A DNA stretch of 64,000 bases from Brachionus manjavacas (lineage: Eukaryota; Rotifera; Eurotatoria; Ploima; Brachionidae), in NCBI GenBank assembly GCA_019054805.1, contig JAHQIY010000014.1:496001-560000 (forward strand). Direction: 5' to 3'. Made by a program: the position numbers and the translations under genes. The notes beneath the pieces were generated by a model. The model worked only from the letters and a program-made list of their open reading frames with translations, did no database searches and was not told the origin of the DNA. This document shows positions 1-64,000 of this stretch, piece after piece. Numbering within the stretch: the first letter of the stretch is position 1; each line of letters opens with the position of its first letter.

Positions 1-150
1 TTTTTGAATATTTATGTTGATTAAAGATCTAAGTGAGGTGGTTGAAAAAAATGTTATTATTGATGTTTTGGCGGGGAAGTTGCCTACGTGTCATTAGATA
101 GACATGAATAAATGAGAGAGAGGCTGTTATTTAAATAATTTATTTTAGAA

Positions 151-3100
151 TTATATTTTTAGATTTGTTGTGGAATCGGAATCGACTAGAGACGCAGTGC
201 TGGCATTACGTGGCTTTGAGCTGATTGCTCTCAGACTATTTTGAGCTGGTGATAAATGACTGGGTTTTTGCTTCTGTTGAGATTTAAATTGTGAGTTTTT
301 GCCAATGGGTTTTTTCACTGAGTTCAGCTTGGTCAAAAATTCCTCATTGATTATTTGCTCGTCATTAAGCAATACTGAATAAAATGGCTTGCCATCTGAT
401 TTTATATCTTTAAGAAAAGTTTATTTAAATACATGCCAGGAAATTAAATGATTTATTTAAATAAATAGACACTAGCATTCAATTTTGCGATGACACATGG
501 AATTTACGCAAGATTGTAATGAAGCAATTGATGCATTTAGATGCAAAATAACTAAAAAAAATGTTGAGCAAGTAAAATTATTTGGTCAGAAAAAAGAATT
601 TTATTTAGAAAAATAAATTTTTAAACCAAATCTAAAGTACGATTATTTATATTTTTTTTATTGTATACTTAAAAAAATTATCTCTGTAACAAGTAAGCTA
701 AAAAAATTAAAAAATAATATCGGCGAAATGTTTTCTTGGATCATTAATTGCCTGCATTTTTTTTTAAATTGTAAAAATAACTAAATGACTCAGACTCAAT
801 TTCGATATACATAATAAAATAAATTTATCATAACTGAAGCAACTTTTAAAAAAAAAAATAATTCAATGATTTAACTTAAATCTTTAGAGATTGAAAATTT
901 TAGAAAACAAAAAGAATTTTTGTCAACTTTAAAAGAAAATGTGTTTCGAAAGGTTGAGTTAAATAACTTTAAGGGAAATATGACGACCGACAAAAAAATT
1001 AGTCGTTCAAAAGATTATTAATATGGTTTCATTTGATAACAAAATTTGTCTAAAATAATCAAGCAATTAAATTTTATTATATTTAAATATATAGCAATAC
1101 TTTATGAGTGCAAATCATCAGGTACGATCTTTATATGTTTTCACCCATAAAGAAATTGTTTTATTTAAATTTCTATCATAACACATTGAAAAAATATTTT
1201 TTATTTTCTAATTTATAAAAAATTAAACACTTAAAGAAATTTAAATTTTTAAGAGATCTGTTTCCAAAATTTAAGATTTAAAGATATGTTAATTTTAATT
1301 TAAATTTTTTTTATTTTAAAATAACCATATTGAAAGTTAATTGATAAAAAAATTTATTTTACTTAAAAAAAATAAAACCTCTTTTATTTTTTTAAATTCA
1401 TTTCCAAAGAATTTATTATCAATGAATCAAATAAAAAGGATATTTTTTTTAATATAATAAAAAATCATTAAGTAGAAAGTAAAACAATTTTCGGTTTTTT
1501 AAAAAAATTCTGAGCAAAAATAATTATTATTAGCACTAAAAATAATAAAATGAAGACTGGTTTGTTTCAATCTCTTCAAATTGACCAGCTTCAAATTTTC
1601 CAGGAAATCAAAAATTTATGACTGGAATTTTTCAAGAATCTTTTCCTCGTGGTATTTATAATTCTATAATAATTTTTAATTGAGAATTTTATTCATCAAG
1701 AATTTTTTTTCAATAATTTTTATGTTAAATTTGATTTTTTAAATGCGTCAAAAGACATCTCTCCATTTTTTGAATTAAAATTTATTAATATCTATTTTCT
1801 TTATATTTAGTAACGTAATCATCCGAATTGAGTGACATGTCTTTAAAATAGAGTACTCTATTTAGTGACATATTACTCAACACTGTTTAAAAAAAAAAAA
1901 TTAAAATTCAATTATAGTGACATGTAATAAAAAGTGAACACATTTTAAAACTATTAACAATTATTAAATCTTAAATAAAATTCTTTAAAAAATGTAAATT
2001 GAATTAACTTTGTTAAAGTCTGATGTTTTTTTTACATGGGTCAAAGTTATTCATTTTTTAAGACAAGCCATTAAAATTTTTTAAAGAAAAAGACTAAAAT
2101 TGATCAGATTGAAGCTTTTATCTCTGTCAGAGGTTAGGAGATCATATCAAAATATAAATCTTCAAGTCTTAGATACTTAACTTGAAAAAGATCCAATATT
2201 CAGTTTTTTAGTCAATTCTTTGATTTATCATTTACACCAAGTTAAAGGGTTGTAATTTTCAAAAGAAGTAAAGTACCATTTTTCTTTAAAGTTACTTTCC
2301 AGCATAATTGCTAGTAGGGACTGAAAAAAATTAAAGGCATGATTTGGCTCAAAAACAATACATTCTACTTTATTCAATGTGCCAATTATTTTTTCTCGGA
2401 TTTTATTTCAACCATTTTAAGATAAATTTTTGCTAGCATTTGTTACCAAAGATTATAAAAAAGTATAAAAAAAGAGACGAACACTGTTTTGGCATTGTGA
2501 ATTTTTATTAAAAATTCCAAAACAAAATTTGAATTCTTAAAAAAAATATGGCTTTTGAACTACAGATTTTTCTGTAACTTTTATAAGGTAAAACAAATAA
2601 TGTAACATTTTACAGTCCAATTTAAGAAAAAATTTAAATTAATGTTTCCCAATAAATTGATTTTTTTAATCAAATTGTATTTTAACTTAGAAGTGGTTTA
2701 ATTTTTTGTGTTTGAATTACAAAATGTATCCAATATTGAAATTTCATTGAAAAACTGCAATGTTTCAAATTTTTTTTTTCAGTGTCAAATAAAAAAAATA
2801 ATTTTAAGTTAATATTAGTGTTGGGTACGGTCAAGACAAATTGGTCCAATGCACGGTCATTTGCCCGGTCAGCCATTAGCGGTTTGCCACTTTAATTGAT
2901 ATTTTTTCGAAAAAATCTTTTAAATTTATAAAATTAAAGGTTGTCCTTGTCCGGCTAATGCGGACATGGTAACAGTTTCTGAAAATTCTTGCCGGTTAAG
3001 TGTCCGCTTGAACGGATCCTAACACCAGCATGCAAAAAAGAAAAAAACAAATTTTTTCAGGTCTAGTTGGGTCTAATTAGAATAGAAAGTTAAATGTAAT

Positions 3101-4968
3101 ATTAAAAATAAGATAAATGATGAATCTATGTTCCGCAGAGTCAAAGACTTGAAGGATGAAAAATTAATTTTAATTTTCTCCAATTTTTATTATTTATAAT
3201 TAAAGGCAAAGATTTAAGGAGAGAGCCCATTTGAGTATTTGCGATTTTTGAAAGGGTCCAGATCAGAGGATCAAACCAGTTTTTTAACTATTGAATACAA
3301 ATTCTAATCTAAATCTATAAATTTTTTTCTTTTTTTTTCTTTTTAATTAATTTTATTTTATTTTATTTTATTTAATTTAACTTAATTTTTAATTTTTATA
3401 TTATGAAGGATTTTTAGCTCGGTGCAGATAAACAAATAAATAAATAAATTATAAAAGTTTAAAGAGGAACTTTCAAAATTTTTTTCAAATTTTAAAATCA
3501 AATTCTTTTTTTCACTAAAGAGTTTAATTTCAAAAACGAAAATTAATTTAAAACTATTTTTTTATTTGAAACATCGCAGTTTTTCAATGTTTCAATTTTT
3601 CAATTTCAACAGTGGATACATTTTGTAATTCAAACACAAAAAATTATACCAAATGAAAAATAAAATTTTTACAATTGTAACGATGACAGAATTTTAACAT
3701 TTAAATAAAATAAATTTACAAAATGAAAAAAAAATCTGAATTGAATAGATCATAGAGACAAGAAATAAATAAATTCCAAAATATTGATATTTTGTTTTAT
3801 CACTAATATTTTCCTGTTAATAAAAATTAATCTTTTTTTGTTGAATTTAGTGAAACATATTTTGTTTCATGTTGTTTCATTATCAAATTTTAAAAAGCTA
3901 AATTTTAAGTTTTTATTTTTAAATTAATGAAAAAGAATTTTATTGGGAAAGTTTGTATGAAATTTCATAATCTCCATTATTTTTTGACTGAAGTTCGATA
4001 AAATATAATCAATTGATAGATGGTTAAATGATAAATTATTTGCCGATCAAAAGTTTATCAATATCTCAATATTAATTTATCCATTTGAATGGCAACTAAA
4101 ATTTTTGGAGATTTTTTTTAATTAGATTTACAAAAAAGAAACAATATTAAGCATTTTTGCAAAAAAGACAAATTATTGTCTAATATATTTTTACCCTTTC
4201 TTATTTAAGAATCATACTTCAATTTGCTCATCGGACAGAAGACTAAATATAAGTAAATAAAAGATCTTCTTCTATTATATAACATTAAGTTTTTTTCTAT
4301 TCCGTTTTTTGCCTCGATTTCAATTTAAAATTTGTCTTTGTTATGCAAATGAACATAAAATAATATTTATTAATAAATAAACTTAAGTTTACTTAACTTA
4401 TTTTTTTTATTTAATTAGAAAAAACATCTAATGATTTCGATTTATAAACCATTATCCTTTTTGTCTATAGTCATCTCTCAGCAAGCAATTATATTACTCT
4501 CTAGTACCATTGCTTTCTTAAATGGATGAATGAGAGAGAGAAATTATGTTATTTTTCAGACATCTAAAGGTCATCATATTGAAATTATCTATTGAACCCT
4601 TAGTTTAAAATTTGAGATCTACAATCAAATTTCTACAAATTGCTGTGGAAAAAAATTTAAAAAATTATTTTTTAAATTTTTTGAATTTTTAGATGAATGA
4701 ACTTTTTTTTAAGTTTCTTTACAAGCTTACTTTCAATTTTAACCAAGATGTATTTTTCTTTGGCTGCCAAAAAGTTGCTCCCATAATTAAATTTATTCTC
4801 GTGTAAATTTTTCACCTCTCCATTAAAATCTGCCAGATCGATGTCAATTTGGCTCTCTGATTCATTCAAATTTGCCAATTTTTTAATGTAATTGAGCAAG
4901 TGCAACACTTTACAATTCGAATTGACAAATGCCTCTTGGTTATCGCCAAATATGATCGTAAAAAACAT
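151..4968 (-). CDS. CXorf65-like protein, two exons
   Basis: Exon 1 is 4968-4731 and starts at ATG. It ends at a GTAAGC donor after 79 codons plus one base. Exon 2 is 407-151, follows an AG at 408-409 and opens with two bases that complete the split codon, so the joined product is about 164 residues. The first exon opens MFFTIIFGDN, continues with a VNSNCKVLHLLNYIK stretch and ends YILVKIE. The second starts IKSDGKPFYSVLLNDE and ends in a Ser/Lys-rich tail. This order matches the vertebrate CXorf65 family: a ubiquitin-like N-terminal fold, then a short segment with an F/L-rich 'LL..E' motif. The molecular role of the family is unknown to me. The matching phase and the conserved order on both sides of the intron support one gene. 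The 4.3 kb intron is long for this region, so a missed middle exon is possible. Confidence 0.68.
2815..3025. mobile_element. Short hAT-like MITE
   Basis: The ends read TTAGTGTTGGGTACGGTCAAG at the left and CTTGAACGGATCCTAACACC at the right, an imperfect terminal inverted repeat of about 20 bp. The AGTGTTGG start is typical of hAT elements. The inside is GC-richer than the surroundings and has further short inverted repeats (GGTCAGCC, GTCCGGCTAATG). No coding sequence is seen and no clear 8 bp target duplication was found. Confidence 0.4.
3310..3450 (+). repeat. LINE 3' end with AAAT tail
   Basis: A T-rich stretch is followed by GAAGGATTTTTAGCTCGGTG and an AAATAAATAAAT tail. The same GAAGGAGC..TAGCTCGGTACAG..(AAAT)n signature recurs at 14404, 24966, 25506 and 28867. 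It marks the 3' end of the commonest LINE family in the window. Confidence 0.5.
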
Positions 4969-6554
4969 TTTTTTCGTTGTTATAACAAATTAAAAAAATT
5001 TAGGTAAATTATTCTTTTTTAAAGCAAACAAAACTTAAATCGAAAAGCTCAGAACAATTAAATTCAAATGGCTTAACTTTAAAATTCCTCTTGAAGCAAT
5101 AATTTTGAGTCATATTTTTTGGATTAAACTTGTTTGCTCAAGCTGTAATATTTTTCTAAGGAAATAATAAAGTTAGCTTTATTTTTTTTGCTGGAGTTTG
5201 TCGAGCAAAAGCAATTAGAATTGAAAGTTTTAAACTAGAAATTTCAACTGTTTTCTCGTGTCAAATGCTTTTCCACGAGTCCGCAAATAACATTTCCAAG
5301 GTAACTGAATCCTTTTTTATCTTTTCAACTCAAGTTTATCATTTTTTTGTTTCACCTGGAAAATCAATAACAAAATAAAAACAAACTTTGCTCTATTCTT
5401 TACCAGTGTTTTGAATGAATCGAAAAATTCTTTGAAACTGTTCACTTTATTAGCTTAATTAATTTTTCAATAAATTTTTTATAATTGCTAAAATAATATT
5501 TTATCCTTCTTACGAAAAACAGAGCTCTCAAAAAATGCCAAATTATTTTTCAAATTTTATATAGAATTAGTTAAAGTGAAATTTAATTTTTAGCTGCATT
5601 AATAATTGTTATTTTTATTTGAAAAATATCCCATTTTTATTTTGAAATAGGTGTGATGTTTCTATTATTTTTGGAATTAAAATAATTTGAACCAAATTTG
5701 GAATTTCGTCTTTAAATGAAATTGAGAAAATTTATTTTACTCATTAAAACAAATTTCAATATAACAAATTATTTAAAATAATATTGTGACCAAAAAATTG
5801 GCCAGTTCTTTAAAAAATCAGAGAAAACAAGAAATTTTGAAATTCTTGAATAAATAAAGTCTTTAATACACCAAGTCAGCTTTAAATTTTTTATACCAAT
5901 TTAAAATTTTTTACTAATTACAAAATTAAGCTAAAATAATTTTTAGAATTAAAATTTCTTGTCGTTAAGACTGAATAATGGCCATCAATTAATGGACTGA
6001 CAAAAAAACTACATTTGATGACAAATAAATTAATTGACTGATAAAATAATGATTTGAGTGACAAAAATACTTTTTGAATGATTAATTAAAAAATAATAAA
6101 TAATAATAATAATTAATTAATTTTAAAATAAAAATCAAAATCTTGAAAAATGGCACCAAAATCGGAATGAAGTTCCAGATCATTATGACAAACCGTGTTG
6201 TCCAAATCTCATCATCAAGCTAGAGTCAACTATGAGACAACGTCACAATTTAAGCTCATTCCTTACAATATAAGAGAATTACATTATTAGAAAGCTTAAT
6301 TAGAACTAAAATAAAAAAAAATTAAAAAAAAACTATCTATAAAAAAGGTTTTTTTTTGTCAGTGAAAAATTATTAAATAGTAATCTCAATATGTTTATTT
6401 GTCAGTCGTTTAATTTTTTTCAGAATAATTAGTTTTTATAGTCAGTCAAAAAAGATTAAATTAGTCACCACTTTTAGTTATTTTTGTCATCTTAAAAAAA
6501 TTAAATCTTTCACCCTCAAAAAATTTAAGCCCTGAATAATTAGATCAAAAACTT
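4969..6554. other. Intergenic, AT-rich
   Basis: No coding exon was recognised. About 5955-6130 and 6400-6540 hold degenerate short repeats built on GACTGA/CAGTC words. A somewhat GC-richer patch at 6160-6260 was not identified. Confidence 0.4.
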
Positions 6555-6662
6555 TATACCATTAATGAGAATAGATAAAAATTTTAAAAATTAATTTTTA
6601 TTGTCATTAAGACTGAATAATTATATTAAATATCAAAAATATTTAATTAAAATAAAATTTTT

Positions 6663-6950
6663 TCAGTAAAATCCCGGATATGATCCATAGGATTGAGGTG
6701 AAGTTGGAAATGATGATTGAGCTGGGAAATATGAAAGTGGTGTTGCTTGAGCTGCACTGAATTGAGGGGTTGACCAGGCACCGGTTTGATCGTAGGCTGG
6801 ATATGATGGGCCAAAACTAGAGAATTGTGGAATTTGACCATATGATGGCTGAGCGAATGAAGCTGATGGGTATCCTTTTTTTGAATAAAATGAATTTTAA
6901 TTAAAGAATAATACTAATGATTTTTTTTTAGTTTTGTTACCGTTAAACAT
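6663..6950 (-). CDS. 73-residue Y/F/S/P/Q-rich protein, copy 1
   Basis: Exon 1 is only ATGTTTAACG (6950-6941). A 66 bp intron (6940-6875) runs from GTAAC to a T-rich AG. Exon 2 is 6874-6663 and ends in TGA. The joined reading frame gives MFNGYPSASFAQPSYG at the start and SYGSYPGFY at the end, 73 residues. The protein has one acidic residue, no Lys, Arg, His or Glu, about eight Tyr and eight Phe, and many Ser, Pro and Gln. This composition is that of a prion-like low-complexity domain. There is no signal peptide or membrane segment. I do not recognise the family. All four copies keep the frame, the 10-base first exon and the splice sites, which argues that they are genes and not debris. Confidence 0.7.
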
Positions 6951-7320
6951 TTTTAGACTGATATATTTTTGTAATTTTTCAATAAAAAATTTAAGGTTTT
7001 TATAAGCCAGGTCTGAGGTATTTGGTTGTAACTATTTATGCTCAATTCACTCATGCTTGGAATTTTGAACTTGAAAATGCTATTAAAAATTTGGAAATAA
7101 TAACCATTTATTTTAATTTTATACTAAGCAAATTTTATATTAAGCATGTATTTTATAAAGAATTTTTTGAATTTATTTTTTAATTAATCGACAAATTTTT
7201 TTGACATTATATTTTCCATATTTTAAATTAAACCTCAAGCTTGAGTTGATTTTCTTTCGCTTAAAAACAAGTTTCAAAAATTCTAAGTTCATTACAAAAA
7301 AAATAAAAATAATTTACCAA
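6951..7320. promoter_or_regulatory. Shared divergent upstream region, copies 1 and 2
   Basis: The 370 bp separate two start codons that face away from each other, so both promoters must lie here if the genes are transcribed. No motif was recognised. A short region near 7010-7070 is less AT-rich than the rest. The function is inferred from position only. Confidence 0.35.
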
Positions 7321-7607
7321 ATGTTTAACGGTAAAAAAAATCAAAAAAATCATTAGTATTATTCTTTAATTAAAATTCATTTTATTCAAAAAAAGGATAC
7401 CCATCAGATTCATTCGCTCAGCCATCATATGGTCAAGTTCCACAATTCTCTAGTTTTGGCCCATCATATCCAGCCTACGATCAAACCGGTGCCTGGTCAA
7501 CCCCTCAATTCAGTGCAGCTCAAACAACACCACTTTCATATTTCCCAGCTCAATCATCATTTCCAACTTCACCTCAATCCTATGGATCATATCCGGGATT
7601 TTACTGA
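7321..7607 (+). CDS. 73-residue Y/F/S/P/Q-rich protein, copy 2
   Basis: Exon 1 is 7321-7330, the intron 7331-7395 (65 bp; the donor is GTAAAA, weaker than the GTAACA of the other copies) and exon 2 is 7396-7607. The product is 73 residues and differs from copy 1 at a few positions: Asp replaces Ala in the YPSAS motif, Val replaces Ile in GQIPQ, and AQTTP replaces AQATP. It is one of four near-identical genes and lies head to head with copy 1. The function is unknown. The low charge and regular spacing of aromatic residues suggest an intrinsically disordered, self-associating protein; that is inference from composition. Confidence 0.68.
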
Positions 7608-7878
7608 AAAAATTTTATTTTTATTTAAAATTTTTGATATTTAATATAATTATGCAGTCTTAATGACAATAAAATATTAATTTTTAAAATTTTTATCTAT
7701 TCTCATTAATGGTTTTTATTGATCAAAAATTAAAACTATTTAAAAGAAAAAAACAAAATTAAATTTTTAAAATAAAATTTATAAATTCTTATTTAAAAAT
7801 TTACAAAAATACAATTCAACTCATATATGTTTCATTAAAAAAAAAAGCAAAAAATAAATTTAAAACTATTTTTATATT

Positions 7879-8592
7879 CTAGACTTCAACTTCTTGAGTC
7901 CATTCAATTTGAGTTTTACTTGCATCGCCAATTATTTTGTTAATACGATTCCATTCTCTTTCTTTTTCGTAATCAATATCAAGATTGAATCTAACTTTTG
8001 GTTTCTGACTTGAATTAGCCTGAACACTAGAATTGGCCAGTTCCGCACATTCGCTATTTGAAGACGCTTCATTCATTCCATGTTCATTATTCTTTAGGCA
8101 TGAGCTCTTTGTCTTCATTATAGAAAGTGGGGTTTTAGGATGTGTATTCAAATATTTTATCTGCGACTTATCAAAGCCTTCAAAGCCAAAGTCATCTTGT
8201 TCCTCGTTCAATTCAGCATTTTCGTCGCTTAATGAAGTGATTTCATTAGCGTTCGAATCACTTGAATTGTGAATGATAATGCCATCGAAGTCAGTGTTGC
8301 TCTTGATATTTTCGACAAATGTTTCAACGTCGGCATCGGAAGAAGTGTTCAGAAATTCATCTGAAATTGGTGATGAGCCGACATTTGGAAAGTTGGTCAC
8401 ATTTGCAAAACCTATGCTGCTTATTTCAATATCGTTCAGGTCAGTCGTTGAATCGAGACCGGTACTATCTAAATTTGTGTTGTTATTGCTATTATTTAGA
8501 CCGGAATCGACCGGGGAAGACATACGAATAAATCCATCTTCTACCAAATTTGAGGTTTCTTCATCGTCATCATTATCATTTAGGTGATCATG
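7879..8592 (-). CDS. Acidic disordered protein with KVRF motif, 3' exon
   Basis: An open exon of 238 codons including the stop is preceded by a TTTAAAG acceptor at 8593-8594. No in-frame ATG lies before Met at about 8523, so an upstream exon is expected. It is not seen between here and copy 3, and the first exon could lie beyond 9.7 kb. The protein is rich in Asn, Ser, Asp and Glu. Near the C-terminus it has KPKVRFNLDIDYEKEREW, a basic-hydrophobic cluster whose KVRF core fits the RVxF docking site for protein phosphatase 1. The tail (IEWTQEVEV) is likely structured. I cannot name the family; a PP1-interacting regulatory protein is one reading. The small-gene copies 2 and 3 flank it. Confidence 0.6.
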   Translation of the reverse strand, partial: HDHLNDNDDDEETSNLVEDGFIRMSSPVDSGLNNSNNNTNLDSTGLDSTTDLNDIEISSIGFANVTNFPNVGSSPISDEFLNTSSDADVETFVENIKSNTDFDGIIIHNSSDSNANEITSLSDENAELNEEQDDFGFEGFDKSQIKYLNTHPKTPLSIMKTKSSCLKNNEHGMNEASSNSECAELANSSVQANSSQKPKVRFNLDIDYEKEREWNRINKIIGDASKTQIEWTQEVEV

Positions 8593-8711
8593 CTTTAAAA
8601 ATGAAATTTATTTTTTATTTTGAAATAAAAATGAAGAAAAAATAAGATTGTGTTAAAATTTTTTTATTGTCTGGGAGACGAAGTTTAGTTTAAGATAAAA
8701 ATAAAATTTTT

Positions 8712-8999
8712 TCAGTAAAATCCCGGATATGATCCATAGGATTGAGGTGAAGTTGGAAATGATGATTGAGCTGGGAAATATGAAAGTGGTGTTGCTTGAG
8801 CTGCACTGAATTGAGGATTTGACCAGGCACCGGTTTGATCGTAGGCTGGATATGATGGGCCAAAACTAGAGAATTGTGGAATTTGACCATATGATGGCTG
8901 AGCGAATGAAGCTGATGGGTATCCTTTTTTTGAATAAAATGAATTTTAATTAAAGAATAATACTAATGATTTTTTTTTAGTTTTGTTACCGTTAAACAT
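8712..8999 (-). CDS. 73-residue Y/F/S/P/Q-rich protein, copy 3
   Basis: Exon 1 is 8999-8990, the intron 8989-8924 (66 bp) and exon 2 is 8923-8712. The product is 73 residues. It differs from copy 1 by one visible change, Asn for Thr in the AWSTPQ motif. It shares the AQATP variant and the whole intron with copy 1, which makes copies 1 and 3 closest relatives. The 3' flank is not shared beyond the stop region, so this copy ends next to a different sequence (GGGAGACGAAG). The family is unknown, as for copy 1. Confidence 0.68.
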
Positions 9000-9381
9000 T
9001 TTTAGATTGATAATTATTTAAAATTTGATGATCAAAAAGTACAAGATTTATAAATATTTATAGGTATAAATTTCAAGCATCAATAACTCTAAATTTTTAA
9101 TGAATAACTAGATCTAGCTTACTTTAATATTTCTCCTAAAAATATTTTCAATCAATCATTTAATTCTGATTAATGGAGCATAAGAATAAAAATAAACATT
9201 ACATCTAAAGGTTTTATAAAAAAAAATTCCTATATATTATTTAATTGGGAATTAATTTTTTTTCAAAAATCTAGCTTTTAATTTTAATTTTAAACTATTG
9301 ATGCTTGAAATTTATACCTATAAATATTTATAAATCTTGTACTTTTTGATCATCAAATTTTAAATAATTATCAATCTAAAA
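9000..9381. promoter_or_regulatory. Shared divergent upstream region, copies 3 and 4
   Basis: This region separates two outward-facing start codons. The first and last ~80 bp are inverted copies of each other, so the two genes would have identical proximal promoters. No named motif was recognised. Confidence 0.35.
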
Positions 9382-9662
9382 ATGTTTAACGGTAACAAAA
9401 CTAAAAAAAAGTTTTAATCTTTAATTAAAATTCATTTTATTCAAAAAAAGGATACCCATCAGCTTCATTCGCTCAGCCATCATATGGTCAAATTCCACAA
9501 TTCTCTAGTTTTGGCCCATCTTATCCAGCCTACGATCAAACCGGTGCCTGGTCAACCCCTCAATTCAGTGCAGCTCAAACAACACCACTTTCATATTTCC
9601 CAGCTCAATCATCATTTCCAACTTCACCTCAATCCTATGGATCATATCCGGGATTTTACTGA
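9382..9662 (+). CDS. 73-residue Y/F/S/P/Q-rich protein, copy 4
   Basis: Exon 1 is 9382-9391, the intron 9392-9450 (59 bp) and exon 2 is 9451-9662. The intron is shorter than in the other copies by a small internal deletion, but the donor (GTAACA), the acceptor and the phase are kept. The product is 73 residues and carries AQTTP, as copy 2 does. A silent change (TCT for TCA) is present in the GPSYP segment. The AATAAAA words after the stop are shared with copy 2. The family is unknown. Confidence 0.7.
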
Positions 9663-9952
9663 AAAAATTTTATTTTAATTAAATATTTTTGATATTTAAT
9701 ATAATTATTCAGTCTTAATGACAATAAAATATTAATTTTTTAAGTAATTTTTATCTAATTTTGAAATTAGTTTAAAAATATTATATTTGGATAAAAATAT
9801 GCTAAATTTTATGCTGGCTCAGTGGTTCAATCACTTTAAATATTCAAAAAATTTTAATTTATTGTTTCCTTTTTTTGCTTATGACTTAAAAATTGGTAAT
9901 TATTTAGTCATAATATTATTTTTATTAATCCATCTTTTTATTTAAAATAGTT

Positions 9953-10538
9953 GGGGCTGATCAATTTCATGACTAGCCGGTCTTATTTATTATCGGAAAA
10001 AAAAACCGCCATTTAAAATTTTTTTGAGAAAAAAAAAAAATTAATTTTATCAACAATTTTTTAGTTGTTTTTTTTTTGATGATAATTTTAAATTTAAAAA
10101 TTTTTAAGTATTTAAAATTTGATTTTGTTTTAAGTCATAACATGATAAAAAACTTTAAAAATTTACTAGAAAATGATGATGATAATGGAATAGAAAATAA
10201 AGTAGTTGAATTAGAATTAGTTTATAGATCAAGCCAGACAAATGATTTAATTCAAAGTGATTAGTTAATGAAGTCTCGACTCAAACTGAATGGTCTCCTT
10301 TTGTTGATAATCCAATAAATAAAATTTCAAAAAATGATAACATTGGTAAATATAATTTAAGAAGTAAAGACAAGAATTAAAATTGGACATGTTTTTCTTA
10401 ACGAGACTTTAAAAAAAAAGGTTCATAAAATTAATTCTTTTTTTCTCAAATAAATTTTGAGACCACCTGGTCTTTAAATTAAATGGCGTTTTTTTTCGAT
10501 AAAGAATAAGACCGGCTGGTCATGAAATGACCAGTCCT
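9953..10538. mobile_element. Non-autonomous TIR element, ~586 bp
   Basis: The ends are inverted repeats of about 90 bp with indels. They share CCGGTCTTATT and the adjoining CGCCATTTAA word, plus a second self-complementary word (TCATGACTAG / CTGGTCATGA). The interior holds a short ORF at 10076-10264 (62 residues, LENDDDNGIENKVVELELVY). A second reading frame starting near 10266 has VSTQTEWSPFVDN and ends KYNLRSKDKN before a stop at 10380. These look like the tail of a transposon protein broken by a frameshift. The superfamily was not identified and no target duplication was seen. Confidence 0.55.
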
Positions 10539-10785
10539 AAATAGTTTTCAGTTATTTTAAAATTTATTCAAGAAAAAGAAAACGATTTTTTTTTAAATCT
10601 TTATTTGTATTTCAAAATTAATTCTAAAATGTCCTAGAGTTATACTCTATGATTATATGATGGTTGTCCTTAGACTCAATGATTTTTAAGGTATTAAATA
10701 GAAGTCTTAAAAATGTAATTAGCTAAAAAAATCATTATGAAAAAGCAAAGAAAAATAATCTTTTTATTTCTTAAACACTTATGTA

Positions 10786-11489
10786 TAGTGTTGGCAATCG
10801 AATATCAATAACCGATTCAAAAATCGACTAATCATTTTTAGTCGATTATTAAATCGATTAATTATTTTTAGTCAGCTATTAAATCGATTTAATCTTTCTA
10901 GTTGACTATAAAGTTTCTAATATATCTGGAAATGAAAAATTAGGAAATAGCAATAAATGTTTTTTTTTTAAATAAAGTAATTTAAATTGATTTAAAATTT
11001 CAAATTTAAAGCAAAAAATTACAATTTGACGATTTATTTTTAAAAAAATTTTATTCGTAATAGAAAAAGATTACTATTTTAAAAATTAAAAATTTGAAAC
11101 AATTTAAAATATTTTAAAAAAAATTCTAAATTAATTTTCTATAAATTTTCTGAAACTACAATCATTTTGTGAATTTATAGTGGATTTAATTTATCTCTTC
11201 TTTCCCAGACTGTATAGCCTGTGGCAGAAAAAAGTTAATTTAAATTTTAAATTTTAAATCTATTTAAAAATCTTTATTTTAAAAAAAAACATTTATTGCC
11301 AATTCCTAATTTTTCATTTCGAGATATATTAGAATCTTTATACTCAACTAGAAAAAATCAATCGATTTTTAAATCGATTTAATAGTTGACTATAAAAACT
11401 AAATAAAATCAGTCGATTTAATAATCGACTAAAAACAATTAATCGATTTATTAAATTTGTCAATCGATTGGAGTCGATTGCCAACACTA
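10786..11489. mobile_element. hAT-like non-autonomous element
   Basis: The ends are TAGTGTTGGCAATCG and CGATTGCCAACACTA. The TAGTGTTGGC start is typical of hAT transposons. The terminal inverted repeats extend about 200 bp and are full of ATCGATT and GTCGATTA words. The inside has no ORF of note. The 8 bp on either side (CTTATGTA and CTATTACT) do not match, so the target duplication is lost or the ends are misplaced by a few bases. Confidence 0.65.
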
Positions 11490-12240
11490 CTATTACTATA
11501 TAGCTTTATTAAAGCAAATCTTGTTTGCCTGAGAAACTGTATCAATCGGTTAAAACGTTGTAATTTTGGTCTATTTAATCAAGATTTTGTCAACCAAAAT
11601 TGGGGTCATAATTATGATTCAGTACCCGAAACACAACTTTGGCGCAGGCTATAAACACCATCTTGCCCATCTTAAAGCATTCTTAACTTAAAGGGCATGC
11701 TTCAAAGTTGCGTTTCGAGTCTTGGACCCCGCTAATCTAATTAAACCCTTTAATCAATTTAAATTAAACAAAAAAAATCTGTTATTTACATTATTAGACT
11801 TGTCAAAAAGATTTGACTAACAATAACAGAGCCAAGTATTCTAGATATTTTACTAAAAATTTAGAAATTACTATAAATTATTTATTTATTGAAATTGACA
11901 TATAAAAATAAATATAAAAATAAAATTAATTAGTTGAATTTTTATCCTCTACAATTTGATATATCACACTCGGCATTAAAAAATATGATAAACTTTTTAA
12001 ATATTTATAATCAAAAAACTTCCTATTAAAATTAAAAATTAAAAGTCGGTTCAAGAGTTCAAAAATTCGCATAATCCAAAACATTAAACAATTATAACAA
12101 TCTTTCTACACAAATTTATGATTAATTCTTGCATTTTGATTTAATTTCATTTTGAGTAAATTGTGCTCTTAAAATGCTTAGTTGAAATAATCTCCAACTC
12201 CTCTTGCTTTGTAAAATAACAATACCAAAAGTTCTTTTTT
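11490..12240. other. Unassigned stretch
   Basis: No feature was recognised. A GC-richer patch at 11570-11740 (GGGGTCATAATTATGATTC, CTTGGACCCCGC) resembles transposon-internal sequence but no family is evident. Confidence 0.3.
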
Positions 12241-12540
12241 TTCCAAAAAATGCAAAAAGAGTTATTTTCAGTGACGAGTCCAATTTTTATATCTTTTATC
12301 GTAAATCAAGAGAAATAGTAAAAAGTTTCAAAGATAAAAAGCTTCATCCCCTAAAGAATACCAAGGTTTCAAAAAGGTAGAAGCTCAGTCGTTATCTGGG
12401 GATGCATTTCTTACAAAGGTACTGGCAAATGCAACATTTATACAGGCCGAATTAATCGGTTTGCCATGTTGTGCCCGTTCACCAAACCGCTACCCAATCG
12501 AGAACTCATGGTCACACATGGATGACGAAAATGATTAACT
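12241..12540 (+). pseudogene. Tc1-like transposase relic
   Basis: Three Tc1 signatures lie in order but in different frames: VIFSDESNFYIF (second catalytic Asp region, about 12262), SVVIWGCISYKGTGK (about 12390) and ARSPNRYPIENSWSHMDD (the SPDLNPIENLW motif with the catalytic Glu, about 12472). The part between the last two, including the NDPKH-type segment, is deleted. There are frameshifts and stops. The copy is dead. Confidence 0.75.
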
Positions 12541-12609
12541 CTAATCTAACCTTTTGAGCATTTAAAAGAGGTTTTACACAAAGGGTGGTTAAAGATTCAG
12601 ACTTTGTAC

Positions 12610-12750
12610 TGTAATATTTACAATTGCACCCTTGGGCCCGTTTATCCGATCTTCTTGTTAGACTTTATTTATGCTCCTTGTTAACTTAAAAGCTCATGGT
12701 AAAGTCAATCAACTTACCAGTGATATCGAAAAAGATGCTGCTATTTCACA
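12610..12750 (-). mobile_element. Solo LTR, 141 bp
   Basis: Read on the minus strand it begins TGTGAAATAGC and ends AATATTACA, and it is the same length as the LTR at 24591-24731. Shared words are ATCACTGGTAAGTTGATT, AAGTTAACAAGGAGCATAAA and CAAGAAGATCGGATA. The flanks show no clear 5 bp duplication. Confidence 0.7.
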
Positions 12751-13408
12751 GAGTATGTACAAAAATTGATTGAATCTATGCCAAAATGAGTTTTAGCTTG
12801 TTAAAACGCCAAAGTCGGTCTTTTTAAATATTAAATTGGAGAAATTTCTAAGCTTTTGGACCGTTTTTTTTTTTATTAATTGTATCCATTATTTCTTAAT
12901 AAATTTTTTTTTAATTTTATTATTCACTTAATTTTTTTTGGCTTTATGTTTTTGGATTGATGAAAATAAAAATTAACAAAAATAATCCGCTTTTTTTCCG
13001 CGTATTATATACGTGAAAACAAAAAAATTTCTAAACATACTGTATGATTTAAACACGAGATGGTCATCAAGTTAGTTAGTTAAATGGAACAAAATCCAAA
13101 TGCTTGAGCCCACTATCGCCTAAGCAAACACACAAAATCTACAATTTCTTCTTTTTTTCTCTTTATTTTTAGCCTTTATTTCTTCTAAAAAATTCTAATT
13201 TCTATTTTATAACAATTTATTTATATCAAATTCAAATATTCATTGTAACTAGATTAAACTTTAATTCAAATTTACATGTAAAAATATTCATAATTATTGT
13301 ATTCGATATTAAAATTATGCTCAATTAAAACTAAATTGTTTTTTTTTCTTTTCTTAACTTTATTTATTTTAATACAGAAATAATTTTCCTTATTCGTCTT
13401 ATAAATTG

Positions 13409-14017
13409 GGGGTTGTGAAGTTCATTTCAATTCGATCGTTTCAATTCAGAAAAACTTGAACAACTTTTTTAACTAAAAGAGATAATTCAGTTCTGTAAAA
13501 TGCTTGATGGTTAAGCAACTTTGCTTAATCCAAAAATATATGTCTGCAAAAACTCTGCAATGTAATTGCACACTTGAATGGAAAACTTTTTAATGGCGTG
13601 CAAAATGGATAAAATTGCAAAGTATTTTGCAGACTTATTTTTCTGCATTATGACTTGTTTCGAATAAATTTATCTAAAAAAAAAGGGAAGAGAAAAGAGA
13701 AAAGAAAAATAGTAAAAAGAAGAATAATAATTATTGAAATTAAAATAAAGTAATAAACATTAACATTTAAAATTAAAATTATCGGATGTTTCAATTCTTT
13801 TGTCTTAAGATTATTAATTTTATTTTTATTTTTAATTTTTTTTTTTTTTACATCGCCTACAAGGTGTTCATTGAATAAATAAATAAAATAAAAAAAAAAT
13901 TAAGCAAATTTGCTTATAATTAAGCATTTTACAGAACTGAATTATCTCTTTTAGTAAAAAAGTTATTCAAGTTTTTCTGAATTGATATGATCGAATTGAA
14001 ACGAACTTCACAACCCC
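13409..14017. mobile_element. MULE-like MITE with 9 bp target duplication
   Basis: The element begins GGGGTTGTGAAGTTC and ends GAACTTCACAACCCC. The terminal inverted repeats are about 120 bp and contain AAAAACTTGAA and GATAATTCAGTTCTG words. TATAAATTG lies directly on both sides (13400-13408 and 14018-14026), a 9 bp target duplication as made by Mutator-like transposases. The interior has a second inverted repeat (CTGCAAAAACTCTGCAA) that resembles the MITE at 22781-23121. It is non-coding. Confidence 0.75.
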
Positions 14018-14144
14018 TATAAATTGTAAAACAAAATATTTGGCTATAGTCTGTTTTGTGAACGTGCGATCACATATTTTTTCAAAAAAAAATGTCTCAT
14101 TTAATTAAAATATGTGATCGCACAGCTATATTGTTTTAATATTA

Positions 14145-15080
14145 TTGCTAGATTGGGATAAATTAGCCACTGGTATAAGTGGTATTAAGCGAAAGGCTAA
14201 TGAAATTGATAAAGTTTTTTACCAAAATCCAAAACCATCGAAAATGGCTATTTTAGAAGTTGTTAAGATTAAAAATTATAGAAAAAAATTAAAATTCCAC
14301 TTATTACATATTTATGTATCTTTTCTTTACTTTCTTATATTTTAATCCTTTTTACTTTATTTTCATTTTCATTTTTATTTATTTATTTTTTTAAATTTTA
14401 AATCTGAAGGAGCTCAAGCTCGGTACAGAACAACAAATAAACAAATATAGAAAAGCCAAAAAAAATTGCTCAAGTACAATGTGATTCGAGCAAAGCTGTT
14501 GGCGTTGAAAAGTTTTTAGAGAATGAATAGGGATTGAAAATCCATAAAAGCCGTTCGCATAAAAACAAAAGACTTATTTCTTTCTGCTAGTAAATTTTTT
14601 TCTTCTGCTTGCAAATTTTTTTTTAACTTCTAGTAAAAAATCATTACTTGCTAGCTAATTTTGACACTAAATAAAAGGATAGCGCTTTATCTAGCAAAGA
14701 AAAAAAACTCGAATGTCATCCAAATGCACCTAATGTTCCATTAGGTCAAAACAGAAATAAGGGTAATCCTGGAAAACAAAAAAAGCATTTCAAATTCAAC
14801 CATCTCAACAACAACAGCTACAGTTACAATTAGAAGAACAGCAACTGAAATTCATTTCAAAAGTATTACGATTTATCCAATGCTATAAATAGTGAAAACT
14901 TATAAAATCCTTTACAATTAGTTGAACTGAATGATTTAAATCTTGATCAAAATTATCAAGCTGATGCACAAATTCCTCAAATGGCCCGAAACGCCGTGAC
15001 AGACCTCGTGGGTCTACAAATAAAAAAAGAAGTACAAAAAATAGTTCTGTCAGAAAATCAAAAAGACAGCGAAGAAATTA
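14145..15080 (+). pseudogene. MULE transposase fragments
   Basis: About 14145-14290 reads LDWDKLATGISGIKRKANE, an unrecognised piece. A LINE tail (GAAGGAGCTCAAGCTCGGTACAG, AAAT tail, to about 14450) interrupts it. About 14705-14800 reads CHPNAPNVPLGQNRNKGNPG, then KQKK, which resembles the 'NVPIGxKRKRGRPxKAKKA' C-terminal region of Mutator-like transposases. About 14991-15080 reads PKRRDRPRGSTNKKRSTKN and stops, another basic tail. No frame is long enough to work. Confidence 0.5.
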
Positions 15081-15270
15081 AATTTGATATTTACATATGA
15101 AATTTTTATTTTTTTTGTCGGTACTAAGCTTAATTTCTTTTTTCTTCTTTTCAAACTTAATATCACTAAAATTTTGTCAAAGTATTTTTGTTTTTTTTTT
15201 TTATTTTATTTTTGCTATCAAAAATATAATTTTACAAGCAGGTGAAAAAAATTGCAAGAAGAAGAAAATA

Positions 15271-16903
15271 CAGTACGTTTCTGAACAAAATTGACAGCTT
15301 GCTTAAGCACATGCTTTAGAGCTGCGCTAGAACAAAATAAATGTTCAAGAACACGCTCTAGAGCACTCACATGAGCAAAAAAAATTGTTTTTTAAATATT
15401 AAATATTAAAATTTAAATATTTTAAACATTTCTAATAATTTTTTAAATTGAACAAAAACTAAATTCTGCAAACAATTAACATTTTTAACACTAGAAGCAC
15501 CAAAACGAGTCAAAATGACTTGTTTTAATAGAATCTAATGGATAAAAATGGATAACAATTTATTATTTGGATAAATCTATTCAAAACTTAATTTTAATTG
15601 AGTAAAAATAAAAATTTGGCTAAAAAAAAGTATCTTGAAAAAATTTTATCTTCTAATGAATTCATTCCTTTTTGAACCAATTTTTCGTCTTTCATGTAAA
15701 TTACGCAAACTTTAATTTTTGCATTTTTTAAATTTGCTTATCTTCGTTCAAGTATTAGGATTTAAGTCAGTTTTTAAAGATTTGTATACTTTTTATAAAT
15801 ATTTTATGACTCATCCATTGATTTTGTAGATAAATTCAAAATTTTAATTAAAAAACGAGTCAAAATGACTCTTTTTGGTGCTTCTAGTAGTTTGTGAGCA
15901 ACGAGCTGTGCGTGACGAGCATTTTAAGCATAGACACACGTGAATAAAAACAAATACTGAATAGTTATTAAAAAAATTCTGGACGTAAATCTTCAATAGA
16001 GTATACACATTAATTGATAAATTACATATTATTTTTTACATTTTCGAAACTAATAAATTTTAATAAACATGCAAATAAAACATAACAATAAAGTTAAAAG
16101 TTAACGCCTCGTTACTCGCAATTATAAAGCCCTGCTTCCCTATCTTATATACTTGATTTTGTACAAAGGAAATATTTTTTTTATTTGAATTTAGTTAATT
16201 TAGCAAGTTATTCTTATTTTTATGCTGAAAAAAAAAATTGTTCTCAAATAGCAAAAATTGACTTAGATTTTAGCGGCCAGAAATCGAAAAAGAGTCATTT
16301 TGACTCGTTGGTACTTCTAGTGTTAATGTACAATAAAAATAAATTGCAATAGATTGTACAATATACATATTTATATAATTTAAAAAGGAGATGTTCTATA
16401 GAATTCAATTAATTATGTTAATTTTGTGATAATTTTTTAGAAATGCTTGTGCATGCGCGGGAGAAAAATATAAATAGTGTGCTTAAGCACTCTAGAGCAA
16501 GTGCTTTGTGATGTCACATGACATCACGTTTTCAAGATGTGAAAATATAACTTTTATTATATCTTTTGTTAAAATTTTATGTTGTACTAAACAAAGAATG
16601 CTTACTAATCATAAGCTCTTGAAAGCACGTCAAACACACACACTCTAACTTCTCTCTCTTCGGCTTACTAAAGCAATGTTTTTAATTAAGCTTAAACACG
16701 TCCGACTCTGCAGCTATCTAAGCCAATGTTTTTTTACATATTTAAGGAGCTCTTTTTTTTACAATTCTTTCAGTTGGAAAATAAACTAATTAATCAAATA
16801 ATCTCTTTAAACTGATCTCTCCTGAACACCACATGCTTAAGCGATGCTCTAGAGGTGCTTGTGCAGTGCTAAAAAACTGTCAACTTATTTCAGAAACGTA
16901 CTG
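15271..16903. mobile_element. TA-flanked TIR element
   Basis: The ends read CAGTACGTTTCTGAA and TTCAGAAACGTACTG, with TA on each side (15269-15270 and 16904-16905), as in Tc1/mariner-type insertions. Subterminal repeats of GCTTAAGCAC and GCTCTAGAGCA recur several times near both ends. There is no transposase. A piggyBac-like MITE splits the element. Confidence 0.7.
15489..16322. mobile_element. piggyBac-like MITE with TTAA duplication
   Basis: The element starts CACTAGAAGCACCAAAACGA and ends TCGTTGGTACTTCTAGTG. TTAA lies on both sides (15485-15488 and 16323-16326), the piggyBac target. A third, internal terminus copy lies at about 15855-15892 (GTCAAAATGACTC...GGTGCTTCTAGTA). This may mark an internal deletion product or one MITE inserted in another. 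No ORF is present. Confidence 0.8.
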
Positions 16904-17086
16904 TAGTAAAATACATTAAATGAATAAATTTTTGTTTATTTTTTATTATTTGCAATTACATTTTTTTTCTTAATTACGTTCACATCTTTTTTTAAATTAA
17001 ACTATGTGATCGAAATTGATACGCGATCATATATTTTGTCCGTTCACATAAGAGACTATAGCCAAATATTTTTACGTTGGGCTGAA

Positions 17087-18150
17087 AAGGAGGACTTTGA
17101 TCCATTATGAGCTGGCCCGAATTTGTTTACAAAAAATTTTTTCTTTAAATTTTTTTTACATTTTCAAACAATTAAGAATATAATTTAATTTTAATTTTAA
17201 ATTAGTTCCAAATAGGTTGGTAACAAATTAGAGTGAATTTAATTGGGTCTCTGCTTTTTCACTTATGACATTTTGCTTTTATACACAAAGAAAAGAAAGT
17301 ATAATACAAAAAATAGTTTTACTGAAATTTTAGTAAAATATACAGTTATTTTTAGCACGCCACTAAAATTGTTAAATGTTACATGTATAAAGTAAAAAAT
17401 ACACAAATAAAATTAAACATACTTAAGAAAAGAAAAGCAAACATCGATTCAGAAATTTATACAATAAACTTCAAATGGAGGAACTACTATATACAAATTA
17501 CATATGCTACACGATCCATGAAATGCTAAAAGTGGTAATGGACAAAATAGTCAACTACTATTCAAGACAGTTTTTAGAAATCAAATATTTTAGAGCACCA
17601 ACCACCGATACAATTTCATGAGCCAAGGAGCTCAATCATTGTCTGTTTATCAAGTACGGAAATAGTGATAAGAGTTACTTGTATGATAATAAGTATTATC
17701 TTATGCATGACATTAACTTAATATACCACAAACATCATTATTGCAGCTGTACTTGTAAAGATTTTATAGACATTTTGTCTGTAAACACGCTTTAGCGTTG
17801 TCAGTAAAATTAAAACTGACTCTAAAAGGTTTTGTTCAAGAAGATTTTTTTGCTACTCGAGCTAAACCTGGCAAAAAGAAGGCAAAGTCGAATCCATTGA
17901 GTTATGATTAGATAGCTTTAAAATATATTTGTGACATTAACACTTTTTATGTACATTATGTACATTTATGTATTATTTTATACTTATGAATAAATATTTG
18001 TACAACAGAAAAGATAGTTATACTTTATTGTAAAAAGGTCTTAAGTAAATTCGTTTTTCCTTATGTATAAAAGCAAAACGTCATAAGTGTAAACAACTAG
18101 TCCCAATTTAATTCAAGTAGCGGTATTTTTTTCACAAAAGAAAGTCCTCC
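17087..18150. mobile_element. MULE relic with SWIM-finger remnant
   Basis: AAGGAGGACTTT at the left and AAAGTCCTCCTT at the right are the outer inverted repeat. A longer inner pair follows (TTAATTGGG and CACTTATGAC.TTTTGCTTTTATAC against their complements at 18040-18117). The plus strand inside (about 17459-17909) encodes MEELLYTNYICYTIHEMLK. Further on come HYCSCTCKDFIDI and, after one frame slip, VCKHALALSVKLK. C.C...CKH is the SWIM zinc finger of Mutator-like transposases. The frame ends KPGKKKAKSNPLSYD. Confidence 0.65.
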
Positions 18151-18319
18151 TTGTAACACTTATCTGCAAGTTTCTTGCATTAGCTAATTATTTGGATTAT
18201 TATTATTACTAATTGATCAAATACTTATTCGTACTTTCGAAATTGATTTTTTCTCTTTGACTTTTGGCAAAATTAAAAACAACAAAAAGGAAGAAAAAAA
18301 CCGCTCAACTTTTACATAC

Positions 18320-21300
18320 CTCTTCAACACACTCGTTGATGCAATCAAAGTTATCGTAGGCATAAATGCGCTCGTCACTCTGTGTCGCTAGACTATTGCG
18401 CACAGACGGAAACGGATAGAACTGCTTGCCATATTTGTTGCATGTGCGATAATTCTTTTTACACTTGGCATTAGACGCTGAGCAAACGGACGACGAGTCC
18501 GAGTCGTTGTTGTTCACTTTGTTCTGCTTGAGCTGAATCTTTTCCATTTTGGTTTTTTCCAGCAACTTCTTATTTTCGGCATACAGATGGCTGTAGTACG
18601 AGTCGTCCTCGGAATACGAGTCTTCAAAATTTTTCATACTATTGATAATGACCGGCCGGCGGGGGGCCACATCTTCAGAGTTTGTGCGCGCTATTATGCC
18701 CAGCAATTCGTCGTCGTCGTGTTCACTCGAATTTTTTCCCTTCACCTCTCTGAGATAATTGGGCCCCAAGAGCTCGTGTTGCCGCTGCAGCTGGCTGGTG
18801 TCGGAGCACAGCGTCTCCGTGGAAGACTGAACATTGGACTGTCGTTGCATGCTCGGCGTCCTCTTTTGTTTGGCTTGTTGCTTGGGGGTCGATTGGCCCG
18901 AGCTGGTAGACGGCGCCAGCGAAACAGTCCTCGAGCTGCTAGTGCTAGAGCTAAGCAGGTTGTGCTGGTGCTGCGGCTGCCGCTTGGGCCAGTACAAGTG
19001 GCTCGTTGAGCCCATCGGTGAGCTCACAGCTGTCGACGAGCCGCTCTCGTCGATGAACTTGAGCTGGTTGATGCGCATGCAGAACTCGGATGGAGCTAGT
19101 TTTTTGGAGTGAGCCGAGCTGGCCGTGCTCGACAAAGAGACGACAGAGAAGCGCTGCTGCGCGGCCTCACTCTTGCACAAGCTGTTTGCCGAGCACGACG
19201 AGGACGGCGTGTGTATGGTGTTGACGTAGTCGATGAAATTGGCCTCGGCCGCATGCTCGTGTGTGATGCCGTGCGCCGACGACCCCATCGAGCTATTGAT
19301 CAGCTCGTTTAGATTGCTGGCTTTGTGCATGGCGGCCACTGAGTGAAGCGGCTGGGCTTCTGGTTGTTTGGGCAGTTCGATCAGTTTGTGTGTGTCTTTG
19401 GTGTAGGGCGCGTCGTCGCCAGTGTCCTCGCTCTCCGCTTGCTTTGTCTTAAACAAACAAAAATAAAATTATTTTGTTCTACGTAAATTGTTGAGTATTG
19501 CGCAGATATTAACAAAAACGCTTGATTTTTTTATTCGCTATTTTGATGTTAAATATGCATGATGGAGAGATTTTTTTTGCGGCTAAATTCTTTTAGATCA
19601 AATTAAAGTAAAATATGGATTGATTCAAATCCCCTCTATAGCCTTTTGAAAAACTTAACTCTGGACTCGAGCCAAAGCTGTCTAACTTAAGTTCTTTGTT
19701 AAGTTAGACAGCTTTGGCTCGAGTCCAGAGCCTTCTAGCGTCGAGGTTTCACAAGGAGCAGTCATTAGCCCTTCTGCTTTTATTAAGGATAAAAAAATCA
19801 GTCTTACTAGTTGTTGTTTGCCGATGGTCTGGTGAAAAAAACCTAGATTTTACCTAGATTTACGAAAAATTGCGTAAATTTTTAAATTTTTTATTAAAGA
19901 TTTTTTCTAAAAAAGATATTTTTTTTACCTTTTTTAATAGAATTTTCTAAAAAAAAATTTGAATAAAAAATATTTACGTAGATTTTTTGATGATTTGAAA
20001 AGTGGAAACAATTTTTTTTTCAAATTTCTATAGAAAATTCTAATTAAAAAAGGTAAAAAATTATCTTTTTTGTGACCCTCTTAAGCTCTACGTTAATTAA
20101 CTAAATTATTTTTTGAGGTAAAAAATCGAAAAAAAAATTAAAAAAAAAGAAAAAAACAGCATTTTTTTTTAAAAATTATAATAAACGAGATTAAATTTAT
20201 CTTTTAGAAAATTTAATGAAATATCTCCCGAAAGCAATAACTTTTATTGATGCGTGAAATAAGGCTACAAACTCTTTAAAGACAGAAAGGTCTCCTACAA
20301 ATAAAATATACAAAAATTAAAATATTTTTTAACATCATTATTATTGAAAATGAAATTAAATAAATTTTTTTCTTTTTTTTACTTCAAAAAATATTTTTTT
20401 ACGTAAAATTTGGCAAATGTATTTTTGATGACTTGAAAAGTGAAAATATTTTTTTTTTCAAATTTTTTTTTAGAAAATTCTTTTAAAATTTTTTAAAAAA
20501 TTTCCGTAAAATTACGAAAATTTACCACAGAAGCATGTATCGTAGCAGCACTGCAGTGTTCTTTCAGAATAAAAAATGGCAAGGGTTATAATAATTGCGT
20601 ATTTATATTTCAAATTTTAACATGCTTAAGTATTGAGTTTTAATGAAACAACGTAATTTCATAATTTCAAAAAAGTTAAATAGAAAAAAAACCTTCCATA
20701 TATAAAATGAAAAAAATTAAAAATAAAATTAAATAAGATACAAATAAAAAAAATTAAAAACGTTAATTTGAAATAGCTAGAGATTAGACATGTTTAAATT
20801 TTTGATTGTTCAGGAAAAAAAGAAAATTGTAAGATAGCAATAACACAACGAAGTTGGATATTCGATAAATCTTGGTTCAAAACCTTCTCTTAATTCTTTC
20901 ACCAGTCTGACGAACAATGGAACAAAATGACTCAATCCTGCCCTCACATATCTCTCATTCAACTCAAAAAGTCGATTTGAGACTTTTAGTAGTTTAGGTG
21001 TATTGAAAATCTCTTGGGGTATAATATTGGAGGCGGTATCATATTTTAGCTTCAAAATAGATCGAACTGCTGAATTTTGAATAGCTTGTATTTTATTGAT
21101 GCTTGTTTCTGAGAATGAATTTAAATAAGGAAAAGAATAGTCCAAGATTGAGCCTAATGTTCCTTTTTTATTTTTGTAATTTTATTTTTAGGTAATAATT
21201 TTTCATTTAAAAAAAAAAAACACAAAAACACAAAAAAAAAAAAAAAAAAATTATTTATCTTTATTTTCTTTTACTTCTCCTTAAAGGAGGTTAATTCAAT

Positions 21301-24300
21301 TCAATAAATAAATAAATAAATATTAAGGGTTTGTAAAGATTACCTAATGTTTTTGGTTTTAGACCCCATTTTCCAGTTGAGAGATATTTTATTAAGCTAA
21401 GCCTAGAATTACAGCGTTCTTTTAATTCATCTACCATTGAAACGATCTTATCCATCTTATCCTTAAATTATTTCCTTTTCAAAACCTTATTAGCCTTCGG
21501 ACATTAGTTGAAACAGATACTTTTTTATTTCTTATTTTATAATTTAAAAATTTTATCCTTAATTGATTAATTGATATTTGAAATTTTTTAATTGACAAAA
21601 AAATAAAGATAAAACAGCACAATTAAAACGATTTAGTTCATTATCAGAATCATTTTTTGAGTTCGAATAAGAGTCGGAATCAGTGTCCGAGGAATCAACC
21701 AAATTAATATTGACATCATCTACAAAGCCATCAACGTCATCTGAATGACCATAATCATCTATCTTGTCTACTTTTTTATTTTCTAGAAAAGCTTGCAACT
21801 GGGAGCGAAACTCAAATAATTGTGAGGAGGTGATACCAGTTCTATCAAATGAATCTCGGATTAAACCAGCATCCAGCTTCTCACAAATTTCTTTAAATCT
21901 TATTAAATTAACTATTATATATTCGTATTATATATTATGTGTTACTCTTATATTTTATCTTTAAATAAAATTTTTCTTTGAAATAATGTCAATGTTATTT
22001 ATTTTAATACAAATTACTTTAGCTAAAAAATGATGGCACAACGAGTGAAAAAAAAATTTCCTGGCAAAGATTCTGTTGCCATAACTTCCTCATTTTAAAT
22101 GCAATTTCAAATCTTCAGAGTTTGTTTAGTAAATATAACTTGAAATAATATTTTTATTGACTTGCAGAAGCTATCAAAAAAAAAATATATCAAGAGAGAC
22201 CCTTCGAAATCGTGTGTATTTATACTATGAAAAAATTCTTGAATTGGAAAAAAAATTACTGTTGTACACAAATGGAAATGCCCCATTATTATGACAACAA
22301 GCAGCTACTTTTAATTTGGGTTGCTGTATCTGCGAAAGGAATCTCAGAGCAATAGATCTTTGAAAGTGGCAATGCAATTAATCAGACCGAGATAAATGTC
22401 TGAGCAAGGATATTGCTTTCGATCATCAACAAGTATCATTCAGACAAAAATTTTATAATCTGGTCTGACTTAGCGATTTCTTATTACGCAAAAGCGTCAT
22501 TTGACTTTATGATCGAAAATTTAATCGGTCATGTCGACAAGATGGATAACCCTGCAAATTTGGCTGAAGCAAGATCTAATTTTTGTCAGTTTGAAGCTCT
22601 GAATACTAAAACGTAAAAAAAAAAATAATAATAATAAAAGCTAGCGGAGGCGGCCAACTAGTAGGTCACCCATTGTAGCAAATTGCGCTGAACAAAAAAA
22701 AAACTACAAAAATAGAAGAACGTATAAGTTTTTAGAATCAAAGATATAGAAATACTCTTCAATTGTAAGAAGGAAATTACGGCATTGTGAATTTTGAAGC
22801 AAAAAACAAAAACAATAATCTAAAAATGAAATAACTTTTTTACTAAAAGTCTAAAAATAGTTCTGCAAAATGTATCAGCTGGTACAAACTTTGTACCACC
22901 CAAATTTAGTCTCTGCAAAAACTCTGCAAGTTTGCAGAGCATTAAAAGTATTAGAAAATCATTAAAATTAAATTGCAGAGTTAATGCAGAGACTAAATTT
23001 GGGTGGAACAAAGTTTGTACCGGCTGAAACATTTTGCAGAACTATTTTTAGACTTTTAGTAAAAAAGTTATTTCATTTTTAGATTATTGTTTTTGTTTTT
23101 TGCTTCAAAATTCACAATGCCGGAAATTACAAGAAACTGAGAGGGGTTGTGATAAAGCGACGTCTTTGTCGAAATCACTGGTAAGTTGATTAACTTAACT
23201 AAAAGTGTTTAAGTTAACAAAGAGCATAAATAGCTGCTCCAAAACGTCTAACAAGAAGGTCGGATAGAGGGGCCCAAGGGTACAGTCAAAACTCTTTAAT
23301 CCGAAGTTCGATATCCCGAAGAATTCGCAAATCCGAAGAAAAATTAGGAAATAAAAGCTGTTACATGTAAAATACATGTTATTTTCACTCTTTAATCCGA
23401 AGATTCGAAATTCTCTAATCCGAAGAAAATTTAGAAAAAATGTTGAGTTGAAACTGCTAAAATTTATATAATTTAATTGTTTCAGTGTTATAAAATCATT
23501 TCGAAAATTACTTACGTTATTTTCAATTATAAAAAAGTAAAAAAACAAGTGTTTATTTAATAAGTCAAAAGTTCAGAAAAAAAATGTCACCTACTCCGCC
23601 AAGGAAAAGAGTTGAATTAGATTATGATCAAAAAAGAGAAATATGCATGTATTATGTTGAACATTCAACACTCAACTTGGATAACTTGGATAATCCTAAG
23701 CATGGAAAAGTTAGGTTTTGAACATTCAACTTGGATACTTTTGTTAGAATATAATTTTATTAACCGTTAGAAATTTTAATTTAATTAATCAAAATTATAA
23801 ACTTAATGTTATTTTTGTATTTTTTTTCGTATAAATAAAGTTTAAATTTTCTTAATCCGAAGTTTTTCTACTTTTTACCATTATTCGGATTACCGCATAT
23901 CCGAAATTTCGCTATTCCGAAGAAAATTTCAGAAATATTTAATGTTCGGATTATCGAGGGATGACTGTATAAATGTAAATATTTCAGTGCACAGTCGTAA
24001 TCTTTAACTCTTTGAGTAAAACCTCAAAAAGTACATAAAAAAAAGTTTATTATATAAAAACACACTCATTACTTCACTCATTCAGGATTATATTGATGTT
24101 TTTGTCGAAAGCTCAAGAAGTTCTGAACTTAAAACCCTACTTTGTAAAGTCTCAATTGAGCTATTCCAATGAACAACTGTTTTTCTGTAACATTTCCAAT
24201 TTCTCTTTCAAATTCTAATTAATTTAATTGATTTAATATAAATATTTTTATGGACCCTTTATTAAAAAATTTTAAATATCAACGGCGAGAGGAGTTTTAT

Positions 24301-26219
24301 TACTCAAAGCCATTTTTTAAATATTATATAAAATGTTAAAAAAAGATCGGATAGAGAAGCCCAAGAGTACTAGTGAAAATATTACATTTGGCGACGAGGA
24401 TAAAAGCCCCCAGAAGACTAATAAAAGTGTTTCTCAGTGGCAGTAATGTTTATAGTGCAACGGCTCACTGACGAATGTGAATAAATACCTGGGAAAAATA
24501 AAAGTCTAACTGGTCCCAGTCTATTTTGAGTCCGGCAGTGGTCACAATAGTCGACAGTTCCTTAGCATTCTTTATTAAAGCGGGGGAAGATGTGAAATAG
24601 CTACATCTTTGTCGAAATCACTGGTAAGTTGATTAACTTAACTAAAAGCGTTTAAGTTAACAAGGAGCATAAATAACGTCTACCAAGAAGATCGGATAGA
24701 ACGACCCAAGGGTACTAATGTAAACATTACAAGGGGTATTTAGTAGAAATTGTTTGTAAAATAAAAAAATGTTATGTGGCAACTGTCTGCATAAAATCAG
24801 CCTTACATCATTACAGACCCTAATGGAAGGTCACAATAGTCGGATTTACAAATAATCTCTAGCTATTTCAACTTAACGTTTTTAATTTTTTATTTCTCAT
24901 TATTTAATCTTTTTTTTTAACTTTATTTTTAGTTTTATTTTTTATTCATTTTGCATATTTTTCATTCTGAAGGAGCATTAGCTCGGTACATATTCACAAA
25001 TTCTCTTTCTAAATCCTTCATTCATTCTTTAAAAATGAAGAAGCTATTACCTTTTGAAAATTTTCGGAAACTTGGTCTTCACTCTTTAAATTAGTAAATG
25101 ATCACACTTCCTTTTTTATTCTATTTTTTTGATCATGAAAGTTTGACTACCAAAACTGTGAAAGCTTTGACTGTGATCACAAAACGAGGTTGATCACAAT
25201 CTATTATTTAACCAACACAGCAAAAAACTAGATCTAATGATATTAGGGGCTGTATGGGTTTCGAATCAAGAAATATCGAATGCCCGACTCCATTGTGTAA
25301 TTGCTACCTTACAATTTCCTCTTTTTTTCCTGAAACCTAAACTATGTAAACCTGAATGACCTAAAACTCTCATTATCATATATCTATTTTTTATTCCAGG
25401 TTATAAACTCTTACAAACTTTATTCATAATTTTATTTTTTGATTTTATTTTACATAACTTTTTTAATTTTTAATTTTACTTAACTTAATTTTTTATTTTT
25501 TATTTTTATTCTGAAGGAGCTTTAGCTCGGTACAGTTAACAAATAAATAAATAATAAATTACCTACTTGAAATGATTATAATTTCGAAAAAAAATCTCTC
25601 CGAAATTATACTCATTTCAGTTGGCATCAAAATAGAGAATAAAAAAATCAAGCGTTTCTTAACTTTTACGCAATATTGTAATTGTTGTTGTTGTTGCGAG
25701 TGGAATAAATCAGGGATTCAATTAGTGAATTGGCATTCTTGAAGTTATTATGAATAAAAGTTGAACTAAAATGCTTACAATTTGTATGCTGGAATTGTTT
25801 GTTTTTGCTTTGGATTTGTTCTTGTTGTGTTTAGATGATTGCTTGTCGAACGGCACCACCGATACACTCAGGCAACACCGTTGGCTCATTTTTCTCTCGT
25901 GCTTGCGTGCTACACTGCTCGAGCGCTCCAGATTTTTGATCAGGCCCGCTTTGTCCGGGAGCGTGAGAGTGAACGGGTGAAATTTGATTAAGAAGTGGGT
26001 GCGCAAACGGCTGTTTGGCGGCGCTGACGGCTTTTGCTCGCTTCGCACGCACTTTATTTCGTACAGATTAGAGTGGGTGTTCGACGAGGCTTCGTTCGGC
26101 TCTTGAACCAGATCGATCACTTGGCTCTTCTTGTTGCACAGAATGCACTCGATTGAATTGGATTTTTTTCTCCTGTTCAAGCTAGATCCATAGGCCGAAT
26201 TTTTTTTCAAACCTAAAAT
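18320..26219 (-). CDS. Ser-rich tail exons of a large unrecognised gene
   Basis: Two exons are visible. The first (26219-25779, 147 codons) has a CAG acceptor and a GTAAGC donor. The second (19447-18320, 376 codons) has a TTTAAG acceptor and a strong GTATGT donor. All boundaries are phase 0, so the exons join in frame to 523 residues. The first contains RRKKSNSIECILCNKK and a basic stretch HERKMSQRCCLSV. The second is rich in Ser, Gln and His, with an acidic Tyr cluster (SYSEDDSYYSHLYAENKKLL) and ends DNFDCINECVEE. Both are much richer in G and C than their surroundings. There is no signal peptide or membrane segment, so a disordered cytoplasmic region is likely. The GTATGT donor means more exons lie further left, but I did not find them. 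The exons at 43.8-44.5 kb are phase-compatible and may be the upstream part of this gene. Confidence 0.62.
19659..19730. repeat. Perfect 32 bp hairpin, 8 nt loop
   Basis: CTCTGGACTCGAGCCAAAGC and the following 12 bases are repeated as an exact reverse complement after the loop GTTCTTTG. The stem is fully paired and GC-richer than its surroundings. It lies in the large intron, directly before a LINE reverse-transcriptase scrap on the plus strand. Confidence 0.85.
19739..19838 (+). pseudogene. LINE reverse transcriptase scrap
   Basis: The reading SVEVSQGAVISPSAFI corresponds to the 'GVPQGSVLSPLLF' motif of non-LTR reverse transcriptases. LFADGL (from the FADD motif, degenerate, in another frame) follows at about 19825. 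The part between the two motifs is largely lost. Confidence 0.55.
19840..20530. repeat. AT-rich inverted repeats
   Basis: Segments with ACGTAAATTT, GATGA.TTGAAAAGTG and TTTTCTAAAAAAGAT words recur in both orientations at 19850-20070 and 20380-20530. This is probably a decayed foldback element. No coding sequence is present. Confidence 0.35.
20810..21450 (-). pseudogene. LINE C-terminal fragment, interrupted
   Basis: On the minus strand, 21450-21345 reads DELKERCNSRLSLIKYLS and then KWGLKPKTLGN. After an inserted (AAAT)n-tailed sequence the frame resumes at 21145 with DYSFPYLNSFSETSINKIQA and IQNSAVRSILKLKYDT, ending near 20810. The same block occurs at 28321-28683 on the plus strand. It is the C-terminal region after the catalytic domain of a non-LTR reverse transcriptase. 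Confidence 0.75.
21151..21320 (+). repeat. SINE-like or LINE-tail insertion
   Basis: This separates two parts of the LINE fragment above. It has a T-rich start, a long A run, TTCTCCTTAAAGGAGGTTAA and an AAATAAATAAAT tail. The insertion is younger than the LINE copy. Confidence 0.5.
21559..21900 (-). pseudogene. DDE transposase C-terminal fragment, pogo-like
   Basis: The frame is open from about 21900 to 21559. It reads IRDSFDRTGITSSQLFEF, then an acidic tail rich in Asp and Ser (DSSDTDSDSYSNSKNDSD). The 'SF..TGI' motif followed by an acidic tail is usual at the C-terminus of CENP-B/pogo-type transposases. No catalytic region is present. A Tc1-type origin is also possible. Confidence 0.45.
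22290..22616 (+). pseudogene. Tc1/mariner transposase relic, D37-like
   Basis: The segment at 22315-22400 reads WVAVSAKGISEQ, a stop, then IFESGNAINQTEINV. After a frame change, 22413-22616 reads IINKYHSDKNFIIWSDLAIS, then YYAKASFDFM and VDKMDNPANLAEARSNF. This follows the 'FWPDLAS.HYA...NPPNLPE.RPIE.FW' pattern of one mariner-related subfamily, and the RPIE Glu region is altered. Stops and frameshifts make it inactive. Confidence 0.7.
22781..23121. mobile_element. Near-perfect palindromic MITE, 9 bp duplication
   Basis: The element begins GGCATTGTGAATTTTGAAGC and ends with its exact complement. The arms are about 150 bp and nearly identical. GGAAATTAC lies on both sides (22772-22780 and 23122-23130), a 9 bp target duplication typical of Mutator-like elements. 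Related arms occur at 56340-56460 and, weaker, at 60660-60800 and 2480-2620. It sits immediately before an LTR and its purine tract, so it inserted into an LTR retroelement. Confidence 0.85.
23283..23967. mobile_element. pogo/Tigger-like element, 685 bp
   Basis: The ends are CAGTCAAAACTCTTTAATCC and CGGATTATCGAGGGATGACTG, with TA on both sides. CAGTC.NCCCTC.ATAATCCGAA is the usual pogo/Tigger end. Internal copies of TTAATCCGAA repeat near each end. Most of the transposase is deleted. Confidence 0.8.
23584..23718 (+). pseudogene. pogo-like transposase N-terminus
   Basis: ATG begins MSPTPPRKRVELDYDQKREI, then CMYYVEHSTLN, the start of a CENP-B/Tigger N-terminal helix-turn-helix. The frame degenerates into a repeated LDNLDN and ends at a TGA after about 45 codons. 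A repeated AACATTCAAC.TTGGATA word shows a local rearrangement. Confidence 0.6.
24343..24731 (+). mobile_element. TRIM-like miniature LTR element
   Basis: A truncated 5' LTR (24343-24386) ends AATATTACA. It is followed directly by TTTGGCGACGAGGATAAAAG, a primer-binding-region signature common downstream of invertebrate LTRs. Only about 204 bp separate this from AAAGCGGGGGAAGA, a polypurine tract, and a complete 141 bp 3' LTR (24591-24731, TGTGAAATAGC...AACATTACA). There is no room for gag or pol. This is the layout of a terminal-repeat retrotransposon in miniature. Confidence 0.7.
24850..25010 (+). repeat. LINE 3' end
   Basis: The T-rich 3' UTR carries CTGAAGGAGCATTAGCTCGGTACA and a poorly kept tail. 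It belongs to the same family as the fragment at 25230-25557. Confidence 0.5.
25230..25557 (+). repeat. LINE 3' end with last codons
   Basis: The coding end reads GFESRNIECPTPLCNCYLTI and stops (compare FEPRFIEYPTSLCYCYLTI in the fragment at 20810). The T-rich 3' UTR, GAAGGAGCTTTAGCTCGGTACAG and an AAATAAATAAATAAT tail follow. It inserted in the large intron just downstream of the exon at 25779. Confidence 0.65.
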
Positions 26220-26754
26220 CTGACAAAAATGATCATCTAGTTTTATTTTGCATTTTTTTTAAATATAGATATCTATTTGTTGTTGTGTTCAAAAAAGGTT
26301 CAGATTTAATGAAGAAATGATTTTTTATAATTTTTTTTTAAGGCATGTTTATTTTACTGAAAGAAAATCAAGACAGATTTATTCAAAATAAAATTTAAAT
26401 TTAGTTTTAAACAATTTTATTAAAAAAAAAATCTTTCTTTTTTACAAAACGAAAATCGAAGTTAAATTCAGACATTATTTATAGCACTAAGAGATTGACT
26501 GCTGCCAAAAGAACATGCTATTAATTTTATTGAAAACCCCTAAATATTATTAAGCTATTTGTTGTTTATTTATTAAAAATATAGTTTGGTGAATCCTCAG
26601 TCAGGTTGGAACGGAGCTTGGTCCTTTCTTTCAGCCAAATGATAAAGGGATTTGATTTTAAATAAAAATAAAATGATAGTTGTATCGTTATTAGTATTTA
26701 TAGTTATAATTGCGACTAATAATAAAGAAAAAGAACAAAACTTTTTAAATAATA

Positions 26755-27332
26755 CAGTAGAAGCTCTCAAAATGAACATCCTCAAATGTGAACAGCCCTA
26801 TAAGTGAACACAAATTTCTTGCGACCGACCAAAATGAATCTTTTTACATGGCATAAAATCCCTCAAATGTGAACACCCTCAAATGTGAACGTTCGGTATG
26901 TGAACATGAAAAATTTAGAAAAAAGTGAACTAAAAACTCGAAAAAAAAATTTAAAATTTTTTTTTAATATCTTCATAATATACATGACTTTAAAATTTAT
27001 AATACATATTTTATTTAAAATAATCTTCGATTTTCGATTGTTTAACATTGGCCACATCAACTAAATTGCTCTCGAAAGTCATAAATTCTTTACATTAACT
27101 AGGGTGATTATTAGTTAAATAAGATATTAATTTTATCATCATTCAACTGATACTTAAATGAATACATGGTCTTATTTTTATTTTTGTTTTACACAAAAAT
27201 TAACTTAACATTTATTAATCTCACAAAAGTGAACAGTTCACTTTTGAGAGAGCATCCTCAAATGTAGACAGCCCTATGAATGAACAAAAATCCCTTGCGA
27301 CGGCGAGTGTTCACTTTTGAGGGATTCTACTG
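26755..27332. mobile_element. Second pogo-like element, 578 bp
   Basis: The ends CAGTAGAAGCTCTCAAAATGAAC and GTTCACTTTTGAGGGATTCTACTG are flanked by TA (26753-26754 and 27333-27334). Subterminal repeats of CTCAAATGTGAAC occur in several copies near both ends. The only coding remnant is the C-terminus listed next. Confidence 0.75.
27011..27082 (-). pseudogene. pogo-like transposase C-terminus with PIP box
   Basis: The 23 codons before a TAA read MTFESNLVDVANVKQSKIED and then YFK. QSKIEDYF fits the PCNA-interaction consensus Qxx(I/L/M)xx(F/Y)(F/Y) with I at +3 and YF at +6/+7. pogo transposase of Drosophila is known to end with such a motif, which supports the family call. Confidence 0.6.
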
Positions 27333-27548
27333 TATGTTAAAATTTTTCAACATAGTAAAAAGAAGAGAAAAATCGGATTGATGAATGCAATTCAATAAGT
27401 GAATTAACATCAACAAATTTAGAGAGAATTTTTAATGAAGATACATCTTCAATTAGCTTTTGATAAAGCGTCTAAAATTTCAATGCGATTGAATTTTCTT
27501 CGAATTTGAAGTCGATCTTTCGCCTTAACTAAAACAATTAAATATTAA

Positions 27549-27660
27549 ATGGAAAATGCTGATCTAAATCTAAGAATTTATGGAAATAAAATAAAAAAAC
27601 ATACAAAAAGCAAGTTTCTTGGTATAAATTTTGCTTCTAAATTTAATTTTTTTTATTCAA
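27549..27660 (+). pseudogene. Short LINE fragment
   Basis: KTKSKFLGINFASKFNFF-type sequence matches the 'EIKFLGIKFDSKLNF' motif of the LINE at 28321. It then runs into unrelated sequence. Confidence 0.45.
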
Positions 27661-28320
27661 TTTTCATAGATCTCTCAACAACATCAACACCAACTCTAGC
27701 CAACTTAAATGCCTGTAGTTTCACAGTGCAATGCTATGATCTCATGCGTTTAGCATATCGTTAGTATTTAACACTCTGTAAAATATTGGACGGAGAAGAA
27801 ACTTTTAGTAATAACTTTCTTTCTTCTTATTTGTTATTATCTTTATTTTTTGTCTGGGTTTGAAGTGACCATTTATTAATAAAATTATTATAGAATTTTT
27901 TTCGTATTTTTTATGCTATAACTACACCAGATCCTAATAGATCCGGGAAAGTAAATATAAGCTTTAGGTTTATGACACAATGATAGATTATTGGAATGCA
28001 AGGCTTAATTTAATTAGCTAAGTATCGATTTGTTGATGTTTAATGAAGAGAGGAATTTTTTTGGTCGCCAAGATGATCAAAAATTAGAAATTTTCAGGCA
28101 GTTTTTTTTTGAATAGAAAAATTCGAGTTAAAGTTAAAATTCAGGCATAATTCGTAGCACTAAGAGATTGATTGACTATAATTTGTAAGCAAAAACCTAA
28201 ATACTGAACTAGGAACAAAATAAATACATTTTATATCTTTTTTCGTATTTAATGTCAATTACATTTGAATTTATCACTTTTCTAATTTATCAATGTATAA
28301 TTGATTGACACCAAACTTTT

Positions 28321-28918
28321 ATGCAACAAAAAATGAAAATAGTGAGCCAAAAAGAAATCAAGTTTCTTGGTATTAAATTTGATTCTAAGCTAAATTTTAA
28401 TATACTGGTAGACGAAATTAAAGAACACTGCAATAAAAGGCTAAATATTATTAAGATATTGTCAAACAAGAAATGGAATATTAATCAAAACACACAAGGA
28501 AATTTTTATAAATTTTTAGTCGGATCAATTTTAGACTATTCTTTTCCTTGCTTGAATTCATTTTCGGAGAATAATATCAAAAAGCTACAAACAATTCAGA
28601 ATTCAGCAGTTAGAGTTATCCTTGAGTTAAAATATGATGCTCCCTCCAACATACAAAGCAGGTTTCGAATCAATATATATTGAATATCCAACTTCAATTG
28701 CTACCTTAATATTTCCTCTTTTTTTCCTGAAGTTTCAACTAAGTAAACATGTGTCACATGTAAAAACCTATTTCAATATATGTCTTTTTAACTTTCTTTA
28801 CATTTTATTTTAGCGTATTCACTTTATTCTTATTTTTTATTTTTATTTATTTTTTTATATAATTTTTTCTTAAGGAGCTCTTACTCGGTAGAGAAAACAA
28901 ATAAATAAATAAATCTGA
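28321..28918 (+). pseudogene. 5'-truncated LINE
   Basis: The ORF reads EIKFLGIKFDSKLNFNILVD, ...HCNKRLNIIKILSNKKWN, ...LDYSFPCLNSFSENNIKKLQ, ...IQNSAVRVILELKYD, and then a deletion joins it to GFESIYIEYPTSIATL. A 3' UTR with AAGGAGCTCTTACTCGGTAGAG and an AAATAAATAAATAAAT tail follows. It is the C-terminal part of a non-LTR reverse transcriptase, dead by truncation. Confidence 0.75.
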
Positions 28919-29307
28919 AATAACGAGCTAAACTTTTCAGATATCAAATATATCTGTAGTACGGGACGAATATTTAGATCACCTTTAAAACACCATATTA
29001 ATTACTTAAATTTACCAAGGCCATTCTCCCAACCAACATTGTCAGGCTGATCAAAGAACGCAGAATTCCATGTTGCTTATTTGAACCAACAATAGCCCTA
29101 TCTCTTATAATTATGGTTGATGGTTTAAAAAATGTGATCAAATGAAAAAAATTATTAAGATTAAACGGAAAAGACCAACCGAGGGGTCAAAAATAAAAAG
29201 AAATATAAATTTAGTATTTTTGTGCTTAAAAAATAGTTTGATTTGAGTTATATTTTAGGTCTAATTAGAAAATATGTGTAACCAAATTCACATGTATCAT
29301 ATTTTTT

Positions 29308-29645
29308 TTGCATCAAAAAATCACAAGAAATAATTATATGTCTTTAAATCGTGAGGAAAAATTTAAATTCTTAAGAATCACGCTAGACTCAAAGCTAACA
29401 TTTGATCCTATGTTGAATGAATCAAAAGAATGCTGTAATTCAAGGCTTAATATAATTAGGTATCTCTCAAATAAGAATGGTTCTAAAACCCAAAACAATA
29501 AGAAATCTTTACAAATCGATTTAAAAATTTTTTTTTCCTTGTTTAAACTCATTCTCAGAAACCAAAATTTAAAAAAAACAAGTCATTCAAAACTCATCAG
29601 TTCGATATATCTTGATTCTAAAATTTGGTATTCCCTCCAGCATGT
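29308..29645 (+). pseudogene. LINE fragment
   Basis: EEKFKFLRITLDSKLTFDPM, ...ECCNSRLNIIRYLSNKNGSK, then a frame change into KTSHSKLISSIYL. It is the same C-terminal block as 28321-28683 but more decayed. Confidence 0.65.
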
Positions 29646-29750
29646 TCTCCAACCTTTAGATAAATAAGATTTTTTACTTTTATGATAATTTAAATATTCT
29701 ACTCAAAGACTAAACTTTTATTTTTAAACAATTTTTTTTTTTTTTATTAA

Positions 29751-30005
29751 TTGCCTATGAGGTTGAATTTAATAAAAATAATAACAAGCCCAAAAGAACG
29801 AGCAAAATTAACTACAGCGATCTTCGTAGACTACGCCAAAGAAAAACCAAAATTAGTAGAAATAATCAATTTTTTTTGTTATCATAAAAATAAAACTAGT
29901 ATAATTTTTTTAGGAACCGAAAAAAAGACTTTATCATTTAGAATTCTAGTCAAAAAAAAATCCTACTCCTTACTATTTGCTGATGACCTTATGCTTAAAA
30001 TATAA
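29751..30005 (+). pseudogene. LINE reverse transcriptase fragment
   Basis: The ORF begins RLNLIKIITSPKERAKLTTA, followed by IFVDYAKEKPKLVEII, and ends SYSLLFADDLMLKI, the catalytic FADD motif. The PQG motif region is missing. The piece is adjacent to the fragment at 29308 but in reversed domain order, so the two are separate pieces or rearranged. Confidence 0.6.
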
Positions 30006-33000
30006 AGTAGCTTAAAATCTCTTAAAAACTTATTTTTAAATATTTAATGATATTATCTTTTTCTTTTTTTTTAAGTTAAAATTTTAATAATTAAATTAAC
30101 TATTAAAAAAGTAAATAAGACTTGAAATAATTAAAATATTTTATTTAATTGAAAAAATTTACTAAATTATTTACCAAGCTGATGGATATTTTATTGGTTT
30201 TATTTAATTTAGTTTAAATTATATCAAAAGTTTTAAAAAAGCTTAATTGAAAACAAATCAGTTTTTTATGAAAAATAAGTACAAATTAAAAAATTATATT
30301 CTTTTAATTGAGTAATCAATTTAGAAAATTCAAAATTTGCTTTACTTTTCTTTTAAATAAGTTAAAAATTAAAATCTTTAAAGATGAATGATAACATAAA
30401 AAATTTAAAAAAAAAATCTAAAAAATGAACATTAGAAATTTTTCTAGATATTTTCACAGGTAGAATTGAGAATGCTATTTCATCAAAAGATACCAACTTT
30501 TTCAATTGAATTTTCATAAAATTTTAATTAATTTTGAGAAAATGAAATTTTAAATATGCTTTTACAGAAAAGGTAATTTCAGAAATAATTAAAAAAAGAG
30601 CTAAAAATATTTATTTTCTTGTTAAAAGCAATTAAAAATGTTATTTTTTAAAACAAAGATGGTAAAAAAAATTTTTTCAATGAAAATGTTTAAAATCATG
30701 TAGCCGTGCGAAAGAAAAGCCAATTTTCTAATATTTTCAATTTTTAATTTCTAAATGTACTTGCCGAATTTGAAATTAACAATTGACTTTAAAAATAACT
30801 AAACATCCTATTTAAAAATAAATATATAAAATGATTTTGTAAAATTATGATAACTTGATGAATAGATAAATTCAAGTGGAAATCAATAGGAATTATTAAA
30901 AAAATTTCATTCAAATCTTATCTAATTAATTTGATGGAATTTTTGAAATTTTGACAGAATGCTAATTTAGCTCCAAAATTTTTCCTCCTTAAACAATTTT
31001 TAACATCTCTTAAGCAAGAAATTTTATTTGAAGTTCAGTATTTTAATATAGATTCTTGAAATGAATGCACTTTTTAAGATCTATCGATCACATTCTTTCT
31101 ACCATTTTAAATATTATCTTACAAACGTGTTCTTAAAAATCTGATAAACATAATCAACAATTAATTAGTGGACAGAATTAGATAAAAATAATCATCAAAA
31201 TTTTTTTGTTTTATTCTAAGACGAAAGCTAAAACCCCAAATTCTTTAAATTATGGAAAGAATAAATGTGCTTGCCACATTGAAAAGGATAATATGGATTA
31301 ATTTCACATTTTCTTGATTTATAAATTAAAATTTTTTTTTTAAAAAGCAACTTAATGAATAATTGTTTATTAATTAAAAAAATTCCACAATTTTTATTTT
31401 TTGAAATTTTTTGTTTTGATAGCATTTAATATTTTATTTGCGAATCGATCGATTTAATTTTATTAAACTATTATGAGTCTATAACAAATAAAAATTTGAT
31501 TTTAATCTGGAAACAAATATTTGAATTTTGCTTAAAATGTATGGCATTGTGAAAAATTTCTCAAATTGAACAAAAATATTTCCTTTTTCTAAAGATTAAA
31601 ATAATAAAAAATAACATTAATTGTGAAAAAAAATAACTGCAAGATACTTTGTACCTTTTTTATCTAAAATAAAGCTTTCGATTTCTTTTTTAAATCAATC
31701 ACATTAAATCTTAATGATTCTTTTATTTTGTTATTTTGGTCCGTGAAATTAAATTTTTTTTAAAGTAAAATAAAACATAACAACACTTTAAGAATGATCT
31801 TTTTTCAACATTTCCAGTGCCACTCGATAGGCAAATTTACGACTTTTTATTCCAAGTTTGTAAAAGCTAAGACAAATTAAATGACGAAGCACAGTATTTA
31901 AAAAAAAAAAAAAATATTTTAAAATAAAAAATTAAATTTCAAAATTTCTTAATCGATATAATCGGAATAAATTTAAATTTTTAAAAATTTAGAAATGATT
32001 AATTATAACTAATTCATTTATTAAAATTAATGCTGAATTAATCCACGGTATTAGAAAAAGCGTCGTATTTTGTTGAGGCATTCGGAAAAAACTTCTTGAA
32101 AATGAACATTTTACATGATTAAATTATAAAAGTTATTCATTTTAAAATAATTTACAATCGATCCTTCACTCGAGTTCTAAGTTAATACAAAATATGGTTT
32201 GTTTTTAAATCTCATAGAAAATCTAATCAAATTAATATTGCTATTTGCTTTTTGCAGACAAGAAGTAATTGCCTAAAATGTGTACCATATTAGATAACAT
32301 TAGTATGTTTATGATGTGTTACAGAAGGCTCAGAAGAAGCAAACATGTAAATAGATTGACTGTAAATCAAAGTATTTACGTCATAAATTATTAATTGTTG
32401 TTTGAATATATTGATGCGTCTTTTGCTGCTCCCTTTTTAAAAGTAAATCATACTATTTCTAATTATAAAAACTAATTTTCTTGATAATCTGTTAAAACTG
32501 AACAAAATTTGTGTGAAAAAATATTTTTTAAAACCTACAGGAAAATATTGCTTCGAGTTATTCTTCTTTAGCAAAAAAAAATATAAGATTATCGAGTCTT
32601 TTTTTTGAATATATTTTATTAGTTTATTTTATACTCGGATTTATCCTGGGAAAATAAAATTATTTTCATTTTTTAATTTGTCTATAGTATTTAGTTAAAA
32701 AAGCCGTTCTTTTTAGATTATTTGTTTAAGCCCCGATGGGGAAAATTCCTTCTACAATTAAATTAAAGTAAACATTTCTCTTAATATAAAAAGAAAATTA
32801 ATATCATAATACACAGCAAATAAACTAGGCACGTGATTTGATTAATAACTTTTTAAGTTTCATGATTTCTATTTATTTTTTAGTTCACTTATTAAAAAAA
32901 TAAATACTATTTGAACGTAACGTAAATTTTATCACGAGAAAATAAAAAAAATTGAATAACAGATGAAAAATAAGTTAAAAATCTCGTTTCGTCAAATAAT

Positions 33001-34806
33001 TTTTAAAATAGTGACATTTAATTTCGCGATAAGTGTCCTTGTTTATGACAGCAAAGCAAACAAATTAAAATGTTCTATCTAATTTATTCCGCTTTCGTCA
33101 AACACCTAAAACAAGATACTAATTATATTTAAAATAAATTAATAATTATAAATAAAATATTAATTTAAAAATTAGAATTTGTTTTAATGACCAGATAGTG
33201 ATGAAAAAAAATTGATATTGAATTATTTTCATCACTTTTTCAAGGTTCAATTATTTTAAAAGAAAAAATTTACGCATTTTAGACAAAAATTAAAAATTTT
33301 AATCAAATTAATGAACAAAAGAGATAAATTTACAAGTCTTTTAGTGTTGTATTTTTTACCCATAAAAAAACTTAACACTAGGGCTACTAAATTTTAAAAA
33401 ATTTTATCCTTATATCTTTTGAACAAAACTAAAAAAAAATTAAATTTTTTTCTTAAACTAAAATTCCCTCTCATTTTTGTAAAAAAAAACAAAAAAAGAC
33501 AAAATTTGCTTCATTTTATTTCGGAGTTTAAAAAATTCTGAAATGGTATCCAAATAACCATTCTACTCTTATTTCTTTTAAATTTTATTTGTTCTATTTT
33601 TGGCTGAAAAGAAAATTTTTCATATTAAAAATCTTAAGTTAGAAAAATGGTTTCTAAATGATTTAGATTTTTTTTACATTCTTTAAAAAATAATTGATTC
33701 TAAATTTTAAAATCGCGTTTTAAGACAAAGAAAAAAAAGCTTATTTTGGAAGACTTGGTTTAGGATATTTACCAAGGGGCTACATGAAAATGTCAAAATC
33801 ATGTTAAAATTGATTTGTAAAATTGAATCAACTAATGCATTCAATGTAGCACCTAAATCCAAACTGGGAAAAAAATTCTAAGAAATGTGCATTTATAATA
33901 GAATAAAAATTACATTGCAGAGTATTTGGATAAGCCGAAATTAGGCTATAAATTGAATGTATCAACTGGGAAAATTTATTAAACAAAATATTTTTAAAAT
34001 AAAAAAAATCCTATTCTTGTGACTAAAACTGGATGTCTTAGAGAAAAATGTAAATGACATGTAGATAAAAGAAATATTTTTTTTATTTATATTTTTTTCC
34101 ATTCAAATTAAATTTTTAAAAACTAAAATGAATAACAAAAACTTCTCATTGTTTTTCGATATTAACTATATTTAGCGAAAACTTAAACAACCAAAAAACT
34201 GAAAATCAAAAATAAGTTAAACATTTTTTAGAAATTTTTAAATAAATTTTTTTAGATAAAACCTTTGAAATAAAAAAAGAGGCAAAAAGGAAAAGAAAAT
34301 TAATTATGGTCTTTTTGTCTTAAAATTTTAATCTAAAATATATAATTTTATCTTTACAAACATTATTATTTTTTGAAAAATATTTTTTTAACTCTCAACG
34401 CTAATTTCAAAATCAATAGTAATGTTCTAATTAATTTTTTTGCCGTTCCGATAAGGTCGCGGCCATTTGAATTCTAATTCTAACAACTCTTCTAAATTAT
34501 CAAAAATAAAAATTTAAAAGTTTACAAGTTGGTTCATTTTGACATGTTCAAAAAAATTTTTTCTAGTTCTAAAAATTAAATTTTAAACCCCTTAAAATAA
34601 AAAACTTCTTGCTCTCCATTCGAACCAATTTGTCAATTTCAACTACAACAAGAAAACATACAAAAAAATTGATTGAAAATTAGGAAATTATTTTAATCTC
34701 ATTTTTAAAAAAAAATTATTTCTAATTTTCAAACTGCACTCTTAAATTACACTATTTAATTTTAAAAAGAAACAAAACACTTTGCAAAGATTGACAAGCA
34801 AAATAT
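30006..34806. other. AT-rich, no gene seen
   Basis: There are only short interrupted frames on both strands and no transposon signature I can name. It is probably intron of the large minus-strand gene. A GGCATTGTGAA word at 31543 may be a MITE remnant. Confidence 0.4.
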
Positions 34807-35160
34807 TTAAGGTCTAATTGAGATCAATACACCAAGGGACCTTTGGGTTAGTAGTCCAATCAATTGAACACCATGTAGACAAGTGTCCGGAAATTGTTTA
34901 TTTACATTCCGGGCTAGATTGGAGTAATTCAAGATACACAAAGTGCTAATCGAATTTCCAACAAATCTTTGTTTGTTTACACAAGTAAAACAAATTAGTA
35001 CATTAGACTTCCTAGATTTGTAAAACACGCTGACGTTGGTTTTTGCATTTAGATAAAAGCTTGGCAAATAGCAGGCGAACAAAGCCCCAAGACATATTGA
35101 ATATCAATTGAGTAAAGTAGAAACACAAGACTAAAGAGAAGCATAGCTGGCTCAAAAATC
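34807..35160 (-). other. GC-richer patch with short ORFs
   Basis: A frame begins ATG at about 35146 and reads MLLFSLVFLLYSIDIQYVLG, then LCSPAICQAFI and a stop, which looks like a signal peptide followed by Cys residues. An overlapping frame (about 35082-34807) is open for 91 codons with CFTCVNKQRF and a GTAAAT donor-like site near 34903. Either could be an exon, but no protein family was recognised. Confidence 0.25.
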
Positions 35161-35368
35161 GATATGTAGCTGAATTAATTATTAGAAAATCTAATCTTTT
35201 TGTATTTATATTGGAAAAGATGCTTAGAAGAGGTTCGCTTGAGCCGATGGGGCTACAAACTTGTGCGATTTCTTGTTAGATTTGTTTATGATCACTTGGT
35301 TCTGAGCGATGTATTTTAACACTAAACAAAAGCCTAGATAGACCCAGTAATTAAATCCTAATCACTTA

Positions 35369-35430
35369 CAACACTCAGAAATCATTCAGTCGAAATTAAG
35401 CTTATCTCCCAATGCCTTAGTTCTTCTTAT
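35369..35430 (-). other. Candidate non-coding or terminal exon
   Basis: A strong acceptor (TTCTATTTACAG) precedes ATAAGAAGAACTAAGGCATT, and a GTAAGT donor follows after 62 bases. In phase 0 the exon reads IRRTKALGDKLNFD and then TGA. It may be an alternative C-terminal exon of the large gene or a UTR exon of the patch at 34807-35160. Confidence 0.25.
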
Positions 35431-35956
35431 CTGTAAATAGAAAAACCAGACGAGTTTCTTCTAGTTGAATTAATTGCTCATGCTCATTCTCGCTCCATCC
35501 ACTTAATCGATTTGAGATTGCATCGAACATGATTGATGAGCTTTTGATACGCTCACTTTCGACTATCTAGACTTCCAAGTCTTTCTTTTTTTTCACAAAC
35601 TAAAAATATCTGCAGATAATTGTTCTAATTGATAGTTCATTTTAAAATAGCTAAAAAATTGAAACAATTAGGCTATCAGAAATCCTCAAGTAGCATTTTT
35701 CGTTTTTTACGCGAAAAAACGCAAATAAATCATGTTTACCATGTTTCTTTTGATTCAGAGTTGTAACAATTTCAAAATTTTGTTCACTTTTTTTTAAGTT
35801 ATCAAAACTATTCAACACGGGACTGAAAGGGAGGTTAATTACCATTCCAAACTTCCCGGGGTCCTCCCCTAACTATTATTTTAATGAAAAAAAATTGATA
35901 CAAAGTTGGTCAAAAGGTCAAAAAAATTCAAAAATAATTGTAAAAGATGGCATCTT

Positions 35957-36402
35957 GAAGCTGATGATCAATTCAAAATATCATTTCAATTTAAAGAGTT
36001 TATCTTTAGATATATAAATTATTCTTCGAATTTATTTAAATCATTTTAATGTAGATTTAAAAAATAAATAATTAAAAAAATATTGTTTTCAATCTAGTGT
36101 TAAAATCAATTTTTAAATTCAAATGTATTAACTCATTTTTTTATTTCTTTAATTTAAAATGTAAAATTAACTTTAAAATTTAATTTAAATATTAAATTCA
36201 AAATAAAAATTACAAAAAATGAGTTGATACATTTGTATTTAAAAATCGATTTATCAGTAGATTGAAAACAAAAATTTTTTAAATTTTTTTATTTTTTAAA
36301 TCTACATTACATGTTAAGTATGTTACATTAAATTTATTTAAATTAATTGGAAGATTAATTTTAATATCTAAAGATAAACTCCTTGAATTGATCATCAACT
36401 TC
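35957..36402. repeat. 446 bp palindromic element
   Basis: The arms begin GAAGCTGATGATCAATTCAA and end with the complementary TTGAATTGATCATCAACTTC. They continue inwards through ATCTTTAGATAT, TTTTAATGTAGATTTAAAAAAT and TGTATTAACTCATTTTTT words for about 190 bp each. It is probably a MITE. No target duplication is clear. Confidence 0.65.
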
Positions 36403-38031
36403 ACGAAACCTTAAATTTTTGTTTTTAATAATAATTTTGGTATTATTTTATGAAATGTTTTACATAAAAATTTTGATATTTTTCAAATGATTTCTTAGCA
36501 TCTAAATGTAGCCAGAGCATTGAATGACAACGAGCTTAGTTTTAAGACTAAAAATTATTTTTTTTTCCTTCTCTAGGTAAGGAGAATATTTTTTCCTTAT
36601 GGAACTTTAGTGAACTTTAATCTAAATCCATCGAATCTAAAATTTTTTTTTAATATTCTGTTTAGTAATTTTTGCGATAAATTCAGAGTGAGTTTTATCA
36701 TATTATCGAAGGAGAAAAACGAGATCTTTGGTGCAGCCCTGGTTTAAGGAATCAGGTTAATTAAAATTAAAGAGAACTGTTTTTTATTTTGTTTATTAGT
36801 CAAGAATTTAATTTTTTCGTTTGTTTTAATTATCTAAATTATGAATTTTTAAACTGTATTTAGAATATTTACCTTACAAAGAAAAGGAAACAAACATGCT
36901 CAGTGTCAATAACTCAAAGTCAAAGTAAAAACTGCCTTTTTAGACCCTTTTCGACCTTGAATTTTGACCAACTCTGTTTTGAGTCATTGTAAAAACACAA
37001 GTTTTTTAACTTCACAACAACACAATTATTCTATTAACTATTTGAATAAATTTAAATCGGATTTCCAAATGGAATTTAATTTTAGATTTTTAAACTAGTT
37101 CGTTTAAATCAAAGTAATTAAATTAATTTTAGATGTTAATTGAATTTTTTTATATTTTTTTTAACCTGATCCCCCAGACTAATCCACTATATTTCTAATT
37201 TTTGTTAATTTTTTGTGGCGTTTTTGAATATATGGGTTTATAAAAATTTATTTGATAAAAATTTGATTAATTAATTTAAAAAAAATTTAAAATAAATTTA
37301 AATTTTTTTTCTATCACCATGAGAATATTGATTAAAAATAAGCTTTAATTTATAAAAATAATTTAGTTTCCTAAATTTACCCGTTATAAAATATTGCACT
37401 CTATCAGAATCCGTATAAATAATATGAAGTGGATTTTTTTACATTATACCTGGTTTAAGACCCCAATTTAAAAAGGTTTCCTGAATTTTTTGCATTTCCT
37501 GAATTTTGAAATATAAAAAAATAGCAAAAATGCTAATAATTGACAAATTTTAGTGAAAAATTATTATTGTTTTAGAAAGCCTTTTCTTGGTGTCTTTCTT
37601 AGAACCTAGCTAAACCAAGTTATTCACAGCAGATAAGTCACTGCTCTGAACTTAAATCAACTTCATTTACTGATAAATTTAGTTTCAGGAGAATTGAGAT
37701 TTGAATTTAAAGCTAAAAGAAAATAACCGTAGAGTCTACTTTTTTCACAAAAAAGATTTAAAATGATGATTTATCTTTGGAAAGTGAAAAATGTAGTATT
37801 TTTGCATACCTAATATTTAAAATAAGGTTAGAATTTAAGATGACACTTTTTAATAAGACATTATACGAAAAAAACTATGAAAACAAAAATTTCTTTTAAA
37901 TTTTAATGAATTTTTTTTAAGATAAAATTCTTAAAATAAATACTAAAATTTAAAAAGGACATTTTTTATTTGATTCAATTAAAGTAAATTCAGGCGATCT
38001 AATAGAAGAAAAAACAGAAAAAATTCAATCA
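36403..38031. other. AT-rich intron-like sequence
   Basis: No exon was recognised. Around 36905-36980, words such as AAGTCAAAGTAAAAACTG and TTGACCAACTCTG also occur at 51830-51910, a shared unnamed repeat. Confidence 0.35.
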
Positions 38032-38142
38032 TCATCCATCTTCTAATCTAATATATCTAAATTCAAGTGAGTAATTTGTGACGGTCAATTTATTTCCAAA
38101 AGCTGGTGTTGGTCTTCCAGATGTTTCCCAGGAAAAAAAATT
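38032..38142 (-). CDS. Candidate terminal exon, 36 residues
   Basis: TTTTCAG precedes a phase-0 exon reading NFFSWETSGRPTPAFGNKLT, then VTNYSLEFRYIRLEDG, ending in tandem TGA stops. AATAAA follows about 60 bases on (37965-37970 in complement). Codon content is less AT-biased than the surroundings. The upstream membrane exon (43962-43793) also ends in phase 0, so this could be an alternative 3' end of that gene. The residues faintly resemble a laminin N-terminal or discoidin strand, but not enough to name a domain. Confidence 0.35.
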   Translation of the reverse strand, partial: NFFSWETSGRPTPAFGNKLTVTNYSLEFRYIRLEDG

Positions 38143-41100
38143 CTGAAAACGAAAGGTTTTTAGATAGAAGAATTAATTTTGTTTTATTAATTATTCCGTG
38201 GCAATTATTAACTTATTCAATTCTGTTATTTTGGCTGCCGACAACTGTACTCAGGATTAAAAATAAATTTTCCCCAAAATAAAATATTTTGATCTTAAGT
38301 TTTAAAAAAATTAAAAATCACTTATCTTTAGTGATTACTTGAAAAAAAATTATTTTCGTATAAAATCAAAGTACCATTTGACTAAATTAGGCTTTTTCGT
38401 TATTTTTCAAGTAAAATTGAAATAAATTAGTCGAATTGCTAATGAACTTATTAAAAACCAGAATTTTTTTAAACAAATTTTTCTTTTTTTAAGAACAAGT
38501 CTCATAATTTTATTACTAAACATGATTTTAATTTAAGAACATAATCTTTTAATCAGAATTTTTTAATTAAATTCTTATAAAAATCTCGCAAATTAATATA
38601 AAGAAATTGTGCTATTTTTTAAGTTCATTAGAAATTTGGATTATCTATTTTTCACTTAGAAAAAAATTGAATGGAACATTAGTTTTCACGTAATAAAATA
38701 ATCCAAAAAATGTCTAATCGTATGTTTTTCTCTTTATTTTTACTTTTGCAGCTTAAAATTCAAATATTTTTTTTTAAAGTTTAAATGATTTAAAAAGGTC
38801 TGATAATATGAAATAAATTTATTGGAAAAAACCTAACTTTAACTTTCATTAATTTAATAATTTTCATTATTTTTTAAATATTATTATTCCAAAAACACAA
38901 AACAAAAAATACAAAATTCTAAGCTTCTGTTAACATAATCAAGTCTTTTAAGTATCTAGCTTGTTTGATCAGATTTGATTTAATAATGAAAATTTAGAAT
39001 TCATCCCAATCTGACAAGATAATCATGGGAACACTCGTTAGATCATATTATTGACTAAAATAAAACATCAAATTTAATATCAATTTTGAGCTTAAAAAAA
39101 TATTTAAAATATTGAATAGTTTGTTTTGAAACATTTTTTTAATTTAACTTTTATTTTAAATCAATGATAGATACAGATACGAAAGGATTTAGTAAAATTA
39201 TTTTTACCTACAATAAAGTTAAAAATATTTTATCTATTTGTTTGTGTCACCTGATAAATAATAAGTGTGACAATTTTATATTGTGCTAAAAATTTTGAAT
39301 TAATTAAAATACTAATTTGTTTTCTTAGTTTAATAAATCAAAAAAAATATGGTTTAAGCATCCATTTAAGAAAAAGAATCGCCAATGGCTACTTCCGCTA
39401 TATATTAATTGATTTTTGCTTTCACTTAAAGTCTTGACTTTATTTTAATTGAACAAGTGTAGTACTTGTGATAAATAAAAGAGACTTAATTTATTAACAA
39501 TTTATTTATTTAGACCGCTTCTGGGCTTTAACAATAATAGTATTAATGATTATCATTAAAGGCTTCTCTAAAAAAGGATAAAGAGATTCTGTATTTTAAA
39601 GATTAACAAGCACACTCGAAGAAGTTGAGCAGATTTTTAAAAGGCTTTCTTATTTTGCTATAAAATTCTTATTAAAAATTCTTTTAGATAAAAACACTTT
39701 TTAAAAAAAGGATCTCAATAGAATAAACCAAGAATAATATAAAAGTTTCATTAATTAATCAACAAAATTATATTTTTTTTTAAAAAGGACATTAATATTT
39801 GTAAATTAATAATTTTGTAAATTTTTTAAAAAGTTAAATTTGATTTTAATAATTTAACTAAAATTCCAAACCGTTGTTGAGGTATTTTAACCAAAAATAC
39901 CTCAACAGATGCATCTCTCATGAGTCTTGAACCTTGCATTCCCAAAAATATTCAAATATACAAAATTATTAAAATCTTTTACCAGGTTATAAAGTATTAA
40001 ATTCATTTATTTGTTAAATATTTCTCCTCTCACACGAAAAATAAAAATTATCTTCAAAAAAAAAAAAAAGGAAAAAAAAAAAATTAATCAAACTAGAAAT
40101 AGATGTAATAGAATTATTTTTTATTTAATTTTTTAATTTGCTTGTATCTTTTGCATTTAAGAATTTAATAATTTAAACATTTAAGGAAAATAAAAATAAA
40201 TTGGTGGTTAAGACTGTTAAGATTAAATATAAAATTAGCTCTAAAATGAGTTGAAATAATTGATTAAAGAACAAATTGAATTTTATCATGTTACAAGACC
40301 AATTTTTATTTAACATTAGTTCTTAATTTTTAATCAATGACCGATTTAGACCTTATTAAATAAATTAATAATTCTAATATTTAAAATAACTATTCAGCTT
40401 CCAAGAGAAGAAACACATTTACTGTAACTCATTGACACAACCATTCTTCCTGCAATTAGGCGTCCTGAAATTGGCTTTATTTAGGGAAAGACACTTGTTT
40501 GAAGCACGAAGATTAAACTCGACAATTATTAATCTATTTTACAATACGTGTCTTTAAAAGACTTTAACTTTATTTATCGAATTATTAAATCTTTTGAAAA
40601 ATTCCATGACAAAAGAACAAAACATGCTAAATAAAAGACAACTTTTTTTAAATAAAAATATTTGATAATATTGATGATTTCATAAAGATGAATAAACCTT
40701 AGAGGCAAAGGAGGTTATTTTAAATTAATAAAATTACAAAAATATCAACATGAAATTATTTATTCTTAGTTATAAAATTATTGAATCTCCAGATATTTTT
40801 TTTCATCTTTTTACCTCATCATTCAATTTCAAGTTAAAAAAATAAATATTCTCTTAATTATCTTCTAAAAGTCTATAATCCTCTTAGATTAAAAAAACAA
40901 ACAAATTTTTTTGAGCATGATCTTTTAGAATTTAATTTAAGAAGTTGGTTTAGAATAACTTTAAAATGAAAATAAAAGTTTTGTATTCTCTGAGAAGAAA
41001 TAACAAAATACTCCTATTTTGGTATGAAGATGACGGCGCTAACTAACTGAAATGTGATATGCGGCCCTTAGAGAACAAAAAAGCTATTAATAGTTAATTA

Positions 41101-43604
41101 AATGGCTTAATCAATATTTTAAGGTTGTTTATCTAAATAGGATTTAAATTTAGCATCGAGGGATCCCAAGTCTTAGGGCTTTTAGTTAATTAGTTTTATG
41201 CAATGCTGGTTAAGTTTAAATAGCTCTGGCTAATTTTAATTTAACCATTGTTCATCAGCATACTAAATGAACTAGAGAATTTATTTTGGCATTTCTAAAA
41301 TATTTGTTAATGACCACGAATTTATTTTCTATTTTAGATCAAAAATCTATCTTTTAAAAACAATTTTTGCTAATCTAAAACAGAGCTGTGTAAAAATTTG
41401 ATCTAAGCCAAAAGTTTATCAAAAATCGAAGAATTGGCAAATAATCATCATTAAGTTATTTTTCAATTGAAAATTTTTAACTGAATTAAAAAAAAAACTT
41501 ATCTGTTTATTTGTCTGAAATAACAAAATCATAAAAAAGAATTCGGGAAAATTTTGACAAAATTAATTAAAATTTTATATCTACCTATATTTTAAAATCT
41601 ATTTTTTTTAATATAACTAATAAATAATTTATAATGAAAAAAATAAGTTTGGTTCTGCGTGTTCATAACTACGGTACTATATAAATATCAGTTTTTCGAC
41701 CTCCAGCCCTTAATCAAAATTTTTGAAATTGCAAAGAAGACATGTTTGGCCCGTCATCCTCATAGAAAAGGTCGGAAATTAAAGACCCCATCTCTAAGGA
41801 TCAACATATCTAAAAAAATTTTATTAAATACATCAGGTTTGAACAAATATTGGAATTTTGTTTACTTGAAGAAATATCAATAAAATGGACCTGAGATGGG
41901 AAATTTTTAATTAATTAATAATTAAGTCATTAAAAATTTTCGTGATCTTCTTTCTATATTTTCTTAAAATTAATGCCGAAATTTTTCTTTTCTATTTATT
42001 TTAAGTATCATTTTTTAGTCAAATTTTTCGGACTACAATTTAAATAAATAAAACTGGAATATTTGTCTAATTTTGCGGGGTAAAAAGGAAGATAAGGGGT
42101 AAAACCATGACTTCAATAAGTAATTTTCTTTTTTGATTCAAAGCTCATAAAAAAAATCTTAAAATATAAAAAATAGCACCCACAAACAGGTCTCTTTTTT
42201 CATTGTAAAATAATTTGAAATGATCAATAAATCAGTTTTATCGAACTGGATTTAAAAATAAATTATCTAATCTATTAATCATTTAGACTATTAATTATAA
42301 ATGCTAGAGCCGATTTAGGGCCAAATTTACAAATGTAATAAATCAAACCAATTTTTATCAATTTAAAGTTTAACATTTAACTTTAAATGTAACATGCAAA
42401 ATCAGCATCATTTTATGACTGATAAAAATCTCAATTTATCCGAAAATATCTTTCTGAAAAACATAATTAAATAGTTTTTGATACGAAATTAATTTTTCGA
42501 TTAAAAGGTCGAACTTTCTAGGCATAAACTAGACTTGGCAGGTTTAAAAATTGCTTTCGTTTCACCTAAAGCCGTACAAAGAAGCAAATCCTTAGAAAAA
42601 TTGGGCCTCAGATTTTTCAATTCTAGCCTTGAGAAGGCAAATTTTTAAAGGGTAAAAAATAGATTAACATTTTTTTTCGAAATCATAATATCATATTGAA
42701 AAAATCAATATAATTTTTTCTTTTTGGACAAGTAAAATAGATGTAAGATTACAAATGAAAGTCAAAATCGGAAAAAGGTTTTTGATTAAAAGCCAAATAA
42801 ATGCTAAATAAACAAAAATTGATTTCGCTAAGCTACAATTAAAAAAAGTTATACAAAAAAAATTGGAAAAAATTTAAATTAGCTTAAATTATCTTTGTTC
42901 CCAATCGGAAATAGCTTCTTGGATTTTAGGGCGCTTTTATGTCATTCAATCAACTTTCTTACTGATAATTATTAATAATTTAATAAATTTTTAAATTTTT
43001 TTGTCGCGTGACTGGAATAATACTGGGATGCCATCTCGGCAAGATTTCTCAATAGCTTAATTAGAATTTATAATTTCAAATGAAAGATTTGGCACACTGA
43101 ATGATAATCTGGTCAGCCTAATTGTGAAATTCCAAATGAAACAAAAATAAACTATTGTGGCATTTGATCAATCAAACGCCAACGAATCTCAATTTAGCCC
43201 GAAACCCAAGGGCCCTATGCTCTAAACAACTATTTTATCAATATTTAACAAGAATTCGAGAAATTCTTCAAAGATTTCTTTCCAATTAGCATTCTAAGTA
43301 TTCCATTTAGTTTATTCAACGAGAGGAAATTATTCAATTTGTTTAAATAGTATAAAATTTCACTCGGATGAGATTCTTTTCATTAATAAAAGATAACTTT
43401 TTTTTCGTTTTTGACTTTTTAATTAAAATTTTGCTCCAAACACTTGGATCTCGAGCATTCTTAATGTGAGCCCCGAGACCCCGCAACTAATCAAAAATAA
43501 AACTGACTCTTCTAATCTCTCTTGACTAGCAGCTATCTTTTCCAAGGCTTTGTTTGATACTCAGCTCCAAAAGGCGCCTCCCAGTAGAACAAAAATTCAA
43601 TTAC
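38143..43604. other. AT-rich intron-like sequence
   Basis: No gene or named repeat is supported. The frame at 41659-41883 (HPHRKGRKLKTPSLRINISK) is probably chance. GA-rich simple sequence occurs at 43675-43690, just beyond this stretch. Confidence 0.35.
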
Positions 43605-43792
43605 CTTCAGTACATTGGCCATGATAAACTAGCTGTCAAAATTGACTGAGAAATTTATCTATTTTAAATCGATAAAGAGAGAGAGAGAGAATAATAAGAT
43701 AAATTTTTGAAATAGAAAAAGACAAAAATTGCACAACCCGAGTAAGAGGAAGCTTGTCAAAATAAAAAAATTAAACAGTGGAGTTTACTAAC

Positions 43793-44518
43793 TTGATTCG
43801 ATCTAGTCGAATTCAGCGATATTGACTTGGAATCCAGTTTGAATGGTTTGTGTGGGGTCCTTCGATTTTGCGGGGGCCTTGCTTGCCTAATAAAACATGC
43901 CAATAGAACACAGCTTGCCAACAGCGCAGCTATTCCCAATATTAAAGCAACATCGCGGTATCCTATGCACAAAATTCTTAATCTAAAATGTTAATAATTT
44001 TTTTAAGTATTCAAGGCTTTTGATCTGAAGTGTTTATTTATTTATTTATTTTTAATAACTTTTGTGTTGAGCATATGCCGGATTTAATATAAATGTGAAA
44101 GACCTTTTTGTAATGCGCATAATTCCTCTAATTAGACTAGCACCCCGACTGCTTTTCAAGAAAATTATTAGTTTAAATTGTTCAGTTGGAAAAAATATTA
44201 AATGATGCAATAAATTAAAAAAAATAGAAAAAAAAAAGCGAATAATTCTTCAAAAACATGATTATTTAATAAGTACACTAGTCTATTAAAAAAGAGAGGA
44301 AATAATTTGCTGAAAATAAATGATCAAAAAATAAACTTTTTTCTTTTTTATTGCTAAATCAATAATTTGATAAATTTGAGGAAATGAGATAAAAAGCCTC
44401 GGATAGAAAGAGAGAGAGAAGCGTTTTGTGTTACCATGTTGGTGAATGTTGTAGGCCGAGTCGGGCTCTGTTGGAAAAGAGTGATTCCAGACTTGCGGGT
44501 CTATGGTGAATTGCAGCT
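43793..44518 (-). CDS. Single-pass membrane protein exons
   Basis: Exon 44518-44435 reads LQFTIDPQVWNHSFPTEPDS, then AYNIHQHG, and ends at a GTAACA donor with one base of a codon. Exon 43962-43793, after a CATAG acceptor, supplies the missing two bases and reads YRDVALILGIAALLASCVLL, then ACFIRQARPPQNRR and KSISLNSTRSNQ, up to a GTTAGT donor in phase 0. The hydrophobic run ALILGIAALLASCVLLACFI followed by Arg-rich sequence is a transmembrane helix with a cytoplasmic side to its right. The order is that of a type I receptor or cadherin-like protein. Upstream ectodomain exons were not found; they may lie right of 44.6 kb, with the transporter gene nested among them. The next coding exon may be 26219-25779 (phase 0). 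Confidence 0.5.
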
Positions 44519-46262
44519 CTTTTTTTAGCTTTGACAAGATCATTTAATTCTAAATTATAAATTCTAAAGAAATTAAGATTAGAAAAAATCAATACTATAA
44601 ACCAAAGTGCATTCACAAATAGACGATAAGATTCTAAATGCTCATTTTGTCAACATTTTGATTTATAATCCTTTAAATTTAAATGACAATTTGATTTCTA
44701 GTTTAAAATTTACTTCCCTTTAAAAACACTTAATGATAAAATTATTCCCTTAATTTAAGGTGTTTGATTAAAGAGAAATAACAAAGTTATATCAAATATA
44801 TGCATTTCTCATGCCATGTGTTTTTTATTTTTAATAATTTTTTTATCGATTTTAAGAAAAAAAATAAAAAAGTTATTTAAATAATTGATTTTTGATATAT
44901 CGAAAAAAATGAATGAATCCGGTTGTTTTTAAACGGAATTTTCTACACTCGAACCCGATGACTTGAACAAAGCCATAAAATTAGAATTCAATCAATTTGT
45001 TAATTGAAAAATAAAGCACCTCAATAAAGGAAACAAATAAATTGCTTTTTTTTCTTTTTCAAAGTTCGAATAAAGCACTTTAAAAATGAAATTAAATTTT
45101 TTTTTTGTTTGAATAAATAAAAAATTTTAGAATATTTAATTTAATTCTATTCAGCATGTTTTAAACATTTGGAAGACAACATCAAAAATAATTGATTATT
45201 AAAAATGTTATTGATCTTGATTTTTTAGATGTAAAGAAAAAATAAAATTGAATGAATTTTAAAATTGTTGAAAGATGCATTTTAGACAAAAATGGTAGGT
45301 GTTTTTTTGTGATGATAAACTCTGAAATCAATGACGAAAATGAATATTTAAATTTTGGTTGAATTGAATCTAGATAAATTACTGTTGAATTTTAAATTTT
45401 AATCTTCGGAATAATAAATTTAAACTATTCAAAAAATTTAATCTCTTGCTTTTAATTTATTCAAAAATAGAAACTAAAAAACAATTTCAAATTCTGAAAA
45501 TGGATCCACTAAATTCACTGGGTAGCAATTGATGCTAATGAATCTACAACAAAAAAGACATCATTTAGTTCATTTTTATTTGATCAAATTAGTAAAATTT
45601 TAGAACATTTATTTGAGCATAATTTTAATTTAATAATAAAAAAAAATTAAATAATTTTTTATAATTTCTGTTAGATGGGTCTCATCTGATTTAAATGTAT
45701 TTGTTGACGCAAAAATTTCATTTGATTAATATCTTTAAAATGTATATATAATGAGTAAGAAAAAAAATTTTAAAAATAAAACAAGGACGAAATAATTGTA
45801 TATCAAATAAAATTGAATTATTTATTTAAAAAATTAAATTTAGCAATTAGTTTTTGATGTAGAAAAGGGAAAAATAAAAGAATATAAATTTTGACCATCG
45901 AATAATTTCCTATTCAAAAATTAACTTTGATACACTTTCTTATTAGTATCAAATAACCTTCAGGGTATTGGGAAAACAGGAAATACAGTCTTTTTTTTGT
46001 TGAAATTTTCAAATTGTTGTTTGATCTTTAAACGATTTTGGCATCAAATAAGAAAAAATCTTAATTTTACAGCTTTAAAGCGCCTTACCTTATAAATTAT
46101 GAAATAATTTTTGACATAATTCTGTGACCAAGAATCGATTTAACCATTTTAAATAATGTTTTTTTTCATTCAAACTGTATTGATTTTGTTTTATTTAGGA
46201 AAAAATAATTAAAAAAGTGAGTAAACTTTACCGCCTAGTGTGTAATATGAATTAAATAAGAC
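44519..46262. other. AT-rich intergenic or intronic
   Basis: No exon was recognised on either strand. The last part contains the promoter of the plus-strand transporter gene, where I see no clear TATA or initiator. Confidence 0.4.
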
Positions 46263-48240
46263 ATGACTAAAGTAGAGGAAATGCTCGAAAACCTGAACGG
46301 GTTTGGCAAGTACCAAAAATTCAGGTTCATTCTTCTCTGTTTATCAGGCTTACTGCCTCCTATCGCCAGCTACATCCATTCATTTATTGCCGCTAGTCCG
46401 AAATACAGGTAAGTGTCATTGACATTTTGATACAAAAATTCCGATTTATTTTGCTAGTTGTGGTGATTACGAGTACAATTCAAGTCTGACATTCAATGGT
46501 TATTCTTACTACAATTCACAGCCCTATCGTGAAAAATGTGGTCAGGTATTCACAAACAATTCGCTGAACAGTTCGCTAAATCATCACCAAAGATTTTGCT
46601 CACACTGGATATATGACAAAACCTATTATAAAAAAACACTCACCGAACAGGTAAATTTTCTCATTTATTTTTTTAATTATAAATAAAAATAAACTATAAT
46701 TTAAAGAAAAATAAAATTTTATTTTGAAAAAAAAAAGTTTAATTTAGTTTGCGATAGAGCAATATGGCGCTCGTTTATGCAATCGATTTATTATGCCGGA
46801 GTTCTAATGGGATCAATAGTCATAGGTCAAATTGGAAAAAAACATGGACAAAGACTAGCGGTGTGGTTGAGCTTGGTGCTTTTGGTTTTAGGCGAGTCGA
46901 CCCTTAGTTTCAGTTCATATAAAAGAATCGACTACCTGGTGTTGTTGGCGAGCAGGTTTTTGATAGCTGTTGGCTCTCATGGAATTTCTATCAATAGTTA
47001 CCTGTTGACCATGGAGTTTATTGATAAATCAAATAGAAAATATTGTGCTTTGGTGTTTGAATTTGTGTTCGCCATTGGTCAGCTAGTACTAGTTGTGTCC
47101 GCTTATTTTTTGAGAGAATGGCAGCAGCTTAGTCGCATCATTCTGGTCACATGTTTGCCTTTTTTTCTCTTTGTCTGGTAAATTAGGATAGAGTTTAGAT
47201 GCAAAAGTTGATTTTTTTTTAGCCTTAGCGATGAGTCATTGCAGTATTTGAGCAAAAAAAAGGATTATGGCAATCTAGAGAGACTTCTAAAGAAAATAGC
47301 TCAATCCAACGACACAAAATTTGACCAAGCTTTGTGGAAGTCGTTTATCACCAAAGAGAATCATGAGCGCAAGCAATCCAATACATCCCAGTTTAGTTTG
47401 ACCAAGTCCAACTATCTATTTATTTTTATAATTGGTTTAAATTGGTAAATTTATTCCATTTAAAGTAAAGAGTAAAATTTTGATAAAAATTTTTAAATAA
47501 GGATAGTTAATAATTTTATATTTCACGGTCTCGGGCTCAGATCAAACGATCTCGGCATTAGTCCCTATGAGTCATTTGCTCTGTCAGCCTTTATCGAAAT
47601 AGTAAGCAGTTTGTTCACATTTAGGCTTCTTAGGCGAAATTTCAGGCGAACTTTCTATTTTATCTTTATGACAATCTCAGGTATTTTTTGTACCACTATT
47701 TATTATTCGAGTAAATAAAAAAATTTTAAACAAAAATAAGAAAATGTTTTTATGTTTTTTTAAAAGAGAGTTTGTTGTTGATTGTAAGCAGTGCCATGAT
47801 AGCCAAATTTTCTATCGCTTGTTCTTACGCCATTATAAGACTGTATTCCAATGAATATTTCCCGGAAAGCAATCGGAAAAGTTATTTAAGCAAGTGTTCT
47901 ATTATGGCACGTACTGGCTCAGTTATAGCACCATTTATAATCGCACTCGGTGACATTTATTCCAAACAATTGCCTTTTTTGATTTTTGGCATTTGTTGTT
48001 TTCTTTCTGCTTGGTCAACCCTTTTTTTGCCAAGGATACAAAAGTCTACTCTCAGTAAAGAAGTAAATCAAGAAGCAAATCAACAGCTCGTTCAAAACAA
48101 GTAAATTTAATTTAATTTAAATTAATTGAATTTTTGCATTCAAATAAATTTTTAGTTGGCTTGATGGTCAAGATATTTGCTTGGAAAAAATGGAAAATAC
48201 AGACTCAAATGATGATCTTCAAATAAACAATACTACATGA
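46263..48240 (+). CDS. SLC22-like organic ion transporter, seven exons
   Basis: Exons are 46263-46408, 46458-46650, 46738-47177, 47223-47444, 47502-47710, 47767-48100 and 48156-48240. All introns are 45-90 bp GT-AG and all phases agree, giving 542 residues, the usual size of the family. It starts MTKVEEMLENLNGFGKYQKF, the typical N-terminus, with helix 1 and then a large Cys-rich extracellular loop carrying N-x-S/T sites. The loop leads to FNLVCDRAIWRSFMQSIYYA, the SLC22 signature before helix 2. Later come the conserved WIVNNFIFHGLGL and NEYFPESNRKSYLSKCSIMA segments. It should be a twelve-helix plasma-membrane carrier of organic cations or anions; the substrate cannot be told. The canonical ESPRWL is replaced by SDESLQYL and the GRR after helix 2 by KKHGQR, so this is a divergent member. 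Confidence 0.9.
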
Positions 48241-49174
48241 GATTTAAGTCGTTCTAAAAATTGCTGCTGAATAAAAATCTAAAAGAAGATTTTTATAATG
48301 TGATTAAAAAAATTCAAAAAACATAGCTATTTTAAATAATTTAGTTTTTTTATGAGTTAATTGGCAATTATTTGAAAAATATTAAATATTTATTGTCATA
48401 AATTAAATTGTTATGCAAGAAATTTTTTATTAAGTTTAAATAATTTTGAAATAAAATTTTTTCAATTTCATTTAATCCTTAATTAAAAAAAAACTTTCAT
48501 TTGCAGTGCGAAAATTAGCGAAAATTTGGATCTTTGAATCTCTTTGAATCTTATAAATATTCTTTTAAATTAAAAAAAAATATGCAAAATTTGTTGTAAA
48601 ATTACTTTCGATATTCTTACTGAATTATTTTGTAATTTGGATATAAATTAATTACTAACACTTTGATTTTCGGAAGAATCTTGATTTAGATCTTCAAGAT
48701 AAAAATCGTTAAAAGACTGAGTTTATTGATATCCAATTTGATGGCAACTTTACAGAATTATCATCCACTTTTTTTTATAAAAATAAATTATTTGAAGAAA
48801 ATTTTGAATTTAAGAATTTACACTAGGTCATATCAATTCTAAGAATATTTATTCTTCTATTATCAATTAAATATATCATTGGATTCATATTGAAAAAATG
48901 CATCGCGAATGATCATGGTCATTTGAAAAATAAACTATCAATTATATCAATAATCAACAAGAATATTCAAAATTTTGTAGTATGATGAAACAAATAATGT
49001 TCCACCAGATAGAAATTAATTTAAAAAAAAAACAAAATTCACCCAGCTTGATATTTTATTTTTGTATTGGAATTTTTGAAAGAAAATTCACAATGCCCAA
49101 ATATTTTTTTATTTTTTTGAAAAGAAAACTGAAATCAATTAAATCAGTAGGATATGTTTGCTTTCTTTTAAATG
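48241..49174. other. AT-rich intergenic
   Basis: It holds the 3' flank of the transporter gene (AATAAAAATC about 30 bases after the stop) and otherwise no recognised feature. Confidence 0.4.
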
Positions 49175-49178
49175 TGTA

Positions 49179-51633
49179 TGTCGTATAGAATAAGCAAAAT
49201 TAATTATTTAGCTAAAATTACAATCATTTAAGTAAAAAAATAACCAATGTTCTAATTTAAGTAAAATAATCAATTCTACCTTTTTATTTAGCTAAATTAT
49301 ATTTTTTAAGTTAAATTAAAATGAATTAAGAAAAATAGATTTATTAAAAAAAAATTTTACAATCATAAAATGTTTTATTAAATAACAATTCAAAAACAAA
49401 CTTTATTTTTTATTTACACATTCATTGCTAATTTTATTTCTATGGCATTTTGAATTGCAATAAACACCATTTTTTCTAAAAGTACAGTTTTTCTGACATT
49501 TACCAACACAGTTACATTTCATGAATCCTTGGCCACCAGAAATGAGTTGAAGGCCATTAATCTCTCTTAAAGTTTTTTCACTGCTTAAATCTATGGATTC
49601 AAATTTAATAAGTTTTTGTTTACAAATTTGAAACGAATTTCTTGCATGCCACCCACGTATAATACCATGCTGAGTGGCAAGTTGATATAATTGATGATTA
49701 TTAATTTTTGTAACATATGCAAGAATATTAACAGGATCAGCTGGACCAGGGTCCACATCTGGTACTGTTACTTAAACAGTATCACCTATCTTAGCTTCAC
49801 CTAACTTGTGAATATGCTGTTTCGCCATCAGATCGGCAGCATTTTTTAGATTTTCATGACAGTCGTTTTGAATGTCTTGAATTTTGATGGAATTTGACTG
49901 AAAACAAGGATGCTTAGAGGTGCTAATAGGCAAAATTTCATCATTCTCTTTATCTAATTCAATTCTTCTCTTTCTACCTCTTTTAGCTTGAAAAGAAAAT
50001 TCACTAATTACAGAATCCAACAAACTACTAATGATTTCTTCAGAAACATTTTTCAATATTTTATCATCAATAACTTCTTCAATCATTTCCTCTATTTCAT
50101 TCTCATTAACACTATCTTCAATTTCTTCGTCATAATCGTTCTCATCCTCAATAAAATCCTCATCGTGCTCATTATCATCTACATTAACTGCTTGACTAGT
50201 TGTTGGATTTATCAACAAATCTTCTATTTCTTCAATATTCTATTTAATTAACAGATAGAAAATAAAATTAAGATAAAATTTTTGTTATCAATTATACCTG
50301 TAAATGTTCAGGTGAATTGTTTACAGTATTATTTTTCAATAACTTAGAAAAATTCAATTATAATTAATTAAGCAATTAACATAAAAATAAAAATTGAGAA
50401 AAAATTACTTGTTCTAATTCTTCCTCAGTATTGATATGAGTAAGTAAATCTTTTGGAATGGATGAAATTCCCGCTCCATAATTCATTTCTTTGCCAAATG
50501 TTGCAAAGTATGGGGTACATTTAATAATACGGTGATATGAATTGTTTTTAGCCATTTGAAAAAATTTTAACCCTAATGACCAATTTGTTGATTTGTTGTC
50601 TTTCATCCATAACGATAACATATTTTTAATATCCGCATTAGCCCGCTCAACTGAGCCCTGAGATTGCGGATGCCTAGGCCTACCGTGTACAATCACCATT
50701 TCTTTCCATATTTTTTTTAACTCTTTAATCACTCTGGCTACAAATTCTCTTCCGTTGTCCATCTGGAGAACAGATGGCGCGCCAATAAGAGTAAAAATCT
50801 CAATTAATCTAATCGCTACTTCTCTAGCCTCTTTCGAAGAAAGTGGACACAGAAAGGACAATTTGTTGTGATGATCCTGATAGTGCATTGTCCATTTTTA
50901 GACGCCATCGGCCATTGGTTGATAATCAATTAAATCTAATTGTCCTCTTTGCATAAAGCTTGATGACACGATTGGTTGAACAACTACTTTTTTACTGCCA
51001 GCTTTGGTGTTCTTTTGCTGGCAGCCAACACACAACTCGATATAGATTTTAACAAATTTATCGCTAATGTTATCAAACCGTTTTTTTATTTTTTTGACGT
51101 TTTATTCATCCCACCATGACCTACAATTTTGTGATGAAAATCAATGTCATCAAACATTGATTCAAAAGAACAAACATATTTTATTGAATTTTCGTCTTTT
51201 TCGAACACGATTAGACGATTATATTTGTTCCACCGATTTCCATTACTTTGAATCGTGACATTAAGTAATAAGTTTTTGGATCTTTAGTGTTCGGATTTAG
51301 CTTTTCTCTTAAAATTGTATCGATTTTATCTTGAACCTCAGCCTTCGAATAAACTTTTCTTGAATTAGGAAATTGTTTTTTAATCAATTCGTAAAAGGCC
51401 TCTTTGTGATTATATTCGGACATTTTTCAAAAAGAAAATAAAAGAATAATTTTGAAATTTGTAAGTTTTATTTGTTTCATTTCGATTTAAGTTAAGTACA
51501 TAAAATTATATTAAATTAAGTTAAACTAATCTTTGATTAAAGTTAAATAATAATCAGTTTTCCTATTCTAGTAAAATTGCTTTTTTTATTTAATTTTAGC
51601 TAAATAAATTAATTTTGCTTATTCTATACGACA
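49179..51633. mobile_element. Ginger-like DNA transposon, 2455 bp
   Basis: The ends are TGTCGTATAGAATAAGCAAA at the left and its complement TTTGCTTATTCTATACGACA... read inwards from 51633 on the right. The terminal inverted repeat extends about 45 bp (...TTATTTAGCTAAAATTA), followed by TTTAAGT-type subterminal words. TGTA is duplicated on both sides (49175-49178 and 51634-51637). A 4 bp duplication and a TGT start fit Ginger elements, cut-and-paste transposons whose integrase derives from LTR elements. The element holds one minus-strand gene. Confidence 0.82.
49403..51423 (-). pseudogene. KRBA2-like integrase gene, decayed
   Basis: The N-terminal piece (51423-51211) is MSEYNHKEAFYELIKKQFPN, then HHKIVGHGGMNKT of the zinc-binding domain near 51130, where stops appear. 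The integrase core (50888-50409) has QMDNGREFVARVI and GRPRHPQSQGSVERANADI, the second Asp and the Glu of the DDE triad. The first Asp lies upstream, near QLDLIDYQPMADG (about 50910-50940), beside a stop. Two introns follow (50408-50343, 66 bp, and 50297-50240, 58 bp), then an acidic linker, RGRKRR, and a stop at 49772. The last part (49756-49403) is VPDVDPGPADPVNILAYVTK and a Cys-rich end (KCNCVGKCQKNC). The architecture is that of proteins annotated KRBA2-like in invertebrates. At least three stops or frameshifts disable it. Confidence 0.8.
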
Positions 51634-51637
51634 TGTA

Positions 51638-52866
51638 TTAAGACTTATTGTTCATTTTAATTATTTTGGAAAGATTATTAGAATGCTGACTTTTAAAAAA
51701 AAAAACTTATTAACCAAATTTTGAACTGATTGGTATTAAAAAAATTTAAAAAATATTAAATTTAGTACAGAAAGTACAAAATGGAGCAGAGCCTAATAAA
51801 ATAATATAAGTACAAGACTTGAGTGGACTCAAGTCAAAGTCTGACTTTTACTTTGACTCTAAAATAATTCCACGATTCTGACTTTAAAGTTTGACTTTTG
51901 ACCAACTCTGATATCGCCCCATATTCTTTCTAAACAGGATTTTTAATTATTTAAGCTTAGCATCAAAGTAAAATAAAATAAATTGTCGCATCAATTAATT
52001 GCTTTTTGAAAAAGAATGAAGTTGGGCTTGTAAAATGGAAAATGAAAATGGCCCCTGAAAAGTGTAGTCATACCATTTTCTCCGGAAATCCAGGTAACAA
52101 CCAATCTCTAACTTTTTGGAAAAAATATACCGTATGAATAAAAGCCATTATTTCTAGACATAACTTTCGATGAAAACCTTTGTTTCGACTTTATTAGATC
52201 AAGATGCATTGATCGTATTAGCGTTCAAAAATTCTGGCACAAAAGTCATGAATTCAGTGAATTTTTAAATGAAGAGGGATTATCCCTCTGATTTTCAATC
52301 TTATTGCTTTATTTTTTTTTCATTAAAATTAATAAAAAAAACTTGCTATCGCTTTTTCAGTAATTTACTAATTTATTCTTTTTTGTACTTTATTTTCAAA
52401 ATTTTTATGTTTACTTTAACCAACGTTATCTAAAGGAATCTATTGATTTTGGTTAATTTTTCAAAAAATAAGAAAAAAAAGGCTACAATTATTTTTTTTC
52501 TTTGAAAAAAGTTAAGCTCTCTTCTTTCATAGCTTGCTTATTATTTTTTAAATAAAAACAAAAATTATAAAATTTTTATTTGTCTTTTTAATTAAATTTA
52601 TCTTTCGGCTCTTTTTTTTATAAAATTAATTTGTTTAATTTTTAAAATCTGAAGGAGTCTATCCTCGTTACTGATTTACAAATATATAATTATTTTAATT
52701 TAAACCTGAGGTAAAAAATAAAACAATCACGAGAGTGTGCTGCAAATTATGGACAACGAAAAATTAATTAACTATGTTTTTTAATCAATTAATTTTATAA
52801 TAGTATTAATAAATAAATAAGTTATTGTGTGTTAGGCGCATGAAATGAGGGTTTAATTTCAAAAAT
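51638..52866. other. AT-rich with a LINE tail
   Basis: About 51830-51915 carries the repeat with AAGTCAAAGTCTGACTTTTACT shared with 36905-36980. About 52560-52690 is a LINE 3' end (CTGAAGGAGTCTATCCTCG). A patch near 52030-52250 looks like unassigned transposon sequence. Confidence 0.4.
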
Positions 52867-53035
52867 GTAGCTTTTTTAAATCTTTTAAAGCTTTAAAATA
52901 ATTTGAGTTAACAATATCTTTATCAAGTTTATCCATATAAGAAACAGGAAGCAGAGCTTTATATATGCGAGTAACGGCCGTTATTGTATAACAAATGTGT
53001 TGAAACACTGATGGGCTTAGTTCAAAAAGGGTAGA
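52859..53035 (-). pseudogene. Unassigned coding fragment
   Basis: The minus strand is open from about 53035 to a TGA at 52859 and reads LFELSPSVFQHICYTITAVT, then RIYKALLPVSYMDKLDKDIV. Composition is protein-like and less AT-biased. It may be the end of a LINE or another transposon ORF; I could not place it. Confidence 0.35.
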
Positions 53036-53148
53036 GGAAGTTAAATTTAAATATATTTAATTTTCAAATTGTAAATGAAATAATATTATAAAATATCAAA
53101 TAAAAGTAGAAAAAAACTATTGATAAACATTTTAATCATATAATGTTA

Positions 53149-53480
53149 TTAATTAGGCAGTAAATTTTTAAATTTTGATAATGTTGTATCTTTTAACTGA
53201 TTTAATCTTAATTCTTTTGTTTGTCTTGGAATTAAATTTATATTTTCTTTAATTTTAGTAAGCCTATCGAAAGGAAAAGGAACAATTAAAAAGTCATTTA
53301 TATTTTTTAAACGCGATAATGTGACAAACGTTAAGCCTAGTGATCTTTCAGATTTTCCAAGATCTACAATGGCCTTTTTAAGTGTCTGTCCCTGGGATTT
53401 GTGTATTGTCATACCATATCCTATTCGAATTTGGAACTTGAGTTCTGGTAGCGGTATGTGTTTTTGAAAACGAACTTATT
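53149..53480 (-). pseudogene. PIF1-like helicase C-terminal fragment
   Basis: After a frame slip near 53410 the minus strand reads LKFQIRIGYGMTIHKSQGQT, LKKAIVDLGKSERSLGLTFV and TLSRLKNINDFLIVPFPFDR, ending in a stop at 53149. 'MTIHKSQGQTL' and 'GLTFVTLSR' are the last helicase motifs of PIF1/RRM3-type proteins, carried by Helitrons and by host genes. Walker motifs are absent, so this is a fragment, probably from a Helitron. Confidence 0.75.
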
Positions 53481-53633
53481 GGATTAATTATTAACATCGT
53501 TTCGATGGGATGCGATCTCCAAAGTGCATTCTGATATTTCCGAGTTTACTTTTTTATTTAAATAGAATTTTAAATCCAAAATTTTATCTATGCATTGATC
53601 TATTAAGAAATAATCATATTTTAAATAATCATA

Positions 53634-54430
53634 TTTTAAAAGTAAGGATTGGCTTCATTAAAATTTCGGGCATTTCGAATTAATTAATCATTTTAAAATG
53701 TTTTTTTTATGTTGTCTTGTTAAATTATTACAACTATACACATATTAATTAATATGATATGTTTTATCAACTTTTTCAAAGCAATAATCAAATAACGAGC
53801 GTCACTTTGAAAAAAATATTTTATTTTATGAGATAATGTAATTTTTTGAACATTCAATAAAAAAATTTTGAAAACATTAGGGTTCATCGAACATCAAAAA
53901 TAAAACGGTTCAAATTATTCAAATAAATTAAGTTTTAAAAATTGCCTCAAAAAACTAAATAAATTTTTGAAGAAAAAAAGAATTTTAATTAGTATAATGC
54001 ACCTTTTCTAAAAGTATCTTTAAGTTTAATTTTAAAATAAGTTCAGAACTATGGATTTATTTTAAATTAATTAAATTAATTCTAAATTTCAAACTTATTA
54101 TTTTAAATTTTAAAAAAGTTATTAAATTTCTAAAATGGCAGATATTTTTTGCAATTTATTTTTGCTTTAATTGATACAGGACTGACATTACTCATAGAAC
54201 AACAGTGTTTTTCAATTGTTAATTGATTAAACATATTTTTCAAAAAAATTTTTCATATCATTAAAAAAATTTATATTTTTTTAATTTTTTTAAAAAAGAT
54301 GTCATTTTGAAATCGATTGTAATTTTTTATATTTCTTTTTGTTTGAAAAAAATAATTTTTCTTGAATTTCAAAGCATGGTCAGATTTAATGACATATCAT
54401 TGAAATGGGAAAGTTTTTTTTTGAAAAAAA
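53634..54430 (+). repeat. Direct repeat unit 1, upstream of LINE
   Basis: Starting TAAGGATTGGCTTCATTAAA, this stretch recurs at 59609-60410 with a few indels over about 800 bp. It ends inside the first codons of the LINE at 54307 (GCATGGTCAG.TTTAATGACA). Confidence 0.85.
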
Positions 54431-56160
54431 GTGATGTTGTTTTGTTATCTACTTATATTGGAATTCAGACCAAGATTATCCAAAATCTTAACGAATTCTT
54501 TGTTCCATTATTATATGAGCTCTTTAATAATTGTTTATTATTTAAAAATATTCCGGAAGACTGGAAAATTGCCATTGTTAATCCTTTATTTAAAAATAAA
54601 GGTGACAGGTCAGATATAAACAATTATCGGGGGATATCAATCCTATCACCAATAGCAAAAATCTTTGAAAAACTTTTAGCAAAACAGATATCTTATTATT
54701 TTGAATCGAATAAGATTTTATTCAAAGGACAACATGGTTTTAGAAACGGACATTCTTGTCAAACAGTAATCCATTAGTATATCAGTGAAATAAATAAAGC
54801 TAAAGAAAATAAACTAACAACTGTTTCTTTGTTTATTGACTTTAGGAAAGCATTTGATGTAATTGATTCAAATTTATTACTTTTAAAACTTTTTCACTAT
54901 GGTTTTGATAATTCTTCTTTGGGTCTTCTTTCAAACTATTTTGAAAATAGATCTCAGATAGTTAGAATTGGTTGTGAAAAGTCTAATCCAGTAAAATTAA
55001 AATTAGGTGTCCCGCAAGGATCTGTCCTGGGTCCACTGCTATTTCTTATTTTTGTCAATGATTTACCATTTTTATTTAAAAATTTAAGTATTAAAATGTT
55101 TGCAGATGATACAACAATAAGTATCTCTGAAAAAGACCTTGAAACTTCTTTGATAAAATTAAATGTTACAACAAAAAATTTAAATGAATGGTGTATTTTT
55201 AACAGAATTGATATAAACTGGTCAAAAACTTTTTGCATGATTTTTGAAAATAGGAAAAAATTATATCCAGATAAGATTAGAGTAGGTAATGAAGACATAT
55301 TGGTTGTAAAGGAAATCTGCTTATTAGGCTTCATAATTGATCAAAATCTTTATTTTACCAAATTTGTATCTAATTTATCAATTCAAGTTAATAGGAAATT
55401 ATTTTCTATCAAGAGAATTTTCTATCTTGCTACTTCAGTAAAGATACAGTTTTTAAGACTTTTATCCTCCAGTATTTTGACTATTGCTCTACGCTTTTAT
55501 GCTATTTTTCAAAAGAAGCAATAAATAAATTAGCTAAAAGTTATTATATCTCTATCATAAAACTTTTAAATCTTAAGCTAGAAGCAAACAGCTTTAATGA
55601 AATAAATAACGCTTTAGAAAAGTATGGTCTTTATTCATTTCAACATCGAATTTTTGAAAGGATGCTAACTTTTTCTTATAAATGTCTACTTTATTTCAAT
55701 GCTCCGCTAATTCTTAAAGAAAAATTAAAGAAAAATGACTCAAAAAATTTGAATTATATTTTAAGGAACAGTAATAACCTTATTGAACCAATGGCCAAAT
55801 CAAAAAGTGGAGAAAAAACATTTGAACATTTTTATTCAAGATTAATAAATTGCTTTGTGATCAAGAGATCAATGTTGAAGTTTTCAACGTTTAAGCTATC
55901 AATTTTCAATAATATAAATTTAATTTACACAGATTTTGTTTCTAAATTTGAATTGTTTAACTTAAATAGCTTATTGTTAAATTTTTTCAAATAACTATTA
56001 AATCAATAACTCTATTCAATTTTCATAAATTTTTTTTTAATATTTTTAATATATGTATTTTTTTTTTATTAATAATTAATTAAATAAATGAAGTGTTAAT
56101 CAGTCTCATGAGGCATGGGCACTAGCCTGTTGATTAACCTTGAATAATAAAAAAATAAAA
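54307..56160 (+). pseudogene. LINE reverse transcriptase, nearly complete domain
   Basis: The frame has one TAG at 54775-54777 and a frameshift near 55522. Motifs run in order: NPLFKNKGDRSDINNYRGIS, FEKLLAKQISYYFE, LFIDFRKAFDVID (first catalytic Asp), GVPQGSVLGPLLF and IKMFADDTTI (catalytic Asp pair). The C-terminal region runs to a stop at 55992. The 3' end has GAGGCATGGGCACTAGCCTG and an AATAAAAAAATAAAAAAAA tail. It is a CR1/Jockey-type non-LTR element of a different family from the fragments at 20-30 kb. The endonuclease part is missing. It is inactive but young. Confidence 0.85.
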
Positions 56161-56339
56161 AAAATTTTATTTGAGCACCAAAATTTGATCATAAAATTCA
56201 AATTGCTAAAAGCTGCTTATTCCTCCATCTTTCCGAAAAAAATAAGTTCAATTCTTTTTTTTTACAATTAGATATTATCTTTGAAAAATTTTAAAAATTA
56301 TTCTGCTATTTAATTTTAATAATTTTCTAATAGATTTAG

Positions 56340-56460
56340 TGTTTTGCAGAATATTTGCAAGGACTTAATTTGCTGCTGAAATATTTAGCAGAACAATTTT
56401 TAGACTTATAGTTAAAAAGTTATTTCATTTTATGATCTTTGTTCCAAAATTCACAATTTT
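56340..56460. repeat. Half-copy of the GGCATTGTGAATTTTG MITE
   Basis: TTGCAGAA.ATTT, GCAGAACAATTTTTAGACTT, AAAAAGTTATTTCATTTT and CAAAATTCACAATTTTGTG match the right arm of the MITE at 22781-23121. Confidence 0.6.
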
Positions 56461-56469
56461 GTGAAAAAT

Positions 56470-57821
56470 AAATTTACAGAAATTGAAATAAAAATAAGTT
56501 AAAATTAAAAACTAATATAAATATTAGATATTTTTTTTCTAAATTTTGAAACTTTAATTAAAACTTTTATTTAGAAAGTTAAAAAAAGAAAAGAATACAA
56601 TTTATTGATGTCATAATAAAAAATAGTTTTTTTATTTAAGAAAGATTATTCTTTATTGTTACTTAAAGTATTGTGTAATTAGTTGGCCGGATCAATTATT
56701 AAAAATGCCAGTGAAATCAGTTCTAACAAATGTGAAATTGTAAAATTATTAATTTAAAGAATTTTGTTGTTTTTTTTTATTAATTTTTTTTAATATTTTA
56801 TGTTATATTATTCAAAATTTTTTTTCTTATTCACTTTTCAAATGATTCTTAATTTCAATATGCACTTATTTAATTAAAGTGAGTTTTTTTAATTTATTTT
56901 AGATTTTTGAGCTTTTGTGGTACGAATGTTTACCCTAATTAGTTTGTCATTTGTTTTTTATGTATTTATACTCAGTGCCTTTTGTTATTTTTTCTGATTA
57001 TCGTTGTCAATAAAATATAAAAAATTAGTCATTGATTTTTGATTTTTATAAGTAAAAATGAAAAAAGTATGTAAGTATTTAATTAGTTTAGTAAATAATT
57101 TATTTTCTAAGTACAAAAAATTAAAGTCTTATTTAAAAAAATAATTTTTTAATTTTTAAGGTTGATTATTTTGGTCCGGTTTTTTACGAAATTAACAATA
57201 AAGTAACATATTTTTGCAATAAAATTTTCACGATTTTGACTTTGATAGTAAATTTTAATTGTTTCTATAAATTCAATAAAAATATCTGAGCGTTTTTTAG
57301 CATGCAAATTTTTCTTGATTTTCAAATGTAAATTCAATTCTAAATAAATGATAAAACTGAAAAAAAAAGCTGAATAACGATACTATTTTGAGTTCAAATC
57401 AATATCACTCAAAATAAGAATTCAAATTTTAGATAAAATTGAAGCGAATTTGTTTCAAGCATTTTATTTAAATTCAAAAATAAGAAAAAATCAATAAGAT
57501 TGTTGTGTTTAACATCGACAAAAAAAATACATCAAAACAGAGAAAGTATATATAATGATACAATTTCTAGTTTTCATAACTAAATATTCTTTAACAAAAT
57601 AGTAAATTTTGTGAATCGTTTTTTTTTAAAAATTTTATTTCAAATAAGAATCAAAAAAATAAGATAATTATTTTAATAATTAAAACTACTAATTTTACAT
57701 TCAATTAAACAATCAAACTATTTTTGATGTCTCATCAAAGCTATTCAAAGCTTTATATATTTTTTTCTGAACAAAAATTTTCTAAGTTTTTCAGCTTGAC
57801 AGTGTTTTGCCAATTAACTTC
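56470..57821. other. AT-rich intergenic
   Basis: No feature was recognised between the LINE and the end of the hnRNP L-like gene. Confidence 0.35.
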
Positions 57822-60800
57822 TCAATCGCTATTATTGCTAGTATTTAGATTATTATAGCTTTGACTATTGCCGTTTGTGCTGTCTAGTATCGGTGTAGCA
57901 GAGTAGCAGAGTTTAAATGTGTACGGATATTTGCTAGCTATATTTTAAAGTAAGTCAAAATGTGTCTAATTTAAAAATTCTAAAAATATAAAAATAAGAA
58001 TATTTACATGGATGATCAATATCTGTGTGATTAGTTAGTATGAGAGCTTCAGTGCAGTCAGCAATATTATTCCATTCAGCAAGTCCGGTTGTGGATTTCT
58101 CAGCTATTTTTGTTTAATAAGGTATAATTTAGAGTCTTGAACATTTTATGCAATACTTTGTGGTGAGGACTGGACCGAGTCCAATGGCAAAATAAGGCTA
58201 AGGTGCCGACTGGGCACATTTTTTCAAAATAATTTCAATTTAGTTTAGATCAGTATTTTCAAGCAAACTTAGTTTTCAGCATTCATTCAAAGAATTTTTC
58301 ATTGAATTTAAAAATTAGCAACCTTAGAACTCTATTTGTCTGAGCTAACAAAATTTTTTCTTCAAAATAAATCTCAAAATTTTTGTGAAGATTTTCTTCC
58401 AGAAATTTATTTTGCCATTTTTTTCAAATGAAGTATTTAAGTCGCTGTGAAGTAATCCTAATTTTCGTTCAACTTTGCGTTGGAAGTATTGCAAGAATTT
58501 TGTATTTTTTAATATTTTTTTGAAATTTCAACTTACATTTTTTTTGAAAAACTTTTACTTTAGTGGGAGCTTTGGCACCAGCGTTCAAAAAAAGCTTCAT
58601 TAAAAAAAAATTAAAATTTTTCTAAATGTTTATTTCTTCTATTTTGGTAATTACCTGAGCCACATCTTGCTCGGAGAACCCGGGCGGTGCATTGAACCAG
58701 TGGAGCACATTGGCAGGAGCAACAGGTTTGTTTTTGGAAGCAGTCTCATTAGTCGAGTAGCGATTGTTGCGGCAATTGGCAAAGTCTTTGTAACTCGGGG
58801 TTCCATCGGGCAGTTCGCCTGGTTTAATCGCCGGCTTAAGCTCGTTCTGGTTGCTCACGTGAATATGAATTTTTCTTCCGAATATGTAGACATTGTTTAT
58901 GTATTGTAAAAAGTTGAGAATTGAATCAGAAGCGTTCATCATGGCCATGGCTGAGCCCTCTTTGGTGATCAAAAATTTGATCCTTTCAACATTTCCGTAC
59001 AAGCACAGCAAGTTAAATAGACGATCACAGTTGAACTTGGTGGTGCATAGATTGTTGATCATCAGGATCAATTGGTTGTCGCTGTTGTGTCGCGAGTTGT
59101 TCATCAGTGACGGCAATGAGTCCTTTTTGTTAGACTGGTAGCCGTTTCGGTCGCCTTGACCATTCGACCCGTTCGACCTGTTCATTTGATAAGACTTGTG
59201 GGACTGATTGGTTTGCCGCTGGTTATATGGAGATCGGTTATCTTTGGGTGTTTGGAGCAAAGGCGTTTCTGTTCAATAGAAAATTTATCTCAATTTTATT
59301 TTGGCATTTTTTTTTTCCAAATTTTTTTAATAAATTTTTTAATTTTTTATTTCTCTAAAGATGCTTTAGTTCAATTATTTGATAAAAGTTTTTTTATCAG
59401 AATAAAATAGTACTGCAAATGTCAATTTTATGTTTAATCATTAGAGTTAGGGAGCTTATGTTTATAATAAATGGAAACGATTTACTATTATTTTTAATAA
59501 GCACATTTAATGTGTTCGTTTTAGAGATTAGAAGGTATCAAGGAAAATAAATGTTTGTTTGTATTGAATGTTTGCCAAAGATCTTAGTAATTTTGGTTAT
59601 TGAATTTTAAAAGTAAGGATTGGCTTCATTAAAATTTCGGGCATTTCGAATTAATTAATCATTTTAAAATGTTTTTTTTATGTTGTCTTGTTAAATTATT
59701 ACAACTTTACACATATTAATTAATATGATATGTTTTATCAATTTTTTCAAAGCAATAATCAAATAACGAGCGTCACTTTGAAAAAAATATTTTATTTTAT
59801 GAGATAATGTAATTTTTTGAACATTCAATAAAAATTTTTGAAAACATTAGGGTTCATCGAACATCAAAAATAAAACGGTTCAAATTATTCAAATAAATTA
59901 AGTTTTAAAAATTGCCTCAAAAAACTAAATAAATTTTTGAAGAAAAAAAGAATTTTAATTAGTATAATGCACCTTTTCTAAAAGTATCTTTAAGTTTAAT
60001 TTAAAATAGGTTCAGAACTATGGATTTATTTTAAATTAATTAAATTAATTCTAAATTTCAAACTTAATAATTAAAAGATATATTTAAAATTAACACAAAT
60101 AAATAAAGTTATTAAATTTCTAAAATGGCAGATATTTTTTGCAATTTATTTTTGCTTTAATTGATACAGGACTGACATTACTCATAGAACAACAGTGTTA
60201 TTTTTCAATTGTTAATTGATTAAACATATTTTTCAAAAAAATTTTTCATATCATTAAAAAAATTTATATTTTTTTTTAATTTTTTTAAAAAAGATGTCAT
60301 TTTGAAATCGATTGTAATTTTTTATATTTCTTTTTGTTTGAAAAAAATAATTTTTCTTGAATTTCAAAGCATGGTCAGCTTTAATGACATATCATTGAAA
60401 TGGGAAAGTTGAAATTGGGAAACTTTTTTTTTGAAAAAAAGTGATGTTTTTTTGTTTTTTTTACTTATATGATATGATGAAAAATTTTTTATCGATTAAA
60501 ACAAAAATTTGCTTTCTTTGTTTATTTTGTGGCTTATTTAATGACTAAAAATTGTTTCATGTGAAAATGTTTAATTTTTGCCAAGGCTGGATTTATTTAA
60601 TAGCGGAATTTTGAATTACAAAAAAATAAATTTAAAATTAAAATAATTTTTTTACTATGTGCCTAAAAGATGTTCTGGTACATATATTAGCTAATAAATA
60701 TGCAAATACTTTTTTTTGATTGTAACTATTTAAATTAGCTAATATATTTTGCAGAACAACTTTTAGACTCTTAATAAAAAAGTCATTTTAATTTAAATTT

Positions 60801-62113
60801 ATTTTTGCTTTAACTCACAGTTCTTGATGTAAGACTTATCCATGAGAGTAAAGTAAAAAATATTCATAAAAAGTTAAAAATAATTTTAGATATAATTCAA
60901 TCAATTTAATTCTAAAAAATTAAATAAAGTCTCAAAGTTCACTTTTAATTAATCATTTTTAATTAATAGAGAAAAAAATAATATGAGCTAAATATTTTAT
61001 CAAATTTATTGATATAACGATAAGAGAGCAATAAATTATTTAATTAGTTTTTTAATTGCTGTTTTTAAGACAAGTCATGAAAACTGGCTCGACTTCAGTC
61101 ATCATTTTCAAGTAAATCCATTGAAAATAAAATGTCTTAGAGTGAGAGAGAAAGTTTTAATTCTTCAAATGTCCATTTTTAGAGTCACTACGCAGTAAGA
61201 CAAACTAAATTACATCTCTGGGATAAGTGGTTTAATAACACATATAAAAATTGAATAAAACAAATCTTTTTCTATACAAAAATTTAATTATCGATAAAAA
61301 AAATATTTTTATCATGGTCAATGAGAAATTCATATTTAAGACATAAAATCGGACAAAAAAAGGGTCGGTAGTGAAATAAAGCAACAACTTACTTTGACTG
61401 TCCATATCTCTTGTGTAGTCCCACTGGTCTTGATCATTACGACCAACTTTCAAAGTGTTGATCTAAATAAAAAAAAATAAAAAAAATAAATTTGAATAAA
61501 TTTTCATTACTTTTGAAAAGTCAATTTTGAGGGTACAGCAGCCCGAGTAAATGTCGGCGTTGTCGAGCTCTTCCTTGGCCCTTTCGGCCGAATCCCTAGT
61601 GGCAAACTCGACCAGCGCCTGCACACCATTCTTTTTAGTAATTACAATGCGGTATATTTGACCGAACGCCGAGCTGATCGTGTTTATGACATCGACAGTA
61701 ATGGGATAGAGAGCATTGTGAACAGTGTAGCAGAGAACGACACCTTGACACGAGTCATCATTGTTGGCGTCGTTGGTCTCGTATTTGTTGACCAGCTTCT
61801 GGTTGAGAGAATAGTTGAAGAAGCAGGTGGAGTTGGCTATGGTTATGGGATTTCGAGCCGAGTCGTTCACTAGGTTTATGGAGGAGGTTATTTCTTCGAA
61901 TTGGATGAGAGCCTGACGCTTTCGAGGCATCAGTATTATGCGCTCGATGATGCCGTATCGATCGAGTGCTTCGCGCAGGTCGCCCTCTGTGGTGTACTCG
62001 GATAGGTTGCGCGCGTGCACCACATAGCTGGGCGACGGTTTCTGAGCGTTGCTTAGGGATGGCGACGACGAGTCTGTCTTCATTCGTTTGTTGGGAGGCG
62101 CAATATTTGACAT
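57822..62113 (-). CDS. hnRNP L/smooth-like RNA-binding protein
   Basis: Exons are 62113-61511, 61462-61393, 59268-58655, about 58103-58008 and 57937-57822. Phases agree for the first three and the last two. RRM1 is residues 29-103 (SYVVHARNLSEYTTEGDLRE) and RRM2 about 124-202. Exon 2 carries the hnRNP L hallmark NDQDQWDYT. RRM3 runs from about 289 (NQLILMINNLCTTKFNCDRL, NLLCLYGNVERIKFL). A conserved linker (SYKDFANCRNNRYST) leads into RRM4 (NVLHWFNAPPGFSEQD). RRM4 continues in exon 4 (STTGLAEWNNIADCTEALIL) and ends in exon 5 with KYPYTFKLCYSATPIL and an Asn/Ser-rich tail. The protein should bind CA-rich RNA in the nucleus and regulate splicing. About 20 RRM4 residues between exons 3 and 4 are not cleanly placed: KLYLIKQK precedes exon 4 but is one base out of frame. 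No close human paralogue is implied. Confidence 0.85.
59609..60410. repeat. Direct repeat unit 2, in hnRNP L-like intron
   Basis: This copy of 53634-54430 lies in the third gene's 2.1 kb intron. It carries extra bases near 60070-60110 and, after the shared start of the LINE frame, diverges at about 60410-60460. It lacks the reverse transcriptase. Confidence 0.85.
60660..60800. repeat. Small inverted repeat, MITE-related
   Basis: ATATTAGCTAATAAATATGC and TTAGCTAATATATTTTGCAG face each other, and GCAGAACAACTTTTAGACT and TTAATAAAAAAGTCATTT resemble the arm of the MITE at 22781. It is decayed. Confidence 0.4.
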
Positions 62114-63204
62114 TTTAAATATACAATATTTTATTTCGACTTTTTTTCCTTTCTTTGTTTCTTGCCCTAAATAATATAGTGGATTATTTATCTACGAAAC
62201 TAAAATGTCTTACGAATTAGAAGAGAGTTGAGTCAAAGATGAATTTTGTATACGAAACGGATTTGTGAACTAAATACTTCATGTTAATGTTGGCCGAAAT
62301 TATGCTCGATTCTTGCTTGGATTCGGTGTTCGATATTAACATTTTTGGGAGCATGAAATAAATTTTTTTATCATAATTTAAAAAATGTTGAGACGACACA
62401 AAATTTGTCTTCAGTGTTCGATTTTTCTTAAATTCAAGGACAGTCTTGACATCAAATATAGATTGATCATATTTATAAAAAAATCATAATTTTTTTTTAT
62501 TACCTTAACTTAATAAAAAATTTTTTTATTCATTTTTGAATTCGCTCATTTTTGGTATTTCTCAGCTCAGCTTTATAAGTTCACTAATTAAATTTCATTT
62601 TAAATTATTTTATATTTTTATATTTTTTATCTGAAAGATAATTAGTTTGAAACAGAATAAAAAAACTTGAAAAAAAATTGATTTTTATTCAAATATTAAG
62701 AATCCGAAATGATTAATCTAATTTTTTAAATCAATTATCTTATTTAGCTCATCAAAGATTTCCATGTCATCAAAGACAAAACGATACAACTTATTATTTA
62801 AGACTTCATTGCACTTTAAACGGTTTGTAAGTATACAGTGGTGTTCCAAAATTAGTAATTTACGATAATTTACGTAAAATATTGTAAATTTCACGTAAAT
62901 TTATGAAAAAAAATGAATTTTTGTTTATCATTTAACATTGGACGGGTATTAATTGAGCAGTAAATAATATTAAACAGATATTAAATTATATGAGCAGAAA
63001 ATAAATAATAAATAGGACCCAAAAAAAAGTTATAACGGTGAGAACAAATAATAAAAGCGGTAGTAAAAATATATTTCTCTGAACACAAAAAGTATCTTTT
63101 ATTTAAAGAAAAAGTTTTTAAATCAAGTAACATTTAAAAAAAAATAGAAGTGTAATATGTATTAGTATTAATTTTTGCGAGGTCTACCACGTCCTCTTTT
63201 AGTT
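62114..63204. other. Intergenic
   Basis: This holds the 5' flank of the hnRNP L-like gene. Around 62835-62925 are TACAGTGGTGTTCCAAAATT and repeated ATTTACG words, possibly a transposon end. No coding sequence was recognised. Confidence 0.35.
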
Positions 63205-63690
63205 TTAAGAATTAATTACCTGATTTTCACCTATTTTAGGCTTTTTATTACCGATTTCATCAGTATTTTCAGTAACTTCAGTCTGTTTTCGTTTGCGAGT
63301 AGGCTTAGCGGTTGGTTTACTCGTTGCTGGAGTACTTGCTGTTGCTTGTGACATTATAATATCTTTAGGCTGATAAACCAATGCCTTTTTTGCAAATGGC
63401 GGACGCCCTTTTGGTTTTTTACCATCAATCAACACATGTTTGGCTGCAATTGGTATTGTAACTAAGTGTTTCATTGCTGCAAATGCAATTATATAGATAT
63501 CTTCTTTTGACCATTTTGTTTCATTTTTTAACCACAAATCTGCAGCATCATTGTCATCAAACATATCCACATATATCCATTCTCGATTAATACCTCTTCG
63601 TTTTTTGAGTATGTTTCTTTCTTCCACTTCTTCAGAATCAGACTCTTGCGATTCATATAATTCAAGTTGGACGTACTCGTCATCACTCAT
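63205..63690 (-). CDS. 161-residue MULE-derived protein, internally deleted
   Basis: The intact ORF starts MSDDEYVQLELYESQESDSE, then NREWIYVDMFDDNDAADLWL, an acidic N-terminus resembling that of Mutator-like transposases. After KWSKEDIYIIAFAAMKHLVT it passes directly into IPIAAKHVLIDGKKPKGRPP, then FAKKALVYQP, which matches the region after the SWIM finger (VPIxxKRKRGRPxKAKKALxxQ). The DDE core and the finger are missing. The tail is Thr/Pro/Lys-rich (TRKRKQTE) and ends at a TAA. It may be the remnant of a deleted element that by chance kept its frame, or a domesticated DNA-binding protein. No introns are needed. Confidence 0.55.
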   Translation of the reverse strand: MSDDEYVQLELYESQESDSEEVEERNILKKRRGINREWIYVDMFDDNDAADLWLKNETKWSKEDIYIIAFAAMKHLVTIPIAAKHVLIDGKKPKGRPPFAKKALVYQPKDIIMSQATASTPATSKPTAKPTRKRKQTEVTENTDEIGNKKPKIGENQVINS

Positions 63691-63800
63691 TTTATTTATT
63701 GAAATATATTTTTGTAAAATTTATTATTTGAATTTATTTACAACAGAAAAAGAAAGACATTTATATAGATAGGGCCGAAAATAATTGGACTATTATTAAC

Positions 63801-63882
63801 TAATAATTCAATTTACTGATCAAGATTCATTAAATTGGGTTTAATAATTCAATTAACTGATCAAAATTCATTTTATTGGGTT
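63801..63882. repeat. Two tandem 41 bp units
   Basis: TAATAATTCAATTTACTGAT begins each unit, and CAAGATTCATTAAATTGGGT (variant CAAAATTCATTTTATTGGGT) completes it. It lies just upstream of the MULE-derived ORF and may be subterminal transposon repeats. Confidence 0.6.
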
Positions 63883-64000
63883 CAATTTAGCATAGTTTCT
63901 GTTCATTTCATTCTTTTAGCGGATAACTTAAGGTTATTATCACTTTTATTTTTTATTCCTGCACATTAATTAATTTTACTGCTTTTTAAAAAAATTTTTT

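What the first reader, a model, noticed from the sequence alone, without database searches (positions are those of the whole stretch)
6663..9662. Four intact genes for an unknown 73-residue prion-like protein
Four copies keep the same unusual structure: a 10-base first exon (ATGTTTAACG), a 59-66 bp intron and a 212-base second exon that completes a split codon and ends in TGA. The joined protein is exactly 73 residues in every copy. It contains almost only Ser, Pro, Gln, Tyr, Phe, Ala and Gly with one Asp, like the low-complexity domains of FUS-type proteins, yet has no RNA-binding or other domain. Preservation of frame, splice sites and length in all four argues for expressed genes. The first reading that comes to hand, an uninterrupted frame starting MVKFHN, is a shadow of this spliced frame.
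Basis: partly seen in the sequence, partly recalled or inferred. Interest (0 to 1): 0.78.

Follow-up and report, generated by a model that had tools for sequence, protein, structure and literature searches.

The report
Paired gene cluster for disordered protein
The four tiny spliced genes look like real members of a larger, unplaced animal gene family, arranged largely as back-to-back pairs that seem to overwrite one another, and they encode a short disordered protein of unknown, possibly structural, role.

Summary
Four copies, as two head-to-head pairs, each have a 10-base coding exon 1, a 59-66 nt intron and a 212-base exon 2, giving exactly 73 residues. Better evidence lies outside the window. 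Ten diverged relatives sit about 83-138 kb away on the same contig, nine intact (83-90 aa), one frame-shifted. All 14 keep the ATG, a GT donor and an AAAG acceptor. Between subfamilies the frame is under purifying selection (omega 0.35; omega=1 rejected, 2dlnL 17.0).
It is neither a dispersed transposon nor the end of a larger gene, and has no Pfam, NCBIfam or meaningful PDB match. Ten of 14 copies form five divergent pairs, 370-503 bp between start codons. Gene bodies are far more alike than many flanks, which suggests gene conversion. The architecture resembles silkmoth chorion gene pairs, but no protein relation is found.
"FUS-like prion" is a loose label. My best reading: an abundantly made, intracellular, disordered assembly protein of a metazoan, perhaps a monogonont rotifer. 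Coding status is well supported; expression and function are inferred.

The parts
6941..6950 (-). copy A1, coding exon 1 (ATGTTTAACG)
   Evidence: conserved in 14 of 14 family copies as ATGTTYAACR followed by GT
6875..6940 (-). copy A1, intron, 66 nt, GTAACA...AAAG
   Evidence: retention gives an early stop
6663..6874 (-). copy A1, exon 2 to TGA (212 nt)
6597..6602 (-). copy A1, AATAAA polyadenylation-like signal
   Evidence: read from the sequence
6951..7320 (.). intergenic region between the starts of pair A1/A2, 370 bp (presumed divergent promoter); TATAAA on the minus strand at 6999-7004
   Evidence: promoter role inferred
7321..7330 (+). copy A2, coding exon 1
7331..7395 (+). copy A2, intron, 65 nt
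7396..7607 (+). copy A2, exon 2 to TGA
7668..7673 (+). copy A2, AATAAA polyadenylation-like signal
   Evidence: read from the sequence
8990..8999 (-). copy A3, coding exon 1
8924..8989 (-). copy A3, intron, 66 nt
8712..8923 (-). copy A3, exon 2 to TGA
8663..8668 (-). copy A3, AATAAA in a 3' flank that differs from those of the other three copies
   Evidence: read from the sequence
9000..9381 (.). intergenic region between the starts of pair A3/A4, 382 bp (presumed divergent promoter); TATA-like boxes 53 and 63 nt before each ATG
   Evidence: arms 8971-9095 and 9286-9410 are a 97% inverted repeat
9382..9391 (+). copy A4, coding exon 1
9392..9450 (+). copy A4, intron, 59 nt
9451..9662 (+). copy A4, exon 2 to TGA
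9723..9728 (+). copy A4, AATAAA polyadenylation-like signal
   Evidence: read from the sequence

Best explanation
The window holds four intact members of a clustered protein-coding family of an animal, perhaps a monogonont rotifer: 14 copies on one contig, 13 intact. Shown by sequence: the gene model, the head-to-head pairs, purifying selection on the frame between subfamilies, and gene bodies more alike than many flanks. Inferred: each pair is transcribed outwards from a shared region of about 370-500 bp. Transcripts are spliced to give a 73-90 residue, nearly uncharged, Ser/Pro/Gln/Tyr/Phe/Ala-rich disordered protein that stays inside the cell, since no signal peptide is visible. Many copies kept alike by gene conversion supply a high dose of one product in some stage or tissue, where the protein self-associates through its aromatic residues as a building or coating material, much as chorion-type multigene families supply eggshell protein.
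For: Gene model: 14 of 14 copies keep ATGTTYAACR|GT and AAAG|exon 2; intron retention stops in 14 of 14. AAAG also ends the apparent introns of two neighbouring conserved genes (by eye). Selection: omega 0.35 (GY+F3X4), lnL -741.62 against -750.13 for omega=1; 0.37 (MG+F1X4), -762.28 against -771.51, on the 11 distinct of 13 intact sequences. The 18 A-B pairs printed of 36 (A2 and A4 against nine B) give 0.29-0.40; A4-B8 differences by codon position are 12/17/27. A4-B8 CDS identity is 75% against 58+-3 shuffled; intron 66% against 60+-6. Pairs: 10 of 14 copies, 370-503 bp between starts. Conversion-like pattern: B5/B6 bodies 315/315 identical, 5' flanks 73%, 3' flanks 64% (random AT-rich pairs 56-59%). 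Disorder.
Against: No transcript, protein or orthologue from another species could be examined. Selection within each subfamily is uninformative or confounded by conversion. Flanks are not always diverged: B9/B10 3' flanks are 98-99% identical, B6/B8 5' flanks 95%, A1/A2 3' flanks 84-92%, so recent duplication explains part of the likeness. The first 100 nt after the stop are 71% alike between A4 and B8 (65/92) against 59+-6 for random pairs, so conservation is not confined to the frame. An hnRNP-L-like intron nearby ends in TTTAG, not AAAG. TATA-like boxes in 12 of 14 are weak evidence in AT-rich DNA (about 0.8 expected per 160 nt, my estimate); A2 and B4 have none. Nothing here shows expression level, tissue or self-association. 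The rotifer assignment rests on GC, genome size and Wnt genes.
Confidence: 0.5

Rival explanations
1. The inverted pairs are not there for protein. Read-through transcripts fold into long hairpins that feed small-RNA silencing (hairpin-RNA locus).
For: The two window pairs have arms of 351 nt (96% complementary, 415 nt apart) and 283 nt (95%, 419 nt apart); five head-to-head pairs exist.
Against: The frame is under purifying selection. Each arm has its own ATG and donor pointing outward from the centre, so one transcript across both arms would run antisense through one gene. Apart from one fragment and one relic, the genome searches found no other matching sequence as a target.
Confidence: 0.07
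2. A non-autonomous transposon or a passive duplicon that happens to carry an old exon.
For: The cluster at 588-647 kb holds retrotransposon-like and transposase-like open frames (my reading of translations) and segmental duplications, for example 601443-607369 against 607639-613565 at 99.6%. One relic lies on another contig (C3).
Against: 14 copies in one 138-kb stretch plus a fragment there and one relic elsewhere in 114 Mb is not transposon-like dispersal. Ends of the similar stretches differ from copy to copy. 13 of 14 copies are intact and omega is 0.35.
Confidence: 0.05
3. A regulatory low-complexity peptide, such as a condensate or transcription-activation module, acting in the nucleus or on RNA granules, as the reader's FUS comparison suggests.
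For: Aromatic/Ser/Gln-rich composition, 16 Tyr+Phe in 73, one charged residue; no confident fold; no signal peptide visible.
Against: No domain match to give a target; Q+N only 9 of 73; many homogenised copies fit a dose-demanding product better than a regulator (inference).
Confidence: 0.2
4. A secreted or reproductive protein (egg coat, glue, seminal) whose true first exon with a signal peptide lies elsewhere.
For: Chorion-like locus design (PMC4639761 passages); divergence between the two subfamilies.
Against: ATG with a GT donor kept in 14 of 14 and a TATA-like box 53-79 nt upstream in 12 of 14; in the five pairs at most 503 bp lie between the starts; no hydrophobic run at the N-terminus by eye.
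Confidence: 0.15

Closest known systems
Silkmoth (Bombyx mori) chorion HcA/HcB gene pairs (PMC4639761; passages seen)
   Same: Clustered family; head-to-head pairs (separated by 330 nt there, 370-503 bp between starts here); minor exon 1 and major exon 2; a short intron in HcA genes (about 80 nt there, 59-66 here); TATA boxes on both sides of the shared region; reported gene conversion and pseudogenes.
   Different: Exon 1 is about 50 nt there and 10 nt here. Paired genes there are of two types (A and B); here both partners encode nearly the same protein. Chorion is secreted and the Hc proteins are high-cysteine (paper), while these proteins show no signal peptide by eye and Cys in only one of 13 intact copies (B3). 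No sequence relation is claimed.
FUS/EWS/TAF15-type low-complexity domains (composition recalled, no call)
   Same: Disordered, rich in Ser, Tyr, Gln, Gly and Pro, few charges.
   Different: Stand-alone 73-90 aa proteins with no RNA-binding or zinc-finger domain match, with much Pro, Phe and Ala; no sequence match found.
Arthropod cuticle-protein genes with a tiny first coding exon (recalled, no call)
   Same: First exon encodes only a few residues, then a short intron.
   Different: There the first exon starts a signal peptide (recalled); here the N-terminus is polar and no domain is found (Pfam).

Membership tests
Chorion-type divergent-pair multigene family (as architecture) | tight head-to-head gene pairs with a short region between starts | tested here: met
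   10 of 14 copies in five pairs, 370-503 bp between start codons; shared promoter activity not testable
Chorion-type divergent-pair multigene family (as architecture) | concerted evolution / gene conversion of gene bodies | tested here: inconclusive
   bodies 92-100% identical in the 15 within-subfamily pairs compared (of 42 among intact copies); 5' flanks at or below 70% in 7 of 15 and 3' flanks (41-180) in 12 of 15; pattern fits conversion, but duplication explains some pairs and no formal conversion test was run
Chorion proteins (as protein family) | signal peptide and secretion | tested here: inconclusive
   N-terminus MFNGYPSASFAQPSYG shows no hydrophobic core by eye; no predictor was run
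Chorion proteins (as protein family) | recognisable domain or sequence match | tested here: not met
   two family proteins (A and B type): no Pfam or NCBIfam match up to E 0.1
FET (FUS/EWS/TAF15) proteins | low-complexity domain coupled to RRM and zinc finger (recalled definition) | tested here: not met
   whole protein is 73-90 aa, no Pfam match
Prion-like domain proteins | Q/N-rich low-complexity segment | tested here: not met
   Q+N 9 of 73 in A4; 0 of 62 windows of 12 at or below 2.2 bits in A4, 4 of 72 in B8; no dedicated prion predictor run
Prion-like domain proteins | self-templating or phase-separating behaviour | not testable with these tools
   needs purified protein
Transposable element | dispersed copies with common ends | tested here: not met
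   14 copies and a fragment in one 138-kb stretch, one relic elsewhere; ends of similarity vary; target-site duplications not examined
Functional protein-coding genes | purifying selection on the reading frame | tested here: met
   omega 0.35, 2dlnL 17.0 against omega=1
Functional protein-coding genes | spliced transcripts and translation | not testable with these tools
   no RNA or protein data held

The most novel reading that the evidence does not exclude
A previously unknown class of intracellular building protein: a chorion-like, concertedly evolving array that mass-produces a signal-less, aromatic-rich disordered protein, for example as a component of the rotifer intracytoplasmic lamina (the layer that lies inside the epidermal syncytium rather than outside it).
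Probability: 0.12. Interest if true: 0.7.

Novelty: new variant of a known kind. Interest (0 to 1): 0.42.

Why it matters
It gives a clean case of an orphan-looking family whose coding status can be supported from one genome: two subfamilies, intact splice signals and a constrained frame separate it from spurious small frames in AT-rich DNA. It also shows a chorion-type design (divergent pairs, tiny first exon, homogenised gene bodies) for a protein with no found relation to eggshell proteins, probably in a different animal group. If the protein is an intracellular assembly material, it offers a short natural sequence for studying aromatic-driven assembly and a candidate component of structures whose proteins are poorly known.

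Tried and rejected
Rejected: exon 2 as the last exon of a larger or parental gene (genome searches gave only family copies, one fragment and one relic; little room between paired starts). Rejected: the MVKFHN frame (a stop in 9 of 10 relatives). Rejected as evidence: differences among the four window copies (five variable codons, four of them replacements). A possible shared promoter signal, CAAGCATGAGT plus TATAAATA, occurs genome-wide only at two family genes, B1 and B10, so it points to no co-regulated genes. I guessed that contig C45 was a food-alga plastid from weak, inverted 5.8S-type matches; a search for the photosystem family PF00124 found none, so that idea was dropped. Pattern-based scans of viral contigs and of bacterial and archaeal genomes confirmed no relative (22 and 70 stretches matched a pattern, none by tblastn at E 1e-3); eukaryote collections are not held. 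Paper searches: 29 papers, 15 listed; of these only passages of PMC11954553 were seen; one listed; two; eight; of these only passages of PMC13403294 were seen; two; passages of PMC4639761 seen; one, not relevant; none. One search searched five peptide strings of the family and found no paper. PMC10395877 was seen only as a listing line and the start of its abstract. The label prion-like was checked by composition and entropy only, and the signal peptide by eye only.
Full report
WHAT IS THERE. The four copies are as described. Each has a 10-nt coding exon, an intron of 66, 65, 66 or 59 nt, and a 212-nt exon 2, giving 73 residues. They lie as two head-to-head pairs: A1(-)/A2(+) with starts at 6950 and 7321, and A3(-)/A4(+) with starts at 8999 and 9382. 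Left and right arms each repeat about 2.05 kb apart. Reading through the intron stops early in each copy, and exon 2 has no in-frame Met, so translation of this frame requires splicing to the upstream ATG.

WHY THE FOUR ALONE PROVE LITTLE. In the four of six pairs compared, the gene bodies are 98-99% identical in DNA. Among the four copies five codons vary, and four of those changes replace a residue. Recent copies of anything would look preserved.

THE FAMILY. A protein search of the whole assembly (114.2 Mb, 61 contigs; the window is C14:496001-560000) finds ten diverged relatives on the same contig at 588.3-640.7 kb, and a weak match on contig C3 (E 0.047 with the A protein, 9.8e-5 with the B protein). 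One short fragment lies at 627773-627877. Of 14 copies with an exon 1, 13 are intact: 73 aa for the four A copies, 83 aa for eight B copies and 90 aa for B3. One, B7x, is frame-shifted near its end. The C3 match has lost the ATG but keeps an intron-like stretch, which suggests DNA copying rather than an mRNA-derived copy (read by eye). A DNA search with exon 2 of A4 finds only the four window copies.

GENE MODEL ACROSS THE FAMILY. All 14 copies keep ATGTTYAACR followed by GT, and an intron of 59-66 nt ending in AAAG. AAAG also ends the apparent introns of a cysteine-desulfurase-like gene and a kinase-like gene nearby, whereas an hnRNP-L-like intron ends in TTTAG (by eye; the first two names are mine from translations). 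A4-B8 identity is 75% for the CDS against 58+-3% for shuffled sequence, but only 66% for the intron against 60+-6%. Exons and splice signals are kept while the intron between them drifts. Against a purely coding reading, the first 100 nt after the stop are 71% alike in A4-B8 (65/92), above the 59+-6% of random AT-rich pairs, so part of the 3' end may be conserved too. The 100 nt before the ATG are not (51/97).

SELECTION. On the 11 distinct sequences among the 13 intact copies, omega is 0.35 (GY+F3X4) or 0.37 (MG+F1X4). Fixing omega at 1 costs 8.5 and 9.2 log-likelihood units, i.e. 2dlnL of 17.0 and 18.5. The 18 A-B pairs printed of 36 have ratios of 0.29-0.40 with dS 0.56-0.79. A4-B8 differences by codon position are 12, 17 and 27. 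In 5000 simulated runs with 75 random substitutions, 4.3% kept the 73-codon frame free of stops. Gene conversion violates the tree assumed by the codon model, but it would act mainly within subfamilies, and the signal comes largely from the A-B comparison.

PAIRS AND HOMOGENISATION. Ten of 14 copies form five head-to-head pairs with 370, 382, 497, 497 and 503 bp between start codons. Intergenic regions of the three B pairs are 74-82% alike in the matching orientation and 60-65% in the other; A against B pairs show no clear orientation (65-72%). I compared 15 of the 42 within-subfamily pairs of intact copies (B3 and B4 not among them). Gene bodies (ATG to stop, intron included) are 92-100% identical. 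The 5' flanks (-150 to -14) are at or below 70% in 7 of 15 and the 3' flanks (41-180) in 12 of 15; random AT-rich pairs give 56-59%. The clearest case is B5/B6: 315/315 in the body, 73% upstream, 64% downstream. This fits gene conversion, though no formal test was run. Results the other way: B9/B10 have 98-99% identical 3' flanks, A1/A2 84-92%, and B6/B8 95% upstream, where recent duplication is enough. Segmental duplications with transposon-like frames rearranged the cluster, for example 601443-607369 against 607639-613565 at 99.6%; copy B4 seems to have lost its promoter at such an end.

PROMOTERS. A TATA-like box lies 53-79 nt before the ATG in 12 of 14 copies (not in A2 and B4). In DNA of about 20% GC this is weak evidence taken alone. 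CAAGCATGAGT occurs exactly upstream of A1, B1 and B10, with near variants in B6, B7x and B8. With a downstream TATAAATA it occurs twice in the genome, both times in this family.

THE PROTEIN. One A and one B protein have no match in Pfam or NCBIfam up to E 0.1, and nothing meaningful in PDB (best E 0.39 for the single protein, 0.57 for the alignment). Scans of viral contigs and of bacterial and archaeal genomes confirmed no relative. AlphaFold2 on an alignment of ten exon-2 sequences gives mean pLDDT 57.4 and pTM 0.14; DSSP returned nothing, so no secondary structure was assigned. This is consistent with disorder, though the alignment was shallow. Copy A4 has 14 S, 11 P, 8 F, 8 Y, 8 Q, 7 A, 6 G and one charged residue. 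It is aromatic-rich, but not Q/N-rich and not low-complexity by a 2.2-bit, 12-residue criterion.

THE ORGANISM. Wnt genes mark a metazoan. Low GC (26 of 32 two-kb stretches of the window at 20-30%; 27% over 204 kb) and 114 Mb fit monogonont rotifers, nine of whose assembled genomes have 24.95-31.14% GC (PMC11954553, passages). This is a possible but unproven assignment; no other taxon was compared.

HOW IT PROBABLY WORKS. Shown: gene model, pairs, constraint, gene bodies more alike than many flanks, lack of known domains. Inferred: divergent transcription from the shared region, splicing, a high dose from many equalised copies, and an intracellular disordered product that associates through aromatic residues. 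[quoted passage not shown] The likeness is architectural. These proteins show no signal peptide by eye and no sequence match, so I do not file them as chorion proteins. The lamina inside the epidermis of a monogonont (mentioned in PMC13403294, passages) is one place for such a product; that link is speculation.

VERDICT. A sound observation with an overstated label. It is a real-looking orphan family with an interesting locus design. The function is open and directly testable.

Noticed in passing
window 7882-8607 (-): A 242-residue open frame lies between the two pairs, downstream of copy A3 on the same strand. It is acidic, with a KVRF near its C-terminus that resembles a protein phosphatase 1 docking motif (recalled). 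No Pfam or NCBIfam match. Pair A3/A4 might lie inside one of its introns (not tested).
   Followed up: partly
G000 C14:592001-599777 and 628994-636847: Large inverted duplication in three pieces (about 90-92%) that includes family copies B3 and B7x, with cysteine-desulfurase-like frames at its edges (by eye).
   Followed up: partly
G000 C14:601443-613565: Tandem 5.9-kb duplication at 99.6% containing retrotransposon-like and transposase-like open frames (by eye); its end lies 42 nt upstream of the start of family copy B4, which lacks a TATA-like box.
   Followed up: no
window 58625-62191 (-): Exons of an RNA-recognition-motif protein that looks like hnRNP L (RRM_8, RRM_1 and RRM_5 matches; the name is recalled).
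   Followed up: no
window 54265-55991 and 50379-50897: Non-LTR-retrotransposon-like open frames (by eye), and a weak integrase-core frame (Pfam rve E 0.0016, below its cut-off).
   Followed up: no
G000 C45:54867-55018 and 138263-138414; C21:836124 and 991420: Weaker 5.8S-type rRNA matches, inverted on C45 and direct on C21, perhaps non-animal contigs. A photosystem family search was negative.
   Followed up: partly
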